64,000 bases of DNA from Oscillatoria sp. FACHB-1407 (GTDB lineage Bacteria; Cyanobacteriota; Cyanobacteriia; Elainellales; Elainellaceae), in assembly GCF_014697545.1 (NCBI RefSeq), contig NZ_JACJSA010000001.1:124001-188000 (forward strand), given 5' to 3'. This document shows, piece by piece, positions 1 to 64,000 of this stretch (position 1 is its first letter; the number at the start of each line of letters is the position of its first letter). Both the position numbers and the translations under genes were made by a program. The notes beneath the pieces are model-generated. The model was not told where the DNA came from, did not search any database, and saw only the letters and a program-made list of their open reading frames with translations.

Positions 1-15
1 TCATTGACATCGTCC

Positions 16-2160
16 TCATAATCCTTGTTCAACCGATGCAGGTAGCGGCTCAACGGGAATTTGAATCCAAAATTCCGTTCCCTGTCCCACTTGAGAAGTG
101 CATTTCAACAATCCCTTGTGCTTTTCCACCACAATTTGATAACTAATCGACAGCCCTAAGCCTGTCCCTTTACCAACTGGCTTTGTTGTGAAAAATGGGT
201 TGAATAATTTTTGTTGAACTTCTTCTAGCATTCCCATTCCGTTATCTCGAATGCGAATAACCGCATGTGGTACAGGAACTCTACACATTAAATCTTGATC
301 GAGACTCTCTGTAACCGCACAACTCATCAATTCTGTGCTGATGGTGATGGTGGGAGCATCCGTCACCTCATCTAACGCATCGATCGCATTACTCAAAATA
401 TTCATAAATACCTGATTGAGTTGCCCTGCATAACATTCGACCAGGGGCAACTCTCCGTACTGTTTGATAACTTGAAGGCTTTGCCCCAGGCTGTTTGTCT
501 TCAATCGATTGCGCAAGATCAGCAGCGTGCTGTCAATCCCTTCATGAATATTGACAGGCTTCATGTCTGCCTCATCCAGACGCGAGAAGTTACGGAGCGA
601 TCGCACAATTTGATAGATCCGCTCTACGCCGACCTTCATCGATGAGAGTAACTTCGGCAGATCATCGGTGATAAACTCCAGGTCGATTGCGTCAGCTTTG
701 TCTTGAATCTCTGGACAGGGTTCAGGGTAGTAGTGTTGGTAGAGTTTGAGAAGTTCTAAAATGTCTCGAATATAGTCGCTGGCGTAGTTTATATTGCCGC
801 TAATAAAGTTCACTGGATTGTTAATCTCATGAGCGACTCCAGCAACCAGTTGCCCTAAGCTTGACATCTTCTCATGCTGTACCAGTTGCGCTTGAGTTTG
901 TTGTAATCGCTGCAAGGCGTCGGTGAGGTATTGTGCTTGAGTTTGCGCTGCAAGAGCCGTGGAGCGCGTTTGGGCAAACAGTTCTGCCTGGTCAAGGGCG
1001 ATCGCCAACTGATCGGTCACAGCCCGTAGTAACTTCACTTCGCTCTCAGTCCACACCCGTGCATTGTCTCTTTGGCTGCACACGATCGCCCCAAACTGCC
1101 CAGAATAGGTTCTCAACGGCAGTACCAAAACAGAGCGAATGCCTAAATCTGACAACAGCGTTTGAGTAGTGGATGCTAAATGGGGAGCAACCCGAACATC
1201 ATCAATCTGCAAAATCTTCAGGTTTGCGATTGTATGGGTTAGCAACAGGCTATATTCATCAGGCAGTTTATCAATGAGACTGGGCAACTCAGCCAGTTTT
1301 GCTTCATGAGTGACGGTTAAGTGAGATTGCCCCCCACTCGGCAAAGACCACAAAAACAAACAGCGATCGACCTGTAACAGATTGCGAATCTCATTGACAG
1401 ACGTTTGTAGGATGGTATCCAGGTCAAGGGAATGGCGAATTTGATTTGCCAGGTTCAGCAGAATGGACTCATGCTGGCTCAACGACTCTCGTTCTACAAA
1501 TTGTTGCTGCAACTGATGCAGTTTTGTTGTGACCTGTCGAAATTCAACGGTTCCTCGTCCAAGCTCTAACTGAGTCATAACTTGATGGCTCAAGGTTTTC
1601 AAGGCTCTCAGTTGTTGTTGGCTTAACTGACGGGGAACATAGTCCAGCACACAGAGCGTTCCCAGGGCAAAGCCTGCTGGGGTAATCAACGGGACACCCG
1701 CATAGAAGCGAATTTGTGGATGTTCGGTCACCAGGGGATTGTTTGAGAACCGCTCATCTTCCAGGGTATTTGGCACGACAAAGACATCTGATTGCTGAAT
1801 CGTCTGATCACAAAACGCAATGTGCCGTGGCGTTTGGGAAAGGGTCAACCCGATGTTGGACTTAAACCACTGGCGATCGCAATCTACAAAGCTAATCAGG
1901 GCGATCGGAGCCTGACAAATCTCTGCTGCCAGCAGGGTTAACTCATCCAATTTGGAATCAGTCGGTGTATCTAACACCTGATATCGGTACAACTCCTTTA
2001 AGCGAGCCACTTCATTCTGTAAGAATGCCTTTTCAGTGGGGGTGCTCCAGTTAAAGTACTCCGTTGAGCTCAACCCATTATGCTGTTGATCTCTCACAGC
2101 AATACTAATTCTGAATGCCGAGTCCGGGGTCAGATTTTCTTGTAATGTATCCCCGTCCAT
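16..2160 (-). CDS. GAF-GAF sensor histidine kinase
   Basis: A 714-residue cytoplasmic sensor kinase with no membrane segment. A first GAF domain lies near residues 70-200 and a second near 235-395. A short coiled linker follows, then a HisKA dimerisation helix with the phospho-acceptor His444 (GVAHEINNP) and a HATPase_c domain with the DNGMG and GTGLGL boxes. It should autophosphorylate in response to a ligand or redox cue sensed by the GAF domains and pass phosphate to a separate regulator, since no receiver domain is present. Neither GAF domain has the CH motif of bilin-binding domains, so it is probably not itself a photoreceptor. It lies downstream of two other kinase genes on the same strand, separated by about 360 bp holding a dispersed repeat. 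No strong ribosome site precedes the ATG. Confidence 0.9.
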   Translation of the reverse strand: MDGDTLQENLTPDSAFRISIAVRDQQHNGLSSTEYFNWSTPTEKAFLQNEVARLKELYRYQVLDTPTDSKLDELTLLAAEICQAPIALISFVDCDRQWFKSNIGLTLSQTPRHIAFCDQTIQQSDVFVVPNTLEDERFSNNPLVTEHPQIRFYAGVPLITPAGFALGTLCVLDYVPRQLSQQQLRALKTLSHQVMTQLELGRGTVEFRQVTTKLHQLQQQFVERESLSQHESILLNLANQIRHSLDLDTILQTSVNEIRNLLQVDRCLFLWSLPSGGQSHLTVTHEAKLAELPSLIDKLPDEYSLLLTHTIANLKILQIDDVRVAPHLASTTQTLLSDLGIRSVLVLPLRTYSGQFGAIVCSQRDNARVWTESEVKLLRAVTDQLAIALDQAELFAQTRSTALAAQTQAQYLTDALQRLQQTQAQLVQHEKMSSLGQLVAGVAHEINNPVNFISGNINYASDYIRDILELLKLYQHYYPEPCPEIQDKADAIDLEFITDDLPKLLSSMKVGVERIYQIVRSLRNFSRLDEADMKPVNIHEGIDSTLLILRNRLKTNSLGQSLQVIKQYGELPLVECYAGQLNQVFMNILSNAIDALDEVTDAPTITISTELMSCAVTESLDQDLMCRVPVPHAVIRIRDNGMGMLEEVQQKLFNPFFTTKPVGKGTGLGLSISYQIVVEKHKGLLKCTSQVGQGTEFWIQIPVEPLPASVEQGL

Positions 2161-2328
2161 AATTTTTCTATCTATAGTTGATCCACCTCTATACTGAGCT
2201 AAATCAAATTAAGCTAAGTAGGTGATTTCTACTGATTTTGTGTGTACTTTAACGTTACTTTGCAACAAATTACAGTGATTTTTGGATATAAAACATTACT
2301 TTCTCGCCCGCTTGCGCGATCCTCACAC

Positions 2329-2447
2329 CTTAGTACAACTCGTCGTAAATAAGGGTGGGAATCTGGGGTGCAGGGGTGGAACCCCTGGCTAGGGGCGCAG
2401 CCCCCTGGTTTTATTTCCAAACCCTATCTATGAATAGCAGTACTTAG
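2329..2447. repeat. Dispersed palindromic element, family B (119 bp)
   Basis: Runs from CTTAGTAC to GTACTTAG, which form imperfect inverted ends. The interior contains GTCGTAAATAAGGGTGGGAA, a GC-rich hairpin around accCCTGGCT and TTTATTTCCAAACCC. A near-identical copy lies at 50128-50247 in the same orientation. No target duplication is visible at either site. The short ORF that crosses it is not a gene. Confidence 0.8.
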
Positions 2448-2521
2448 AAAAGAGTTTGCAGATTTATTCAATCCACGCTCCTGAGCCGATCGCCTGCTAC
2501 TACTCCGCTTGCTTCTATGTC

Positions 2522-3646
2522 TCAATCCTTTCCACAATACAACAGTGGATTAGGTAACTCCGATGCAATGACCCGATTAGCAGGCAGCGTGACTTCAAAC
2601 GTAGCACCCTGTGACGTATTGTTGCTGACCCCAATGCTGCCTTGATGAGCTTCCGTAATCATCTTGCAAAAAGCCAATCCTAAGCCGATCTGCGTGACAC
2701 CAGGCATGGGATTGCCAATCTCGTATTTCTCAAAAATCTTTTGCTGAAACGCTTGCGAGATCCCTGGTCCATTGTCAACCACCTGAATGCTGACCTCACC
2801 TGAAGGCAAATAGGTTGCTCGTAAAACAATCTTGCTGTGTCGGGGTGAAAACTTAATGGCATTTGAGAGTAAGTTGTCTAACACTCGACGGAACATAGCA
2901 ACATCAACGATGATGCTGCCGTGTTCGGGCAATTCACTCACCAATTCTAATTTTCGTTGCGTTGATATCGCCTCAAACCCTGATAGGGCAGACAACATAA
3001 GCCATCGCAGATCAACCTCGGTTTGATTAAGATGGAGTTGACCAGACTCCATTTTGGCAATCATCAGTAGATCATCAATCAACATCTGCAACTGTTGCCC
3101 AGCAAGGCGCACTCTTGATACTTTTATAGTTTGCTCGTCTAGTGATAGGTCTGGATCTGTTAAGGTGTCCAGCCCAAATAAGACGCTGGTTAGCGGGTTT
3201 CTCAAATCGTGGACAATCATATTGACCATGTCTTCCCGTAATTGCAGCACCCTTTGCAAATCGTCATAGTGTTGCTTGACTCGCAGGAGCGACTGGACTC
3301 TGGCTTGCAGTTCGATTGCGTTAATCGGTTTACTCACAAAGTCGTCGGCTCCAGCATGGAGACAGCTTGCCAGGTCTGATTTTGTATTTAGTGATGTCAC
3401 CATCATGATGGGAACAGCATGCCAACGGGGGATTGCTTTGATCCGCTGACAGGCTTCAATCCCGTCCATTCCAGGGATCATCACATCGAGCAAGATCAGG
3501 TCGGGGTTGTAGTGATCCAGTGAGGCGATCGCTTCTTCTGCCTGAGCAGCATAATGGAGTTGATAGTTTTGATGACTGAGGATGGTTTCAATGACATCAA
3601 AATTATCAGGTTCGTCGTCAATCACTAGAATAGATGGAAGTTTCAT
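2522..3646 (-). CDS. Response regulator receiver-histidine kinase hybrid
   Basis: 374 residues. An N-terminal receiver domain (about 5-120) has the acidic pair VIDDE, phospho-acceptor Asp54 (ILLDV) and Lys in VSKPI. A short helix leads to a HisKA domain with His146 (IVHDLRNP) and a HATPase_c domain ending in IGLGLAFCK. This order (REC then kinase) is typical of cyanobacterial enzymes that receive phosphate from an upstream hybrid kinase and then act on their own kinase core. Its ATG overlaps the stop of the upstream hybrid-kinase gene by 4 bp (ATGA), so the two are translationally coupled and very likely partners. No output domain is present, so the final target lies elsewhere. Confidence 0.92.
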   Translation of the reverse strand: MKLPSILVIDDEPDNFDVIETILSHQNYQLHYAAQAEEAIASLDHYNPDLILLDVMIPGMDGIEACQRIKAIPRWHAVPIMMVTSLNTKSDLASCLHAGADDFVSKPINAIELQARVQSLLRVKQHYDDLQRVLQLREDMVNMIVHDLRNPLTSVLFGLDTLTDPDLSLDEQTIKVSRVRLAGQQLQMLIDDLLMIAKMESGQLHLNQTEVDLRWLMLSALSGFEAISTQRKLELVSELPEHGSIIVDVAMFRRVLDNLLSNAIKFSPRHSKIVLRATYLPSGEVSIQVVDNGPGISQAFQQKIFEKYEIGNPMPGVTQIGLGLAFCKMITEAHQGSIGVSNNTSQGATFEVTLPANRVIASELPNPLLYCGKD

Positions 3647-6600
3647 AGATCACTCTGATTGCTTTGGGTTGCAGGTTCGTTCAATGCCAAAAGGGTTTGA
3701 ATGACGGTTGTCAGGTGTTTCAGTTTGACGGGTTTGGTCAAATAATCGTTCGCTCCGGCATCGAGGCAACGATCGCGGTCATTCTTCATGGCAAGGGCAG
3801 TCAGGGCAATGATGGGGATATTGGCTGAGTTTGGATGACAGCGAATTTGCCGCATTGCTTCTAGACCGTCTATTCCTGGCATTTGAATGTCCATCAGAAT
3901 CAGATCGGGATTTTCAGATTGCGCCACGGCGATCGCCTCCTGTCCATTCTTCGCAAGCAAAACTCGGTAGTCTTTAGCTTTTAGATAACTGGAGATGGAA
4001 TTAATGTTGCCTTCGTTATCTTCTGCTAACAGGATGAGAGAAGACTTGGGTTGATTGATTTGACTGGACTCGACCGTGGTTCCAGGTTGTATCTCACTCT
4101 TCGGAAAGGTTGTAGACACTTCACAGGGAAGCGTAATCGCAAAACAACTTCCCGATCCCACTTCACTGGTGACACTTACCCGCCCACCGTGAAGCTCGAC
4201 AAGTCGTTTAACCAGAGCCAACCCTAGTCCTGTGCCTTCATACTTACGATTGAGCGCACTATCAATCTGAACAAAGGGTTGAAACAGTTTATTGAGATGG
4301 TTTGGAGCAATACCAATACCCGTATCAGTGACCGCGATATGCAGGAGGTTTTGAGAGAAACTGTTAGCATCATCGGCAGCCATGCTCCCTGGTTGATAAT
4401 TGGCTTCAAGGATAATTCTGCCCTTTTCAGGCGTGAACTTAACCGCATTCGTCAGCAGATTGATAAGAACCTGACGTATCCGTCGTTCATCGATCAACAG
4501 TTCAGGCAGATTGGGTGCCAGCTTGATCTCTAAGTGAATGTGTTTTTTTAATGCTTGTTGTTTGATAAAGGCAAGGCTCGATTTACACAACGGAGCGATC
4601 GCCGTAGGGAAACAATCTAGTTCTAACTGACCCGATTCGATCTTGGCAACATCTAAGATGTCGTTGATTAACTCTAACAAGTGAGATGCACTGCGCTCAA
4701 GAGTTTCTAAAGCTTGCGCTTGTTGTGGATTGACATCACCAAACACACTCTCCTGTAAGCCCTCAGTCATCCCTAGAATGGCATTGAGCGGAGTCCGCAG
4801 TTCGTGACTCATGTTCGCGAGAAACTCATCCTTCAAGCGGGTTGCCCGAGCCAACTCTTCATTAGAAACGGCGAGTTGTTGGTTGCGCTCAGTCAATTGC
4901 TGTTGTGCCTGTTGTCGTTCTGTTAGTTCCTGTTGCAACTGTTCAAACAAACCCGCCTGTTGAATGGCAACAGCCAATTGATTGGCGATATGTTGCAAGA
5001 GTTGGGCTTCAGAGTCGTGCCAGACTCGCTTTTCTCGGCAAGCGTGAACGACCAGAATGCCCCAGAGTTTGTTGGTTTCCCAGGGAGCAACCCAGCGATG
5101 GTTTTCGCCACTGCGGATGTCTTGCAGAATGGGGGCAACAATCTTGGACTGAATTTGCCCTTCAGTGGAATAGTCAATCAGGCAATTCGTCCAGATATCA
5201 TTCATAACATCGGGAACGATTCGGGGAATGCCCTGCCAGTAGCAGTCGAGAATATCCTGCGACCATGTCTCGTTGTCCCAATGGCGATTTTTTAATGGAA
5301 CTAATCCATCCGATACCGCTTCCTCAACAATTTGACTGCAACCATCTGGAAAAAGCCGAAAAATGATGACGCGATCGCCTTGCATCACGTCTTTGACCTG
5401 CCGAACCACCGTCGCCAGGATCTCATTGAGATCCAATGATTCTCGAATACGCTGAACAATTGCCCCCAGAGCTTGTTGTCGTCTGAGTTGCAGGGCAATT
5501 TCTGCCTCTGCTCGTTGCCGCACCATTAACTCAGATTGAATCTGGTCGTAAAGACTCGCCTGTTGAATGGCGATCGCCAACTGGCTAGCCAATTGCTGGG
5601 TCAACTCAATCTCAGAGGGTTGCCAGTGGCGAGGAGCAGCACATTGATGGATACACAATAATCCCCACAACTGCTCCCCTGACAACAACGGCATGATCAG
5701 GTTGGCACGCACTTGAAACTGAGCCAGAATATTGCTATGGCAGGGTTGTAAGCCGCTGGCGTAAATATCATCAACTGCCTGAAAGCGACCTTTGGCATAA
5801 AAATTGGAATAGTTTTTGCCAAAGCAATGGTCATGCACTTGAATCGTAACAACAGGAGAAAACCCTTCGACGACGGATTCGGCGACAAATTCACCATCGT
5901 CAAAGTGGGAATCGGGACGGAACTTAAAGATAGCGACCCGATCCGCTTGCACAACCTGGCGAATTTCGTGGCAGGCGGTTTCAAAGATGGTTTGTAGATC
6001 GAGGGATTGGCGAATTCGCTGCGTGATTTCCCGCAACAATGTTTCCCGCTCGATTTGCTGACGGATCTGAGCTTCACTCGTGTGGAGTGCATCCGTTCGT
6101 TCTGTCACCTTACGTTCTAGCGATTGATTCAGTTCTTGTTGAGACAATTCCAACTGTTTGCGCTGACCAATATCCTCAGTGAAGATAATAATTCCACCGA
6201 TTTCATGAGTTCCTGTGAACCAGGGATGGACTTCCCACCGGAGCCACTGTTGAGTGCCATCGGCTCTGATCAACAAATCCTCATCACAGGTTTCGATCGC
6301 CCCCGCTAAACATCGTTGATGAATTTGTCGCCACTGCTCTGAAGTTTCAGGCACGAGGTCATAGTGCGATCGCCCCAAAATAGAGCTCAATGAACCCAAC
6401 TGATATTCATCAATCCACCGTTGGCTTGCCATCACACACCGCATTGACCGATCCAGCATGATGATGCCAACGGGAGCATATTGCACAAATAGTCGGAGGA
6501 GAGCTTCACTCTCTTGTAGTTTGGCTTCAGCCTGTTTGCGATCGTGCAGTTCCTCTCGCAGTTGAATGGCTTGCTCTACCTCCAAACACAACACCTTTGT

Positions 6601-7089
6601 TTCCAACTGTTGCACGAGAGTGTGAAGATTGAGCGGATTCAACAGGTGTAACAGAGCTATTTGGGTAATGAGCCCGACCAGGCAGTTCTGTTCATCCACA
6701 ACGGGTAAATGGCAGATACCGTGGTGTTCTAACAAATGAAGGGTGACAAAGACATCGGTCAAGGTAGACTCAGGCAAGATCACAACAGGCTGAGTCATTA
6801 CCTGTCGCACCGGGCAATCCAGAGAGAAGTTCTGAAAGATCAGGCGCGTAATATCCCGTTCGGTCAAAATGCCGACAACCTGCCTGTCTTCTACCACCAC
6901 GATACAACTCGATCGCGCCTCTAAATAAAGTTTCTCCGATTGCCAACCCTGGGCGTGAGAATCACCGCATCCTGAACGGGCAGTGCTCATCTGGGCGATC
7001 GCGGCGGCTACTGGCGCATCCGGTGAGATAACCAGAGGATCTCGGAGAATGGCAGATTTTACTTCTGCCGATTGATAAATTGGGTACAT
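3643..7089 (-). CDS. Hybrid histidine kinase with CBS, PAS and two cyanobacteriochrome-like GAF domains
   Basis: 1148 residues. Two CBS motifs (about 15-150), a PAS domain (195-310), GAF1 (350-515), GAF2 (540-720), HisKA with His762 (MSHELRTP), HATPase_c (870-990) and a C-terminal receiver with Asp1067 (LILMDIQMPG). GAF1 contains the dual-cysteine cyanobacteriochrome signature: DHCF at 420-423 (DXCF motif, Cys422) and the canonical bilin-attachment pair Cys450-His451, followed by ANLIMPLL. GAF2 keeps a Cys at the same alignment point (Cys636-Leu637, then KIVAPIL) but lacks DXCF. From family knowledge, DXCF domains bind phycocyanobilin or phycoviolobilin and switch between blue and green/teal forms. 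I infer a light-sensing kinase that also reads adenylate ligands through CBS. It overlaps the next receiver-kinase gene by 4 bp. Confidence 0.9.
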   Translation of the reverse strand: MYPIYQSAEVKSAILRDPLVISPDAPVAAAIAQMSTARSGCGDSHAQGWQSEKLYLEARSSCIVVVEDRQVVGILTERDITRLIFQNFSLDCPVRQVMTQPVVILPESTLTDVFVTLHLLEHHGICHLPVVDEQNCLVGLITQIALLHLLNPLNLHTLVQQLETKVLCLEVEQAIQLREELHDRKQAEAKLQESEALLRLFVQYAPVGIIMLDRSMRCVMASQRWIDEYQLGSLSSILGRSHYDLVPETSEQWRQIHQRCLAGAIETCDEDLLIRADGTQQWLRWEVHPWFTGTHEIGGIIIFTEDIGQRKQLELSQQELNQSLERKVTERTDALHTSEAQIRQQIERETLLREITQRIRQSLDLQTIFETACHEIRQVVQADRVAIFKFRPDSHFDDGEFVAESVVEGFSPVVTIQVHDHCFGKNYSNFYAKGRFQAVDDIYASGLQPCHSNILAQFQVRANLIMPLLSGEQLWGLLCIHQCAAPRHWQPSEIELTQQLASQLAIAIQQASLYDQIQSELMVRQRAEAEIALQLRRQQALGAIVQRIRESLDLNEILATVVRQVKDVMQGDRVIIFRLFPDGCSQIVEEAVSDGLVPLKNRHWDNETWSQDILDCYWQGIPRIVPDVMNDIWTNCLIDYSTEGQIQSKIVAPILQDIRSGENHRWVAPWETNKLWGILVVHACREKRVWHDSEAQLLQHIANQLAVAIQQAGLFEQLQQELTERQQAQQQLTERNQQLAVSNEELARATRLKDEFLANMSHELRTPLNAILGMTEGLQESVFGDVNPQQAQALETLERSASHLLELINDILDVAKIESGQLELDCFPTAIAPLCKSSLAFIKQQALKKHIHLEIKLAPNLPELLIDERRIRQVLINLLTNAVKFTPEKGRIILEANYQPGSMAADDANSFSQNLLHIAVTDTGIGIAPNHLNKLFQPFVQIDSALNRKYEGTGLGLALVKRLVELHGGRVSVTSEVGSGSCFAITLPCEVSTTFPKSEIQPGTTVESSQINQPKSSLILLAEDNEGNINSISSYLKAKDYRVLLAKNGQEAIAVAQSENPDLILMDIQMPGIDGLEAMRQIRCHPNSANIPIIALTALAMKNDRDRCLDAGANDYLTKPVKLKHLTTVIQTLLALNEPATQSNQSDL

Positions 7090-7265
7090 GACACGAGTGG
7101 GATCGGTGGAGCGAGAACCTCTCTCAGTGTTCCCTACAGTATTGAAGAAGCTCTATATGGCAATGAATCTTTTTGTCATGCCTATTTAAGTGGTCATACC
7201 TTTTGTTCGTCCGTCTTCTGGCTCTTGTTCTGCATTGCAGCCAGCAGGCTCAACGTACTGGTTAC

Positions 7266-7459
7266 CTGATTGACTGACAAAAGTTCTGAAACCCTTGATA
7301 TTCCCTGCTGTGGCTGGCGAACGGAATTCGCGCCTATCCGATCGAAGTCCGCCGACGCGGACTACGGAAAATTAAGGTTTGACGAACCGACGCAGGTCGG
7401 TTTTGCTCTTATAGCGGCAGTTTCAATCGCCAAGCATCAAAGATTTGTCAGGCAGTCAG
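7266..7459. mobile_element. MITE-like element, family D (194 bp) with 9-bp target duplication
   Basis: Imperfect inverted ends (CTGATTGACTGACAAA on the left; TTTGTCAGGCAGTCAG on the right) enclose several short palindromes, including AAGTCCGCCGACGCGGACT and ACCGACGCAGGTCGGT. The element is bracketed by exact copies of ACTGGTTAC (7257-7265 and 7460-7468), a 9-bp target duplication. The right copy contains the TAA stop of the HTH-cupin gene, so the element inserted at that gene's 3' end. No transposase is encoded. A partial copy in inverse orientation lies at 33271-33422. Confidence 0.85.
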
Positions 7460-7464
7460 ACTGG

Positions 7465-8079
7465 TTACTCCTCTAAGGGAGAGGGATACAGGATAACTGT
7501 GAGGAAACGAATCGGGAGTTCAACCAGTTGTTCGGGACCATGGGGCACATCTCCCCGAAAGGTAAGCGAGTCCCCCGGTTCCAGCAAGTAGGTATATTGT
7601 CCGTGGCGATATTCCAATTTTCCCTCCAACATATAGATGAATTCGGTGCCGGGGTGTTCAAAGGTGGGAAAAACCTCTGAGGCATCGTTCATCGTAATCA
7701 GAAAGGGTTCAAACACTTTTGTGGGACCCTGGTCGTATGCCAGCAGGTGATAGGTATGCCCCAATCTGGTGCCCCGGCGCACGACCTCCATGCCGTTACC
7801 ATTCTTAACCAGTTGAGCACCCCCCTCCGGAATGTTGTAGTTACGAAACAAAGTGGACAGCGACACGCCCAGGGCACCCGCCAGTTTGGAGAGAGTTTCT
7901 AAGCTGGTGGCAGTTTGAGCATTTTCAATTTTGGACAACATGCCGCGTGAGATGCCGACCTGCTCGGCAACCTCTGCGATCGTCAACCCATGATTTTGGC
8001 GAATTTCACGAATCGTATTCCCCAGATATCGCTCTAGAGAATGGTCTGCGATCGCCTGTTCACTCTGGTTTTGGGTCAT
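7465..8079 (-). CDS. XRE-family HTH regulator with C-terminal cupin domain
   Basis: An N-terminal Cro/C1-type helix-turn-helix (about residues 15-70, TIAEVAEQVGISRGMLSKIE) is joined to a C-terminal cupin barrel (about 130-195, GTEFIYMLEGKLEYRHG and GDSLTFRGDVPHGPEQL). This architecture is common in small-ligand-responsive repressors of amine and amino-acid catabolism. I place the start at the second ATG (8079) because GAGGATAGGT sits just upstream of it. The ATG at 8097 has no ribosome site and would place the start inside a palindrome that looks like an operator. The gene diverges from purU and the sox/glx genes, so it is the obvious candidate local regulator. The ligand is unknown. Confidence 0.88.
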   Translation of the reverse strand: MTQNQSEQAIADHSLERYLGNTIREIRQNHGLTIAEVAEQVGISRGMLSKIENAQTATSLETLSKLAGALGVSLSTLFRNYNIPEGGAQLVKNGNGMEVVRRGTRLGHTYHLLAYDQGPTKVFEPFLITMNDASEVFPTFEHPGTEFIYMLEGKLEYRHGQYTYLLEPGDSLTFRGDVPHGPEQLVELPIRFLTVILYPSPLEE

Positions 8080-8092
8080 ACCTATCCTCGTA

Positions 8093-8157
8093 GTCATGAA
8101 TCATGACAGGAAACTTTGTTGACACACATGAATCATATATTGCACTATTATTCATGA
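8093..8157. promoter_or_regulatory. Candidate operator repeats between the regulator and purU
   Basis: The divergent intergenic region holds GTCATGAATCATGAC (8093-8107), two perfect 7-bp arms around a central A. A second copy of the core, CATGAATCAT (8127-8136), follows about three helical turns away, and a third half-site in inverse orientation, ATTCATGA, lies at 8150-8157. Repeated, helically phased sites next to an HTH-cupin gene suggest autoregulation and control of the purU-sox-glx genes. A TTGACA lies at 8119-8124, but no -10 hexamer at good spacing is evident. Confidence 0.6.
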
Positions 8158-8183
8158 AAGTGTCCTGATTAGGAATTTTTGAG

Positions 8184-9044
8184 GTGTCATCTGTCAGACG
8201 ATATCGATTGACGTTGTCCTGCCCCGATCGCGTTGGGGTCGTGGCGGCAGTGAGCACGTTTGTTGCTAGCCATCAAGGTTGGATCTTAGAGGCGCAGCAC
8301 CACGCCGATCAAACCGCTCAACGATTCTTCATGCGGCAAGAGATTTTGGCAGAGTCGATTCCCTTTGGATTGGATGAGTTTCGTCGGCAGTTTGAGGCGA
8401 TCGCCCAAAAATTCAACATGACCTGGCAAGTCACCGACTCAGCCCAAAAAAAACGAGTGGTGATTCTTGTCTCCAAATCAGAACACTGTCTGTATGATTT
8501 GTTGTCTCGCTGGCAAAGCGGCGAATTGGATATCGACATTCCCTGCGTCATCTCCAATCACGACACGCCACGTCGCTTTGTCGAGTGGCATGGCATTCCC
8601 TTTCACTATGTGCCCGTCACACCAGACACAAAGCAGGAAGCGTATGACAAATTGATGCACCTGTTTGAGTCGGTACAGGGCGATGTCATGGTGCTGGCAC
8701 GCTATATGCAAGTGCTCTCGCCGGAAGTGTGCGATCGCTATCCCGGACGCATCATCAACATTCACCACTCGTTTTTGCCGTCGTTTATCGGTGCGAAACC
8801 CTATCATCAAGCCTATGAGCGAGGCGTGAAGCTGATCGGCGCGACCTGCCATTACGTTACCTCTGAACTCGATGCCGGACCCATCATCGAACAGGATGTG
8901 ATTCGCATTGATCACTCTGACTCCGTGGAGGATTTGATGCGTTACGGCAAAGATATTGAAAAGACTGTGTTAGCAAGAGGGTTGCGCTATCACGTTGAAG
9001 ATCGGGTGCTCGTACATGGCAATAAAACCGTTGTATTTCGCTGA
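8184..9044 (+). CDS. purU: Formyltetrahydrofolate deformylase
   Basis: 286 residues. An N-terminal ACT domain (about 5-85, LTLSCPDRVGVVAAVSTFVA) precedes a formyltransferase-fold hydrolase domain with the active-site stretch NIHHSFLPSF and YVTSELDAGPII, diagnostic of PurU. It hydrolyses 10-formyl-THF to formate and THF. Translation starts at GTG 8184, preceded by AGGA at a suitable distance. As first gene of the presumed sox/glx transcription unit it would recycle THF after methyl groups have been loaded on it. PurU is a usual neighbour of heterotetrameric sarcosine oxidase genes in proteobacteria, which supports the assignment. The gap to soxB is about 50 bp. Confidence 0.95.
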   Translation: MSSVRRYRLTLSCPDRVGVVAAVSTFVASHQGWILEAQHHADQTAQRFFMRQEILAESIPFGLDEFRRQFEAIAQKFNMTWQVTDSAQKKRVVILVSKSEHCLYDLLSRWQSGELDIDIPCVISNHDTPRRFVEWHGIPFHYVPVTPDTKQEAYDKLMHLFESVQGDVMVLARYMQVLSPEVCDRYPGRIINIHHSFLPSFIGAKPYHQAYERGVKLIGATCHYVTSELDAGPIIEQDVIRIDHSDSVEDLMRYGKDIEKTVLARGLRYHVEDRVLVHGNKTVVFR

Positions 9045-9092
9045 ATTATTTTGCTAAATGGGTTTCGTTAAGGGGTGTTGAGGAAGTAAAGT

Positions 9093-10334
9093 ATGCCGTT
9101 GCCATTGTTGAAGTTTGCGCTATCGAAAGAGTATCCCGAACCTCGCATGTTTCGTCAGCGCGATCGCCTCAAATCGAGCTACGATGCGGTGATCATTGGT
9201 GGGGGAGGTCACGGATTAGCGGCGGCCTATTACCTGGCGCGAGATTATGGCATGACCAATGTAGCCGTCCTGGAACGCGGCTATCTGGGAGGGGGAAACA
9301 CCGGACGCAACACGACCATCATTCGCTCCAATTACCTCACTCCCGAAGGAGTAAAGTTCTACGATGAGTCGGTGCGCTTGTGGCAGGACTTGTCGGAAGA
9401 CTTTGACCTGAACCTGTTCTACTCCACGCGCGGACACTTCACCCTGGCGCATACTGACTCCTCAGTGCGAACCATGCGTTGGCGTGCCGAAGTCAATAAG
9501 CATTACGGGGTGGATAGCGAGTTGGTGGGTCCGGATGAAATTCAAGCAGCTTGCCCTCATATGGATCTGCGTTGTGGCGGACATGCCCCCGTTTTGGGGG
9601 CTCTTTATCATGCTCCGGGGAGCATTGCCCGTCACGATGCCGTCGCGTGGGGCTATGGGCGCGGAGCCGACCAGCGAGGCGTTGAGATTCACCAACAAAC
9701 GGAAGTCTTGGGCATTACGGTGAAATCCGGTCGCGTCACCGGAGTGCAAACCAGTCGAGGCGATATCGAAACGCCTAAAGTCTTGTGTGCCGTCGCAGGT
9801 TTTACGCCACGTGTATTGCAGATGGTAGGGTTGCGATCGCCCCTTTATGTGCATCCGCTGCAAGCGATGGTTAGCGAACCAATGAAACCCTGGCTTGACC
9901 CGATCATCGTCTCCGGTAGCCTGCACGTTTACGTCAGCCAGACCGCACGGGGAGAACTGGTAATGGGAGCCTCCCTCGACCCCTATGAATTGCACTCTAC
10001 TCGCTCCACCTTTGACTTTGTTGAAGGGTTAGCGGCACACATGCTGGAGCTATTTCCCTTTTTGTCCTACGTCAATATCGTGCGGCAGTGGGCAGGCATG
10101 GCCGATATGACGCCTGACTTCGCCCCCATCATGGGCAAAACTGTGATTGAGGGCTTTTATCTCGATGCGGGTTGGGGTACCTGGGGTTTTAAGGCGACTC
10201 CCGTTTGTGGCAAAACAATGGCTTATACCGTGGCGAGCGATCGCAATCACGAACTCATTGAAGATTTCTCGCTCGATCGATTTGCCAACTACGAGTTGTT
10301 AGGCGAAAAGGGAGCCGCATCGGTTGGACATTAA
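9093..10334 (+). CDS. soxB: Heterotetrameric sarcosine oxidase-type flavoprotein, beta subunit
   Basis: 413 residues of the DAO/glycine oxidase fold. The FAD-binding GGGGHGLAAAYYLA motif lies near residues 35-50. His181 in ARHDAVAWG sits in the region that carries the covalent FMN in characterised heterotetrameric sarcosine oxidases. The C-terminal GWGTWGFKATPVCGK closes the FAD site. This subunit oxidises the N-methyl group of a secondary amine (sarcosine, or N-methylglutamate in the mgdA paralogues). The ATG is preceded by GAGGAAG. It heads soxB-D-A-G. A 293-bp gap filled with repeats separates it from soxD. Substrate choice between sarcosine and N-methylglutamate cannot be read from sequence alone. 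Confidence 0.92.
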   Translation: MPLPLLKFALSKEYPEPRMFRQRDRLKSSYDAVIIGGGGHGLAAAYYLARDYGMTNVAVLERGYLGGGNTGRNTTIIRSNYLTPEGVKFYDESVRLWQDLSEDFDLNLFYSTRGHFTLAHTDSSVRTMRWRAEVNKHYGVDSELVGPDEIQAACPHMDLRCGGHAPVLGALYHAPGSIARHDAVAWGYGRGADQRGVEIHQQTEVLGITVKSGRVTGVQTSRGDIETPKVLCAVAGFTPRVLQMVGLRSPLYVHPLQAMVSEPMKPWLDPIIVSGSLHVYVSQTARGELVMGASLDPYELHSTRSTFDFVEGLAAHMLELFPFLSYVNIVRQWAGMADMTPDFAPIMGKTVIEGFYLDAGWGTWGFKATPVCGKTMAYTVASDRNHELIEDFSLDRFANYELLGEKGAASVGH

Positions 10335-10627
10335 AAAAGAAAGAAAAAAGAAGAGAGAAGAGAGAAGAAAAGAAGGATAAACGATAAAGGATGAAGGATA
10401 AAAAAGAACCATAGGCAGGGAAAGTAGAGGCGCGATTTATCGCGTCTGTAGAGAAGAGAGAAGAAAAGAAGGATAAACGATAAAGGATGAAGGATGAAGG
10501 ATAAAGAAGAAAGATCGCTGTCAATTAATGATGCTCCACAACAAATAACTATCAACTATTGACCATTAACAACTGACTTTTAACCACTGACTATTGACCA
10601 TTGACCACTGACTATTGACTTTTAGCA
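10335..10627. repeat. Repeat-filled gap between soxB and soxD (heptamer arrays, hairpin)
   Basis: Contains a roughly 46-bp purine-rich direct duplication (near 10352-10398 and 10449-10495, core AAGAAAAGAAGGATAAACGA). Between the copies is a palindrome, AGAGGCGCGATTTATCGCGT region (10426-10447). The last 60 bp are 7-bp units of the TTGACCA / CTGACTA type. The array runs to within a few bases of the soxD start and has displaced any recognisable ribosome-binding site. Confidence 0.8.
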
Positions 10628-10888
10628 ATGAAACTGATGACGTGCCCGGTGAACGGAACAAGACCGATTTCTGAATTTGTGTGTGGAGGTGAGTTTCGTC
10701 CAATGCCTGATCCACAAACGGCAGACGATGCCACTTGGGCAGATTACGTGATGCATCGCAATGGGGCACCCACAACAAAACGGGAATGGTGGTGTCACAC
10801 TCCCAGCAACACCTGGTTTATTGCCGAACGCAATACTGTAACCGATGAAGTGGTGCGTACCTATTTGTTGGGTCAGGAGGCCGCATGA
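10628..10888 (+). CDS. soxD: Sarcosine oxidase-type delta subunit
   Basis: 86 residues, within the usual range for the small delta subunit. It starts MKLMTCPVNGTRPISEF and contains WADYVMHRN and REWWCHTPSNTWFIAERNT, characteristic of SoxD/MgdB proteins. In classical SoxD the N-terminus carries CPxCG, which helps bind zinc. Here it reads CPVNG, so the second cysteine is missing, and the protein resembles the zinc-less branch that I associate with N-methylglutamate dehydrogenases. The stop overlaps the soxA ATG by 4 bp, so they are coupled. No ribosome site is visible because a heptamer array ends at the start codon. Confidence 0.88.
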   Translation: MKLMTCPVNGTRPISEFVCGGEFRPMPDPQTADDATWADYVMHRNGAPTTKREWWCHTPSNTWFIAERNTVTDEVVRTYLLGQEAA

Positions 10889-13800
10889 GTTATCGTCTAC
10901 CTCCCGTTTTGGGTGAATGGATCGATCGCACTCAACAAGTCTCATTTACCTTTGAGGGTACTCGTTTCACAGGCTATGCAGGGGACACCATTTCGTCAGC
11001 CCTGTGGGCAGCAGGGCAACGCATTCTGGGACGCAGTTTTAAGTACCATCGTCCACGCGGCATTTTAAGTGCGGCGAATCATGATGTGAATACGCTGATG
11101 CAGTCGGGGCAACGGCTCAATGTGCGGGCAGATGTGACGCCATTAGGAGCTAATCCTTCCGCTGGAAGTCCCCCTTCTCAAGGGGGATTTAGGGGGATCT
11201 CTAGAAGTCAGCTAGAGGCGTTTGATTCCCCCTTCCCCCCCTTAAAAAGGGGGGAATTAGCTGGAAGTCCCCCTTATGAAGGGGGATTTAGAGGGATCTC
11301 TAGTGGACAGTCAGATATGGAACTGTCTGCTGTCAACACAGTGGGCGGTGTGGTGAGCGATCGCGCCAGTATCATCAATGCTTTCTCCCGTTTTTTACCC
11401 GTTGGCTTCTACTACAAGGCGTTTCACTCCAAGCGATTTTTTCCCTTCTGGGAGCGGATGATCCGCTCCATGACTGGGTTAGGACGGGCTGATGTCAACA
11501 CGCCTCACATCCGCACTGCCAAACGCTACGACTTTTGTGATGTGCTGGTGATTGGAGCAGGTGTCTCTGGGATGACAGCCGCACTAACAGCCGCAGAAGC
11601 GGGTGCTGATGTGGTGATCGTGGATGAAAATGCACACGCTGGCGGATCAGGAGGCTATCAACGTGGTGGAACAACAGATCGCTTTGAGCGAGTGACGGAA
11701 TTGCAGGAGGCGATCGCCACTCACCCTAACATTCGGCTGTACACCAACACGCAAGCCGCAGGCTACTATGCGGATCACTGGATTTCACTCGTGCATCGCG
11801 ATTACCTCTCCAAAATGCGAGCCAAAACAGTGATTGTGGCTAGTGGAGCTTACGAGCAACCTGCTGTATTTCGCAACAACGATTTGCCGGGAGTGATGTT
11901 AGCATCTGCCGCACAACGGCTAATCTACCGCTATGCGGTGAAACCAATGCATCGAGCAGTGGTCTTCACCGCTAATTCTGATGGCTATCGTGCTGCCTTA
12001 GACTTGCTATCGCAGGGAATTGCAGTGCAGGCGATCGTAGATTTGCGTCACGATTCATCTGCCCCCCTTTCTAAGGGGGGGTGGGGGGATCTCCTCAACC
12101 AAATCCGATCGCACAACATCCCCATCTACAACGGTTATGGCATTTACGAGGCAAGACCCAATCCCGGTGGGGATGGCGTTTCCAGTGCCGTGATTTGCCC
12201 CATTGATGCCGACGGTAAACCTCAAACCAGCGCACAACAAGCGATCGCCTGTGATGGCATTGTTATGAGTGTGGGCTGGGCACCTGCGGCAAATCTGCTT
12301 TATCAAGCGGGAACCAAAATGCAGTTTGATGCTCAGGTGCAGCAGTTTGTGCCTGAGGTATTGCCTGATGGAGTATTCGCTTGCGGGCGGGTGAATGGGG
12401 TCTACGGATTTGAGCAGAAACAGGTCGATGGACAACGGGCAGGATTAGCCGCAGTAAAGCATTTGGGGTTGGTTCAGGAGGTGGGAAATCGCGTTGTTCT
12501 ACGCGGTGATGAGTATGGCATGGCTCCCTCTCATCCCTGGGCGATCGTGCCCCATCCAAAAGGTAAAGAGTTTGTCGATTTTGACGAAGACCTGCAACTC
12601 AAGGATTTTTACAACGCTGCCCAGGAAGGCTTCGACAATATCGAACTGTTGAAACGCTATACCACAGTGGGGATGGGTCCCAGTCAGGGCAAGCACTCCA
12701 ACATGAATGCCCTACGAATTCTGGCACGAATTACCGGACAGACGCCCGATCAGGTGGGTACAACAACCGCTCGTCCGTTTTTCCATCCGGTGCCGATGTC
12801 ACACCTGGCAGGGAAAGGCTTCACCCCCGAACGGCACACGCCCCTGCATAGTCGTCATGCGGCGTTAGGTGCTCAGTTCATGCTGGCGGGTGTCTGGCGA
12901 CGACCCGAATATTACCGTCAGGCTGGAAAGAGCCGTGAGGAGTGCATTCGAGCGGAGGTGAAAGCTGTTCGTACAGGCGTCGGCATTATTGATGTGGGAA
13001 CCCTCGGCAAAATGGAATTGCGCGGCGCAGGTGCCACAGAATTGTTAGAGCGAGTTTACACCGGACGATATGCCAACTTGAAGGTGGGGATGTCGCGCTA
13101 TGCCTTGATGCTCGATGAATTGGGTGTGGTCATCGATGACGGGGTGATTGCTCGATTGGGAACCGATCGCTTCTACTTCACGACGACTACCTCTGGAGCC
13201 GCTAATATCTACCGCGAGTTAGCTCGGCTCAATACCATGTGGCAACTCGATTGTGGCATTGTCAATGTAACGGGAGCACGAGCCGCCGTAAACTTGGCAG
13301 GCCCTCGTTCGCGGGAGGTGCTCAGCCAACTGACCGATCTGGATTTGTCGGCTACCGCATTTCCCTATCTGGGCGTACGTCAAGCCGCGATCGCCGGAAT
13401 TCCTGCTCTCCTGATGCGCGTCGGGTTTGTCGGGGAGTGGGGCTACGAGATTCACGTGGCGGCAGAGTCGGCTCCTGCCCTGTGGGATGCCCTGATGGAA
13501 GTGGGTGCTGCCTTTGGCATCCGTCCCTTTGGCGTGGAGGCACAGCGGCTACTGCGGTTAGAGAAAGGACATCTGATTGTGGGGCAAGATACAGACGGCT
13601 TAACGACCCCCTTTACGGCGGGTCTGGAGTGGGCAGTGAAGCAAGACAAACCATTTTTTATCGGGCAGCGCAGTTTGCAGATTGTCCAATCTCGTCCGGT
13701 GAAACAGAAGCTGGTGGGGTTCATGCTGGCTCCCGATTTTAGCGGAACGGCTCCGCAGGAGTGCCATCTGGCGATCGCCCAGGGAGAAATCGTCGGTCGA

Positions 13801-14010
13801 GTCACCAGTATCGCCTTTAGCCCCACACTCGATCGCTACATCGGGTTGGCATACCTGCAACCGGAACTGGCAACAGTCGGTAATTCCTTCACGATTCGTT
13901 TGTCGGATGGTTCGTTAGTCACCGCGACCGTCAGCCCAACTCCGTTCTACGACCCAGAAAATCTGCGACAAAAGGAACTCGTTCCCCAACGGCAGGAGGT
14001 GCCAGTGTGA
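10885..14010 (+). CDS. soxA: Sarcosine oxidase-type alpha subunit
   Basis: 1041 residues. A 2Fe-2S-ferredoxin-like N-terminal fold (about 1-85) without cluster cysteines; a pyridine-nucleotide/FAD disulfide-reductase-type domain (about 210-540, VLVIGAGVSGMTAALTAAEAGADVVIVDE, broken here: VLVIGAGVSGMTAA then VVIVDE); and a C-terminal GcvT-like THF-binding domain (about 640-1030). It channels the imine product to the folate site, forming 5,10-methylene-THF. Residues about 90-145 are an insertion encoded by a dispersed repeat (GGFRGIS motifs), placed between RADVTPL and MELSAVNTVGG, which are adjacent in ordinary family members. A second smaller repeat scar, APLSKGGWGDLL, lies near residues 393-404. 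Despite this the frame is intact. It overlaps soxD and soxG by 4 bp each. Confidence 0.93.
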   Translation: MSYRLPPVLGEWIDRTQQVSFTFEGTRFTGYAGDTISSALWAAGQRILGRSFKYHRPRGILSAANHDVNTLMQSGQRLNVRADVTPLGANPSAGSPPSQGGFRGISRSQLEAFDSPFPPLKRGELAGSPPYEGGFRGISSGQSDMELSAVNTVGGVVSDRASIINAFSRFLPVGFYYKAFHSKRFFPFWERMIRSMTGLGRADVNTPHIRTAKRYDFCDVLVIGAGVSGMTAALTAAEAGADVVIVDENAHAGGSGGYQRGGTTDRFERVTELQEAIATHPNIRLYTNTQAAGYYADHWISLVHRDYLSKMRAKTVIVASGAYEQPAVFRNNDLPGVMLASAAQRLIYRYAVKPMHRAVVFTANSDGYRAALDLLSQGIAVQAIVDLRHDSSAPLSKGGWGDLLNQIRSHNIPIYNGYGIYEARPNPGGDGVSSAVICPIDADGKPQTSAQQAIACDGIVMSVGWAPAANLLYQAGTKMQFDAQVQQFVPEVLPDGVFACGRVNGVYGFEQKQVDGQRAGLAAVKHLGLVQEVGNRVVLRGDEYGMAPSHPWAIVPHPKGKEFVDFDEDLQLKDFYNAAQEGFDNIELLKRYTTVGMGPSQGKHSNMNALRILARITGQTPDQVGTTTARPFFHPVPMSHLAGKGFTPERHTPLHSRHAALGAQFMLAGVWRRPEYYRQAGKSREECIRAEVKAVRTGVGIIDVGTLGKMELRGAGATELLERVYTGRYANLKVGMSRYALMLDELGVVIDDGVIARLGTDRFYFTTTTSGAANIYRELARLNTMWQLDCGIVNVTGARAAVNLAGPRSREVLSQLTDLDLSATAFPYLGVRQAAIAGIPALLMRVGFVGEWGYEIHVAAESAPALWDALMEVGAAFGIRPFGVEAQRLLRLEKGHLIVGQDTDGLTTPFTAGLEWAVKQDKPFFIGQRSLQIVQSRPVKQKLVGFMLAPDFSGTAPQECHLAIAQGEIVGRVTSIAFSPTLDRYIGLAYLQPELATVGNSFTIRLSDGSLVTATVSPTPFYDPENLRQKELVPQRQEVPV
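11162..11311. repeat. Dispersed GGGGGATTTAGGGGGATC-type repeat inside soxA
   Basis: Two copies of a hairpin unit (TCCCCCTT...AAGGGGGATTTAGGGGGATC, at about 11168-11202 and 11270-11304) flank a TTCCCCCCCTTAAAAAGGG stem. All of it is read in frame as SPPSQGGFRGI and related residues. The same family occurs in soxG (14320-14560), the UvrD-like gene (39242-39415), again in soxA (12058-12095) and between genes at 63607-63648. Confidence 0.88.
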
Positions 14011-14912
14011 ACTACAAACTTCAAACCCCTCTCCGACTCAGCCCAATTCACGATCAATTGCAATCCCTCAAGGGAACCTGGCGCGAGATCAACGGAATGC
14101 CTGTACTAACCACAGTACCTGCAGTAGATGGAAACTTACCAGTTGCGATCGCTGACCTTTCCTATCTAACCCGCTTTGGGGTAAAGGGATCAGGGGCGAT
14201 CGCCTGGTTAGCGCAACAGGGCATTCCCATTCCAGCACAACCCAATTCCTGGTGTGAACTACCCAATGGTGGCATCGTTGCTCGACTAGGGATGACAGAG
14301 TTTTTGATTGAGGAAGGTGCCCTCCTACCCCCCCAACCTTGGGGGGAACTAGAGCCTCAAAGTCCCTCAGAATTGGGGGATTTAGGGGGCAATGGTTCTG
14401 ACGAAAGTCCCCCTTTTCAAGGGGGATTTAGGGGGATCGAGGATTTAGGGGGTAATGGTTCAGATCCCCCCTTGCCCCCCTTCAAAAGGGGGGAGTTAGA
14501 GTCTGAAAGTCTCCCTTTTCAAGGAGGATTTAGGGGGATCTCTGCTGGGAAGTTGGAGCCTCCCGATCTGCCACCCCAGGTTTACCCCGTCCTGCGTCAA
14601 GACCTGGCGATCGCTCTCTATGGCACCTCCGTCCAGGAGTTATTGCTGCAAACCTGTAGTTTTAACTTTCGAGCGTTATCCCTGTCTGATCACCCAGTGG
14701 TGTTGACCTCAATGGTCGGGGTGTCTGTCACGGTCATTCCTGGCGATCGCGATGGCATACCCCTCTACCGCATCTGGTGTGATGGCACCTTCGGCGCGTA
14801 CTTCTGGGAAACCCTGGTGGCGATCGCGCAGGAGTTGGGAGGCGGAGTGATTGGAGTAGGACAGATACAAAAAATGAAGGAGAAACGCATTAATCGCGTT
14901 TCTCCTGGGTAA
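14007..14912 (+). CDS. soxG: Sarcosine oxidase-type gamma subunit
   Basis: 301 residues; typical SoxG/MgdD subunits are about 170-210. It belongs to the GcvT-like gamma subunit family: N-terminal PIHDQLQSLKGTWREINGMP and VAIADLSYLTRFGVKGSGAI, and C-terminal SMVGVSVTVIPGDRDGI near 235. Residues about 105-188 are rich in Gly, Pro and Ser (QGGFRGI, LGDLGGNGSD) and are encoded by a dispersed repeat, which explains the excess length. The start is GTG at 14007, overlapping the soxA stop by 4 bp. The last codons (RINRVSPG) fall within a perfect hairpin that may also act as a terminator. Folate-side structural role inferred from family. Confidence 0.85.
   Translation: MNYKLQTPLRLSPIHDQLQSLKGTWREINGMPVLTTVPAVDGNLPVAIADLSYLTRFGVKGSGAIAWLAQQGIPIPAQPNSWCELPNGGIVARLGMTEFLIEEGALLPPQPWGELEPQSPSELGDLGGNGSDESPPFQGGFRGIEDLGGNGSDPPLPPFKRGELESESLPFQGGFRGISAGKLEPPDLPPQVYPVLRQDLAIALYGTSVQELLLQTCSFNFRALSLSDHPVVLTSMVGVSVTVIPGDRDGIPLYRIWCDGTFGAYFWETLVAIAQELGGGVIGVGQIQKMKEKRINRVSPG
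14320..14560. repeat. Dispersed repeat block inside soxG
   Basis: About 240 bp of several joined repeat units, including AAGTCCCCCTTTTCAAGGGG and GGGGGATTTAGGGGGATCGA forms and two GAATTGGGGGATTTAGGGGG forms. The reading frame of soxG passes through every unit without a stop. Confidence 0.85.
14878..14906. terminator. Perfect hairpin at the soxG 3' end
   Basis: AGGAGAAACGC and GCGTTTCTCCT form an 11-bp stem with a 7-nt ATTAATC loop, inside the last codons of soxG. There is no long T-run. Related palindromes with the same ATTAATCGCG centre occur at 16616-16635 and 16647-16666, so it may be a mobile palindrome that doubles as an attenuator before glxB. Confidence 0.5.
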
Positions 14913-14939
14913 AAATCAATTATTCATCGCGAAGGATCT

Positions 14940-15836
14940 ATGTGTGGAATTGTTGGATTACTGATTAAAAAGCCAGAGCTACGCGATTCGCTAGGGGAAC
15001 TGATGGTGCCTATGCTAATCGGTATGAGCGATCGCGGCCCTGACTCGGCAGGATTGGCGGTGTTTACTGAAACATTGCCTGATGGCTATCGCAAATACAG
15101 CCTGTATTCGGGGGGCACTACCTTTGACTGGGCAGGATTGGGGCAAGATTGGCAAACACAATTTGGCAGCAAACCCGATTTGCAAGAGCATGGCAATCAT
15201 GCCGTCCTCACGGTAGATCTATCTCCAGATCAGGTGAAACAGTGGCTTAAGACCCACTACCCTCAATTGCACTTGCTCTCAACCGGGCGCACCATTGACC
15301 TCTACAAAGATACGGGCAAACCTGCTACCGTTGCCGATCGCTACAACTTTCGCTCACTCAAAGGGACGCATCTCGTCGGGCACACCCGCATGGCAACCGA
15401 GTCAGCGGTGACTCCCGCTCACGCCCATCCCTTCACCGCAGGTGAAGATTTCTGTCTGGTACACAATGGCTCTCTTTCCAACCCTTACGAAATTCGTCGC
15501 AAGTTAGAGCCGCAAGGGATTCACTTTGAAACCGACAACGATACTGAAGCCGCCTGTCGCTACCTGGAATGGCGGATGCGCGAAGGCGATGACCTGGAAA
15601 CCGCGATTCAAACTGGATTTGAAGAATTGGATGGTTTCTACACCTTCCTCATGGGGACGGCAGACAAATTAGCATTAGTGCGCGACGCCTTCGCCTGTAA
15701 ACCCGCTGTCGTGGCTGAAACCGACGATTATGTGGCGATCGCCTCTGAGTTTCGATCGCTGGCTCACCTGCCTCAGGTGAAACACGCCAACATTTATGAA
15801 CCCGCACCGGAGGAGATGTACGTATGGACAGTGTGA
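14940..15836 (+). CDS. glxB: Class II glutamine amidotransferase, GlxB/MgsA type
   Basis: 298 residues. Begins MCGIVGLL, so Cys2 becomes the N-terminal nucleophile after Met removal, followed by MSDRGPDSAGLAVF and later HTRMATESAVTPAHAHPF and VHNGSLSN, all of the Ntn-hydrolase glutaminase fold. It corresponds to the amidotransferase third of glutamate synthase split into a separate protein. In N-methylglutamate synthase the three subunits MgsA, B and C have this split, and in rhizobia the equivalents are named GlxB, C and D. Role inferred: release and channel an amino or methylamino group from a glutamine analogue. An AAGGA ribosome site precedes the ATG. It overlaps glxC by 13 bp. Confidence 0.88.
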   Translation: MCGIVGLLIKKPELRDSLGELMVPMLIGMSDRGPDSAGLAVFTETLPDGYRKYSLYSGGTTFDWAGLGQDWQTQFGSKPDLQEHGNHAVLTVDLSPDQVKQWLKTHYPQLHLLSTGRTIDLYKDTGKPATVADRYNFRSLKGTHLVGHTRMATESAVTPAHAHPFTAGEDFCLVHNGSLSNPYEIRRKLEPQGIHFETDNDTEAACRYLEWRMREGDDLETAIQTGFEELDGFYTFLMGTADKLALVRDAFACKPAVVAETDDYVAIASEFRSLAHLPQVKHANIYEPAPEEMYVWTV

Positions 15837-16537
15837 TGACCCCAACCCTTAATAAAACCACCTTCGATTTAGCGCAAACTCCGCTGCGAGAAGTCAATCA
15901 CTTTCTGCATCACAGTGCCGTGCATCTGGCGGATCAAACGATTGAAATTCTGAATCCGGATGGAGCACACAACATTGCCGTAGGGTTAGATGCCCCTGTA
16001 AAAGTTCAAATTCAGGGACACGTCGGCTATTACGCCGCTGGCATGAACAAACAGGCAACCGTCACCATCCATGGCAACGCAGGCCCCGGTGTGGCTGAAA
16101 ACATGATGTCGGGTCTGGTGCATGTCAAAGGCTTTGCCTCCGTTTCGGCAGGCGCATCCGCCCATGGCGGCACGCTGATTATCGACGGAGACGCCAGTTT
16201 GCGTTGTGGCATTTCCCTCAAGGGAGCCGACATTATTGTGGGTGGCAGCGTCGGAAGTTTCTCCGCTTTCATGGCGCAGGCAGGACGAATGGTGATTTGC
16301 GGCGATGCTGGTGATGCGCTGGGAGACTCCCTTTACGAAGCGGTCATCTACATTCGCGGCACTATCAAATCTCTGGGTGCGGATGCTCAGATTGAACCGA
16401 TGACCGAGAGCGATCGCACTGCCCTCACCGAACTTTTGGCCAAAGCAGGCTTTTCCTATAGTCCTGACGAATTCAAACGAGTTGCCTCTGCTCGACAGCT
16501 TTATCACTGGAACGCCGACGCCAATCAAGAATATTAG
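15824..16537 (+). CDS. glxC: GltB C-terminal (GXGXG) domain protein, GlxC/MgsB type
   Basis: 237 residues made almost wholly of the right-handed beta-helix repeat of glutamate synthase C-termini, with GXGXG-like turns (GHVGYYAAGMNKQATVTIHG, GLVHVKGFASVSAGASAHGG). It is a structural subunit that bridges the amidotransferase and FMN subunits. The ATG at 15824 is preceded by GGAGGAG and lies 13 bp inside glxB. An alternative in-frame ATG at 15836 overlaps the glxB stop. It is co-directional with glxB and glxD. A 152-bp gap with two palindromes separates it from glxD. Confidence 0.88.
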   Translation: MDSVMTPTLNKTTFDLAQTPLREVNHFLHHSAVHLADQTIEILNPDGAHNIAVGLDAPVKVQIQGHVGYYAAGMNKQATVTIHGNAGPGVAENMMSGLVHVKGFASVSAGASAHGGTLIIDGDASLRCGISLKGADIIVGGSVGSFSAFMAQAGRMVICGDAGDALGDSLYEAVIYIRGTIKSLGADAQIEPMTESDRTALTELLAKAGFSYSPDEFKRVASARQLYHWNADANQEY

Positions 16538-16615
16538 GGGAAAGGATAAAGGATGAAGGCTAAAGGATGAAAAAAGAAGAATGAAAAGCTCATCCATTCC
16601 ACCCCCATTCCGTAC

Positions 16616-16666
16616 AGACGCGATTAATCGCATCTCTTCTAAGTACAGACGCGATTAATCGCGTCT
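16616..16666. repeat. Paired palindromes between glxC and glxD
   Basis: AGACGCGATTAATCGCATCT (16616-16635) and AGACGCGATTAATCGCGTCT (16647-16666, a perfect 20-bp palindrome) lie 11 bp apart after a short purine-rich heptamer run. The centre matches the hairpin at the soxG end and the one at 10426-10447. Confidence 0.75.
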
Positions 16667-16689
16667 CTAACCCTACTCCCTTTTTACTT

Positions 16690-18039
16690 ATGGAAAACCA
16701 CAAACCCATCTACCGCGAAGAATCCTGGGGATACGATCGCCGCGCCATTCACTATATCCAGGATGCAGCCGCTCACGGACTGTACGAAATCCGGGGGTTG
16801 GGAGCAAAACGCCGACTACCCCATTTCGATGATCTGGTCTTTTTGGGAGCCTCTCTGACCCGCTACCCACTGGAGGGTTATCGGGAGAAGTGCTCTACTA
16901 AAACGGTGTTGGGCACCCGCTATGCCAAAAAACCAATTGAACTGGAGATCCCCATTACGATCGCCGGAATGAGTTTTGGTTCCCTCTCTGCCAATGTCAA
17001 AGAGGCATTAGGTTTAGCTGCAACCGAAGTGGGCACCTCGACCACTACCGGGGATGGGGGCATGACGCAGGAGGAACGCTTGTCCTCTAAAACTCTGGTC
17101 TATCAGTGTTTGCCCTCCCGCTATGGCTTTAACCCCGATGATGTGCGAAAAGCCGATGCGATCGAAATGGTAATTGGTCAAGGGGCAAAACCGGGTGGTG
17201 GCGGAATGCTCCTGGGACAAAAGATTAATCCCCGGGTTGCTGCCATGCGGACGTTACCCGAAGGGGTGGATCAGCGATCGGCGTGTCGGCATCCGGACTG
17301 GACAGGTCCCGATGATCTCACGATCAAAATTCAGGAGTTGCGCGAGTTGACAGATTGGGAGAAACCAATCTACGTCAAAGTTGGCGCATCCCGTACCTTC
17401 AATGATGTGAAATTGGCGGTTCATGCCGGAGCCGATGTGGTGGTCGTGGATGGGATGCAGGGTGGTACAGCCGCTACACAAACCGTGTTTATTGAGCATG
17501 TGGGCATTCCCACGCTGGCAGCAGTGCGTCAGGCGGTGGATGCTCTGGAAGATCTGAACATGAAAGGCAAAGTGCAACTCATTGTCTCTGGTGGCATTCG
17601 GACGGGAGCCGATGTGGCAAAAGCCCTGGCAATGGGAGCCGATGCGGTGTCGATTGGTCAGGGGGTGCTGATTGCGTTGGGGTGCAATAGCGAAACCTAT
17701 ATTCAAAATGGGGAGCATCTCTCTGCCGTTGAGGATTATGCGGCACTGGGCACGGCTCCTGGTGTTTGTCATCATTGCCATACGGGTAAATGTCCGGTGG
17801 GCGTGACAACGCAAGATGCCGTGTTAGAGAAACGGTTGGAACCGGAAGTCGGGGCACGTCGTGTCAGAAATTACCTCAAGACGCTCAACATGGAACTGAC
17901 CACGATCGCCCGTGCCTGTGGCAAACAAAACGTGCATCACCTGGAGCGGGAAGACTTAGTCGCACTCACTGTAGAAGCCGCTGCGATGGCGCGAGTTCCG
18001 CTGGCGGGCACCGATTGGATTCCGGGTTGGCGTAACTAA
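16690..18039 (+). CDS. glxD: FMN-dependent glutamate-synthase-like subunit, GlxD/MgsC type
   Basis: 449 residues of the glutamate synthase central TIM-barrel family. AGMSFGSLSANVKEALGLAA, GQGAKPGGGGMLLGQKI and VSGGIRTGADVAKALAMGAD form the FMN and 2-oxoglutarate site. CHHCHTGKCPVGVTTQD provides the Cys cluster expected to ligate an Fe-S centre. In N-methylglutamate synthase this subunit makes the amino acid from 2-oxoglutarate. It is the last gene of the presumed purU-sox-glx set; a 500-bp repeat-containing gap follows. No separate small beta subunit is nearby, so the electron donor is unknown. It might instead be a ferredoxin-type GltS fragment with another role, but the glxB-C-D order argues against that. 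Confidence 0.9.
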   Translation: MENHKPIYREESWGYDRRAIHYIQDAAAHGLYEIRGLGAKRRLPHFDDLVFLGASLTRYPLEGYREKCSTKTVLGTRYAKKPIELEIPITIAGMSFGSLSANVKEALGLAATEVGTSTTTGDGGMTQEERLSSKTLVYQCLPSRYGFNPDDVRKADAIEMVIGQGAKPGGGGMLLGQKINPRVAAMRTLPEGVDQRSACRHPDWTGPDDLTIKIQELRELTDWEKPIYVKVGASRTFNDVKLAVHAGADVVVVDGMQGGTAATQTVFIEHVGIPTLAAVRQAVDALEDLNMKGKVQLIVSGGIRTGADVAKALAMGADAVSIGQGVLIALGCNSETYIQNGEHLSAVEDYAALGTAPGVCHHCHTGKCPVGVTTQDAVLEKRLEPEVGARRVRNYLKTLNMELTTIARACGKQNVHHLEREDLVALTVEAAAMARVPLAGTDWIPGWRN

Positions 18040-18552
18040 TTAAGGGTTTAGGGAAATCGCCGTAGCCACAGCCAGTGGGGTGGAGGCGAGTCGGAAAGCT
18101 CCCCCAGAATCAGGATTGGAGCATTGCCTTTGTCCTAATACCAATTCAATCTTTTAGAGTTACACACCTGACCCCTCCCAACCTCCCCTTGCCAAGGGGA
18201 GGTGCCGCAGGCGGTGGGGTGTAATTTTTAGCAGGAATTTCGAGAACTGGTATAAGCTTTCCAACCAAAGCTATACATGTAGTAAATGAACGGTTTGTTG
18301 GGACATTTCTCAACTTTAAACGTGATGTATTGCCTACCTTTCAGCTTCAGTACTCGGTCTTCAGCACTCAGCACTTTGCCATAGCAACTGCCAAGGCAAT
18401 TGAAAACATTGAAAACAAGGGGTGTGGGGTTTCGCCCCCAGCCAAAGATTCTACTCCTGCACCTCGTTCTCACTAACCGTTTGGTTGTATAAGATAGACT
18501 AAACTCAAATAACTCTTCCTTCATTTAGAACGCTGCTCCAATTGTTTGTCGG
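18040..18552. other. Intergenic region with palindromic repeats, no gene seen
   Basis: Holds a CCTCCCCTTGCCAAGGGGAG hairpin (about 18183-18203) inside a repeat that continues to GGTGGGGTGTAATTTTT. It also has a GGGGTGTGGGGTTTCGCCCC segment near 18420 resembling the core of element families B and C. The minus-strand ORF at 18228-18524 crosses this segment and looks like translated repeat. Confidence 0.6.
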
Positions 18553-18555
18553 TTG

Positions 18556-20190
18556 ATGAGGTTAATCGTTGACACAATGCTCGAAACCCCTGGAGCACCA
18601 TTGCCACCTGATTCGCGCTTTTATATTGGACGACCTCCAATTGAAGCGCAAGCGTATGTTGAAATTAGTAAACCAGGGAGCTTGATCCGCGTCCGAGGAT
18701 CAAAGCGGATGGGAAAGAGTTCTCTGATGCTGCGCTTAATTGAACAGGCGATCGCGCTGGAGTATCAGACCGTCACGATTGACTTTCGAGAAGCAGATGC
18801 CGTCATTTTTGAACAACCCCACAAGTTCTTTCGCTGGCTCTGCACGTTGGTGACTCGACAATTAAAGCTGCCTTTGCAACTGGATCACTATTGGGATGAA
18901 GGCGTGGGTAGCAAGGTTAGCTGTACGTTGTATTTAGAAGGCTACATCTTACCCCAGATCAACTGTCCCCTCGTTCTCTTTTTAAACGAGGTGAGCCGAA
19001 TTTTTGAATATCCTGCGATCGCCAAAGAGTTTTTACCCCTTCTGCGGTTTTGGTATGAGCAGGCGCGTCAAGCTACCGTTTGGCAACAACTGCGTCAGGT
19101 TGTTCTACACTCAACCGAAATTTATGTTGCTCTGAATTTGCATCAATCTCCCTTTAATGTCGGCTTATCACTGCAATTGCCACCTTTCACCTATAACCAG
19201 GTCATGGAACTGGCGGAGCAGTACAAGATCTTCCCAAAAACAGCCGAGGTTGAGGTTTTGTTGGCATTAACGGGAGGGCAACCCTATCTCATTCAACTGG
19301 CGTTTTACCATATCTGCGATCGCCACCTCTCCTTAAAAACAATTCTAGAAACGGCTGCCTCACCCCATGGAATTTATGGGGAGCACCTCCAGAGTCAAAC
19401 GATCGCCCTACAGCAAAACCCCGACTTAATCAGAGCCTTTCAACTAGCGAATACCTCAGACGATTGGGTTGTCCTAGAACCATTACTAGCTTATCAACTA
19501 GACAGCATGGGGTTAGTGACGATGAATGGGATTCAATGTCGAGTCTCATGTCAGTTATATCGACAATACTGCAACCAATCGCATCATCTTGTATCGCAAT
19601 CTAGCGAACAGCAAATTGCTCGGCTTGAGGAAGAAAACCAACGACTTCAAGCACTGGCGACAATTGACGCGCTAACGAATGTGGCTAATCGCCGCTATTT
19701 TGATAAATGCCTGCGGGAAGAGTGGTGGCGTTTGCTGCGAGACGGATCACCCATCGCTTTGATCCTGGCTGATATTGATTATTTCAAGTTATATAACGAT
19801 ACTCAGGGACATCAAGCAGGCGATCGCTGTTTGCAACGAGTGGCATCGGCGATGCAATCAACCTTAAAGCGGTCTGCTGATTTAGTCGCTCGCTATGGGG
19901 GCGAAGAGTTTGCAATCATTCTGCCAAACACCGATGCAATGGGGGCAATGCAAGTGGCAGAGTCTATTCGCAACACAGTCAGAGCACTGGCGATCGCTCA
20001 TCCTGCAACTCAAGTTGGATCTCAAATCTCTCCTATCATCACGATGAGTCTTGGAGTTGCCAGTATGCTTCCCCATGCTCACAATGAACCATCCCAACTG
20101 ATTCAAGCTGCCGATGAGGCATTGTACTGTTCAAAAACTCAGGGGCGCGATCGCGTTACGCTCAGCTCAATTCTCGCGTTTAAGTTCTAA
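18556..20190 (+). CDS. AAA-like ATPase domain fused to a GGDEF diguanylate cyclase
   Basis: About 544 residues. An N-terminal AAA-like (AAA_35-type) domain has a P-loop GSKRMGKSSLM near 50-60. A winged-helix-like stretch (190-340), a short coiled coil (ARLEEENQRLQALA, about 355-370) and a C-terminal GGDEF domain (370-535) follow, with the intact active site RYGGEEFAIIL and the LADIDYFKLYND metal-binding strand. It should make cyclic di-GMP. The Walker B stretch reads LFLNEVSRIFEYP, where relatives usually have a DEVDR-like sequence, so the catalytic Asp is Asn and ATP hydrolysis may be lost. A TTG lies one codon before the ATG; I use the ATG. The next gene begins 20 bp downstream with the same ATPase type. 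Confidence 0.88.
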   Translation: MRLIVDTMLETPGAPLPPDSRFYIGRPPIEAQAYVEISKPGSLIRVRGSKRMGKSSLMLRLIEQAIALEYQTVTIDFREADAVIFEQPHKFFRWLCTLVTRQLKLPLQLDHYWDEGVGSKVSCTLYLEGYILPQINCPLVLFLNEVSRIFEYPAIAKEFLPLLRFWYEQARQATVWQQLRQVVLHSTEIYVALNLHQSPFNVGLSLQLPPFTYNQVMELAEQYKIFPKTAEVEVLLALTGGQPYLIQLAFYHICDRHLSLKTILETAASPHGIYGEHLQSQTIALQQNPDLIRAFQLANTSDDWVVLEPLLAYQLDSMGLVTMNGIQCRVSCQLYRQYCNQSHHLVSQSSEQQIARLEEENQRLQALATIDALTNVANRRYFDKCLREEWWRLLRDGSPIALILADIDYFKLYNDTQGHQAGDRCLQRVASAMQSTLKRSADLVARYGGEEFAIILPNTDAMGAMQVAESIRNTVRALAIAHPATQVGSQISPIITMSLGVASMLPHAHNEPSQLIQAADEALYCSKTQGRDRVTLSSILAFKF

Positions 20191-20210
20191 AACTCTCTCA
20201 CCTGTTTTTT

Positions 20211-23200
20211 ATGATCTATCAGGTTGGTGGTAGTCTTCAGGTTGATGCTCTCTCTTATGTGCAACGAGCGGCTGACACTGAGTTATATCTAGCACTCCAG
20301 CAAGGCAAGCTTTGCTATGTTTTGAACTGTCGGCAAATGGGCAAATCGTCTTTGCTTGTGCAGACTCGCCATTGGCTGCAACAGGAAGGATTCCGGTGTG
20401 CTGCCATTGATATGACAACGGTTGGCAGTGAAACTGTGACACCGGAGCAATGGTATAAAGGCATTGCAACCGAGCTTTGGCGAGGCTTTCAGTTGTATGG
20501 CAAGTGGGATTTGAAAGCCTGGTGGCGTGATCAGGAAAATCTATCCGTGGTGCAAAAGCTGAGTCAACTGGTTGACGAGTTGTTGCTCAATATTTTTCCG
20601 AGCGATCGCCTGGTCATTTTTGTAGATGAGATTGATAGCATTCTCAGTCTGCACTTCTCAGTAGACGACTTTTTTGCTCTGATCCGTTACTTCTACAATG
20701 AACGAGCGATTAACCCTGCCTATAATCGCCTGACGTTTGCCATCTTTGGGGTGGCAACTCCGTCTGATCTGATTCAAGACCGCACCCGCACCCCCTTTAA
20801 CATCGGCAAAGCAATTGAATTGCAGGGGTTGAAATTGGAAGATGCTCAACCCTTAATTCAAGGATTAACCCTTGCAGAGGGTGACCCACAAGCCGTGTTG
20901 CGTGCCATTATCGATTGGACAAATGGACAGCCCTTCCTGACCCAAAAACTGTGTCAACTGGTGGCAGATCTGAGCGATCGCCCATTCGAAGATTGTTTCA
21001 TCTCCGCTGGCACTGAAGCTGCGTGGGTTGAGAGATTGGTGCAGGAGCACATTATTCAGAACTGGGAGATTCAAGACGAACCCGAACATCTGCGAACGAT
21101 TCGCGATCGCATTGAACGCAATGGAAATCGGGCTGCCCGCCTATTGGGGGTTTATCAACAAATTCTGCAAAATGGCGAGGTTCCTCTCAATGAAAGTCGA
21201 GAACAGCAAGAACTCTTGCTGGCAGGCTTAGTTGTCAAACAACGGGATTGCTTGATTGTTAAAAACCGGATTTACGAAGCCGTGTTTGATCGAGCATGGG
21301 TAAACCAACAACTCGCGAAACTGCGTCCCTATTCTCAAAATTTGGAGGCTTGGCTTGCCTCTGATCAACAAGATGAGTCGCGACTGTTACGGGGGCAAGC
21401 CTTAGACGATGCGTTGTATTGGTCTCGCGGCAAGAGTTTAAGCAATTTAGACTATCAGTTTTTAGCAGCCAGTCAAGAACTGGATCGCCAGGAAACCCGT
21501 CGTCGATTTGAGGTCGATCGCCTCAAAGAAGTGCAACTTCGCCTTACCATTGAACAAAAAAGTGCTCGCCGACAACGAGTTTTCTTAGTGGTGCTTAGCT
21601 TCGCGCTGGCGATCGCCCTTGCCTTTGCTGGACTTGCCTCCTCCCAATATCAGCAGGCGATGAAAAATCAGCAGCTTGCTCTACAAAACGAGATTCAGGC
21701 GATCGCGACTTCCGCTAATGCGCTTCACCTCTCTGGGCGAGAACTAGAGGGACTGTTGGCAGGGTTGCGATCGCAGCACAAACTACAAAATCTGACCCAA
21801 CAGCCACCAGAACTACGTCAGACAGTTGAGTTAGCACTACGACAATCGGCTTACAGGGTTACCGAGTCAAATCGGCTGCTGGGACATCAATCGGAGGTCA
21901 ATGGAGTTGATTTCAGCCCTGACGGTGAACTGATTGTTTCTGGCAGTACTGACAAAACGGTTAAACTTTGGCAGCAAGACGGAGCCCTCCTCAAAACGTT
22001 GGTGGGACATACAGCCGCCGTTTGGACAACCATGTTTAGTTCCGATGGGGAGCTGATCGCCTCTTCCAGTGAAGACCAAACCATCAAACTCTGGCGACGA
22101 GATGGCACGCTGCTCAAAACCTTAACCGGACATACCTCAACCGTCTGGTACACCGACTTTAGCCCCGATGGGCAACTGTTAGCCTCAGCCTCAGCCGATG
22201 GCACCATCAAGCTTTGGAGTCGCGATGGTCAGCTTTTAAGAACCTTAGACGGACATACAGAAGGGGTAAACACCGTTGTTTTTAGCTCAGATGGCAAACA
22301 ATTGATGTCTGCTGGAAATGACTCAACCATCCGAATTTGGGGAGTAGATGGAACACTTCTCAAAACGATTGAAGACCCTGATCAGGTGGTTGGCATGGCC
22401 ATCTTTAGCCCCGATAATCAACAGATTATTTCTGTCGCAGACAATGGCACGCTTAAGTTTTGGAGCCGTGATGGGGCATTGTTGAAAAGCATTGATGCTC
22501 ACCCGGAGGGTGCCTGGTCAGCCGAATTTAGCCCTGATGGTCGCTGGTTAGTCACGAGTGGCAATGATCAAACCATCAAGCTGTGGAATCGAGACGGTGT
22601 ACTCCTCAAAACATTAGTGGGTCACACTCAAGGTATTTGGAGTGCTGTTTTTAGCCCCGATGGACAAACTATCATTTCCTGCTCGTGGGATCACACCATC
22701 CGCACCTGGCAGCTAAACAGTCCAATGTTAACAACCTTGCGCGATCACGATGACGGTGTGCGTGGTGTGGGCGTTAGTCCCGATGGTCAACTGATTGCCT
22801 CCGCCTCGTTTGACAACACCATCAAACTCTGGCGACCCGACGGCTCTCTCGTCAATACTTTGCAAGGGCATACAGGCACAGTGAATACCGTTGCCTTTAG
22901 CTCTGGCAATCCAGCGATCGCCTCTGCGGCGGACGATGCGACGGTCAGATTATGGAGCCAGGATGGGCGTTTGTTATTCACATTTGATCAGCATGAGAGC
23001 GAAGTGCAAGCCGTTGCCTTTAGTCCTGATGGTCAACTGCTGGCATCCGGTGGATGGGACAATGATGTGAAATTGTGGAAGTCAGATGGCACCTTGCTCA
23101 AAACACTAAAAGGTCACACAACAACGATCTGGTTTATCGCCTTTAGCCCCGATGGGCAATTCTTTGCTTCCGCCAGTGGTGACAGCACAGTCAAATTATG

Positions 23201-23687
23201 GCGACGAGATGGGTCACTGGTCGCAACACTTCAAGGACATACCTCGACTGTTTCCTCAGTCGCCTTTAGCCCTGATAGTCAGCTGCTGGCATCTGCTAGC
23301 AACGATGGAACGCTTAAGCTGTGGCGACGGGATGGCTCGCTCACGCAAACCATTGTAGGGCAGCAGAATGAGCCGCTATTGGCAGTTGCCTTCAGTTCCG
23401 ATGGCAGGGTGATTGCATCGGGTTCAGAAAATGGGCTGGTGCAACTGTGGCACCTGGACGGCACACTGATCGCCACCCTGAGTGGGCATGATAACCGCAT
23501 TACTGGGTTGGCATTTGATCCCAACGGACAATTTCTAGCCTCCGCCAGTCAGGATAAAACGGTCGTTCTGTGGCAACTCAACGAAGCTGTTGGTTTCGAT
23601 CGCGTTTACGCTCACGCTTGCAACTGGGTTAAAAACTATTTGCAACACAGTACAGATGAAGAGGAGCGATCGCTCTGTACCCAATAA
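20211..23687 (+). CDS. AAA-like ATPase-WD40 repeat protein with one membrane segment
   Basis: 1158 residues. An N-terminal AAA-like domain has P-loop NCRQMGKSSLLVQ (about 38-50) and an intact Walker B VIFVDEIDS. A coiled segment leads into a single transmembrane helix (about 460-480, VFLVVLSFALAIALAFAGLA), then about 14 WD40 repeats to the C-terminus, each ending in variants of TIKLWRRDG and starting FSPDGQLLASAS. The repeats probably form two beta-propellers for protein binding. This is a cyanobacterial STAND-like signalling scaffold; no effector domain is present. With only 20 bp between it and the AAA-GGDEF gene the two are likely cotranscribed, and the pair may form a mixed ATPase complex that controls cyclic di-GMP output. 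Confidence 0.92.
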   Translation: MIYQVGGSLQVDALSYVQRAADTELYLALQQGKLCYVLNCRQMGKSSLLVQTRHWLQQEGFRCAAIDMTTVGSETVTPEQWYKGIATELWRGFQLYGKWDLKAWWRDQENLSVVQKLSQLVDELLLNIFPSDRLVIFVDEIDSILSLHFSVDDFFALIRYFYNERAINPAYNRLTFAIFGVATPSDLIQDRTRTPFNIGKAIELQGLKLEDAQPLIQGLTLAEGDPQAVLRAIIDWTNGQPFLTQKLCQLVADLSDRPFEDCFISAGTEAAWVERLVQEHIIQNWEIQDEPEHLRTIRDRIERNGNRAARLLGVYQQILQNGEVPLNESREQQELLLAGLVVKQRDCLIVKNRIYEAVFDRAWVNQQLAKLRPYSQNLEAWLASDQQDESRLLRGQALDDALYWSRGKSLSNLDYQFLAASQELDRQETRRRFEVDRLKEVQLRLTIEQKSARRQRVFLVVLSFALAIALAFAGLASSQYQQAMKNQQLALQNEIQAIATSANALHLSGRELEGLLAGLRSQHKLQNLTQQPPELRQTVELALRQSAYRVTESNRLLGHQSEVNGVDFSPDGELIVSGSTDKTVKLWQQDGALLKTLVGHTAAVWTTMFSSDGELIASSSEDQTIKLWRRDGTLLKTLTGHTSTVWYTDFSPDGQLLASASADGTIKLWSRDGQLLRTLDGHTEGVNTVVFSSDGKQLMSAGNDSTIRIWGVDGTLLKTIEDPDQVVGMAIFSPDNQQIISVADNGTLKFWSRDGALLKSIDAHPEGAWSAEFSPDGRWLVTSGNDQTIKLWNRDGVLLKTLVGHTQGIWSAVFSPDGQTIISCSWDHTIRTWQLNSPMLTTLRDHDDGVRGVGVSPDGQLIASASFDNTIKLWRPDGSLVNTLQGHTGTVNTVAFSSGNPAIASAADDATVRLWSQDGRLLFTFDQHESEVQAVAFSPDGQLLASGGWDNDVKLWKSDGTLLKTLKGHTTTIWFIAFSPDGQFFASASGDSTVKLWRRDGSLVATLQGHTSTVSSVAFSPDSQLLASASNDGTLKLWRRDGSLTQTIVGQQNEPLLAVAFSSDGRVIASGSENGLVQLWHLDGTLIATLSGHDNRITGLAFDPNGQFLASASQDKTVVLWQLNEAVGFDRVYAHACNWVKNYLQHSTDEEERSLCTQ

Positions 23688-23924
23688 CAAACTCATACCA
23701 AATTAAATTGTGGTCAAGACAAACGTCGGTAGGGGCGAGTTTTGCAGGTAATACCGATTTAATGTTTGATTGTGGCAGATCACTGGGTAGGGGCGTTTCG
23801 TGAAATACCCTTACGGAATCATGGGCAGCGAAGCCAATTCAAATTGGTATAAGCTCTTGGGTTTGTTGTCAGTAAATCGCTAAACCCGCCCCTACGAGCG
23901 TCCGCATTTGCACTAGAAACCATT

Positions 23925-24196
23925 TATAGCCGTAGCCACTGGGGTTCCCGTCAATTCGGGATAAGGATTTCGGCGGTTAAAACCGCCGCTATCGGAACAA
24001 AACGACCTGCGTCGGTTCGTCAAATCCGGCTTTTTCCGGAGTCCGCGTCGGCGGACTTTGCTCTAGTAGCTGCGAATTCATTCGCCGGGCTCTTAAACCG
24101 AACTGACGTTGGGTTAGGACGGGGTGCAGAGGTGGAAACCCTGGCTGGAGCGCAGCCCACACCCCCTCTGCCCTGAATAAAGGGGCGATCGCTATA
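23925..24196. mobile_element. Family C element interrupted by a family A element
   Basis: The left end TATAGCCGTAGCCACTGGGG starts at 23925 and the right end GGGGCGATCGCTATA finishes at 24196, matching the intact family C element at 35997-36104. Between them 23947-24110 is a family A element bracketed by GGGTT copies (23942-23946 and 24111-24115). Removing A and one GGGTT restores the uninterrupted C sequence (CTGGGGTTAGGACGGGGTGC). Confidence 0.85.
23947..24110. mobile_element. MITE-like element, family A (164 bp) with 5-bp target duplication
   Basis: Starts CCCGTCAATTCGGGAT and ends CGAACTGACGTT. The interior is a string of short palindromes: CGGCGGTTAAAACCGCCG, CGACCTGCGTCGGT, GTCCGCGTCGGCGGAC and GCGAATTCATTCGC. 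Target duplication GGGTT on both sides. A second copy with a different 5-bp duplication is at 61511-61673. Confidence 0.88.
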
Positions 24197-24197
24197 C

Positions 24198-24869
24198 CTA
24201 ACAAGTCTTCGCTGTGGGCAATTGCGTTTCAACAAGTACCTCTTGAAACCCGCCCTTCTGCAAAATCTCTTCTATCAGGTGTTTGGCATTTTGATTAGCG
24301 ACTTCTAGCGCGTGACTCTCACAGGCTTCAGCTCTGATTTTCTCTAACGCATCCGCTTGGGCACGTTCTTGTAGATCTAATTCTGCATTGGGACCAAACC
24401 AGCGGCGATAGTGCGCCAAAATGCTAGAGCGATTCACATCGAGGGATACATCTGTGACGTAAGGAGGCGGCAACACCACATGAATGTGGCGATCGCCCAT
24501 ACTCACTTCTTTGACCTGCAACTCTTTCAAATCAATCCCTGCTCGTACAGTGCCCACTCCCTCATAAACCAGATTTGTGTTGCCCACTCTCATGCCAAAC
24601 AGTTTGCGATTTTGCTGGGTGACAATCGTGGCTTTAGTCGAGACATTCACCGTGGTCAGTTCGGTCATGTCTTTTAGACCGTTGATGATTAGCGATCGCA
24701 CTTCTGAGGTTGCCGCAGGCTGACTCGCCCAATGCGCCTGGAGTTGTGGCACTCCAAACGCAATGAAAAGGGTTAGAGTCACAATCAGCAAAATGCCCCA
24801 AACCAGTTGAGCGATCGCCGCTTCAACCATCCGAGTCATGATAGGTTTTAAACCATTGCCAGAAGTCAT
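24198..24869 (-). CDS. DUF4230 family membrane-anchored protein
   Basis: 223 residues. An N-terminal transmembrane helix (about 17-38, LVWGILLIVTLTLFIAFGV) is followed by a DUF4230 domain: LTTVNVSTKATIVTQQ, VYEGVGTVRAGIDLKEL and HVVLPPPYVTDVSLD. The family is widespread in cyanobacteria and has no established biochemical function. The exposed part probably lies on the outer side of the cytoplasmic membrane. The stop codon abuts the right end of an interrupted mobile element. The start could be the first Met or the Met at residue 10 (MTRMVEA). No operon partner is apparent. Confidence 0.8.
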   Translation of the reverse strand: MTSGNGLKPIMTRMVEAAIAQLVWGILLIVTLTLFIAFGVPQLQAHWASQPAATSEVRSLIINGLKDMTELTTVNVSTKATIVTQQNRKLFGMRVGNTNLVYEGVGTVRAGIDLKELQVKEVSMGDRHIHVVLPPPYVTDVSLDVNRSSILAHYRRWFGPNAELDLQERAQADALEKIRAEACESHALEVANQNAKHLIEEILQKGGFQEVLVETQLPTAKTC

Positions 24870-24982
24870 CGAACCGTCCTGCCCGTGTCGTTACGTCTAC
24901 GCTAGCTTAATTGGGGCGATCGCGGGTTGAATGCGCTTAAGATTCTTGGTCAAAACCATTTGTCAGGTTGCACCAGCACTCG

Positions 24983-26008
24983 CTAATAGCGGATTCGAGG
25001 GTCGATGTAGGCATTGAGGATGTCGATCACAATACTGGCGATCGCCACGATGATTCCAAAAAACACCATAATACCCTGCACCACGGGATAGTCGCGAAAC
25101 GAGATCGCCTCATACAGACGATTGGCTAATCCTGGCCACGAGAAGGTCACCTCGGTTAAGATTGCACCACCCAACAGCGAAGCCACCGTCAACCCCAAAA
25201 CGGTGATGACAGGAATCAATGCATTCTTGAGCGCGTGGGCTAACACAATGCGGGGTTCTGGAATGCCGCGTGCTCGCGCTGCTTCGACATAGTCGGCACG
25301 GAGGGTTTGCTTCAAATTTACCCGCACAATCCGCTCAAAAATGCCACTCAACAGAATGCCCAGGGTCAAACTGGGAAGAGCTAGATAATACAAACTGGTG
25401 AAAAAGGCATTGAGATTGCCCTGGAGCAAACTATCTACAAGATACAGTCCGGTTCGCACGATGGGTGGGTCTTCTGTTAAGGGAAAGCGCGTGCCAATGG
25501 GAAACCAGCGTAACTGCACTGCAAAAATTAATTGCAAAATCATGCCAAACCAATAGGTCGGCACCGCATAGGTGATGATGCCAAACAGTCTGCCTCCTGC
25601 ATCCAGCGGGGTGTTAGGCTTTGAGGCGGCAAGTGCTCCAATGCTCACCCCCACTAATACTGAGACAATCATACTGAAAACGGTTAGCTCAACCGTTGCT
25701 GGAAAATATTGCTGAATGATGTGCCACACCGATTGCCCCTGAGTGGTTAGCGACGTGCCCAAATCAAACCGCAACAAGTCTCCTAAATAATGCAGATATT
25801 GCAGCCAGAGAGGAGCGTTCAATCCCAAACGTTCTCTCATGGCGGCTTTTGCCTCTTCGGGGGCGCGTGACCCCAACACCATGTCTACCGGGTCACCCGG
25901 CGTCGCTCGCAGCAACAAAAACACCAGAGTAATCAGCACCCAAATCATCAATGGGGCTAACAACAGGCGAGACAGAATGTAGTAGCGCAGAGCAACTGAG
26001 CGAGACAT
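24983..26008 (-). CDS. ABC transporter permease, DppB/OppB type
   Basis: 341 residues with six predicted transmembrane helices. Begins with the N-terminal helix and VTLVFLLLRATPGDPVD typical of DppB-like permeases. The EAA loop EAARARGIPEPRIVLAHALKNALIP contacts the ATPase (shown here as its core, ARGIPEPRIVLAHALKNA). The C-terminus ends DILNAYIDPRIRY. It should be one of two membrane subunits of an oligopeptide, dipeptide or nickel importer. The partner permease, ATPases and binding protein are not adjacent, so the system is split, as is common in cyanobacteria. Substrate cannot be assigned. Confidence 0.9.
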   Translation of the reverse strand: MSRSVALRYYILSRLLLAPLMIWVLITLVFLLLRATPGDPVDMVLGSRAPEEAKAAMRERLGLNAPLWLQYLHYLGDLLRFDLGTSLTTQGQSVWHIIQQYFPATVELTVFSMIVSVLVGVSIGALAASKPNTPLDAGGRLFGIITYAVPTYWFGMILQLIFAVQLRWFPIGTRFPLTEDPPIVRTGLYLVDSLLQGNLNAFFTSLYYLALPSLTLGILLSGIFERIVRVNLKQTLRADYVEAARARGIPEPRIVLAHALKNALIPVITVLGLTVASLLGGAILTEVTFSWPGLANRLYEAISFRDYPVVQGIMVFFGIIVAIASIVIDILNAYIDPRIRY

Positions 26009-26156
26009 GGAAAATGATTAGGATGGAGTGACTTCTTATCTTACAGCCATCGTGTAGGGGCTATTCGCTCAAACACTCAATCCACGGAAGGACAGGTTTA
26101 ACAAGTAGGAGTTTTGCACAGCTGCAATTCATCAAAAACTTGCGCCTACAAAGCCT

Positions 26157-26972
26157 CTAATTTTTCAATTTTTTCTTTTCACCCTGATAGCGAATGTATT
26201 CTGCGATAAACGCCAGAGCACCCGACGCCAGGATCAAAACAACACTGAGGGCATTAATGTCAGGCTTGACCCCGGTACGGACACGACTAAAGATCTCCAT
26301 CGGCAATGTGGTGACACCACCTCCAGCCGTAAAGCTAGAAATCAGCAGGTCATCCATACTTAAGACAAACGCCAATAGGCAACCCGAGACGATCGCAGGC
26401 ATCAACTCTGGCAACAAAATTTTGACAAACGCTTGCACTGGATTTGCCCCCAGGTCAAGAGCCGCCTCTTCTAAGTGGGGGTTGAGGCTTGCCAGTCGCG
26501 TCGAGATGACCAACGCGATATATGACAAACAAAAAACGATGTGGGCTGCCACCACCGTCCATAGACTTAGCGGAATGGCGACGGACGCCAGAAACACCAA
26601 CGTTGCAACAGCGATTGCAATATCGGGGATAATCAGCGGCAAGTAGGACATACCCTGATATAAACCTTTACCCGGAAAGCGGTAGCGTGCCAGACCGACT
26701 GCCATCAGCGTCCCCAGGACGGCTGAAATGCCAACGGCTAAAAAGGCAACCGACAAACTATCCTGCAATGCTGACAAAATGCGCGTGTCAGCAAACATGC
26801 GTTGATACCACCGCAACGAAAACCCGCTCCATCCGGCACTGAAAGGCGAGTCGTTGAAGCTGTAAAACGCCAACACCAGCACCGGGAGATACATAAACAC
26901 AAACATTAGCAGCGTCACGATGAGCTGCCAGGAGAGCCGGAGTTGAAGTTTTTTAGATTTGGATGCTTCCAT
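26157..26972 (-). CDS. potC: Spermidine/putrescine ABC transporter permease PotC
   Basis: 271 residues with six predicted membrane helices. Typical PotC features are the N-terminal MYLPVLVLAFYSFNDS, the EAA loop EEAALDLGANPVQAFVKILL and the C-terminal VRTGVKPDINALSVVLILAS. It forms the inner-membrane channel with PotB. The start is 4 bp after the potB stop, so the two are coupled. It is last in the order potA, potD, potB, potC. Confidence 0.93.
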   Translation of the reverse strand: MEASKSKKLQLRLSWQLIVTLLMFVFMYLPVLVLAFYSFNDSPFSAGWSGFSLRWYQRMFADTRILSALQDSLSVAFLAVGISAVLGTLMAVGLARYRFPGKGLYQGMSYLPLIIPDIAIAVATLVFLASVAIPLSLWTVVAAHIVFCLSYIALVISTRLASLNPHLEEAALDLGANPVQAFVKILLPELMPAIVSGCLLAFVLSMDDLLISSFTAGGGVTTLPMEIFSRVRTGVKPDINALSVVLILASGALAFIAEYIRYQGEKKKLKN

Positions 26973-26975
26973 GGA

Positions 26976-27890
26976 CTAAAAATCCTCTGCCTTTTGATCG
27001 CCATATTTAATCAGCAGGGCGATCGAGATACTAACCGCCAAAATTAAAATCATACTGAGGCTAGAGCCAAATCCCCAGTTGCGCGTCGCGCCGAGAAACT
27101 GGTTGTAGATCAGGCGTGCCATCGTCATACTCGAAGCTCCGCCCAACAGTTCCGGCACAACGAACTCTCCCAGGCTAGTGATAAACACCAGCAAACACCC
27201 AGCCGCAATCCCCGATAAAGTTTGGGGCACAGTCACCTTCCAAAAGGCTTGCTGGGGGCTAGCCCCCAAATCGGCTGCCGCTTCTAACAGTCGCTTATCC
27301 AGCTTCTCTAGCGACGCATAAAGGATCAGCACCATGTAGGGCAAAAAGTTGTAGGCTAAGCCAATCATCACCGCTGCCTGACGATTGAGCAAGTCCAGCG
27401 TAGGCAGGTGAATCGCAGTCAGAACCGAGTTAAGCACCCCACTGGGGCGCAGAATTGTGATCCAGGCATAAGACCGCAGCAACGAAGACGTCCACAGCGG
27501 TAAAACAAAACTCACCAGCAAGAGATTTTGCCAACGTTTGGGTGCCATGAGGGCAATCCAGTAGGCAACGGGGAAGCCCAGTACCAGACAGATGAGAGTA
27601 CTGACGATCGCAAAAAATACCGATCGCCCGATCACCCACAAATAAACCGATTCAAATGCTTTGACATAATTTCCTAATCCGTAGCCATCTACAGGTTGCC
27701 CCGGACGCAGGTCGGGATGCAGGCTAATGTCAAGAATCAGCAGAGTGGGAATCACCAATAAACACAGGAGCCAGATTCCGGGTGGTCCCAAGAGCACCGT
27801 CGGCTCAATCAAGCGTGACAATCGCCGCTTCCACACCGAGTCAGAAGGGGGGGCGATCGGAGCAGGAGTGATCGGGGCAGAGGTAGACAT
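26976..27890 (-). CDS. potB: Spermidine/putrescine ABC transporter permease PotB
   Basis: 304 residues. A cytoplasmic N-terminal tail rich in Pro (about 1-30), then six predicted helices. The family motifs are LVSFVLPLWTSSLLRSYAW, the EAA loop LEAAADLGASPQQAFWKVTV and FVVPELLGGASSMTMARLI. It pairs with PotC as the translocation pore for polyamines bound by PotD and powered by PotA, all encoded in this cluster. It lies 55 bp downstream of potD. Confidence 0.93.
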   Translation of the reverse strand: MSTSAPITPAPIAPPSDSVWKRRLSRLIEPTVLLGPPGIWLLCLLVIPTLLILDISLHPDLRPGQPVDGYGLGNYVKAFESVYLWVIGRSVFFAIVSTLICLVLGFPVAYWIALMAPKRWQNLLLVSFVLPLWTSSLLRSYAWITILRPSGVLNSVLTAIHLPTLDLLNRQAAVMIGLAYNFLPYMVLILYASLEKLDKRLLEAAADLGASPQQAFWKVTVPQTLSGIAAGCLLVFITSLGEFVVPELLGGASSMTMARLIYNQFLGATRNWGFGSSLSMILILAVSISIALLIKYGDQKAEDF

Positions 27891-27945
27891 AGGCTAGGTT
27901 AGACACGGATTGAGTCACGCAAGATTGAGCCATTCACCAGTCAGG

Positions 27946-29118
27946 TTATGCGCTCGTGAGTTGAGTCCAGAGGCGATCGTACAATTCGATCGAATCTCCC
28001 ACATTACTTAATGGCTCACACTTAGCCAGAGTAGCATCGGGTGGAAACAGACTGGGATCTTCTTTTAACGCTGACGGCAGTGCATCAAAGGTTTGTTTGT
28101 TAGGAGTGGCAAATTTCAGTCGTTCCACAACTTGAGTCGAGTTCTCAGGGCTGAGGATATAGTTCATCCACTCATAGGCAGCATCCACATTAGGAGCCGA
28201 CTTAGGAATCACCACCGTATCACCCCAGACTGTCGCACCACTAGCGGGCACTACATACCTGAGCTTATCATTCGCACTCATAGCGTCGATCGCATCCACC
28301 GAATAGGCATGTGCCATCACCAAATCGCCCACGACCAACTGATCGCGCCACGCATCTGTTGTAAACGCATTGATCGCAGGCTTCAATTCTGCCAATCTTT
28401 CGTAAGCCTCCTGAATCTCCGCCTCATCGGTAGTGCTGTTGGAATAGCCCAACGATTTGAGCACCGCCCCAAATACCTCCCGGACATCATTGAGCATCGT
28501 CATTTTGCGGGACAGTTGCTCTTGCTCTTCCCACAGATATTCCCAATCCTCAGGGGCAGGGTCGAGTACCTCCGAGTTGTAGACCAACCCCGTCGTTCCC
28601 CAGGCAAAGGGATAGCTGAACCTGTTTTCGGGGTCATAGGGTGGGCTTTGCCATTGCTCAATCAAAGTATCGGTGCTGGGCAGGCGAGATTTGTCTAACT
28701 CCGTTAGCAGGTCTAACTCGATCATCTGCTCCACCATGTAGTCAGAGGGATAGATGATGCTGTAGGCACTGCCTCCACCCGCCTGCATCTTTGCCAGCAT
28801 GGTTTCGTTGGAGTCGTAAATGTCAGCGACTACTGTAATGCCTGTTTTACTCTCAAAGTCTTTTAATAAAGCATCATCAATGTAACTCGACCAGGAGTAG
28901 ACATGCAGTGTATTGTCCCCCGTAGGACTTCCAGTTGCAGCAGCAGGACTGGCTTCAGGGGAAGCTCCTGAATCGGTGATGTTACGAGCACAATTCGCTA
29001 GAAGGGTTCCTGACAACGCTGCCGTTGATAGCTGTAAAAAGCGTCGTCTGCTGGCAGACCAATAGCGTGATTGTCCGGACAAAGACAATCGAGTTTTTCG
29101 TGGATTTATAGAGGGCAT
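27946..29118 (-). CDS. potD: Spermidine/putrescine-binding protein PotD (Tat-type lipoprotein)
   Basis: 390 residues. The N-terminus contains a twin-arginine-like SRRRFLQLS followed by a hydrophobic stretch and lipobox LLANC (Cys43), so the protein is probably exported folded and lipidated on the periplasmic face. A Ser/Ala/Pro linker leads to the bilobal binding domain beginning NTLHVYSWSSYIDDALLKDF, the hallmark PotD/PotF opening, with YSIIYPSDYMVEQM and PYAWGTTG-like segments (here YPFAWGTTGLVYNSE). It captures polyamines for PotABC. AGGAGAG lies just upstream of the ATG. Spermidine versus putrescine preference cannot be read. Confidence 0.93.
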   Translation of the reverse strand: MPSINPRKTRLSLSGQSRYWSASRRRFLQLSTAALSGTLLANCARNITDSGASPEASPAAATGSPTGDNTLHVYSWSSYIDDALLKDFESKTGITVVADIYDSNETMLAKMQAGGGSAYSIIYPSDYMVEQMIELDLLTELDKSRLPSTDTLIEQWQSPPYDPENRFSYPFAWGTTGLVYNSEVLDPAPEDWEYLWEEQEQLSRKMTMLNDVREVFGAVLKSLGYSNSTTDEAEIQEAYERLAELKPAINAFTTDAWRDQLVVGDLVMAHAYSVDAIDAMSANDKLRYVVPASGATVWGDTVVIPKSAPNVDAAYEWMNYILSPENSTQVVERLKFATPNKQTFDALPSALKEDPSLFPPDATLAKCEPLSNVGDSIELYDRLWTQLTSA

Positions 29119-29339
29119 TACTCTCTCCTAAAACTTGCGTCGAAAGAAAAACAACACTAAAAATAGATAAGACTAGCCTGGTCGCTACTCTATCGACAGG
29201 GTTTCATGGCTAACCCTGAGTCATTACACAGAAGTGCCTTGAGGGAAATCATTGGAGCTATACCTCCAGTGATGGTATGCCAATGTTTCATTGAGAGTTG
29301 TTGACTGCGATACTTCACGTTACAGAAATGCGTGCAGCT

Positions 29340-30476
29340 TCAGGCAGTCAAAGCCAGACAATCTGTTGCAGCCCAATAGACATAAATCTGTGTATGGGGG
29401 TCAGGCAAATTCTCTATACGGTTGGGTTGCATCACCGTCAAACAATCACCTGACGGCAATTCAACAACATAGTGAACGTGAGTGCCCAAATACATCGTGT
29501 GCTTTAAGCGTCCCTCAAAGCAGTTCACAGCATGGCTGGGCTGGTCAAGGCTGACATGAATTTTTTCTGGTCGAATACTAACAACGACCTGGCGCACACC
29601 AGACCCATCCAGCAACTCTGTATTTTTCACCAAAATCTTGAGTCCTTGATTAGTCGTGACGTACAGCGTGGATGGATCAAACGGATCAGCCGCTTCGATG
29701 CGTCCCTGAAACAGATTGGTATCCCCAATAAAATCGGCAACAAATGGGGTTTGAGGAAATTCATAAATTTCGCTGGGGCTACCAACCTGCTCTAACCGCC
29801 CCTCATTCATGACGGCAATGCGATCGGACAGACTCAGGGCTTCCTCTTGATCGTGTGTCACCATTACAAAGGTCAGCCCCAGTTCCTGGTGTAAGTTGGA
29901 CAACTCAACCTGCATCTCTTTCCGCAGTTTTAAGTCCAACGCGCCTAACGGCTCATCCAACAACAACACGGCTGGGCGGTTGACGAGGGCTCGTGCCAGA
30001 GCAACCCGCTGTTGTTGCCCACCCGAAAGCTGACTCGGATAGCGACGGGCAAACGAATCCATCTTGACAAGCTGCAATGCCTCTTTAACCTGATCGTGAA
30101 TCTCGCCTTTACTCAATTTTTTGATTCGTAGCCCAAATGCAACGTTATCCCACACGGTCATATGGTTAAACAGGGCATAGCTCTGAAACACGGTATTGAC
30201 CGGACGACGATAGGGCGGTGTGTGCGTCATGGACTGCCCCCGAATCAAAACCTCTCCTGCGGTTGGTTCTTCAAACCCAGCAATGAGGCGCAGAGTGGTG
30301 GTTTTACCACAGCCAGAGGGACCCAAGATGCTAAAAAATTCACCCTGACGAATGCTGAGATCGATGCCCCTAACGGCTGTCTCACCATTAAACACCTTAA
30401 ATACTTTTCGCAGTTCGACGTCCAATTTGACGTCCACCTCGGAGGTTAATCGATCTTGGGTAACGGTCTGAGACAT
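29340..30476 (-). CDS. potA: Spermidine/putrescine ABC transporter ATPase PotA
   Basis: 378 residues. A nucleotide-binding domain with Walker A GPSGCGKTTT (about 53-62), Q-loop FQSYALFNHM, signature LSGGQQQRVALARAL, Walker B VLLLDEPLGALD and switch His VTHDQEE. A C-terminal TOBE domain (about 260-375) with VSIRPEKIHVS follows. It is the first gene of the pot set and is separated from potD by about 220 bp. The motor for polyamine import with PotB/C. Confidence 0.94.
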   Translation of the reverse strand: MSQTVTQDRLTSEVDVKLDVELRKVFKVFNGETAVRGIDLSIRQGEFFSILGPSGCGKTTTLRLIAGFEEPTAGEVLIRGQSMTHTPPYRRPVNTVFQSYALFNHMTVWDNVAFGLRIKKLSKGEIHDQVKEALQLVKMDSFARRYPSQLSGGQQQRVALARALVNRPAVLLLDEPLGALDLKLRKEMQVELSNLHQELGLTFVMVTHDQEEALSLSDRIAVMNEGRLEQVGSPSEIYEFPQTPFVADFIGDTNLFQGRIEAADPFDPSTLYVTTNQGLKILVKNTELLDGSGVRQVVVSIRPEKIHVSLDQPSHAVNCFEGRLKHTMYLGTHVHYVVELPSGDCLTVMQPNRIENLPDPHTQIYVYWAATDCLALTA

Positions 30477-30789
30477 CGGCGGTTCCTAATCAGTTCCCAG
30501 TGCTGTGTGCTATCTAACCATTTTGGTTAGTTATTAGAAACGTTTCGTCAAACAGGATACAGGTCTGCATTTTGACCTATAGCATAACCCAACTAGTACA
30601 AGTCGTGGTATCCGTGTAATGGTTTGGGGTTCGAGATGCACCCAATCCTTATGTCAGTAGGTTGTCAGCCCTGGCTTTGAGGGATGTGATCAAGATTGGG
30701 GATCATTAAAAGTTCGTAATGTCAAAACTGGCTGTAGACTAATTAGGTATTTTGTCTTAGCACACGCGAGGACTGGTCACACACCATTT
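30477..30789. other. Divergent intergenic region between potA and the PBP2 gene
   Basis: About 310 bp that must hold promoters for both directions. I see no strong hairpin, repeat or named regulatory motif in it. TTGACC (30570-30575) and TATAGC-like words occur but at no convincing spacing. Confidence 0.4.
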
Positions 30790-32619
30790 ATGGCGTTAAT
30801 TCACTATTCCCCTCCGAATTCTCAGGCGATCGCCCAGCAACCTAACGCTCGCACTGTAGGACGCAAGTACCAGTCTCTCATCGTCATGCTGATCGTGACA
30901 TTGACCCTGGGAGGCGGCATCGGCAGTCGTCTAGCCTATCTGCAATTGGTGAAAGGTGAACAAAACCGCCAACTGGCAGACAACAATCGGATTCGCTTGA
31001 TTCCTCGGCAACCGGAACGGGGCAAGATTTTAGACCGAGAAGGCAGAATTCTGGCGGGTAGCCGTCTTTCCTATGCGGTGTTTTTGTGGCCTATTGCCAA
31101 CCGCGAAGGAGAATGGCGACCGATCGTGCAGCGGCTCTCAAAAATTCTCAACATCCCCGAAGAAGACATTCGTAGCCGTCTGGAGCAAGCGGGATACACC
31201 TCTCCTAGCCTGTTGCGGATCGCGAGGGGCATTAGCCCTGCACAGGTCACGGCTCTGGCCGAGTTTAGTCAGGAACTCAAGGGCGTGCAGGTCGAAGCAG
31301 AAGCGGTGCGAAACTATCCCAACGGAGATTTGGCAGCTCATGTGCTGGGTTATACGGGGGAAATGAGCGACGAGGATCTGGAGCGTTATCGCGATCAGGG
31401 CTATCGTCTGGGAGATGTAATTGGTCAGATGGGGGTTGAGTCTGCATTTGAGCCTCAATTGCGAGGGGAGTGGGGCGGTCAACAGGTCGAAGTGGATGGC
31501 ATGGGACGAGTGCTGCGAGTGTTGGGTGAAAAGCCTGCCAGAGCTGGGCAAGACGTACATTTAACCATTGACCTGAATGTCCAACGGGCAGCAGAGATTG
31601 CCTTGGGCGATCGCAAAGGAGCCGTTGTCGCGATCGATCCACGCAATGGCGCAGTGTTAGCCATGGTCAGTCGTCCAGCGTTTGACCCCAACCTGTTTTC
31701 TACCCACATCACCGACGAGCAATGGCAACAGTTACAAAGCCTTAACTATCCCTTTGTCAACCGGGCACTCCAGGGCTATCCTCCCGCCAGCACATTTAAG
31801 ATTGTCACTACCGCAGCGGCGATCGAGTCCGGTAGCTATTCACCCAACACCGTCCTACCCACCTACCCCTTTGTTGAAGTGGGGGGTATTCAGTTTTGGG
31901 ATTGGAACCGAGCCGGGTTTGGTCCCCTCGACTTCACAGGCGCAATGGCATGGAGTAGCGATACCTTTTTCTATCAAACGGCTCTCCGCATGGGGGGCGA
32001 GAACCTGATTCAATGGACTCGACGCTTTGGCTTTGGTCAAAAAACCGGAATTGAGATCGCCAGTGAAGAATCTCCTGGCTTGGTGCCCGATGAAGCCTGG
32101 AAGCTAGAGAACTTGAATGAACCCTGGTATGTCGGCGATACGGTCAATATGTCGATTGGTCAGGGCTATATGCAGGCAACTCCGTTGCAAGTGGCTGTGA
32201 TGTTTGCAGTTACGGCTAACGGGGGTTACTTAGTCAAACCTCACCTATTGCGAGACAACGTAGAGGCGCGGAACTGGCGGGAGCCGATTAATATTAGCCC
32301 TGAAACCATGCGGATCTTGCAGGAAGGACTGCGGGAGGTAATCACCAGTGGCACCGGGAAAGCCCTGAATGTGACTACATTGCCTGAGCCTTCCGGCAAG
32401 AGTGGCACGGCTGAAGACCCACCCCGACTCTCCCATGCCTGGTTTGGTGCCTATGCCCCCACTAACAACCCTGAGATTGTGGTTGTGGCATTCGCTGAAA
32501 ACAGCGGCGGTGGTGGTGGTAAAGTGGCAGCCCCGATCGCCCGGCAGGTTCTAGAGGCTTACTTTAATGGCACTATACCGACTCAACAGGCACAACAGGA
32601 GTCCGTTACATCTGATTAG
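30790..32619 (+). CDS. mrdA: Penicillin-binding protein 2 (peptidoglycan DD-transpeptidase)
   Basis: 609 residues. A short cytoplasmic tail, one membrane helix (about 28-50), a PBP dimerisation domain with the RLIPRQPERGKILDREG opening and GYTGEMSDEDLE, then a transpeptidase domain. Active-site motifs: SxxK at Ser334 (PPASTFKIV), the SxN equivalent SSD in AMAWSSDTFF, and KSGT (GKSGTAEDP). A bitopic class B PBP that cross-links peptidoglycan during elongation, normally working with RodA. RodA is not adjacent. The C-terminal tail is short and Gln-rich. Strong family match; gene symbol by homology to MrdA. Confidence 0.93.
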   Translation: MALIHYSPPNSQAIAQQPNARTVGRKYQSLIVMLIVTLTLGGGIGSRLAYLQLVKGEQNRQLADNNRIRLIPRQPERGKILDREGRILAGSRLSYAVFLWPIANREGEWRPIVQRLSKILNIPEEDIRSRLEQAGYTSPSLLRIARGISPAQVTALAEFSQELKGVQVEAEAVRNYPNGDLAAHVLGYTGEMSDEDLERYRDQGYRLGDVIGQMGVESAFEPQLRGEWGGQQVEVDGMGRVLRVLGEKPARAGQDVHLTIDLNVQRAAEIALGDRKGAVVAIDPRNGAVLAMVSRPAFDPNLFSTHITDEQWQQLQSLNYPFVNRALQGYPPASTFKIVTTAAAIESGSYSPNTVLPTYPFVEVGGIQFWDWNRAGFGPLDFTGAMAWSSDTFFYQTALRMGGENLIQWTRRFGFGQKTGIEIASEESPGLVPDEAWKLENLNEPWYVGDTVNMSIGQGYMQATPLQVAVMFAVTANGGYLVKPHLLRDNVEARNWREPINISPETMRILQEGLREVITSGTGKALNVTTLPEPSGKSGTAEDPPRLSHAWFGAYAPTNNPEIVVVAFAENSGGGGGKVAAPIARQVLEAYFNGTIPTQQAQQESVTSD

Positions 32620-32659
32620 GTAATGATTAGGAATGGAAATTAAATAAGTTCGGTATTTG

Positions 32660-32725
32660 GTAGGGGCGGGTTTTGCTGTCAAATCTATAACACGGCACAG
32701 ATAGGTCTGCTAAACCCGCCCGTAC
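32660..32725. repeat. Dispersed hairpin repeat after the PBP2 gene
   Basis: GTAGGGGCGGGTTT and AAACCCGCCCGTAC form a 14-bp near-perfect inverted repeat around a 38-nt loop. The same words recur at 23730-23905 (GTAGGGGCG..., AAACCCGCCCCTAC), so this is a dispersed family. It may also terminate PBP2 transcription. Confidence 0.65.
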
Positions 32726-32864
32726 AGTTTGCGGATTTATTAAATTCACAATCCGTTAGGAGATGGGGAATGGGGAATGGAGAGTCGGGAGTAAAGGGTA
32801 GTCCTACGTCTCATCCTTTATCCTTCTATCCTCTTTTTTCTGCCTTCTTTCCTCTGATTTTCCC

Positions 32865-33131
32865 TCATCCTCCACTCACAGGTGGAATCAAAACAACCTC
32901 ATCTCCTGTTTGTAAAACGGTGTTGGGTTCCACAAATTGCAAATTGACCCCAAACCGGGTCAAGTCACGCCACTGTTCTAACGCTGGGTGCTCTGCAATG
33001 AGGCGATCGCGCACCTCAGCGACCGTTGCTCCCACTGGAAGATGCAACACCAGGTCAGACACTCCATAGGCATCTTGGTAGGCTGCAAACAGTTTGACGG
33101 TGATTTCGATAGTTGATGAGTTAGGGGTCAT
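32865..33131 (-). CDS. MoaD/ThiS family small sulfur-carrier protein
   Basis: 88 residues with the ubiquitin-like beta-grasp pattern (VKLFAAYQDAYG, LHLPVGATVAEVRDRLIAEHP, LQTGDEVVLIPPVSGG). It ends in Gly-Gly, the terminus that is adenylated and thiocarboxylated in MoaD and ThiS. It is probably the small subunit of molybdopterin synthase, donating sulfur with a MoaE partner that is not nearby. MoaD is favoured over ThiS by the length and the FVEPNTVLQ insertion. The start codon overlaps the edge of a heptamer-repeat array, so upstream signals are unclear. Confidence 0.85.
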   Translation of the reverse strand: MTPNSSTIEITVKLFAAYQDAYGVSDLVLHLPVGATVAEVRDRLIAEHPALEQWRDLTRFGVNLQFVEPNTVLQTGDEVVLIPPVSGG

Positions 33132-33262
33132 TGGTCAGGGGTCAATCGTCAATCGTCAGGGGTCAATCGTCAATTGTCAGGGGTCAATCGTCAATTGTCA
33201 GGGGTCAATCGTCAATCGTCAGGGGTCAATCGTCAATCGTCAGGGGTCAATCGTCAATCGTC
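33123..33262. repeat. Heptamer tandem repeat array (GTCAATC/GTCAGGG type)
   Basis: About 20 units of 7 bp (GTCAATC, GTCAGGG, GTCAATT) upstream of the MoaD-like gene. ORFs crossing it read as repetitive SGVNRQS and are not genes. Short tandem heptamers of this kind are known in cyanobacteria. Confidence 0.9.
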
Positions 33263-33270
33263 ATTTGAAA

Positions 33271-33422
33271 TCGCAGCTATGGGAGCAAAACCTGCCGACG
33301 CGGGTTACAGAAAACCAGATGCGTCTAGTCCGCCCAGGCGGACTTCGATCGGATAGGCGCGAATTTAATTCGCCAGCCACAGCACAGAATACCAAGAGTT
33401 TCAGAAGTTTTGTCAGTCAATC
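33271..33422. mobile_element. Partial family D element, inverse orientation
   Basis: The reverse complement matches the left three quarters of the element at 7266-7459: TTGATTGACTGACAAAACTT, then TGCTGTGGCTGGCGAA, GCGCCTATCCGATCGAAGTC and GGTTTTGCTC. The other inverted end is missing, and that edge abuts the heptamer array. Confidence 0.75.
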
Positions 33423-33540
33423 AACTCCTCTACTCCTCCACTCCTCTACCCATTCTCAAGACGGATGAACTCTCAGTCTAGGAAAAACACTGTAGACAGG
33501 AAACCAAATGGGACTAACCCCAAAAAATGGAGGATCAATC

Positions 33541-33780
33541 ATGGTATCTACAGCAAATGGGCAAACTCGCGCTGTTAGCAACTTAGAGTATGATTTGCTG
33601 ACTGTTTTGCAGAACAAAGCAGAAGCTCTCAAAGCTTACGAAAGCTATATTCAAGACGCTCAAGAGATGCAATCTCAACCCTGCGTGGAGCTATTCCAGA
33701 AGTTGCAACAGGCTGAAATGCAGCAAGCACAAGAGATCCGCCAGCATCTCCAGGAAGTAATGCAAAAGGGCAAGATGTAA
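33541..33780 (+). CDS. Small conserved cyanobacterial protein of unknown function
   Basis: 79 residues from the ATG at 33541, chosen because GGAGG lies 7 bp upstream; the frame extends further upstream without a supported start. It is almost entirely helical and Gln/Glu-rich (LEYDLLTVLQNKAEALKAYE, AEMQQAQEIRQHLQEVM) and likely forms a coiled coil. No enzymatic motif, signal or membrane segment. A clear terminator follows. I do not recognise a function. Confidence 0.75.
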   Translation: MVSTANGQTRAVSNLEYDLLTVLQNKAEALKAYESYIQDAQEMQSQPCVELFQKLQQAEMQQAQEIRQHLQEVMQKGKM

Positions 33781-33814
33781 TTCTCATGCCTCAAGGTTTT
33801 ATGTCTTAACAAAC

Positions 33815-33855
33815 AATCCCCTCTCTCTGAGTCCAGAAGGAGGGGATTTTGTTTC
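33815..33855. terminator. Rho-independent-type terminator between the small gene and petM
   Basis: AATCCCCTC and GAGGGGATT pair in a 9-bp stem followed by TTGTTTCTT. It lies after the + strand small gene and also just beyond the stop of the convergent petM gene, so it could serve both. Confidence 0.7.
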
Positions 33856-33860
33856 TTAAC

Positions 33861-33965
33861 CTATTCTTCACCGCCCTGCAACTTGAGCAGCAAGAAGCCT
33901 AAACCTAAGCCCACTAAAATGAGGCTAAAGGATAAAACCGCGGCGTTAAGAAGTTCAGTATTCAT
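33861..33965 (-). CDS. petM: Cytochrome b6f complex subunit VII
   Basis: 34 residues read on the minus strand. Begins [13 protein letters not shown], has a single hydrophobic helix ([15 protein letters not shown]) and ends [10 protein letters not shown]. The ELLNAA start and the LLLK-(L/I)-QG(A/G)EE end are diagnostic of PetM, a single-helix subunit in the thylakoid cytochrome b6f complex needed for its stability and electron flow between the photosystems. The gene is monocistronic. It is convergent with the small + strand gene across a terminator. It is too short for most automatic gene finders. Confidence 0.93.
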
Positions 33966-34055
33966 TACGCGATTACTCCGCATTCAATGTTAAAACAAGC
34001 GGAAAGCCTGCATAACGTATTCTAAAGCAGTTTAGTGTCCAGTCTTTGACAGAGT

Positions 34056-35195
34056 TTGAGTGAAATTATTGTGCAACAACCCACTGTGCAACAACCAACC
34101 CAACATTTAACTGACACAGCACTCGATCGATCGCCTCGTCCACAGATTGCAATCGCCCTTGGAGATCCGGCAGGGATTGGACCTGAAGTTATTCTCAAAG
34201 CCCTGGCTAACCCTGCGCTGACCTCTGAATGCGATATTACGATCGTGGGTAGCTCTAGCGTGTTGCAACACACCTACGATCGCCTCAAGCAAATTCCCCA
34301 TCTGGTTCACTATCCGCTGCCCAGACCCGATCTGCTTCACGTTTTGGAAGTTGAGGTTGATGAAGAGACGCTTCAAGGAATTATGCCCGGAAAAGGCAAT
34401 GCTGCCAGTGGTGAGGCAAGTTTCCGCTATTTAGAAACCGCGATCGCAGGCGCATTGAATGGGGATTTTCATGGTATTGTCACGGCTCCCATCGCCAAGT
34501 CAGCGTGGCACGCCGCTAAACACTTTTATCCGGGGCAGACGGAGCTATTGGCTGAACGAGCCGGGATAGATCGGTTTGGCATGTTGTTTGTGGCGCGATC
34601 GCCCCACACCAATTGGACTCTGCGAACCCTTTTAGCCACCACTCACATCTCCCTGCGGCAGGTACCCGACGCTCTGACCCCTGACCTGATGACCCTCAAA
34701 CTCGAACTGCTGATAGCTACCCTGGCTCAAGACTTTGGCATCACTACCCCCCGGATTGCGATCGCCGGATTGAATCCTCACAGCGGTGAACAGGGGCAAC
34801 TGGGACAGGAAGAAGTGGATTGGCTAATTCCCTGGATCAAAAACATGGGCGATCGCTTTCCCAATGTTCGCCTGGATGGCCCCATTCCCCCTGATACGAT
34901 GTGGGTGCGTCCAGGTCAGGCGTGGCATGGTTCTGCGGCACAGGTTAACGCCCACGATGGTTACCTGGCTTTGTATCACGATCAGGGGTTAATTCCCGTT
35001 AAGCTTCTGGCGTTTGATCAGGCCGTCAACACGACTATCGGTCTACCCTTTATTCGGACTTCCCCCGATCACGGCACCGCGTTCGACATCGCCGGACGGG
35101 GAGTTGCCGATGCGGCGAGTATGCAGTCTGCCCTGCAACTGGCAGTGGAGTTGGTTCGACAGAGAATGAGGAGTCGGGAGTCGGGAGTCGGGTGA
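34056..35195 (+). CDS. pdxA: 4-hydroxythreonine-4-phosphate dehydrogenase
   Basis: 379 residues. Core motifs [49 protein letters not shown] and [14 protein letters not shown] match PdxA. It oxidises 4-phosphohydroxy-L-threonine with NAD in the DXP-dependent route to pyridoxal 5-phosphate; the conserved His residues bind a divalent metal. Start either TTG 34056 (MSEIIVQQ) or GTG 34071; neither has a strong ribosome site. The last codons, [10 protein letters not shown], are encoded by a tandem GAGTCGG heptamer, so the natural C-terminus has been rewritten by repeat expansion. Confidence 0.93.
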
Positions 35196-35251
35196 TGGGG
35201 TAAAGGTCACTGTTAGTTGGCGATCGCCCAGAGCCGTGTCTAAATCCTTTC

Positions 35252-35443
35252 TTGTTTTATCCTTTATCCTTTATCCTTCATCCTTTATCCTTCATCCTTC
35301 ATCCTTTATCCTTCATCCTTCATCCTTCATCCTTTATCCTTCATCCTTTATCCTTCATCCTTCATCCTTCATCCTTTATCCTTCATCCTTCATCCTTCAT
35401 CCTTTATCCTTTATCCTTCATCCTTCATCCTTCATCCTTTATC
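35252..35443. repeat. Heptamer tandem array (TCCTTTA / TCCTTCA)
   Basis: About 27 uninterrupted 7-bp units alternating TCCTTTA and TCCTTCA. The array runs into the last codons of the minus-strand GAF gene (KDEG stop). Long ORFs across it (FILHPSS repeats) are artefacts. Confidence 0.92.
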
Positions 35444-35958
35444 CCCTCCAACACATACGTCTTCGCCAGAGGTGCCAGTTTGTCCTCTAACGCAGCAATG
35501 ACAGCGCGATCGCCCTCTGACCACACTCTGGGTTCTCCAAACACAGCGGGTTGCAAAATCCCCCACAGTTGCTCGTCTTGCCGTAAATGGGCGTGAATGA
35601 GTGCCCGATGCCCAAAATATTTGCGCTCAAACTCTCGATTCAACACGGTGGCATCGGCAGTTTCCACATCTTCAACGTAAACAGAGGGTTTGCCATTGAG
35701 AGCAGCGGCAAAGAGGGGATCTTCTTTTTCCCACTCATCCTCTTGTCGCCACTGATATTCCGTCATATCGGGCACATCAGGCTTGCGTCGCCAACAATAT
35801 GCCACCTTACCTATGCGAGTGGAGGGATTGCGCAGCATCAAAAAACAGCGATCGCATTGCAACACCTCACACAGCGGCGGCAACAACGCTGAGAAAATAG
35901 CATCTGGTTTGTGATGTTGGTCAAAAACGACTTGCAATGCAGAAGGAAGCTGGGACAT
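35425..35958 (-). CDS. Single GAF-domain protein
   Basis: 177 residues containing one GAF domain (about 10-170: LCEVLQCDRCFLMLRNP, then ALIHAHLRQDEQLWGILQP). There is no output domain, so it probably acts by binding partner proteins. The Cys residues do not fit cyanobacteriochrome positions. The C-terminus (YVLEGIKDEG) is encoded partly by the adjoining heptamer array, which has supplied the stop codon. Confidence 0.8.
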   Translation of the reverse strand: MSQLPSALQVVFDQHHKPDAIFSALLPPLCEVLQCDRCFLMLRNPSTRIGKVAYCWRRKPDVPDMTEYQWRQEDEWEKEDPLFAAALNGKPSVYVEDVETADATVLNREFERKYFGHRALIHAHLRQDEQLWGILQPAVFGEPRVWSEGDRAVIAALEDKLAPLAKTYVLEGIKDEG

Positions 35959-35996
35959 AGGGATGCGGGTTTTGGATTTTAGATTTGCAATTTAGG

Positions 35997-36104
35997 ATAT
36001 AGCCGAAGCCACTTGGGTTAGGACGGGGTGCAGGGGTGGAACCCCTGGCTAAGGGCGCAACCCTCACACCTCCTCTGCCCTCAATGAAGTGGCGATAGCT
36101 ATAT
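35997..36104. mobile_element. MITE-like element, family C (108 bp, intact)
   Basis: Imperfect inverted ends ATATAGCCGAAGCCACTT and AAGTGGCGATAGCTATAT enclose a GC-rich palindromic core (GGGGTGCAGGGGTGGAACCC, CTGGCT). A copy broken by a family A insertion lies at 23925-24196. No target duplication is clear. Confidence 0.75.
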
Positions 36105-36408
36105 ATTTCGCTAAAGCGTGAATTTGAATCAGGTGTCAATCCTCCGGTGTGAAACCGTTTGCCGTCAATCACTCGTGAGTTGCAATTTTGCTGACGCTGC
36201 CCCTCAAAACCCAAAATCCAAAATCTCAAAATCCAGAATAGGATGAACCATGTCTTGCGCCTTTACCAATTTCCTCCCTGATTCCTATTGACGATCGCCC
36301 TCTTATGTCCGATTATGTTCACCTATTTACAGCTTTCGTATTGCGATCGTCTGACCCCAGCCTTTATGGTGATTTTTTAATTTGTAATGAGCAAGGAGAG
36401 ATCTGAGG

Positions 36409-37785
36409 TTGAGCGATCGATCTGAATTGATGCAAGAGCAAGCCTGGGAGTTGCTCGAAAACTCTATTCTGTACTATCAGGGGCAACCGATTGGCACGAT
36501 CGCCGCCCGTGATCCAGACGGTGAAGCACTCAATTACGACCAGTGTTTCATCCGAGATTTCATCTCATCGGGGTTGCTCTTTTTAATCAAAGGTAGACCT
36601 GAAATCGTCCGAAATTTTCTAGAAGAAACACTCAAACTTCAACCTAAAACTGGGCAACTCGACTCCTCAAAGCCCAGTCGTGGGTTGATGCCTGCTAGCT
36701 TTAAAATTCAGACGATTGATCAATACGAATACCTCAAGCCAGATTTTGGAGATTACGCGATCGGACGGGTTGCCCCAGCAGACTCCGGCTTATGGTGGAT
36801 TATTCTCCTGAGAGCGTATGTCATCGCCACCCAGGACACTGATCTTGTGCATCGAGCCGACTTTCAAGAAGGGATTCGGCTCATCCTAGAACTCTGTCTG
36901 GTCGTCCGCTTTGATATGTATCCGATGGTGCTGGTGCCTGATGCTGCCAGCATGATCGATCGCCGCATGGGCTTGTATGGGCACCCCCTTGACATTCAAT
37001 CGTTGTTTTATACCGCTTTGAGAGCTAGCCTTGAGCTTTTGTTGCCCAATGCTGACAATCAAAACATTTTGCAAGCAGTACGTCGTCGTCTTCCACCATT
37101 GCTTAAACAACTACGAGAAAACTATTGGATCGACCCCGAACGCTTGAATGTCATTTACCGTTACCGCGTTGAGGAATACGGCGAAGAAGCTCTCAACCAA
37201 TTCAATATCTTCTCAGACTCCATTCCCTTTTATCGGTTGGCAAAATGGCTGCCAGAAGCAGGAGGCTACCTTGCTGGCAATTTAGGTCCATCTCAACTTG
37301 ATACCCGCTTTTTTGCCATTGGCAACTTGATGGCGGTCATTACCTCGCTGACAGATGAGTATCAATCGCACTGTATTCTCAATGTCGTTGAACTGCGATG
37401 GAACGATCTAATCGGTCAAATGCCAATGAAGCTATGCTTTCCGGCATTGGAAGACTCCGATTGGAAAACCGTAACCGGAGCCGATCCGAAAAACCGCCCC
37501 TGGTCTTATCACAATGGCGGAAGTTGGCCTGTCTTGCTGTGGATGCTGGCAGCAGCAGCGAAAAAGATGGATCGGGGGGAACTGGCACTCCATGCGATCG
37601 CGATCGCTGAACGACGGCTTGTCTTAGATCAGTGGCCGGAATATTATGATGGTCCTGATGGTCGCCTAATTGGTAAGGAAGCCCGACGCTTTCAAACCTG
37701 GACAATCACTGGCTACTTACTCACAAAAGAGTTGGTGAAGAATCCTGGTCATCTTAAACTACTGACCTTTGAAGATGAGGGATGA
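36409..37785 (+). CDS. Alkaline/neutral invertase (GH100)
   Basis: 458 residues matching glycoside hydrolase family 100: NYDQCFIRDFISSGLLFL, RGLMPASFKI, DFGDYAIGRVAPADSGLWW (containing the Asp region of the catalytic acid), MYGHPLDIQSLFY-like (GLYGHPLDIQSLFY) and the C-terminal PEYYDGPDGRLIGKEARRFQTW that carries the catalytic Glu region. It hydrolyses sucrose to glucose and fructose in the cytoplasm. The TTG start at 36409 is supported by AGGAG about 10 bp upstream. It fits sucrose turnover in a cyanobacterium; no sucrose synthesis genes adjoin it. Confidence 0.93.
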   Translation: MSDRSELMQEQAWELLENSILYYQGQPIGTIAARDPDGEALNYDQCFIRDFISSGLLFLIKGRPEIVRNFLEETLKLQPKTGQLDSSKPSRGLMPASFKIQTIDQYEYLKPDFGDYAIGRVAPADSGLWWIILLRAYVIATQDTDLVHRADFQEGIRLILELCLVVRFDMYPMVLVPDAASMIDRRMGLYGHPLDIQSLFYTALRASLELLLPNADNQNILQAVRRRLPPLLKQLRENYWIDPERLNVIYRYRVEEYGEEALNQFNIFSDSIPFYRLAKWLPEAGGYLAGNLGPSQLDTRFFAIGNLMAVITSLTDEYQSHCILNVVELRWNDLIGQMPMKLCFPALEDSDWKTVTGADPKNRPWSYHNGGSWPVLLWMLAAAAKKMDRGELALHAIAIAERRLVLDQWPEYYDGPDGRLIGKEARRFQTWTITGYLLTKELVKNPGHLKLLTFEDEG

Positions 37786-37803
37786 AAGCACACTCCAACA
37801 CTC

Positions 37804-40347
37804 TCATTTCTGCATTACCTGGGGGAACCGCTCCACCAAAAACGGCAAAACCGGACAGGGATTTTTTGCCTCCAGGTTCTCAGGGTTGCTCCAGGTGAAG
37901 GGGGCTTTGCGTTCTGCTGCCATCCACAGCAGGCGTTTAGCACGGGTCATCGCGACGTAGAGCAACCGAAATTCCTCTGCCATTTGCAAATATTCTGCCT
38001 GGTGCCATGCTGTCTCCCCACCCGGAATCGGTTGCCTGTGAATGTAGGCGCGGATCTGGGCGCGTGCTACTTCTGACAAGCCAAAATCGCCCAGAAACTG
38101 GATCTGGGGGGGCAAGCGACGACGACCCGGAATGGATTGATCATTCAGAAATGGGATAAAGACAAAATCCCAATCCAGCCCTTTGGCTTTGTGCATCGTG
38201 ATGATGGTGACTTGCTTCGAGCGGGTATATTGCGCCTCGGCATCGTCGGTTTCGACATTAGAAAACCGTTCCGATCGCACCACTTCTGCCAAAGCATCAA
38301 GCATATTACTCATCGACTGGCGATCGCTCGTCTGTTGACTGATCCGCTCCGCCAATTTGTCAGCGGTGGCAAGTTCAGTCTGGTCATATTTCAGAGTCAA
38401 TGCCAGAAATGAGATCAGTTGATATTGGGGCAATTCTAACCGGGCGCGCAACAGAGCCGTGCAGTAACGGCGAGCCAGGGCGATCGCTTCTGTTTGGGGC
38501 ACTTCCAGCGGACCCGGATACAAAAACTGTTCGGGTTCAGCGGTCAGGGCATTGAGGTCTTGCGTCGGTATCAGTTGCCGATCGACCAATACTTTGAGAG
38601 CCGCTTTGAGATTGTCGGGGGAGTGGGGGCGATCAAGAAATTGCAACAACGCCAGGATCTCACCAGGAACATGGGAGTGGCGATCGCGCTGTCCGACATC
38701 GTAGATCTCGATGCCCAGTTCACCCAGATTCACCCCAATCCCGTACTGTTTTGGATTTTGCAACATCTCGGCGATCGCCTTGCCCTGCCGATTTTCCCGC
38801 ACTAGAATTGCCGCTCGTCCTTCTGGATAGCGGTGAAACAGATCGGCTAACCGCTGCGCCATCAACTCAACCGAATGTACAACATCCTGGGGAAAGCGAA
38901 TTTCCACACCCCACCCTTCGGGATTGGGATTAGCGTCGGCTTGTGGATCACCGGGGGAAACCGGGTGAATCTCCTGGGGGCGAAATGGGGCTTGTTGTTG
39001 TGGATCTGGATCTGCGATCGCGGCTGAGTTAGCGGAAATTTTGCTCCCATAGCGATCGTTCACCCAATCCAACATCGCATTCGCTGCATCGATAATTGTT
39101 TGACTGCTGCGTCCGGCTTGATCCATCTCCGCCAACCTACCTTGAGCCTGACAGAGGTTGCAAAAGTCGCGGAAAAAGACCGGATCGGCAGGGGTAAAGG
39201 TAGAGTTAATTGCCTGGTTTGGATCGCCGACTCGTACCAGGTTTAAGGAAAGGGGATCGCCCTTTAAATCCTCCTCTGAGGGACTTTGAGGCTTCGTATT
39301 GCCCCCTAAATCCCCCAATTCTGAGGGACTTTGAAGCTCAATCCCCCCCAAGGTTGGGAGGTTAGGGGGGCGGTTGCGATCGCCCTTTAAATCCTCCTCT
39401 GAGGGACTTTGAGGAGTTGCGGAGAGGATTTCTAACAGTCGGGTCTGTAATGGGGAGGAATCTTGCGCTTCGTCTTCAAATACGGCAAAAACCTGTTCCT
39501 GCCACAACTGACGGGCACTGTCATTCTCCAACACGCGCAATGCTGCCAGGATCATGTCGTCGTAATCAATCAGGTTACGCTGTTGCAACAATGCCTGATA
39601 GTTCTCATACAGTCCGGCGGCGATCGCCAACACGTCATAATCGGTTGCCTCGTCCAACTGAGCCAACTGGGAGGAGCGCGATCGCACCTCAGTATTGATC
39701 TCGTGCAACTTGGCAGGGGGCAACCCCGAACTTTTTGCCTCGTGAATGACGGTCGTGGCTAACTCTGGCAATACTTCCGTTCGCAACACGGACTGTCGCC
39801 GCAATCGCTCACTCTCTTCTCCATCAAACTGTCGCCCTTCTAAAAGTCGCTGATAATGATGCGGGTTCGCTGCAATCCACTGTTCAACACAGGCGCGAAT
39901 CAGCCGATTGTTTTGCGTTGGGGAAACTAACGTGAGGCGATCGAGACTCAAGCCCGACAAAGCCGGATGACGGGTTGCGATATTCAACGCCAACCCATGC
40001 AAGGTATAGACGGCAAATCCGGTGGTGGGTAACCCCAACTCACGCAGATAACCGCGAATTTTGGCTTTGAGGTTAGCTGCTGCCGATCGCGTGAACGTCA
40101 CCAGCACCAGTTGATCGGTGGGAAGCACCTGATGCAAAATCGCTCGGAGTCGTCGTCTGGCAAGCAAGATAGCTGCGGCGATCGCCATCCCGGTAGACTT
40201 GCCTGACCCCGGCACTGCCGACACCGCCAGGGAACCGCCTTCCCAATCCGCCATTCGCAGTTGCCCCGGACGCAACTGCTGCCGCAATCGTTCAATTCCT
40301 TCAATCAGAGCAACAGGCTCGATCGCCTGTGTTTGGGTCGTTACCAT
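37804..40347 (-). CDS. UvrD/Rep-type superfamily 1 DNA helicase
   Basis: 847 residues. Motifs in order: Walker A SAVPGSGKSTGMA; motif Ia VLVTFTRSAAANLKAKI; motif II VFEDEAQDSS; motif III RVGDPNQAINSTF; motif V ITMHKAKGLDWDFVF; motif VI LLYVAMTRAKRLLW. An ATP-dependent 3'-5' DNA helicase or repair translocase of a cyanobacterial subfamily. Residues about 310-370, between motifs II and III, are encoded by dispersed repeats (SPSEEDLKGD twice, SPSELGDLGGN) and are absent from ordinary relatives at this point, where LLEIL should run into LVRVGD. The frame is intact and the catalytic motifs are unharmed. Confidence 0.9.
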   Translation of the reverse strand: MVTTQTQAIEPVALIEGIERLRQQLRPGQLRMADWEGGSLAVSAVPGSGKSTGMAIAAAILLARRRLRAILHQVLPTDQLVLVTFTRSAAANLKAKIRGYLRELGLPTTGFAVYTLHGLALNIATRHPALSGLSLDRLTLVSPTQNNRLIRACVEQWIAANPHHYQRLLEGRQFDGEESERLRRQSVLRTEVLPELATTVIHEAKSSGLPPAKLHEINTEVRSRSSQLAQLDEATDYDVLAIAAGLYENYQALLQQRNLIDYDDMILAALRVLENDSARQLWQEQVFAVFEDEAQDSSPLQTRLLEILSATPQSPSEEDLKGDRNRPPNLPTLGGIELQSPSELGDLGGNTKPQSPSEEDLKGDPLSLNLVRVGDPNQAINSTFTPADPVFFRDFCNLCQAQGRLAEMDQAGRSSQTIIDAANAMLDWVNDRYGSKISANSAAIADPDPQQQAPFRPQEIHPVSPGDPQADANPNPEGWGVEIRFPQDVVHSVELMAQRLADLFHRYPEGRAAILVRENRQGKAIAEMLQNPKQYGIGVNLGELGIEIYDVGQRDRHSHVPGEILALLQFLDRPHSPDNLKAALKVLVDRQLIPTQDLNALTAEPEQFLYPGPLEVPQTEAIALARRYCTALLRARLELPQYQLISFLALTLKYDQTELATADKLAERISQQTSDRQSMSNMLDALAEVVRSERFSNVETDDAEAQYTRSKQVTIITMHKAKGLDWDFVFIPFLNDQSIPGRRRLPPQIQFLGDFGLSEVARAQIRAYIHRQPIPGGETAWHQAEYLQMAEEFRLLYVAMTRAKRLLWMAAERKAPFTWSNPENLEAKNPCPVLPFLVERFPQVMQK
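39242..39415. repeat. Dispersed repeat block inside the UvrD-like gene
   Basis: Two direct copies of ATCGCCCTTTAAATCCTCCT...CTGAGGGACTTTGAGG flank CCCCCTAAATCCCCCAATTC and a CCCCAAGGTTGGGAGGTTAG segment. The units belong to the family in soxA and soxG but lie on the opposite strand relative to transcription, and are still read through. Confidence 0.85.
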
Positions 40348-40997
40348 TTCTTTGATTCACGCATCACCGCGAATCTGTTATGTCGCAGGATGTCTTCTCT
40401 CGTTATACCAACTATTTACGTCTTCAATAAGTTGGCTCACTGGATACTTGTCCAGAGCACATCAGGGTCTGATGAATCAATTCGCAGGTATTTGAGCTTC
40501 GTCTACGGCTTAGCCAAATGTCTGGCACGGACTAAACAAGATTCAGGGTTTGATCAGCCGATGTAGGTCGGCTTTGCTCGTATGATGCATTTTCCTGAGT
40601 GCTCGACAAAACTTCTGAACCTCTAATTCTGCCGTAGTAGCGCGTCTAGGCTAAAACGTTGGGTAAGGTGGGCAGTGCCCACCACAAAAAATTGGTTTCA
40701 CTCGCGTTAAGGTACATTCTTTTAGATACAGTCTTAGCTGGAGGATTGATCTTCCAATCTTGGATTGGACTATTAACCACTGACCCTGGTTGACCAACCA
40801 TTTTTCTGCTCATGGCGGTTGAAACCGCTGCTACAAGAACAAAGTCTGCCTTGTATGTTGAGAGAAGGTGGCAGATGGGTTCTGCTTCTCTAGGGTGCGG
40901 TTTTTAACTGCCAGCGTTAGGAGTTTTGTCAGTCAATCAGGTCACTGACCATTAACCATGTGATCGCTAGTTCAGCAATTTACACACAACATTCACA
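40348..40997. other. Intergenic region with decayed dispersed elements, no gene seen
   Basis: Contains GATCAGCCGATGTAGGTCGG and TTTGCTCG (family A/D modules), two fragments of the family D end (GACAAAACTTCTGAAC near 40605 and GTTTTGTCAGTCAATC near 40926) and the palindrome GGTGGGCAGTGCCCACC (about 40668-40684). The small ORFs here overlap these repeats and have no homology I recognise. Confidence 0.6.
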
Positions 40998-42395
40998 ATG
41001 TTTTCCCATCGCCTGATCAAAACTGCTAAACACTCTCTAACCCTGTGGATTGTGGGCAGTGCTGTGGTGTTATTTGTCGCCAGCAGTGTGCGTCATGCGT
41101 TAATGCACTCCACTGGGTTTGACCTGGGAATTTTTGATCAAGCCGTTTATCTGATCAGCCAGGGATTGCCCCCCATTTCGTCGCTGATGGGTTTTCACAT
41201 TTTGGGTGATCATGCCGCGTTTATTTTTTATCCGCTGGCGGTGTTGTATGCCATTTATCCCGATGTGCATTGGCTGTTTCTCGTGCAGGCGGTGGGGTTG
41301 GCATTGGGGGCACTACCTGTGTGGGCACTGGCACGGCAGGCAGGCACCAGTGAACGGTGGGCGATCGCCCTTGCCATTGCTTATCTGCTGTATCCTCTGA
41401 TCTTTAACGTCAACCTGTTTGACTTTCACCCCGATGTGTTAGCCCCCCTTGGGCTATTAACGGCAGTGTGGGCAGCGCGATCGCATCGTACGAGGTGGTT
41501 TTGTGGAGCGATCGCCTTTGTGTTGAGTCTCAAAGCGGTGTTGTCGTTGACCGTCGCGGCTCTGGGAATCTGGCTTTTGGCGTTTGAAAAGCGGCGACTG
41601 ATGGGGGTGATTGCCCTTGTTGCAGGAGTGAGTTGGTTCCTGCTAGCAACTCAGTGGATTATTCCTACGTTTAGTGGAGCACCTCCCGCCGCCGTAAGCC
41701 GCTATGCAGAGTTTGGCAGTTCGCCGCTAGAGATTGCTAAAACCCTGATGCTCAATCCGGGTCTAGCCGCATCCCAAATTTTGAATCTGACAAATCTCGG
41801 CTATCTGGTGCTGTTGTTTCTGCCCCTGAGTTGGGGGTTATCGTGGCGACACAGTGCCGCCCTGATTGTTGCTCTGCCAACGATTTTGTTGAATTTGCTG
41901 AGTGAAGGAAGCAGGCAGAAAGATTTACTGCACCAATACTCGCTGCCTGCTCTGCCATTTTTAATATTGGCGGTGATTGCAACCGTTGTGGCGGGTCAGG
42001 GTTGGTTGCGTCAGCCCCGTTGGGTGATGATCTGGTCGCTGGTATTCTTTATGCTGCTAGCAAAAGTGGGTTATTTTGGTTCCCGCTATTGGGCTGCGAT
42101 GGATACCTGGCAAGCCAACCAGGAGGCGATCGCCCTGATTCAGACTCAGGGAGGTGTCCTCACCTACAATCGGCTCGTGCCCCAGGTGAGCCAGCGTCCC
42201 GTTGTTAAACTGCTCGGAAGACACTTTCGCCGCCTATTGCAGGACATCGATTACGTGTGGCTGGATATGCGGCACCCCGACCCTGAGCAAGAGGCGATCG
42301 CCACCGATCTACTAAAACACCTGCAACATCATCCACAATTTCAGTTGCGCTATCAACGCGATGACGTGTATTTGTTTAGTCGAGGATTGAGTTGA
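40998..42395 (+). CDS. DUF2079 polytopic membrane protein
   Basis: 465 residues with about ten predicted transmembrane helices. The conserved opening GFDLGIFDQAVYLISQG and FHILGDHAAFIFYPLAVLY with FHPDVLAPLGLL are typical of DUF2079. These proteins share the GT-C-like arrangement of lipid-linked glycosyltransferases, but no activity is established. A second GT-C-like gene follows after a heptamer array, so both may act in envelope glycan assembly. Confidence 0.85.
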   Translation: MFSHRLIKTAKHSLTLWIVGSAVVLFVASSVRHALMHSTGFDLGIFDQAVYLISQGLPPISSLMGFHILGDHAAFIFYPLAVLYAIYPDVHWLFLVQAVGLALGALPVWALARQAGTSERWAIALAIAYLLYPLIFNVNLFDFHPDVLAPLGLLTAVWAARSHRTRWFCGAIAFVLSLKAVLSLTVAALGIWLLAFEKRRLMGVIALVAGVSWFLLATQWIIPTFSGAPPAAVSRYAEFGSSPLEIAKTLMLNPGLAASQILNLTNLGYLVLLFLPLSWGLSWRHSAALIVALPTILLNLLSEGSRQKDLLHQYSLPALPFLILAVIATVVAGQGWLRQPRWVMIWSLVFFMLLAKVGYFGSRYWAAMDTWQANQEAIALIQTQGGVLTYNRLVPQVSQRPVVKLLGRHFRRLLQDIDYVWLDMRHPDPEQEAIATDLLKHLQHHPQFQLRYQRDDVYLFSRGLS

Positions 42396-42410
42396 GGGGA
42401 GAGTTAAGGT

Positions 42411-42557
42411 GGTTAATGGTTAATGGTTAATAGTCAGTGGTTAATGGTTAATGGTTAATAGTCAGTGGTTAATCGTCAGTGGTTAATGGTTAATCGTCAA
42501 TGGTTAATGGTTAATAGTTAATCGTCAATGGTTAATGGTTAATGGTTAATGGTTAAT
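42411..42557. repeat. Heptamer tandem array (GGTTAAT / AGTCAGT / CGTCAAT)
   Basis: About 21 units of 7 bp between two membrane-protein genes. It is complementary in type to the ATTAACC arrays elsewhere and is followed by a CCCCCACTC-rich stretch. No coding potential. Confidence 0.9.
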
Positions 42558-42624
42558 CGTCCCTGCTCCCCCACGCCTCCACTCCCCCACTCTTTCACTC
42601 CCCTACTCCCTCACTTCCGTTCCC

Positions 42625-44361
42625 TTGCTTAAATCCCTGACCCTCAACAAAACCCTGCTCGGACTCGCTGCCATCTTGGTTGTGGGAACGCTCCTGCGCT
42701 TTTGGCACCTTGACACCAAACCCCTCTGGATGGATGAGGTGCTGACAGCGATCTTTAGCCTGGGTCGCAGCTATGACGACGTTCCCACTCAAGAATTTTT
42801 TGCGATCGCCGATTTGCAGCAACTCTTTACCCTGCAATCGGGGGTGAGTTGTCCTCAGATTGCCAGAACGGTAGCAACTGAGTCGGTGCATCCCCCTTTA
42901 TTTTTCTGTTTGATGCACGGTTGGATGAGATGGCTAAATCCATCTGCTGAGGAATGGATTTGGGCACTGCGAGCGTTGCCTGCCCTGCTGGGAGTGGGGG
43001 CGATCGCCGCTGTGTATTGGTTAAACCGCATTGCCTTTTCACCCACCGCAGGCTTGCTATCTGCGGCATTGATGGCAGTCTCACCCTTTGCGGTCTATCT
43101 CTCACAGGAGGCGCGACATTACACCCTGCCCATGGTGCTGATTACGCTGGCACTGGTTGCCCTTGTCCAGATGCAACAGGATATGCAACGGCAGCAGATT
43201 CGCCCCTGGGTGTGGATAGGTTGGGTTGGGGTGAATGGATTGGCTCTTTATACCCATTACTTTTGCATTCTGGCGTTGATTGCTCAGGTTATTGCCCTGG
43301 GCGGTTGGATGTTGGGGCAACGGCTCCCGCTACGGCGGATGGTTCCCTTGGGATTGGCGATCGCTGCCGTGGGCTTAAGCTATCTGCCCTGGTTGAGTAC
43401 TGTCATCAGTCACTTTAGTCGTCCTGAGACGGATTGGCTCATCCCGCAAGACCCGACCTGGCTCACTCGCCTTGCACCGATCTATCAAACTGTAGTGGGG
43501 TGGGTGCTGATGGTGATTGCGCTGCCCCTCCAGGACGATTCCTGGGCGATCGCTTTGCTGATCATTGTGGGAATCGTGCTATTTTCACTGTGGCTGTTGC
43601 GGCAACTCCTACAGGGAGCCAAACAACAGTGGCAGGACGCTTCCTCTCGGTCTGCGTTGGTGCTGATTGCAGGGTTCACCCTCACCGTGATCGCTCAGTT
43701 TTTTGCGATCGCCTACGGATTGAACAAAGATATCACCGCTGTACCCCGCTATAACTTCGTCTACTACCCCGGTATGTGTGCTTTGCTGGGCGCGTGTCTG
43801 GCTTCCCTTCGTCCCAGTATCCCCTCCTTTAAGAACAGGTTTGATTTGCCTCAATTACCCTCACAACGATGGGCGATCGTGCTGGTGGCAGGATTGCTCA
43901 GCAGTATTTTTGTAGTGCAGGGATTCGTTCTACAAAAGTCCTATAATCCCGATGAAATTGCTGAAGATATTCTGATTACTCCTCCGCTGCCGCTCATTGT
44001 CGTTACTAACTACCGTTCGTTACAGGAAATCGCGTTGGGATTGAGCATTGCTCTGGAATTGCAGACTCACGAGACGTATCTGACCCAGATTTCGCAAACA
44101 CCTTCCTCAGCCACCAGTTCACCCATTCGGTTTGGCTTCCTCGACCGCCGTCCTCAAAGCGGTAGCCCGCGCCACACTCTGTCTCACATTGAACAACCAC
44201 TACCCTTGCCGCTGAATCTGTGGGTCGTATCCCCCGAAAGCAGACGGCAAGACTTTCCCCCCCGTTTGCGCTTAGCCAATCCTGATAGCTCCTGCACACT
44301 TGACCCAGAGGAATATCATCGGTTGGGATTCCCCTATCAGCTTTATCGCTGCCAGGGATAA
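42625..44361 (+). CDS. GT-C/PMT-type membrane glycosyltransferase
   Basis: 578 residues with about eleven predicted membrane helices and a C-terminal soluble region. The first external loop contains RFWHLDTKPLWMDEVLTAIF, whose Asp-Glu pair fits the metal/substrate motif of PMT/ArnT-like transferases; PFAVYLSQEARHYTLPMVL is a further family signature. It probably transfers a sugar from a polyprenyl-phosphate donor on the outer membrane face. Start TTG at 42625; no ribosome site is visible, and an internal start is possible. The acceptor is unknown. Confidence 0.8.
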   Translation: MLKSLTLNKTLLGLAAILVVGTLLRFWHLDTKPLWMDEVLTAIFSLGRSYDDVPTQEFFAIADLQQLFTLQSGVSCPQIARTVATESVHPPLFFCLMHGWMRWLNPSAEEWIWALRALPALLGVGAIAAVYWLNRIAFSPTAGLLSAALMAVSPFAVYLSQEARHYTLPMVLITLALVALVQMQQDMQRQQIRPWVWIGWVGVNGLALYTHYFCILALIAQVIALGGWMLGQRLPLRRMVPLGLAIAAVGLSYLPWLSTVISHFSRPETDWLIPQDPTWLTRLAPIYQTVVGWVLMVIALPLQDDSWAIALLIIVGIVLFSLWLLRQLLQGAKQQWQDASSRSALVLIAGFTLTVIAQFFAIAYGLNKDITAVPRYNFVYYPGMCALLGACLASLRPSIPSFKNRFDLPQLPSQRWAIVLVAGLLSSIFVVQGFVLQKSYNPDEIAEDILITPPLPLIVVTNYRSLQEIALGLSIALELQTHETYLTQISQTPSSATSSPIRFGFLDRRPQSGSPRHTLSHIEQPLPLPLNLWVVSPESRRQDFPPRLRLANPDSSCTLDPEEYHRLGFPYQLYRCQG

Positions 44362-44444
44362 TGGATTAAACAGCCGTGTGCCAATCAGTTCAGTCTGGGG
44401 AGTGCGGGGGCAGTGCCCTTTGCGCGAACGAATTCGCGGTATTC

Positions 44445-45530
44445 CTATTCCTCGATTTGCCACAAATCTTTGTTAAAGTCCTCATCTAATACCTTTTTCG
44501 GACGTAACACGACGAGAACTCGCCCTAACAGAGGAATGCTGGGAGGTTCGGCAAACCACTGCAATTGCAATTCACCGTCATTGTCAATCACAAAATAGCT
44601 GAGATCATCCCACTCGCGTTGGGCGCGATCGATCATCACTAATACTTCTTCTGTTGCTCCCGACAGCGGGTGGGGAAGCTGATCCCTATCTGCCAGGATC
44701 ACCACCGGATCTTCGGCACTAAAAACAATTTGCCACCCCGGCACTGGCACCCAGGCACCCGTCCCCGAAAACTTCACCAGACGAAATGCGCCCTCCTCCT
44801 CCAACAGAGGCACCGCTTGCAAATCGGCAACGGTTAAGGGCAACTTACCGACTACAGGCAAGATTCGTGCCAGTTCTGACTCTGACTCCAGACGATATAC
44901 AGGCAGACTCGGTGCCTTCCGCGCTTTTGTCACTGTAAAGTCGGTTAACAGTTGCTCCACTTGTCGTCGGGCTGACTCACTTGTGGCAAAGCGCAACGCC
45001 ATCGCAATCAGGCGCGATCGCATCTGCAAATCTGACTGCTGCCGCGCCAACCGCCAATAGTGATATGCCACCGCATCACCGGGAGGGTTGGCAAACTCAG
45101 CCGGGGGAGTCGATAACCGAGAGAAATCCTTGAGTGCTTTGGCAACCTCTCGCGCCCCTTCAGAATCGATCCCCTTTTCCACCAATAACTCAGCTGCTGC
45201 CGCGCGATCGCCCTGATTCAGAATCCGCAATTCATACAGAGAATCGCTACCTGTCCGCTCAAAGCGTTGCTGCACAGCTGTGGACACGCCCACCTTATCA
45301 ATCGACTCATACACCTGAGCCGCAACCACAATCTGGTTTTGCTGAATCGGCTCAAACCCCGTCGCCTCAAAAATTTGCTGAGGATTGTAGCCCGCCTTTT
45401 GGAGTTGCTGGCAGGCGCGACCCCAATCGTGCCAGGTGCCCTCTTTACGACGGAGCGATCGCAGCAGTTCTTCGGCGTTAATGTCGTTTTCAGAGGGTTG
45501 ATTGAGATTATCCGGCGGAGTAGCAGTCAT
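44445..45530 (-). CDS. raf1: Rubisco accumulation factor 1
   Basis: 361 residues. N-terminal helical domain with ELLRSLRRKEGTWHDWGRAC and LQKAGYNPQQIFEATGFEP, a middle helical part (IDSEGAREVAKALKDF) and a C-terminal beta domain (LPLTVADLQAVPLLEEEGAF, RVLVVLRPKKVLDEDFN). This arrangement matches Raf1, the dimeric chaperone that clamps RbcL dimers during form I Rubisco assembly. It supports assignment of the DNA to an oxygenic cyanobacterium. Monocistronic here, next to a tRNA gene on the opposite strand. Confidence 0.95.
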   Translation of the reverse strand: MTATPPDNLNQPSENDINAEELLRSLRRKEGTWHDWGRACQQLQKAGYNPQQIFEATGFEPIQQNQIVVAAQVYESIDKVGVSTAVQQRFERTGSDSLYELRILNQGDRAAAAELLVEKGIDSEGAREVAKALKDFSRLSTPPAEFANPPGDAVAYHYWRLARQQSDLQMRSRLIAMALRFATSESARRQVEQLLTDFTVTKARKAPSLPVYRLESESELARILPVVGKLPLTVADLQAVPLLEEEGAFRLVKFSGTGAWVPVPGWQIVFSAEDPVVILADRDQLPHPLSGATEEVLVMIDRAQREWDDLSYFVIDNDGELQLQWFAEPPSIPLLGRVLVVLRPKKVLDEDFNKDLWQIEE

Positions 45531-45671
45531 AACAATCCAACGTGAAACATGCAGGTTGACCTATTAAGTCAACTGTACTGTTTCTAGGACGCGCTAGACT
45601 GGAGAAGAAGCTAAAGATTCCAAAAGACTTGACGAAGTGCCAACAGTCAGGCATTATGGAATACGCATTAC

Positions 45672-45744
45672 GGGGCTATAGCGCAGTTGGTAGCGCACCT
45701 CAATGGCATTGAGGGGGTCAGCGGTTCGAGTCCGCTTAGCTCCA
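45672..45744 (+). tRNA. tRNA-Ala (anticodon GGC)
   Basis: Folds as a full cloverleaf. Acceptor GGGGCTA / TAGCTCC with discriminator A; D arm GCGC-AGTTGGTA-GCGC; anticodon arm CCTCA-ATGGCAT-TGAGG with GGC at 34-36; T arm AGCGG-TTCGAGT-CCGCT. No CCA is encoded. A truncated tyrosine-recombinase gene starts about 30 bp downstream. Confidence 0.96.
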
Positions 45745-45771
45745 TCGAACATTGTACATTCGCACATTAAA

Positions 45772-46086
45772 TGTTGGGAATGGCAGTTTGTTTTTCCATC
45801 AGATCGTCTATCTTGTGATCCGCGTAGTCATATCACCCGTCGGCATCATTTGCATGAGAGTGGTTTACAACGAGCGATTAAGCAAGCTGTACGGCAGGCA
45901 AAAGTCAGTAAACGGGTGAGCTGCCATACATTTCGCCATAGTTTTGCAACGCACTTGCTTCAAAACGGCTATGACATCCGTACTGTACAAGAGTTGCTGG
46001 GGCATAAGGATGTTAAGACAACGATGATCTACACCCATGTGTTGAACCGGGGTGGACGTGGGGTACGGAGTCCACTGGATGGGTAA
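45772..46086 (+). pseudogene. Truncated integron-integrase-like tyrosine recombinase
   Basis: Only the C-terminal part of the catalytic domain remains, about 105 residues: [37 protein letters not shown], the box [19 protein letters not shown] (His-x-x-Arg), [15 protein letters not shown] and the tyrosine-bearing [12 protein letters not shown]. The WxWQ(F/Y)VFPS and RRHHLHES segments are characteristic of the additional region and following helix in integron integrases (IntI) rather than XerC/D. The N-terminal core-binding domain and box I Arg are missing and no start codon fits; the frame merely continues back into the tRNA. I interpret it as a decayed integrase next to tRNA-Ala. Confidence 0.82.
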
Positions 46087-46155
46087 AGCCTTCCATTCCG
46101 ATCGTGCTGCTTTGCAGATACCGCAATGGTCGCCCCCAACAATTCCCTCAACTAC

Positions 46156-46215
46156 GCTTGTCTACAATGACCCTTTCGATTATTCTATGAAACACTGGAT
46201 TTCCAGTAGACAAGC
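46156..46215. repeat. 10-bp inverted repeat spanning 60 bp after the integrase remnant
   Basis: GCTTGTCTAC (46156-46165) and GTAGACAAGC (46206-46215) are exact inverted copies, with a smaller CTGGATTTCCAG palindrome inside. Possible recombination site or terminator; no core-site motif of attC type is present. Confidence 0.5.
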
Positions 46216-46268
46216 TTAAGGTGAGGATATCGCTGATTAGGAGTGCTGGTAACACTCCTAACCAGCTA

Positions 46269-46300
46269 ACCTAACTCCTGTTCACGGCAGGAGGTTAGGC
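46269..46300. repeat. Hairpin ACCTAAC...GTTAGGC upstream of a small gene
   Basis: ACCTAACTCCTG pairs with CAGGAGGTTAGGC with one bulged G, loop TTCACGG. The ends fit RYYYAAC and GTTRRRY, the core words of integron attC sites, but the total of 32 bp is well below known attC lengths. It may just be a leader hairpin. Confidence 0.45.
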
Positions 46301-46409
46301 TGTGTTGATTTTAGGATCAATCGCCTTACTGAAGCAAAACAAGTGGTTAGGAAACCACGCCTTAAGCTTTTCTTCGCTACAGTTCATCTCCTTCAGTGAG
46401 GCAAATAGT

Positions 46410-46610
46410 ATGACTACAGAGTTCAACGAACTGCTGCCTGTTCCGCCTGCCGAAAAAGTGCAGATTTGGATTATCGGAACTCGTGAGCAAGTCAAGCACA
46501 CGATCAACGAGTTTTATGTGAAGCAATTGGTGAGCGATCGCGTTCACTTTATGCCGATTGTGCCTGCTCCATTTGCCCAGGGCAAGTTTATGACGGTGTT
46601 AGAGCGATAG
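46410..46610 (+). CDS. Small hypothetical protein (66 residues)
   Basis: Starts at the ATG at 46410, preceded by GAGG; the frame is open further upstream but without a ribosome site. Sequence core VQIWIIGTREQVKHTINEFYVKQ followed by VPAPFAQGKFMTVLER. It looks like a compact alpha/beta fold with no catalytic motif. It sits between the integrase remnant and the 21-bp repeat array and is followed by a perfect hairpin. Function unknown. Confidence 0.7.
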   Translation: MTTEFNELLPVPPAEKVQIWIIGTREQVKHTINEFYVKQLVSDRVHFMPIVPAPFAQGKFMTVLER

Positions 46611-46624
46611 TTCTTTTGTGTGCT

Positions 46625-46659
46625 CAGATCTGCGACTTCTTCGAGAAGTCGCAGATCTG
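46625..46659. terminator. Perfect 16-bp hairpin after the small gene
   Basis: CAGATCTGCGACTTCT and AGAAGTCGCAGATCTG pair perfectly around a TCG loop, 15 bp beyond the stop. There is no T-run, so it is either a hairpin-only terminator or a dispersed palindrome. Confidence 0.6.
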
Positions 46660-46736
46660 GAATGCAGTGGCGATGCGAAGCAGTTCCCCCTTTGGGGTAA
46701 TCGCGACTTGTTGATCGTTGAAGGCAAGTTAGAAAA

Positions 46737-47072
46737 ATTTGACCTGGAGTAACGCTGATTTGAACACGTATAAGCGTTGTTTAAGCAAAAGCTAGAAATA
46801 TATAAGCATTAGCTGCAATCGTTCAAACGAGAGTAACTCTCGTTCAAACAAATATAAGTTTCGTTTAAGCAAAAGCTAGAAAGATATAAGCATTAGCTGC
46901 AATCGTTCAAACGAAAGTAACTCTCATTCAAACAAGTATAAGTTTCGTTTAAGCAAAAGCTAGAAAGATATAAGCATTAGCTGCAATCGTTTGAATCAGA
47001 GTTACTCACGTTCAAACAAGTACAAGTCTTGTTTAAGTTGTGATAACTCTGCCTTAAATGAGCTTATATAAC
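46737..47072. repeat. Array of about sixteen 21-bp direct repeats with an 84-bp higher-order period
   Basis: Units start at 46737 and follow every 21 bp to 47072. Consensus begins GTTCAAACNANAGTAA. Four unit types (GTTTAAGCAAAAGCTAG..., ATATAAGCATTAGCTGC..., GTTCAAACGA..., GTTCAAACAA...) cycle in fixed order, giving an exact 84-bp period (TTAAGC at 46781, 46865, 46949, with TTAAG at 47033). Outer units are more diverged. All frames contain stops, mostly at the same place in each 84-bp period. No nearby gene explains it. Confidence 0.9.
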
Positions 47073-47459
47073 GTCTGCCAGACGGTTGAGATTACTTGAA
47101 AGACTGGATGGTGCAGGTCTTGTCCTGATTCTGTGGAGGTTGTTGAGGTTGCTTTGCTTCTTCCAAAACCTGGGTTTGGAACAAAATCACAATTCTAGTT
47201 AACCGGACTTCATTCTATTAGCCAACCTGGGGTTACTCCTGAGGCAGAGATGCGTTAACGAATCACTGGTTACGCTACATATCATGCATTACGTCTACGA
47301 TCGCACCCTATCCAACCGCTTCCTTTTCTAATTTTTGGTGGATGACGGTAACGCTAACCGCATCTACAATCAACACTTTTGTCTCCGCGATCGCCCCAAT
47401 TTACCATCAATCTCATCTAACCCAGTTAACCAATATCGTTCATTAGAAGTGTAAATCCT

Positions 47460-48356
47460 ATGAGACCTGTAATCATCGTTCACGGTGGTGCAAAAACAAT
47501 TTCAGAAGATAAAGAATCAGCCAACTATAGTGGCTGCCGAGCCGCTGCCGAAGCGGGTTGGGAGATTCTCCGTCAGGGTGGCAGTGCCATCGAAGCGGTC
47601 GAAGCTGCCGTTCGTGTACTGGAGTCTGATCAGACCTTTAACGCCGGATTCGGCTCCACCATGAATAGTGAAGGAGAAGTCGAAGTCGATGCCGCCATGA
47701 TGGAGGGTGAAACCCTGGCTTGGGGAGCCGTTGGTGCTATCCAGGGGGTGCGTAATCCCATCTCGGTTGCCCGTCGCATCATGGAAGACAAACCCCGGTT
47801 TCTGGTGGCTCGCAGTGGCGAGCGGTTTGCCCGGGAACATGGGTTAGACATCTGCCCTAAAGCAGATCTGGTCAGCGAAGAGCAATATCAAGAATGGGAA
47901 CAGGAAGCTGAGGTTTTAGACCGTTCTAACACCGTGGGTTGCGTCGCTCTGGATACCAACGGCAATCTGGTTGCTGGCACCTCCACAGGTGGCGTAACCG
48001 GACAACCTCAAGGTCGTGTCGGTGATACCGCACTGGTAGGTTGCGGGTTATATGCCGATAACCGTTTCGGCGCGTGTTCAACCACCGGCGATGGGGAATC
48101 CGTCATTCCAGTCGTGTTAGCCAAAACGGCGATCGATGCCCTCGCGGATGGAAAGCACCCCGAAGAAGCTGCCAAACATGCGATCGCCACGTTACAAGAT
48201 CGGGTGGAAGGAGAAGCGGGTTGCATTCTCATCGACCGCGAAGGGCGCATTGGCTGGGCTTACAACTCACAAGAAATGGCAATAGCCTACATGACCGAAG
48301 ACATGACTGAACCTGCTACATTCATCCGCAAAGACCAACCGTTAGCGATCGCTTAA
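47460..48356 (+). CDS. Isoaspartyl peptidase / type 2 L-asparaginase
   Basis: 298 residues of the Ntn-hydrolase asparaginase family. The precursor begins MRPVIIVHGGAKTI and should cleave itself before Thr158 (TVGCVALDTNGNL), creating alpha and beta subunits. GTSTGGVTGQPQGRVGDTALVGCG and CSTTGDGE complete the active site. It hydrolyses beta-aspartyl dipeptides, including beta-Asp-Arg from cyanophycin breakdown, and asparagine. The stop lies 10 bp before the ATP-grasp gene, so the two are cotranscribed. The enzyme class is firm; the physiological substrate is inference. Confidence 0.93.
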   Translation: MRPVIIVHGGAKTISEDKESANYSGCRAAAEAGWEILRQGGSAIEAVEAAVRVLESDQTFNAGFGSTMNSEGEVEVDAAMMEGETLAWGAVGAIQGVRNPISVARRIMEDKPRFLVARSGERFAREHGLDICPKADLVSEEQYQEWEQEAEVLDRSNTVGCVALDTNGNLVAGTSTGGVTGQPQGRVGDTALVGCGLYADNRFGACSTTGDGESVIPVVLAKTAIDALADGKHPEEAAKHAIATLQDRVEGEAGCILIDREGRIGWAYNSQEMAIAYMTEDMTEPATFIRKDQPLAIA

Positions 48357-48366
48357 ATATCGTGTT

Positions 48367-49638
48367 ATGACCCCCCAGACCCCTTTTCCATTCTTCCAGG
48401 GAAACTCGCTTTCAGATCTATTTGCTCAAGATGTGGGCGACGCACCCTATGCGCTGCTCCTTAACTATCCGGCAACTGCCGCTTGGGCAGCCTTTCCCAA
48501 CACACAGAAATATTTTCTGCAAGACGGCAGTAGCGAAGCGACCAAGACATCCTTCGACAAGATTTGTCAGAAGGAACCCTGGAAGAATCTGGCGGTGTTG
48601 GGGGATCAGCTACCGGGTGTAGTCATCAGGCAACCCAACACCTTACTGATCGATTACTGGCGAGAGCATTTTGGCTTCCGGTACGACCAGCTAGAAATGA
48701 TGGACTGTTCCACCTATCTAGACGACCTGAGCCAGGACACACCCATCAAGCAGGTGATTACCCTCTTTCCCTTCGATCGATTGCAACCCGAAAAACACGC
48801 CGTTCATCCCGATACCCATTATCGATTGCTGAGTAAAGCAACTCTATCTGAGTTAGGAGTTCCCTGCCCTAACTATCAGACCTATCGGCTTGATCAAGTC
48901 AGTCTGGATCAGATCCCACTTCCCTCTGAATTTCCTTACCTGATCAAAACATCCCACGGTTTATCGGGTGAGGGAACCTATATTATTCGGAGTCACAGCG
49001 ACCTCAATTATTGTCTGGAGGAACTCAAAAAGTACCTCGACATTCACTTATTAGAAACCATTATCGTCTCAGAGTTTGTTAAACACGAAGTCAATAACTA
49101 CTGCGTGCAGTTCTACGTCAACAAAACAGGAGATATTTCTCTGATTGGTGTAACACAACAACTCGTGAGTGACGAAGGCAACTATTTAGGGGGGGTGGTT
49201 GACTATACAGATGACTTACATCAGTTCTATGACATCATCGCTACTGCCGGAAACTACGCTCACAAACAGGGCTACTTTGGTGTCATCGGAGTTGATATTT
49301 TAGAAGATGAAGACGGTCATTTTTATGCGATCGACGCGAACTTCCGCATCAACGGTTCCACTCCGCTGTGTCTACAACGACACAACCTGCTGAAGTTAAA
49401 CAAGGCGATCGCCAAATACTCCAGCGACTACAAAATGGAAGGTACACTCGACTCCATTTTGACCACTCTAAAACCCCATCTAGAGCGCAAAGACTTCTTG
49501 ATTCTCTCTGCCTTAGAGAAAGTAAAGTACGGCAAAATTTACACCGAGATTTACGGCATTGTGGCAGGAGAAACCTTGCAGGATATGCAACAGATTGAGC
49601 AACGTTTGCACAACCAGGGATTGCAATTGGCAGGTTAA
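48367..49638 (+). CDS. ATP-grasp family ligase
   Basis: 423 residues. An N-terminal alpha/beta part (about 1-150) is followed by an ATP-grasp fold. SKATLSELGVPCPNYQTY starts the lid; FPYLIKTSHGLSGEGTYII is the ATP-binding loop; GYFGVIGVDILEDEDGHFYAIDANFRINGST holds the metal ligands (core VDILEDEDG and DANFRINGST). Such enzymes form amide or peptide bonds through acyl phosphate. It does not match a pathway enzyme that I recognise. It lies between an isoaspartyl peptidase gene and a pentapeptide-repeat gene with 10-bp and 2-bp gaps, so a peptide-like product linked to aspartyl chemistry is plausible but unproven. Confidence 0.8.
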   Translation: MTPQTPFPFFQGNSLSDLFAQDVGDAPYALLLNYPATAAWAAFPNTQKYFLQDGSSEATKTSFDKICQKEPWKNLAVLGDQLPGVVIRQPNTLLIDYWREHFGFRYDQLEMMDCSTYLDDLSQDTPIKQVITLFPFDRLQPEKHAVHPDTHYRLLSKATLSELGVPCPNYQTYRLDQVSLDQIPLPSEFPYLIKTSHGLSGEGTYIIRSHSDLNYCLEELKKYLDIHLLETIIVSEFVKHEVNNYCVQFYVNKTGDISLIGVTQQLVSDEGNYLGGVVDYTDDLHQFYDIIATAGNYAHKQGYFGVIGVDILEDEDGHFYAIDANFRINGSTPLCLQRHNLLKLNKAIAKYSSDYKMEGTLDSILTTLKPHLERKDFLILSALEKVKYGKIYTEIYGIVAGETLQDMQQIEQRLHNQGLQLAG

Positions 49639-49640
49639 CT

Positions 49641-50048
49641 ATGAACCAGAGAGAATTCTTAGAGCGATATTGGGCAGGCGAACGCAACTTTAGTGGCTTA
49701 GATTTAACTAGAGTCAAATTGGGTTACGCCAATTTGCCGCACGTCAACTTATCTCAAACCAACTTAAGCCACGCTGGGTTAAATGGAGCCAATCTCAGCA
49801 AAGCCAATTTGAGTCAGGCTGATTTGCAGGGAGCCGATTTGAGCCGAGCCGATCTGCGGGGTGCTGACTTGACCGAAAGTAATCTCAGATGTGCCCTTCT
49901 GCTCAAAGCCAACTTAACCGGTGCAAAGCTGGATGGAGCCGATTTGAAATGGGCGACGTTAACCGATGCCATCCCCTATGACATTGATTTGAGTCATGCT
50001 CACCTCGGCGGAACCACGCTTCCAGGGGGATATCCCTCTGATCGGTAG
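49641..50048 (+). CDS. Pentapeptide-repeat protein
   Basis: 135 residues. A short leader (MNQREFLERYWAGERNFSGL) precedes about 16 tandem A(D/N)LXX units (NLSHAGLNGANLSKANLSQA), which fold as a right-handed quadrilateral beta-helix. It starts 2 bp after the ATP-grasp stop and is therefore probably cotranslated with it. No signal peptide. Function unknown; such proteins act as protein-binding or DNA-mimic scaffolds. Confidence 0.88.
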   Translation: MNQREFLERYWAGERNFSGLDLTRVKLGYANLPHVNLSQTNLSHAGLNGANLSKANLSQADLQGADLSRADLRGADLTESNLRCALLLKANLTGAKLDGADLKWATLTDAIPYDIDLSHAHLGGTTLPGGYPSDR

Positions 50049-50127
50049 TCGTTTTCACCACAATTACAGCTATTGGGGTAGGCGCAATCCTGGTGTGGTT
50101 GGCATCATCAGTTGTTTAGAGCCTGTG

Positions 50128-50247
50128 CTTAGTACAACTCGTCGTAAATAAGGGTGGGAATTCGGGGTGCAGGGGTGGACCCCTGGCTGGGGGCAAAGCC
50201 CCCCCTGGTTTTATTTCCAAACCCTATCCATGAATAGCAGTACTTAG
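50128..50247. repeat. Dispersed palindromic element, family B (second copy)
   Basis: Matches 2329-2447 end to end in the same orientation, differing at scattered bases (TTCGGGG versus TCTGGGG; CAAAGCCCCCCC versus CGCAGCCCCC). It ends just upstream of the hemerythrin gene. Confidence 0.8.
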
Positions 50248-50277
50248 AACTTGTTAATCACTAGGGAACACTGATCC

Positions 50278-51780
50278 ATGACTGTAACGTTGGATGACAC
50301 AAAACGCATGGCGATCGCCACGCAACTGGCAGAGATGAAAGCCTTGCAACAGATGCTTATTACCAATGAGCAACGGTTAATGGATGCGATTTCGGATAAC
50401 GACATTCATCAACGGCTACAAACCATGCTGGAGCAGGATCAAAAGAACCTGGGCGTGTTAGAAACCGTGATGATTCAACATGGTGTCCCAAGTGAACCCA
50501 AAGAAACAACTGAGCACCACTTAGAGAAGATTCAGAGTTTGATGGAAGGATCTGAATTGACGTTGGCTGAGAAAGTCCTACAGCATGAATTGCTCAAGCA
50601 TCAACAAACCATGGCAGGACTAGTGATTCACAAAGCGGCCCAAAGCGTGGGAGCCGATGTTGAAGCCGCGATCGCCCCCCTACACACAGTTAATTTTGAA
50701 AATCGAGCCCATCAAGAGCAACTGAAAGGCATTGTCGAGATTTTGGGTGTGGGTGAACTAACGGGACAGGAACCCGATCAGGGCGTGTGGGCACGAGTGG
50801 AAGATGCTGTGGCTGCGCTGACGGGTGTGGTTGGCAGTGTCGTGACCCGCACCGACGACGAAATGAGCATCCGCGATCTGCTGCTGATGGATCACACCAA
50901 AGCAGATATTTTATTTGCAGAGATTTTGGGCAGTGAAGACCCACACAAAATTCAGGAATACTTCGCTCAACTCTATCAAGATGTCAAAGTTCATGGTTTA
51001 GCCGAAGAAGAAATTCTCTATCCAGCGTTGAGTCCCTACTACAACCAGATGCAGGAAATTGTCGATCAAACGGATCTGGTACTGGAGATGCTCGATGCCA
51101 TGAAGCCACTGAATCCGGCTGATCCAGACTTCAAAACGCAAGTTGAACACCTGCGGCGAGCCGTTCGCCATCATGTCGATCAAGAAGAACAGGATATCTT
51201 TCCTAAACTGAGAGAGCACCTGAGCCGCGACCAGCAAAAGCGCATGGCAAGCGAATTCAAAGCCGCTAAAAACAGATTGCAATTAAAGCTACAGGAACAG
51301 CAGCAGGAAGACCCTTCACAGCCCGTTTCCCCAACTCAAACCAGCCAGAGTAGTCATCGCCAGAGAACACAGCCCTGGTTCATGTTTATGAACTACTCCC
51401 TTCCCTGGAAGACCGTCTTTCAGACTAAAGCCGTGATCAACTGGGTTGAAGCCGTAATCTTGCTACTGGGCGATCGCTGGGTACGCGACGTTCTCCACAC
51501 CGAACCCCTCGTCAACGTCGAGTACTCCCAACTCTTCTACGTCATCGTCTTTATTATCGGCATTGGCTACTGGTGGGTTAGCCAAGACCTCTCTCAAAAT
51601 CATGGCATTGTCAAACTGGGCATTTATGCTCAGTTCAGCGTCTTTACATTACTCGCTTACCATACCCTGATCGGTCATCTGCACCCGTTTTACTTGTTAT
51701 CTGGCATTCTTGACCTGATCTTTGCGATTCTCTTCAGTTTATTTTTGTATTTTCATTACAAGAGTCACGAAAGCACTTAA
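50278..51780 (+). CDS. Hemerythrin-domain protein with C-terminal membrane region
   Basis: 500 residues. An N-terminal helical domain (about 1-185) without metal motif, a hemerythrin HHE domain (about 205-335) with MDHTKADILF, VHGLAEEEILYPAL and RHHVDQEEQDIFPKL supplying the His/Glu ligands of a di-iron centre, a Gln-rich linker, and three or four membrane helices (about 415-495). The HHE domain can bind O2 or NO; the membrane part suggests a sensor or O2/NO buffer at a membrane. No partner gene is adjacent. The N-terminal domain may be a degenerate HHE or ferritin-like bundle. Confidence 0.85.
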   Translation: MTVTLDDTKRMAIATQLAEMKALQQMLITNEQRLMDAISDNDIHQRLQTMLEQDQKNLGVLETVMIQHGVPSEPKETTEHHLEKIQSLMEGSELTLAEKVLQHELLKHQQTMAGLVIHKAAQSVGADVEAAIAPLHTVNFENRAHQEQLKGIVEILGVGELTGQEPDQGVWARVEDAVAALTGVVGSVVTRTDDEMSIRDLLLMDHTKADILFAEILGSEDPHKIQEYFAQLYQDVKVHGLAEEEILYPALSPYYNQMQEIVDQTDLVLEMLDAMKPLNPADPDFKTQVEHLRRAVRHHVDQEEQDIFPKLREHLSRDQQKRMASEFKAAKNRLQLKLQEQQQEDPSQPVSPTQTSQSSHRQRTQPWFMFMNYSLPWKTVFQTKAVINWVEAVILLLGDRWVRDVLHTEPLVNVEYSQLFYVIVFIIGIGYWWVSQDLSQNHGIVKLGIYAQFSVFTLLAYHTLIGHLHPFYLLSGILDLIFAILFSLFLYFHYKSHEST

Positions 51781-52193
51781 ACTAAACAAGTAATGTTTTT
51801 AAGGGAGTTGGGATTAAGTCCAAACTACGTAAAAACAGCACTCCATGCAACGATCTGTCAGAGAAGTTCAATCGTCGTCAGGAGACTTCTACCATGAGTC
51901 GCTTTTGAGCAACCTGCTAGCTTATATAAAAAGCCTTTTTTCTCTAAACGGAGTTCCTAATTACACTCTCTAAGGGTTAATTCCTCTAACGTTTAGAGTT
52001 AAGGTCATTGGTTACGAATTGCAGGCTACAGCCTGTTCCCGTCTGGCTTCTGTCCTCTGCCTTCTGCCTGTGCGATCGCCCCCAAGGACAGCAATTAATT
52101 GTGGGCTATTGCATTAAATAACTGCAAGAATGGAGTTACATAGGGATGCGTGAGAGGGCATTCTAAAGAGATGCAATTTGGCTTGAGTTCCCA
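51781..52193. other. Intergenic region, no gene seen
   Basis: Contains an inverted pair CTCTAAACG (about 51941-51949) and CGTTTAGAG (about 51988-51997), but no coding frame or repeat family found elsewhere in the window. It presumably carries the promoter of the GH2 gene. Confidence 0.4.
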
Positions 52194-54176
52194 ATGAAAT
52201 CCTTCGGTAAAAGCTTCACCATACAATCACCCTGCGATTTGTTAGATTCAAGCAAATTGCAGGCCGATCTAGCATACCCCCGCCCTCAGTTACGACGCAA
52301 TGAGTGGACTTCCCTAAACGGTGCGTGGAAATTCACTTATGACGACGAAGGGGAGTATGCCCGTCCCAGTGACATTACAAACTGGGATAAGTGTATCCAG
52401 GTTCCTTATGCACCCGAATCTATCCGAAGTGGGATTCACGATACTGGATTCCACTCTAACTGCTGGTATGAGCGGGATTTTGAATTACTCCCAAGCGATC
52501 ATCGTGTGCTACTCCATTTTGGAGCCGTTGATTACCGGGCGCGAGTTTGGGTCAACGGACACCTGATGATTGACCACGAAGGCGGGCATACCCCCTTCTC
52601 GATCGATATCACCTCAGTTCTTCGGACAGAAGGGCTGCAAACCGTGACCGTCTGGGCAGAAGACGATCCACATGATCTGGCAAAACCCAGAGGCAAACAA
52701 GACTGGCAGCGGCACCCCCATAGCATCTGGTATCCTCGCACCAGTGGCATCTGGCAGACCGTTTGGCTAGAGCAAGTACCTCAAACCTACATCGAGCGCA
52801 TCAAATGGACGCCCCACTTTGAACGCTGGGAAATCGGCTTTGAGGCGTTTGTCGCTGGCAAAGTGCAAAAAGAAATGCAATTAAAGGTGCGGTTGATGGT
52901 AGGCAATCAATTGCTCATCAACGACACCTACGAGGTGCTGAATGGCGAAATTCATCGCCGCATTGCCCTGTCTGATCCGGGAATTGACGACTACCGCAAC
53001 GAGTTGTTGTGGAGTCCTGAAAAACCAACCCTGATTGATGCTCGGATTCAACTGTGGTGTCACGGGCAGTTGGTAGATGAGGTGAGATCGTACACGGCCA
53101 TGCGGACGGTCAGCATCCAGCGCGATCGCTTCATGCTCAACGGTCAACCCTACTATCTGCGGTTGGTGCTCGACCAGGGCTACTGGGAAGACACGCTGAT
53201 GACGGCTCCCTCTGATGATGCGCTGCGTCGCGACGTAGAGCTAACCAAACAGATGGGCTTTAACGGCGTGCGGAAGCACCAGAAAATTGAAGATCCTCGC
53301 TTCTTGTATTGGGCAGATGTATTGGGGCTGATGGTCTGGGAAGAAATGCCCAGTGCCTACCGCTTTACACCCAAGTCAGTTGAGCGGCTGACCAAAGAGT
53401 GGACAGAGGTGATCGAACGGGATGCCAGCCATCCTTGTGTCGTCGTTTGGGTTCCCTTTAACGAATCCTGGGGTGTGCCCGACCTGACCGCCACTCCGGC
53501 TCACCGTCACTGGGTACAGGCACTTTATCACCTGACCAAAACCCTCGATCCGACTCGTCCTGTGATTGGTAACGATGGCTGGGAAAGCACCACAACCGAC
53601 ATTCTGGCAATTCATGACTACGACACCAAACCCCACAGTTTGGCAAAACGCTATGGTCCTGAAGTCAAGTTGAGCGATTTGTTCGATCGCCAGCGTCCCG
53701 GTGGTCGCGTCTTAACCCTCGATGGCTACACCCATCAAGGTCAGCCCATCATGTTGACTGAGTTTGGTGGCATCGCTTACACCAAGCCAGAAGAAGATGC
53801 GCGGACATGGGGCTATGCTCGCTCACAGAATGCGTTAGAGTTCCAACGGCAATACGCGGCGTTGCTGCATACCGTGAACAAGATCGAAATGTTCAGCGGC
53901 TTCTGTTACACCCAGTTGACCGACACCTTCCAGGAGGCAAACGGGCTACTGTATGCCGATCGCACTCCCAAGTTTCCCCTTGAGGCGATCGCATCTGCCA
54001 CTCTAGGCAGGGGGATTGCAGAGGATGACCAGGCTATGCTTCTAGAATCGGTGAAGGTCGCTTGGTCAGAAATGGAACATGTATTCTCAGACGCTATTAA
54101 AGCCCGATGCGCGCAAGCTTACTCTGTACAGCCGACGCCCTATTGCGGCGGGGATAGTCGCGCCCAGCCCCAGTAA
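52194..54176 (+). CDS. Glycoside hydrolase family 2 enzyme (beta-galactosidase-like)
   Basis: 660 residues. An N-terminal sugar-binding jelly roll (about 25-205: YPRPQLRRNEWTSLNGAWKF, RVWVNGHLMIDHEGGHTPFS), an immunoglobulin-like sandwich (205-310) and a TIM barrel. The barrel has the acid/base Glu424 in PFNESWG and the nucleophile Glu523 in LTEFGG. The family covers beta-galactosidases, glucuronidases and mannosidases. The position upstream of galT and galK favours galactoside release. No signal peptide is visible, so it acts in the cytoplasm. The 3' end overlaps the galT frame by about 98 bp, an unusually long overlap. Confidence 0.88.
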   Translation: MKSFGKSFTIQSPCDLLDSSKLQADLAYPRPQLRRNEWTSLNGAWKFTYDDEGEYARPSDITNWDKCIQVPYAPESIRSGIHDTGFHSNCWYERDFELLPSDHRVLLHFGAVDYRARVWVNGHLMIDHEGGHTPFSIDITSVLRTEGLQTVTVWAEDDPHDLAKPRGKQDWQRHPHSIWYPRTSGIWQTVWLEQVPQTYIERIKWTPHFERWEIGFEAFVAGKVQKEMQLKVRLMVGNQLLINDTYEVLNGEIHRRIALSDPGIDDYRNELLWSPEKPTLIDARIQLWCHGQLVDEVRSYTAMRTVSIQRDRFMLNGQPYYLRLVLDQGYWEDTLMTAPSDDALRRDVELTKQMGFNGVRKHQKIEDPRFLYWADVLGLMVWEEMPSAYRFTPKSVERLTKEWTEVIERDASHPCVVVWVPFNESWGVPDLTATPAHRHWVQALYHLTKTLDPTRPVIGNDGWESTTTDILAIHDYDTKPHSLAKRYGPEVKLSDLFDRQRPGGRVLTLDGYTHQGQPIMLTEFGGIAYTKPEEDARTWGYARSQNALEFQRQYAALLHTVNKIEMFSGFCYTQLTDTFQEANGLLYADRTPKFPLEAIASATLGRGIAEDDQAMLLESVKVAWSEMEHVFSDAIKARCAQAYSVQPTPYCGGDSRAQPQ

Positions 54177-55179
54177 CGAACCCGTCCGGGCAAACCCTCA
54201 CTTGCGGTGGCATCCGTTGCGGGGAGAGTGGGTTGCCTATGCCAGTCATCGCCAGGGGCGGACGTTTATGCCGCCCCCGGAATATAACCCGCTGGCTCCC
54301 ACCAAAGATCCCCAGTTTCCCACGGAACTGCCCCAGGGAGACTACGACATTGCCGTATTTGATAATCGGTTTCCGTCGTTGATTCCCACGGCAACGGATG
54401 CGCCCAAAGAAATCGTGGATACGTTACCTGCCAATGGAGCCTGTGAGGTTGTGGTGTTTACCCAGAACCCGCAGGCTTCTTTAAGTTCGTTGCCCCTCGA
54501 CCATTTAGAGTTGCTGTTTCAAGTGTGGGGCGATCGCACCCGCGCCATTAGTGAGCATCCGCAAATTCAATATGTCCTGCCCTTTGAGAACAAAGGCGTT
54601 GAAGTGGGAGTAACGCTACACCACCCGCACGGGCAAATCTACGCTTATCCGTTTGTGCCCCCCGTTCCGGCTCGCATGGGGGAGTGTCAGCGAGAGTACT
54701 ATCAGCAACACCAACGGGGACTACTTCAGGATTTAATTCAAAACGAAATTGCCGACAATAAACGGATTTTGTATCAGGATGAGTGGGCGATCGCCTTCGT
54801 TCCGGTGTGCGCTCGTTATCCTTACGAAGTTTGGATTGCGCCGATACAACCTGTTGCAACATTCCTGGACTTAACAGCCGAACAGCGATCGGGACTGGCT
54901 AGAGCACTCAAAACCGTCACCCTTAAGTATGACGGCTTGTGGAATCGCCCCTTCCCCTACTTGATGGCATGGTTTCAAGCTCCCGTGAACGGGGAACCCC
55001 ATCCCGAGTGGCATCTCCACGCGCAGTTCTACCCCCCCTATCGCACCAGCGATCGCCTCAAATACCTGGCAGGCACAGAACTTGCCGCTGGAATGTTTGC
55101 CAACGATGCCCTCCCTGAAGAAAAAGCAAAAGACCTTCAAGCTGTGACGGTCAAGATTGAAGAAAACGTTCAGGTGTAG
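54079..55179 (+). CDS. galT: Galactose-1-phosphate uridylyltransferase
   Basis: 366 residues. The HIT-fold active site reads HHPHGQIYAYPFVP, with His182-Pro-His184 where the second His is uridylylated. N-terminal LRWHPLRGEWVAYASHR and C-terminal PEWHLHAQFYPP complete the family. It swaps UMP between UDP-glucose and galactose-1-phosphate in the Leloir pathway. If the ATG at 54079 is used, the gene overlaps the GH2 gene by 98 bp. A later start is possible because the first 30 residues are poorly conserved in type. The last base of its TAG stop is the first base of a MITE-like element, so the C-terminus may have been altered. Confidence 0.92.
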   Translation: MYSQTLLKPDARKLTLYSRRPIAAGIVAPSPSNEPVRANPHLRWHPLRGEWVAYASHRQGRTFMPPPEYNPLAPTKDPQFPTELPQGDYDIAVFDNRFPSLIPTATDAPKEIVDTLPANGACEVVVFTQNPQASLSSLPLDHLELLFQVWGDRTRAISEHPQIQYVLPFENKGVEVGVTLHHPHGQIYAYPFVPPVPARMGECQREYYQQHQRGLLQDLIQNEIADNKRILYQDEWAIAFVPVCARYPYEVWIAPIQPVATFLDLTAEQRSGLARALKTVTLKYDGLWNRPFPYLMAWFQAPVNGEPHPEWHLHAQFYPPYRTSDRLKYLAGTELAAGMFANDALPEEKAKDLQAVTVKIEENVQV

Positions 55180-55324
55180 GCGTTGCTAAATAGGTTGCTA
55201 AATAGAGGGATGATTTTCTTGACCCAGACGTGAGCGAGACGCTCACACTTCCTTCAGGCAAATCGTTTCAAGCAGTGCGAGCATCTTGCTCGCAACTCAT
55301 TCATCCCCCAAGATCAGCAACGCC
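55179..55324. mobile_element. MITE-like element, family E (146 bp)
   Basis: Inverted ends GGCGTTGCT and TCAGCAACGCC. Inside are two hairpins, GTGAGCGAGACGCTCAC and GCGAGCATCTTGCTCGC. A second copy in inverse orientation at 62367-62491 has perfect 11-bp ends and an 8-bp target duplication. At this copy no duplication is visible. Confidence 0.8.
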
Positions 55325-55505
55325 TACAAAAGAGGATTAATCGCTATGGTATTCCCAGGCGGAGCCTGGAAACAAGACCACTTCCCACACCCCAGAATAA
55401 GCATTAAGACTGAAGTTGAATCATCAAAGTTGATTTGTAATAAACAAACGATAAAAGTTCTGAAACAGAACCGAAAAACAACTAGATAAACACTGGAGAA
55501 GGTTT

Positions 55506-55709
55506 ATGAGTAGTGGTCATGCCAGTCATAAAGGTGGTGGAATTAAACAAAGCCACGACACACAAGAAATTGATAATGCAGCTACCACCCCGACAGCAAA
55601 TCCAGAAGATTTGTTAGAGGGAGAAGGAGAAGGTTATCCGTTTAACGCACAAGGAACCGAAGTGAATCCTGCGGCAACTGAACGTCCAAACCCACCTGCC
55701 AAACAATAG
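55506..55709 (+). CDS. Small hydrophilic protein of unknown function
   Basis: 67 residues with low complexity: MSSGHASHKGGGIKQSHDTQ, acidic LLEGEGEGYPFNAQG and a Pro-rich tail NPPAKQ. It is likely disordered. The ATG is preceded by GGAGAAGG. A hairpin follows the stop. It sits between galT and an M24-like gene and shows no tie to galactose metabolism. Confidence 0.6.
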   Translation: MSSGHASHKGGGIKQSHDTQEIDNAATTPTANPEDLLEGEGEGYPFNAQGTEVNPAATERPNPPAKQ

Positions 55710-55717
55710 TTCTATCA

Positions 55718-55751
55718 AGAAGTCGGAGTTTTTTAAAGAACTCCGGCTTCT
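55718..55751. terminator. Hairpin after the small hydrophilic protein gene
   Basis: AGAAGTCGGAGTT and AACTCCGGCTTCT form a 13-bp stem with one G-T pair around TTTTAAAG. It lies 9 bp after the stop and 27 bp before the next ATG. Confidence 0.6.
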
Positions 55752-55777
55752 ATACCTTAAAGAAGCAACTGAATCTC

Positions 55778-56878
55778 ATGAATCGGTCAGAAGAAATTTC
55801 CTTCAAACTAGAGCGAATGCGGCAAGCCCTGCAAGACACGCAAGCGGCTGGAATTTGGCTGCGTGGGATTGATTGGTTTGCCTGGGCAACCGCAGGTGGA
55901 TCGAACATGGTGTTATTAGCAGCTGAAACCGGGGTCGCAGAGGTATTGGTAACGGCAACCGACGCCTGGATACTGACCAACGAGATTGAAGCGCAGCGGC
56001 TCAAAGATGAAGAACTACCCGATGAGGGCAGTCCTTATAAACTCTTTGTTCATCCCTGGGCAGACAGTTCTAAACAGGAGACGTTTGTTCGTGAGGCAAC
56101 AGGAGACGGCAAAGTTCTCACCGATCGCCCCACCAGCAACGAATCCGCTTTACCACCCTCACTGATCCAACAAAAGCGAATCATGCTTCCCAGCGAACTC
56201 GATCGCTACCGAGAGGTCGGGCGACTTGCCAGTGAAGCCATGACCGAGGTGATGTTGAAGGCTCAACCCGATTGGACTGAATATCAACTGGCAGGGGCAG
56301 GCGCAGAGGCTCTTTGGGCAAGGGGATTGCATCCGGCACTCACTCTAGTCGCAGGCGATCGCCGTTTACCCATTTATCGCCATCCCCTACCGACTCAAGA
56401 ACCCATTGGTCGCCAAGCCATGCTGGTGTTCTGCGCACGGGGGTATGGCTTATATGCCAACCTCACGCGATTTGTTTGTTTCGGTTCCCTATCCAGTGAT
56501 GAAGCCAACTTACACCACTCTGTAGGGCAAGTCGAAGCGGCTCTATTAAATGCTTGCAAAGTTGGCACACCGCTAAGCCAGGTATATGAAGCGATCGCCC
56601 AGGCTTACGACAAGCAGGGCTATCCCAACGCCATTCGGGAGCACCATCAGGGTGGCACAACTGGGTATCTGTCACGGGAAGCGATCGCCAACCCCACCGC
56701 ATCAGATGTACTGGCTGCCAACACCGTTATGGCATGGAACCCCAGCTTGCCAGGAGCGAAAATCGAAGATACGTTTGTGTTGCTGGAAGACGGTCGTTTA
56801 GAAAACCTCACCGTTGACCCCAACTGGCAAACGGCTGAGATTGAAGGACGTTTACGACCATTGCCCCTGGAGCGATGA
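55778..56878 (+). CDS. M24 (aminopeptidase P/creatinase fold) protein, probably not metal-dependent
   Basis: 366 residues with an N-terminal creatinase-like domain (about 1-140) and a C-terminal pita-bread domain (150-366: LPSELDRYREVGRLASEAM, AREHHQGGTTGY-like, IEDTFVLLEDG). Active M24 metallopeptidases need two Asp, one His and two Glu. Here the GYxxDxTR region reads GLYANLTRF (Asp to Asn), the first Asp is not present, and the TxEPG Glu region reads AWNPSLPG (Glu to Asn). Only the last Glu (IEDTF) and His are clear. It may be a creatinase-like hydrolase or a pseudoenzyme. The stop overlaps the galK start by 4 bp. Confidence 0.85.
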   Translation: MNRSEEISFKLERMRQALQDTQAAGIWLRGIDWFAWATAGGSNMVLLAAETGVAEVLVTATDAWILTNEIEAQRLKDEELPDEGSPYKLFVHPWADSSKQETFVREATGDGKVLTDRPTSNESALPPSLIQQKRIMLPSELDRYREVGRLASEAMTEVMLKAQPDWTEYQLAGAGAEALWARGLHPALTLVAGDRRLPIYRHPLPTQEPIGRQAMLVFCARGYGLYANLTRFVCFGSLSSDEANLHHSVGQVEAALLNACKVGTPLSQVYEAIAQAYDKQGYPNAIREHHQGGTTGYLSREAIANPTASDVLAANTVMAWNPSLPGAKIEDTFVLLEDGRLENLTVDPNWQTAEIEGRLRPLPLER

Positions 56879-57936
56879 TGGACTACATTCAAATTTTTAA
56901 TGCTGCCCCTGACGTTGAAGCCAGTGCCCCCGGACGAGTTAATCTACTCGGCGAACACACCGATTACAACGACGGCTTTGTATTGCCGACTGCCATTCCC
57001 CAACATACGACTGTGGCGATCGGTCGCAGTCCCAACGATCGCCACCACTTCTACTCCGCTAATCTAGAGGAGCAGGTTGATATCGGTCCTAGCGAATCAA
57101 CGCCAACTGGATTTGCCCGCTACGTTGACGGATGCATTCGTGTATTGGAGCAATCCGGACACAAAATTCCTCCGCTCAATATATTTGTTAACTCCTCCGT
57201 CCCCATTGGGTCAGGGCTATCCAGCAGTGCAGCGTTAGAAGTCGCTACGCTGCGGGGGTTGCGATCGCTCCTCAATCTCAACTTAGACGATGTCAAAATC
57301 GCTCAACTGGGGCAACAAGCCGAGATTCAATATGCTGGAGTAAGTTGTGGCATTCTCGACCAGATGGCATCTAGCCTGGCAGACACCGAACATATGCTGT
57401 TTCTCGATACTCGCACCCTTGATCGCAAAATTCTCCCCTTTCCAGAGGGGGCAGAGATTGTGGTGATTGATAGCGGTGTGGCGCGATCGCTGGCAAGTAG
57501 CGGCTATAACCAGCGGCGGGCAGAGTGTGAAGAAGCGGCGCGTCAATTTGGAGTAAAGGCACTGCGTGATGTGAGCAATCCTCAAGTGACAGACTCTCTA
57601 CCTGACCCAATTCGCAAACGGGCACGCCATGTCATCACTGAAAATAACCGAGTTCTTAAGGTATTGGATGGCATCTCCGCCGAAACCTTTGGTGAACTGA
57701 TGAATGCCTCCCATGCGAGTTTGCGAGACGATTACGAAGTATCTGTCCCTGCATTAGATCAGCTCGTAGATATCCTACAAAACACACCGGGAGTTTTTGG
57801 CGCACGTCTGACGGGAGCCGGATTTGGTGGGGCTTGTGTAGCGTTAGTCAGATTGGGTGAGGGCAAAACGATCGCCCAAAAAGGGCTCACTCAATACAAC
57901 CAACTGGGACACAAAGGACTGATCTTGGTGGGTTAA
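56875..57936 (+). CDS. galK: Galactokinase
   Basis: 353 residues of the GHMP kinase family. The galactokinase signature PGRVNLLGEHTDYNDGFVLP lies near 20-40, the ATP-binding PIGSGLSSSAALEVA near 105-120 and the C-terminal GARLTGAGFGGACVALV near 315-330. It phosphorylates galactose at C1, feeding GalT. Either of two adjacent ATGs (56875 or 56878) can start it; the first overlaps the upstream M24 stop by 4 bp. With galT and GH2 it forms a partial Leloir set; galE and galM are not present in the window. Confidence 0.94.
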   Translation: MMDYIQIFNAAPDVEASAPGRVNLLGEHTDYNDGFVLPTAIPQHTTVAIGRSPNDRHHFYSANLEEQVDIGPSESTPTGFARYVDGCIRVLEQSGHKIPPLNIFVNSSVPIGSGLSSSAALEVATLRGLRSLLNLNLDDVKIAQLGQQAEIQYAGVSCGILDQMASSLADTEHMLFLDTRTLDRKILPFPEGAEIVVIDSGVARSLASSGYNQRRAECEEAARQFGVKALRDVSNPQVTDSLPDPIRKRARHVITENNRVLKVLDGISAETFGELMNASHASLRDDYEVSVPALDQLVDILQNTPGVFGARLTGAGFGGACVALVRLGEGKTIAQKGLTQYNQLGHKGLILVG

Positions 57937-58226
57937 ATCTGCTCGTTCTACACAGTTGACAAATAAATTTTGGCTATCAGGCTCAAACCCGGATGCTGGG
58001 AAAGCTTCCTGACTCGCCTTCGCCCTACCGAATGTGGTTACGGCTGTAATCACTCAAATAGGATTTTTACAGAAACCTTTGTTTGAAACCTGTTTTCTGT
58101 ATAGAAGACGACTAAAAACCTTGCTAATACTCACCCTCAAGCCAGAAGTCAATTGGTCATTAAGTTCTTATTCTTAAAGAGAGGAGACAGTAATAGATTA
58201 ACAAAATTGACTCTATTTCAAAAACT

Positions 58227-58484
58227 ATGCAACTTCAAATTGAGTGTAATCGTGCTCTGTCCCAAAAACAATTTTGCTTAATTTGCAACCATTTTTTTGA
58301 ACCGACAGAAGCAAAAGTTATCATCTGTAACGATCAAGGCGACGCTTTTGGTGAAGCCTGTCCCCAGTGTTTAGGGAAAGGGTTTAACTGGTTAAGCGGT
58401 CGCTTTGAGCAATTACTCAGTCATCCTCAGAAGCGGGAGGGCATCCACTTTCCCCGCAATCGGAAAGTTCCAGCAGGTGTCTAG
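58227..58484 (+). CDS. Small protein with a zinc-ribbon-like Cys pattern
   Basis: 85 residues. Two Cys pairs, CLIC near residue 17 and CPQC near 47, separated by 26 residues, suggest a treble-clef or ribbon zinc site (core FCLICNHFFEP and GEACPQCLGKGF). It also contains FNWLSGRFEQLL. Function not recognised. It lies upstream of a second small gene and hflX on the same strand; the frame of the second small gene opens within its 3' end, but the likely start there is later. Confidence 0.65.
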   Translation: MQLQIECNRALSQKQFCLICNHFFEPTEAKVIICNDQGDAFGEACPQCLGKGFNWLSGRFEQLLSHPQKREGIHFPRNRKVPAGV

Positions 58485-58509
58485 TATCCAAATCAACAGC
58501 AAATTGATT

Positions 58510-58713
58510 ATGAGCAGTGAATTACAACCTCAAAATAATGTAGAGATGATTCATCAATCATTAGAAGAAATCGACACTCTACTTTCTATTTTGGAAGAAC
58601 AAATCAGGTTAGGACTATTCACTGCTCAACCCGATCTTGAAATCGAGATTATGACACCCGAAGATCAACCATTGACCTTAGAAGATGGGGCTTTCCTGAT
58701 AGATTGGCTTTAA
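58510..58713 (+). CDS. Small acidic protein of unknown function
   Basis: 67 residues from the ATG at 58510. Helical and acidic: VEMIHQSLEEIDTLLSILEE, then LEIEIMTPEDQPLTLEDGAF. No catalytic motif. It lies 25 bp after the zinc-ribbon gene and 31 bp before hflX and is probably cotranscribed with both. Confidence 0.6.
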   Translation: MSSELQPQNNVEMIHQSLEEIDTLLSILEEQIRLGLFTAQPDLEIEIMTPEDQPLTLEDGAFLIDWL

Positions 58714-58744
58714 AAAATTTAACCGCGTGTAACGAGTACAAATT

Positions 58745-60481
58745 ATGGCAACGGTTTACGGTAGTCTTCAGGGCATAAAGTCGAGTCAGATTAAGCAACT
58801 GGAAGAGTTGTATGACACAGAGCTATCTGGCGATTCTCCAACCGAGACATTAAGTGAACGCTTCATTACCCCTGAGTTTACAAACCATCTAGCGACCCTG
58901 AGCCAAACTATTCACCAACCGATTTGTTGTTATGTCAATCGGCGAGGGCAGGTGGTGCGAGTTAGTGTCGGTACTCCGATGCAAACCCAACTGGCTGAGG
59001 CCGATCTGCCTCGTCGTAGTGGCGGTGCAGGCAGTAAACGCTTCAGCGGAATTCGTTGTCTCGTAGCTCAGTTCCAACCACCTGATACCAGTGCCTTTAT
59101 TGCCATGATGCGACAACGATTGGACGCACTCGTTGTGCTAAAGGTGGCATCCAAAGCGCACGGACATAAGAACGGAGATCACTCCGTTCAAGAGGTCTAT
59201 CTGGCACACATCGTCCCCGATATAGAGCAACCCTGGGTCGTGGAGCCGATCAGCCTGGAAGCATTGTATGAAGAAGACTTTGGCGATCGCATCCACGACT
59301 GGGAACAGGACATTCAAGCTGCTGGATTTGATATTGCCGCTTCCCAAACCGTCCCATCCGACCGCGATCGCGTGTTGTTGGTAGGGGTACAGGTTGATGG
59401 CATGACCGACCAACAATTTCAGGACAGTATTAGCGAATTAGTGCGACTGGTGGAGAGTGCCAAAGGCGAAGTAGTTGGACTGGTGCAGCAAAAACGCTCT
59501 CGCCCTGATCCACAAACCGTTGTGGGTCACGGCAAAGTAGAAGAAACAACGCTAGAAGCTCAGCGATCTGGAGCAAATTTAATCGTCTTCAACCAAGATA
59601 TTTCTGCGACTCAAGCCCGCAACTTAGAAGAACACATTGGGTTACGGGTGGTCGATCGCACCGGAGTGATTTTGGACATTTTTGCTCAACGAGCGCGATC
59701 GCAAGCAGGCAAACTGCAAGTAGAGTTAGCCCAGTTGGAATACATGCTGCCCCGGTTGCGCGGACGTGGACAAGAAATGTCTCGCCTGGGTGCCGGAATC
59801 GGAACTCGGGGTCCGGGTGAAACCAAGTTGGAAACTGAACGCCGCACCATTCAACGCCGCATTGCCCAACTCCAACATGAAGTGGATCAGCTTCAAGCGC
59901 ACCGCGCCCGTCTACGCCACCAGCGCGATCGCCAGGATCTACCCGCGATCGCCTTAGTCGGCTATACCAACGCCGGAAAATCAACTCTGCTGAATGTGTT
60001 AACACAATCAGATATCTACACAGCGGATCAACTGTTCGCCACGCTTGATCCGACCACTCGCAAACTGACGATTACGAATCCTGAGATGGGCGATCGCTAC
60101 GATCTCCTACTCACCGATACCGTTGGTTTTATCCACCATCTACCACCTGCGTTGATGGATGCCTTCCGTGCCACGTTAGAAGAAGTCACCGAAGCCGATG
60201 CGCTGTTGCATGTCGTGGATTTGTCTCATCCCGCTTGGGAACGGCACATCCAATCCGTCGAAGAGGTTTTGTCTGATCTGCCTGCCATGCCACCCGATGC
60301 CCTGCTGGTATTCAACAAAATCGACCAAACCGACAGCGAAACCCTGGCTCAAGCGCAGCAAACCTACCCCAATGCAGTCTTTATTTCCGCCGTTGAACGG
60401 CTTGGCTTAGAAACCTTGCGACAACGATTAGTGCAACTGGCAGGTGCTGCTCCCATAACCTCATCTCGCCCGATGGGATAG
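58745..60481 (+). CDS. hflX: GTPase HflX
   Basis: 578 residues. An extended N-terminal region (about 1-200) found in cyanobacterial members, then the HflX N-terminal domain (VLLVGVQVDG, KRSRPDPQTVVGHGKVEE), a coiled coil with ERRTIQRRIAQLQHEVDQ and the G domain: G1 GYTNAGKSTLL, G3 LTDTVGFIHHLP, G4 VFNKIDQ. In bacteria HflX binds stalled 70S ribosomes and splits them under stress. GPGETKLETERR is a hallmark. The long N-terminus may confer regulation. Two small genes precede it closely. Confidence 0.93.
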   Translation: MATVYGSLQGIKSSQIKQLEELYDTELSGDSPTETLSERFITPEFTNHLATLSQTIHQPICCYVNRRGQVVRVSVGTPMQTQLAEADLPRRSGGAGSKRFSGIRCLVAQFQPPDTSAFIAMMRQRLDALVVLKVASKAHGHKNGDHSVQEVYLAHIVPDIEQPWVVEPISLEALYEEDFGDRIHDWEQDIQAAGFDIAASQTVPSDRDRVLLVGVQVDGMTDQQFQDSISELVRLVESAKGEVVGLVQQKRSRPDPQTVVGHGKVEETTLEAQRSGANLIVFNQDISATQARNLEEHIGLRVVDRTGVILDIFAQRARSQAGKLQVELAQLEYMLPRLRGRGQEMSRLGAGIGTRGPGETKLETERRTIQRRIAQLQHEVDQLQAHRARLRHQRDRQDLPAIALVGYTNAGKSTLLNVLTQSDIYTADQLFATLDPTTRKLTITNPEMGDRYDLLLTDTVGFIHHLPPALMDAFRATLEEVTEADALLHVVDLSHPAWERHIQSVEEVLSDLPAMPPDALLVFNKIDQTDSETLAQAQQTYPNAVFISAVERLGLETLRQRLVQLAGAAPITSSRPMG

Positions 60482-60832
60482 AGCAATTCTTGAATTGATT
60501 TGATTCTGACCTACCTCCGCCCCATCACATGTCGCTACCGCTATAATCCGTCCTTTGAAGTAGCTCAACTACCCCTTCTGACCCAGACCAAGTATGTCTA
60601 ATGCATGGCGAATCTGTGGCGATCGCCATCTAAGTTAAGAGGTGTGCCCTAGTCGGGGATAGAACTCTGCAACCCATTTCAGTCTTAGTAGCTACCGCTA
60701 TATCTCATGAACTTCTGCCATGAACTATAGCGTTGGGCAGATGGTGAAACCTCAATCCTGTATGGGTTACGCCACATCCACCCTACATTTAACGGCAATC
60801 CGATATTTAACTAAACCTCCAGGAGGACAACT
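60482..60832. other. Intergenic region, no gene seen
   Basis: About 350 bp without a credible coding frame or a repeat shared with other sites. An AGGAGGA sequence lies just before the DUF4383 start at 60833. Confidence 0.45.
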
Positions 60833-61297
60833 ATGAAACCAGGACAATACTTTGCGTTGATTATTGGAATTATGTACGTGCTCGTTGGCGTATCAGGATT
60901 TATTCCGGGTCTGGTCACTCCCCCCGTCGCTGATCCAGATTCAGTCAATCTAAGCTTCACAACCGGATATGGCTATCTCATGGGGTTATTTCCCATCAAC
61001 TTTTTACACAATATTATTCACCTAAGCGTGGGGCTTGCGGGCATCTTTGCCTCCATTTCCTTAGGCAGTGCTCGCCTCTTTAGCGGTGGATTGGCACTCT
61101 TCTATGGAGCACTCGTGCTCTTTGGGTTATTTCCCCCAACACAATCCACGTTTGGTTTAATCCCTATCTTTGGTAACGACATCTGGTTGCACGCCATCAC
61201 AGCCGCGATCGCCACTTACTTTGGGTTTATCGCTACTCCTGATCTGGCAGAACTGCGCGAAGACAACGCCAGCAAACAAGCCACCTCTATCCGATAA
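60833..61297 (+). CDS. DUF4383 membrane protein
   Basis: 154 residues with four predicted helices. Contains the family's LPINFLHNIIHLSVGLAGI-type segment (here FPINFLHNIIHLSVGLAGIF region), which places two His in the membrane, and an N-terminal YFALIIGIMYVLVGVSGFIP. A strong ribosome site (GGAGGA) precedes the ATG. DUF4383 proteins have no assigned function. Likely monocistronic. Confidence 0.85.
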   Translation: MKPGQYFALIIGIMYVLVGVSGFIPGLVTPPVADPDSVNLSFTTGYGYLMGLFPINFLHNIIHLSVGLAGIFASISLGSARLFSGGLALFYGALVLFGLFPPTQSTFGLIPIFGNDIWLHAITAAIATYFGFIATPDLAELREDNASKQATSIR

Positions 61298-61510
61298 GAC
61301 TAAGATTTGGTACACAGATGTCTAGCTGATCATCTCTAATTGAAAGCTCCACATTCAATCAACCGCACAATACCTCATGTCTTGCAGCACTCTACATTAA
61401 GCTTGCTGCAAGGTGTGGGGTAGCCCTGTTTCTATAGCAGTTCCCCCGCAGTCGTCACAGGAGTGCAGCAGTTCAAATCGGTTGGTCTATTGCTGCTCTC
61501 AAAGTAATTT

Positions 61511-61673
61511 AACGTGAATTCGGGATCAGATTTCGGCGGTTAAAACCGCCGCTATAGAAGCAAAACCGACCTGCGTCGGTTCGTCAAATCCTGCATTTTC
61601 CGGAGTCTGCGTCGGCGGACTTCGCTTTAGTAGCCGCGAATTCATTCGCCGGGCTCTTAAACGAACTGACGTT
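61511..61673. mobile_element. MITE-like element, family A (163 bp) with 5-bp target duplication
   Basis: Begins AACGTGAATTCGGGATCAGA and ends CGAACTGACGTT, so the ends AACGTGA and TGACGTT are inverted. Flanked by AATTT on both sides (61506-61510 and 61674-61678). The interior has the same palindromes as 23947-24110. It ends 20 bp before the marC-like gene. Confidence 0.88.
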
Positions 61674-61693
61674 AATTTACTCAATCGAACGCT

Positions 61694-62323
61694 ATGTCTT
61701 TTCTCGCCAGAGCATTCCTGACACTCCTGGTGGTCATTGACCCCGTTGGACTAGTACCGATCTTCATCACCTTAGCTGGCAAGTATACATCCGCTCAGCA
61801 AGAGCGCATTGCCCGCCAAGCTGTTTTAATAGCAGGTAGCATTCTGCTGATTTTTGCCCTGATTGGTAATTGGCTGCTGCGCTATCTGGGAATCAGCATT
61901 GAAGCGTTTCAAGTTGCTGGTGGGCTACTGCTGTTAAAAATCGCCGTTGATATGGTGTTTGCGCATCGAGAACGAGAAACCGCCGAGGAAGAGCAAGAAG
62001 CACAATTGCGAGAGGATATCAGCACCTTTCCGCTGGCAATTCCGCTAATTGCAGGACCAGGAACCCTGGCAAGTCTGCTGATTCTAACGAGTGAAGCAGA
62101 TGGTCACGGTTCTAGTTTGGTGGCAATTATGGCGATTGTAGTGGTGGTATTGGCGATCGCCTATCTTTTGTTTCGTCTCTCAAAACGGTTAGCCTTTGCC
62201 TTTGGCAAAACAGGAATTAATGTGATCACACGAGTGTTGGGAGTGCTACTGGCAGCATTAGCGGTGCAATATGTGGTGAATGGAACAACGGTCGTTCTCA
62301 AAACGGCTCTTGGTCCACGCTGA
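61694..62323 (+). CDS. MarC family integral membrane protein
   Basis: 209 residues with six predicted helices. N-terminal FLTLLVVIDPVGLVPIFITLA and central FPLAIPLIAGPGTLASLLIL are diagnostic of MarC/YchE proteins, whose transport function is unproven despite the historical drug-resistance name. The leader is very short because a MITE-like element ends 20 bp upstream, so the promoter probably lies in or beyond that element. Confidence 0.9.
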   Translation: MSFLARAFLTLLVVIDPVGLVPIFITLAGKYTSAQQERIARQAVLIAGSILLIFALIGNWLLRYLGISIEAFQVAGGLLLLKIAVDMVFAHRERETAEEEQEAQLREDISTFPLAIPLIAGPGTLASLLILTSEADGHGSSLVAIMAIVVVVLAIAYLLFRLSKRLAFAFGKTGINVITRVLGVLLAALAVQYVVNGTTVVLKTALGPR

Positions 62324-62366
62324 CTTAGGATTGTGCATTGATAGTGCCCTGGAGGGAAGAATGGTG

Positions 62367-62491
62367 GGCGTTGCTGATTGAGGATATGAAATCGCGAGCA
62401 AGATGCTCGCACTCCCTTGTGATGATCCCGATAGGGTGAGCGTCTCGCTCACGTTGGGAATTTACGTATCATTTGTCATTTCAGCAACGCC
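62367..62491. mobile_element. MITE-like element, family E (125 bp) with 8-bp target duplication
   Basis: Perfect 11-bp inverted ends GGCGTTGCTGA and TCAGCAACGCC, flanked by exact GAATGGTG copies (62359-62366 and 62492-62499). Inside, GCGAGCAAGATGCTCGC and GTGAGCGTCTCGCTCAC hairpins match the copy at 55179-55324 in inverse orientation. No transposase. Confidence 0.92.
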
Positions 62492-62784
62492 GAATGGTGA
62501 GAGGGTGAGAGAGTGCGAAATGCCTACGCTCACACCGTCTCACTCTCGCTCTCTTAGTTCCCATCCTTTCCTAAATAGGACTACCTCGATTCCTTAAATC
62601 CCTGATTTGATCTTTACTTGCACAAAGAAATTGAGATTTTTGAAGAATTAGCGATGCTACTGCCATTCCGCCTCTACCCATGGGGAGAATAGGGATCGTA
62701 TAGAGGGTTACATTTTGCTCTGTCGGCAAGTTTGACAGCACGCGAGAGTTAGCCCCAACGTCTCAAAGTGAAGCGGACAGTAAC

Positions 62785-63591
62785 ATGGTTCAGAGTATCA
62801 ATACAGCTAAATTTAGTGCAACTGATTTAGATCAATTAGCAGAAGATTTAAACCGAGATGGAATTTGTATTCTTCGTGGATTATTCGATCGCGAGTTGAT
62901 TGCAGAGTGGAAAGATGCTTTTGATGCACTATTTCAACAGCGACAACAGCAACCCGGTGGAGTGGCTCCCAGAGGAAAAGCACGGGGTTACATTACATTG
63001 CCGTGGGTGGCTCCCTTTGCAAATCCTGAGGTGTTTGCAAATCCAACAATCTTAGGTTTACTCGATCGCATCTTTTATCAGGAATATAAGCTGGTGCAGT
63101 TAGCCGCTGACATTCCCATGCAGGGGTCTGAATATCAAGAAGTTCACCGCGATTTTCGTCCCCTCTTCACCGATCAAATCGTCACTCCTTTATATGCCGT
63201 TGCAGTCAATTTTTCGCTTGTAGAAGTGACAGCCGACAACGGTCCTTTTGAAATGGCACGGGGAACCCACGTCTTGCCACGAGAAGAAGGATTGGTCAAA
63301 GTTCGAGCGGGTGAGATTTCGATGGAGCAGTTTTATTTACAACCCGGAGATGTCATGGTGCGATCGCCTCTAGCACTGCATCGCGGCACGCCTAATCTGA
63401 CACCAGAACCTCGTCCCATGATCGTGATGGGTTACGTAATGCACTGGCTCCACACCCACAAGGTAGATTTAACCCTGGAACAGGATTATTACAATAACTT
63501 GTCGCCACAACTTCAGGAGTTACTGCGGTGTCAAACCGTAGAACGATTGTCAGAAAACGCGACAGAAACCTACATCAACTTCGCGTATTAA
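62785..63591 (+). CDS. Phytanoyl-CoA dioxygenase (PhyH) family oxygenase
   Basis: 268 residues of the Fe(II)/2-oxoglutarate-dependent PhyH family. Iron ligands are visible as HRDFRPLF (His-x-Asp) and a distal His in ALHRGTPNLTPEPRP, whose Arg would bind 2-oxoglutarate. The double-stranded beta-helix core includes GPFEMARGTHVLPREEG. It hydroxylates or otherwise oxidises a small molecule; the substrate cannot be inferred since neighbours are unrelated. The leader has no clear ribosome site. Confidence 0.87.
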   Translation: MVQSINTAKFSATDLDQLAEDLNRDGICILRGLFDRELIAEWKDAFDALFQQRQQQPGGVAPRGKARGYITLPWVAPFANPEVFANPTILGLLDRIFYQEYKLVQLAADIPMQGSEYQEVHRDFRPLFTDQIVTPLYAVAVNFSLVEVTADNGPFEMARGTHVLPREEGLVKVRAGEISMEQFYLQPGDVMVRSPLALHRGTPNLTPEPRPMIVMGYVMHWLHTHKVDLTLEQDYYNNLSPQLQELLRCQTVERLSENATETYINFAY

Positions 63592-63606
63592 CAATCCGCC
63601 AGAGAT

Positions 63607-63648
63607 CCCCCTTACCTACAGCATCCCCCTTTTAAGGGGGATTTCTAA
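63607..63648. repeat. Intergenic copy of the CCCCCTTTTAAGGGGGATTT repeat
   Basis: ATCCCCCTTTTAAGGGGGAT palindrome after the PhyH gene, of the same family as the repeats read in frame in soxA, soxG and the helicase gene. GGTGGGCAGTGCCCACC follows at about 63665-63681. Confidence 0.75.
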
Positions 63649-63738
63649 GTCAGCTTTTGATAAAGGTGGGCAGTGCCCACCCTACCAGAATCGCTGTAAG
63701 TAGCCATTTAGAGTGCTGGTAGCGTCAGCGCATACCAC

Positions 63739-64000
63739 TGACCAATAACAATTGACCAATGACAACTGACGATTGACCAATCACGGTTGACGATTGACAA
63801 CTGACGATTGACCATTAACAACTGACGATTGACCATTAACAATTGACGATTGACAACTGACGATTGACCAATAACAACTGACCAATAACAACTGACGATT
63901 GACCATTAACAATTGACCAATAACAACTGACGATTGACCATTAACAATTGACCAATAACAACTGACGATTGACCAATAACAATTGACCAATAACAACTGA
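63739..64000. repeat. Heptamer tandem array at the window end
   Basis: Thirty-seven or so 7-bp units (TGACCAA, TAACAAC, TGACGAT, TAACAAT) running off the end of the window. The open frame on the minus strand (repetitive CYWSIV / NGQSSVV) is a product of the repeat. Confidence 0.92.

Follow-up and report, generated by a model that had tools for sequence, protein, structure and literature searches.

A probable N-methylglutamate operon of proteobacterial type in the cyanobacterium Oscillatoria sp. FACHB-1407, with an unlinked candidate GmaS

Introduction

Methylamine use via the N-methylglutamate (NMG) pathway has been described in proteobacteria. In Methyloversatilis universalis FAM5, the pathway comprises gmaS, mgsABC and mgdABCD, and mutants in mgsC and mgdD lost growth on methylamine (PMC5023235). 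In Acidithiobacillus caldus mpAca1.1, a divergent regulator is followed by purU, soxBDAG, gmaS, glxBCD and folD, and this order recurs wholly or partly in many other fetched loci, including several from betaproteobacteria. The alphaproteobacterial NMG clusters of Paracoccus sp. MA (L183) and Rhizobium (L186) also hold all three enzyme sets. Linkage varies, however; in one locus (L187) an amt gene and a transposase separate gmaS-mgs from mgd. The NMG pathway itself is thus known, but no description of it for cyanobacteria was found in the literature searched.

Here, we describe a block of nine genes within a 64,000-nucleotide stretch (the window) of the Oscillatoria sp. FACHB-1407 genome. Judged from its sequence, the block is very probably a cyanobacterial NMG operon of the betaproteobacterial/Acidithiobacillus type that was horizontally acquired and would work, as set out below, with an unlinked class C GmaS as its first enzyme.

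Results and Discussion

Organization of the operon

The regulator gene (7465..8097, minus strand; HTH_3, PF01381, and Cupin_2, PF07883) encodes an XRE-type HTH protein with a cupin domain and is divergent from eight plus-strand genes. The first of these is purU (8184..9044), encoding a formyltetrahydrofolate deformylase (TIGR00655, 386 bits versus a cut-off of 286). It is followed by soxB = mgdA (9093..10334; TIGR01373, below cut-off), the predicted flavoprotein subunit of NMG dehydrogenase, soxD = mgdB (10628..10888; delta subunit, PF04267), soxA = mgdC (10885..14010; alpha subunit, PF13510, PF07992, PF17806, PF01571 and PF08669), whose profiles include ferredoxin-like, FAD/NAD-binding, A3 and folate-binding GCV_T domains, and soxG = mgdD (14007..14912; gamma subunit). 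The three adjoining mgs genes complete the block: glxB = mgsA (14940..15836; PF13522/PF13537, GATase_6/7), a class II glutamine amidotransferase-like subunit starting with MCGIVG and thus carrying Cys2, glxC = mgsB (15824..16537; PF01493), with the GXGXG domain, and glxD = mgsC (16690..18039; PF01645, Glu_synthase), an FMN glutamate-synthase-like subunit and predicted N-methylglutamate synthase. Coordinates and strands agree with the original prediction of eight co-directional genes behind a divergent HTH-cupin regulator; all nine frames are open, and Pfam and NCBIfam profiles support eight of the nine genes. The exception is soxG, which matches no Pfam or NCBIfam model and was assigned from its position and its homology to soxG of related clusters (38-74% identity, matched parts only). 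The genome has a single MgsC and a single SoxA. Among the 27 cyanobacterial clusters where both the regulator and soxB were found, purU is present in 16 and absent from 11.

A putative operator/promoter (8107..8167, unstranded) consists of the palindrome arms CAGGAAACTTT (8107-8117) and AAAGTGTCCTG (8157-8167), in which 10 of 11 arm bases are complementary, and, between them, a -35-like TTGACA (8119-8124) and a -10-like CACTAT (8143-8148). With three mismatches at most, the core GAAACTTTGTTGACA was found in 22 of the 26 cyanobacterial clusters that could be tested (28 loci scanned, two without a usable stretch) and in one of the eight proteobacterial clusters scanned. This core scan supersedes an earlier alignment of five hand-picked intergenic stretches, which was poor and in which two stretches were apparently coding. 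The XRE-cupin protein probably governs the operon via the palindrome spanning the promoter.

Relation to proteobacterial NMG loci

All mgs and mgd subunits of M. universalis FAM5 have counterparts here, and identities to the contig of a Methyloversatilis sp. (L089; best segments) are 78% for soxB, 73% for soxD, 59% for soxA, 52% for soxG, 72% for glxB, 71% for glxC and 88% for glxD. Unlike that of strain FAM5, the present system has gmaS outside the operon and of another class, has purU within it, belongs to a cyanobacterial host and has a function predicted from its genes. The regulator is 61-78% identical to, and in the same divergent position as, those of Methyloversatilis sp. L089 and Acidithiobacillus, and GlxD is 81-88% identical to proteins of Acidithiobacillus and betaproteobacteria in a contig scan limited to the best 80 of 592 relatives, so that sampling is skewed towards sequences close to those of the window. 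The A. caldus locus (L181) shares the gene order, the divergent XRE regulator and the leading purU; it differs in having glnT/gmaS before glxB, folD behind glxD and a SoxD with all four zinc ligands. The alphaproteobacterial clusters (L183, L186 and Methylobacterium L184) are more distant, with 66-72% identity in GlxD, 33-35% in SoxA and a different gene order, and two of them (L183 and L186) carry a GlxA-family regulator.

The original prediction had proposed trees of SoxA and GlxD; the trees built here omit five loci that duplicate a fetched genome. On the SoxA tree (68 rows, ORFs of 880-1300 aa only), the 31 cyanobacterial rows form one clade (SH-aLRT 100) among proteobacterial NMG-linked proteins, in the group with Methyloversatilis. 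Since the cyanobacterial proteins are a single clade amid proteobacterial ones, a single transfer appears likely. The GlxD tree, built from 61 of 107 rows after manual thinning of the betaproteobacterial ones, also groups the cyanobacterial proteins, but with moderate support (SH-aLRT 84). Of 388 cyanobacterial genomes, 32 (roughly one in twelve, the present one counted) carry this block, in some cases cut by contig ends or broken, and its recurrence both there and in proteobacteria argues that the arrangement is not due to chance.

NMG dehydrogenase or sarcosine oxidase

Could soxBDAG instead encode a true heterotetrameric sarcosine oxidase for sarcosine or glycine betaine breakdown, with glxBCD a separate glutamate-synthase-like enzyme? 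Sarcosine oxidase (PDB 2gag, 1vrq) is the best PDB match of SoxA, SoxB and SoxD and has the same subunit kinds, a similar domain layout and a folate-binding GCV_T domain; moreover, His173 of 2gag_B, which we take to be the covalent-FMN residue, aligns with His181 of the window SoxB (counted in the alignment). However, the NCBIfam scores of soxB (470 bits against a curated cut-off of 529), soxD (55 against 117) and soxA (823 against 1164) fall short, a first sign against a plain sarcosine oxidase. Cys6, Cys9, His59 and Cys63 of 2gag_D presumably form the delta-subunit zinc site, intact in 2gag but degraded in the window, where SoxD keeps Cys6 and His59 and has Asn for Cys9 and Ser for Cys63, as in Methyloversatilis. 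Both replacements occur in 32 of 32 cyanobacterial rows (66 rows compared, those of at least 125 aa left out); two divergent cyanobacterial rows, L068 and L069, retain the ligands. They are also kept in SoxD of the A. caldus NMG cluster and of Rhizobium L186, encoded near glnT/glx, which is in keeping with a sarcosine oxidase, and their loss therefore does not strictly define an NMG dehydrogenase.

Sequence relationships and gene neighbourhood also speak against a sarcosine oxidase. SoxB and SoxA share 78% and 59% identity with the Methyloversatilis proteins versus 43-46% and 33-35% with alphaproteobacterial proteins called sarcosine oxidase by annotation and not by biochemical proof, some of which also adjoin glnT/glx genes (among the comparators on the SoxA tree, L183 and L186), and SoxA nests with the NMG-linked proteins. 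Furthermore, 29 of the 32 cyanobacterial clusters have glxB next, contig ends cutting off the remaining three, and gmaS is present in 21 of 30; to our knowledge, sarcosine oxidase has no need for gmaS or mgs partners. We consider a true sarcosine oxidase improbable and sarcosine disfavoured as the main substrate. Of the two routes, N-methylglutamate and sarcosine, to which the gene set was originally ascribed, gene order, identity and trees thus uphold the first, as the NMG set of mgsABC, mgdABCD and purU.

An unlinked candidate GmaS and its distribution

Of the 30 cyanobacterial clusters that could be judged, 21 have a class A gmaS behind soxG. The operon in the window has none, as originally noted, and the 27 bp between soxG and glxB leave no room for one. 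A genome-wide search nevertheless found a class C GmaS (L004) on contig C7 (G000:C7:60282-61637), and the idea that the organism lacks gmaS was rejected. This protein forms a clade with Rhodovulum GmaS (7cql), its nearest solved relative, at SH-aLRT 100 and groups with alphaproteobacterial GmaS (75 rows, ORFs of 400-560 aa, betaproteobacterial rows thinned; the rows labelled gmaA, L173 and L177, are relatives of L006 of the same genome). It has 10 of 10 checked GmaS residues, namely Lys30, Tyr147, Gln175, Asp177, Glu179, Glu186, Asn188, Arg312 and Ala48/Trp300 for GS Asp50/Glu304, a set taken from PMC7948447 and read with a presumed 20-residue shift between PDB chain and paper numbering, which the letters fit; the GlnA of the same genome differs. 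No methylamine genes were recognised in the ORF list beside it on its contig. A class B GmaS-like protein (L003, C8:306354-307670) was rejected as the substitute, being present with and without class A and differing at three of the ten residues.

MgsC was found in 40 of 388 cyanobacterial genomes, so the trait, which had been called non-standard for cyanobacteria, is indeed uncommon but not singular. With class A gmaS searched in all 388, these 40 genomes divide into 21 with class A and 19 with class C, none having both or neither. The complementarity is strong by count but comprises few independent events: an independent-pairs test (27 rows; L044, L053 and L059 left out, short SoxA absent) gave two pairs on well-supported branches and five on all branches, too few for significance. 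One genome (G321, 82% complete) has class A gmaS with MgsC and SoxA undetected. Class C occurs in all eight genomes with type 1 MgsC and without class A; as it also occurs in 39 of 348 genomes without MgsC, it must serve another role too. Vasconcelosia minhoensis LEGE 07310 is an example of a cultured cyanobacterium with a type 1 cluster and class C gmaS; Kovacikia minuta also carries the cluster, with the soxB frame split in its record. In a second type, the MgsABC found together with class C GmaS is more distant, and 9 of 11 such genomes lack a SoxA-type NMG dehydrogenase. Tentatively, and with more doubt than confidence, cyanobacteria might have two methylamine systems: type 1, the transferred proteobacterial operon, in which an unlinked class C enzyme repeatedly took the place of gmaS, as in the present genome, and type 2, class C GmaS with the distant MgsABC, the NMG dehydrogenase step being performed perhaps by a single-chain DAO-family flavoprotein encoded beside gmaS. 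If so, phototrophs would take nitrogen directly from methylamine.

Proposed pathway and substrate

In the NMG operon as we propose it, the class C GmaS on C7 would have taken over after this lineage lost a class A gmaS from the operon and would use ATP to join methylamine and glutamate into gamma-glutamylmethylamide. MgsABC (GlxB-C-D) would then form N-methylglutamate, and MgdABCD (SoxB-D-A-G) would return glutamate while passing the methyl carbon to tetrahydrofolate (THF) as methylene-THF. FolD and PurU may turn the C1 unit into formate and set THF free again. On balance, methylamine nitrogen would end up in glutamate, and a C1 unit would be gained. As predicted, folD does not adjoin the cluster; one FolD over cut-off is encoded on contig C5. 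The lack of glxA from the cluster was likewise confirmed; in three of the loci used for comparison, GlxA carries a transcriptional-regulator annotation. Neither absence therefore tells much about the pathway, and that of glxA was discarded as a pathway gap. One PF11927 protein, sought for a dimethylamine route, is encoded on contig C12; reading through the ORF list by eye showed no DmmA/DmmB-like neighbour, and the route is therefore not claimed.

From these genes, it is reasonable to infer that methylamine could supply both nitrogen and C1 units. It is slightly less probable even than a sarcosine oxidase that the operon mainly serves a small amine other than methylamine, be it ethylamine or a larger primary one. 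GMAS forms theanine from ethylamine (PMC7677707), the substrate range of MmGMAS is wider than that of Rhodovulum GmaS (PMC12588301) and breadth is also reported for a related glutamylating enzyme (PMC11335346). On the other hand, Rhodovulum GmaS, the closest solved relative of the present class C protein, favours methylamine (PMC12588301), MgsC is 88% identical to that of Methyloversatilis, and the MgdABCD/GCV_T, PurU and FolD set suits a methyl-derived C1 unit, as proposed for NMG (PMC5023235, PMC7574528).

The soxA and soxG genes carry repeat-coded inserts and contain six exact palindromes; the nearest SoxA relative (L062) has no such inserts, and that of soxG was found in none of the aligned relatives. 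For seven genes (purU and glxD left out), pN/pS is low against three relatives and about 0.09-0.40 against the nearest, values that are a rough guide only because synonymous sites are near saturation. Although the palindromes, the operon without gmaS and the frames broken in certain other clusters, L059 and L054 among them, could be read as decay in this lineage, with gmaS lost and repeats invading soxA and soxG, this is the least probable reading and highly unlikely given the open frames, the low pN/pS, the consistent class C GmaS where class A is missing and the retained operator-like palindrome.

Significance

Monomethylamine has been called ubiquitous in the oceans (PMC7948447), and proteobacteria degrade methylamines and supply ammonium to diatoms (PMC7574528). 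Through the clean A-or-C rule of GmaS, nature also provides a case for testing how a pathway makes good the loss of an enzyme with one encoded away from its operon. Should roughly a tenth of all cyanobacterial species encode the NMG route, as MgsC in the sampled genomes suggests, surveys of gmaS or mgsC that credit all hits to proteobacteria would be biased, and some phototrophs may take up methylamine nitrogen themselves.

Assignment of the cluster to the N-methylglutamate pathway

All nine open reading frames of the original prediction were confirmed in the window, namely a regulator on the reverse strand (7465-8097) followed on the forward strand by purU, soxB, soxD, soxA (10885-14010), soxG (14007-14912), glxB, glxC and glxD (to 18039). 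Profile searches supported the predicted gene families except SoxG, which no profile matched and which was assigned from homology and position. An Acidithiobacillus caldus plasmid carries the order regulator (divergent), purU, soxBDAG, gmaS, glxBCD and folD; its soxG lacks annotation and was detected by homology. It differs from the window cluster in having gmaS between soxG and glxB, and folD after glxD. Many of the best 80 of 592 GlxD relatives show this order, entire or partial, and several further loci among them have gmaS-glxBCD alone within the stretch available. In addition, a Methyloversatilis sp. contig encodes the same seven mgs/mgd subunits as the window, with 52-88% identity. In M. 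universalis FAM5, N-methylglutamate (NMG) pathway genes are upregulated on methylamine, a substrate on which mutants in mgsC or mgdD no longer grow (PMC5023235, available portion); processing of the methyl carbon by PurU and FolD has been proposed (PMC7574528, available portion). Therefore, from the gene order, the identities and these published data, soxB-D-A-G and glxB-C-D of the window are named here, as sequence-based assignments, mgdABCD (NMG dehydrogenase) and mgsABC (NMG synthase).

The original prediction assigned the gene set to the NMG and sarcosine routes; the NMG set was borne out, and sarcosine oxidase is disfavoured. The window soxA, soxB and soxD fall below the NCBIfam cut-offs. 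Whereas chain D of the heterotetrameric sarcosine oxidase structure 2gag has four zinc ligands, two are missing in the window SoxD, as in all 32 cyanobacterial rows. Among 34 other SoxD rows, 26 (Methyloversatilis included) show the same loss, six have all four ligands and two have Gln/Ser; the split is imperfect, since A. caldus L181 and Rhizobium L186 retain 4/4 although they lie near glnT/glx genes. In the SoxA tree, 31 cyanobacterial sequences form one clade (SH-aLRT 100) inside a proteobacterial group with Methyloversatilis, and alphaproteobacterial SoxA, the Comamonadaceae L118 and L121 and a divergent cyanobacterial pair lie outside that group.

Distribution and origin in cyanobacteria

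SoxA-type proteins (PF17806) were found in 39 of 388 cyanobacterial genomes. Thirty-two of these genomes, among them that of the window, carry the same cluster, with some contig-end cuts or broken frames; the rest comprise two genomes with divergent SoxA, four with a 470-aa relative and one weak match. MgsC (GlxD) occurs in 40/388 genomes: type 1, that of the window's cluster, in 29 (85-93% identity; three in pieces) and type 2 in 11 (68-72%). Because 9/11 type-2 genomes have no PF17806 SoxA match, a different NMG-oxidising enzyme may be at work there. A second cluster type, with class C gmaS (defined below) and distant glxBCD, was seen at L168, L169 and L179 (G020, G127, G282), and a 401-432-aa DAO flavoprotein adjoins gmaS at L169, L170, L171 and L179. 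The divergent SoxA/SoxD of L068 and L069 (G028, G121; 36-47%) retain 4/4 SoxD zinc ligands, and those of L069 adjoin class C gmaS. In four genomes (L070-L073), a 467-472-aa SoxA-like and 370-383-aa SoxB-like pair (25-27%) may form a further two-subunit dehydrogenase for amines or amino acids.

Trees of SoxA and GlxD, proposed with the original prediction, agree in placing the window proteins with proteobacterial ones, the GlxD tree with moderate support (84). When alphaproteobacterial and divergent SoxA are taken as the outside rows of the SoxA tree, which is unrooted, the cyanobacterial clade sits among betaproteobacterial and Acidithiobacillus rows; because of this position, a single transfer into cyanobacteria would be the simplest reading. 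Class A gmaS, the gene following soxG in the operon, was probably lost later in the window's lineage, because the nearest SoxA relative, L062, retains it.

GmaS encoded inside or outside the operon

Of the 30 cyanobacterial clusters with a judgeable site, 21 carry class A gmaS after soxG (frame broken in G285 and G007), and the G118 protein matches 9qur, 'Glutamate--methylamine ligase' (E 8e-218). The window cluster is one of the nine without it, as predicted. A search of the window's genome (G000; 8.13 Mb, 66 contigs) for gmaS returned six glutamine-synthetase-family proteins, among them the candidate L004 on contig C7. L004 defines class C (at least 66% identity to it), forms a clade with the Rhodovulum GmaS 7cql (SH-aLRT 100) and keeps 10/10 checked GmaS residues (listed in the available portion of PMC7948447).

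Class C occurs in 58/388 genomes and class A in 22/388, and none has both. The 40 MgsC genomes divide into 21 with class A, 19 with class C and none with neither (Fisher p 8e-12; counts ignore kinship). Among cluster genomes, class C is present in 8/9 without class A versus 0/21 with it (p 1.5e-6), or, by genus, 6/7 versus 0/13 (p 1.8e-4). Phylogenetic evidence for the exclusion is weaker than these counts, because the genomes are related and only two independent A/C pairs lie on well-supported branches (five on all branches); parsimony gives five changes of the trait overall. Two genomes are exceptions: G312 (87% complete, cluster broken), where class A, class C and MgsC were all not found, and G321 (82% complete), where class A is present and MgsC and SoxA were not found. 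The G321 gene (C66:1378-2703) is close to the contig start in an incomplete assembly, and so may either belong to a truncated cluster or stand alone. Class C is not tied to the NMG pathway, being also present in 39/348 genomes without MgsC.

At L165 and L166 (G002, G027), class C gmaS adjoins, by eye, an ammonium transporter-like gene, which could serve methylammonium uptake. The window's genome also encodes a class B GmaS-like protein (within locus L077, C8:297500-310897) with KTYSDEEDWR at the ten GmaS sites, adjoining, both by eye, a Rieske oxygenase-like protein and an ABC ATPase; it may ligate another amine. Contig C12 (L190:7886-8773) encodes an HODM_asu-like PF11927 protein, found in 1/14 control genomes. 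PF11927 has a link to dimethylamine monooxygenase; no dmm partners were evident among the neighbours.

Regulation and gene integrity

The XRE-cupin regulator has the same position in Methyloversatilis and Acidithiobacillus (61-78% identical). Upstream of the operon, the block CAGGAAACTTT-GTTGACA-spacer-CACTAT-AAAGTGTCCTG (8107-8167) has inverted arms complementary at 10/11 bases, and is likely a putative operator lying over a promoter. Its core was found in 22/26 testable cyanobacterial and 1/8 scanned proteobacterial clusters.

The window cluster has open frames throughout, and pN/pS is about 0.09-0.40 for seven genes compared with the nearest relative. In-frame inserts of CCCCCTT-NNN-AAGGGGG palindromes (CCCCCTTNNNAAGGGGG) occur in soxA and soxG (11170-11285, 12063-12079 and 14409-14527); six of the 71 exact copies genome-wide are in these two genes. 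Relative to L062, which has neither insert, they add about 54 aa in the SoxA linker and 68 aa in SoxG. They resemble protein-coding palindromic elements of the Rickettsia type.

Relation to previous work

Within a literature search of titles and abstract starts, with subscription papers and preprints outside its scope, we found no description of the NMG pathway in cyanobacteria. The available portions of PMC7574528, PMC10753782, PMC11446756 and PMC12588301 do not describe it there; the last reports GMAS used for biocatalysis in Synechocystis. The NMG pathway itself is already known; what appear to be new are the cyanobacterial host phylum and the replacement of GmaS from outside the operon.
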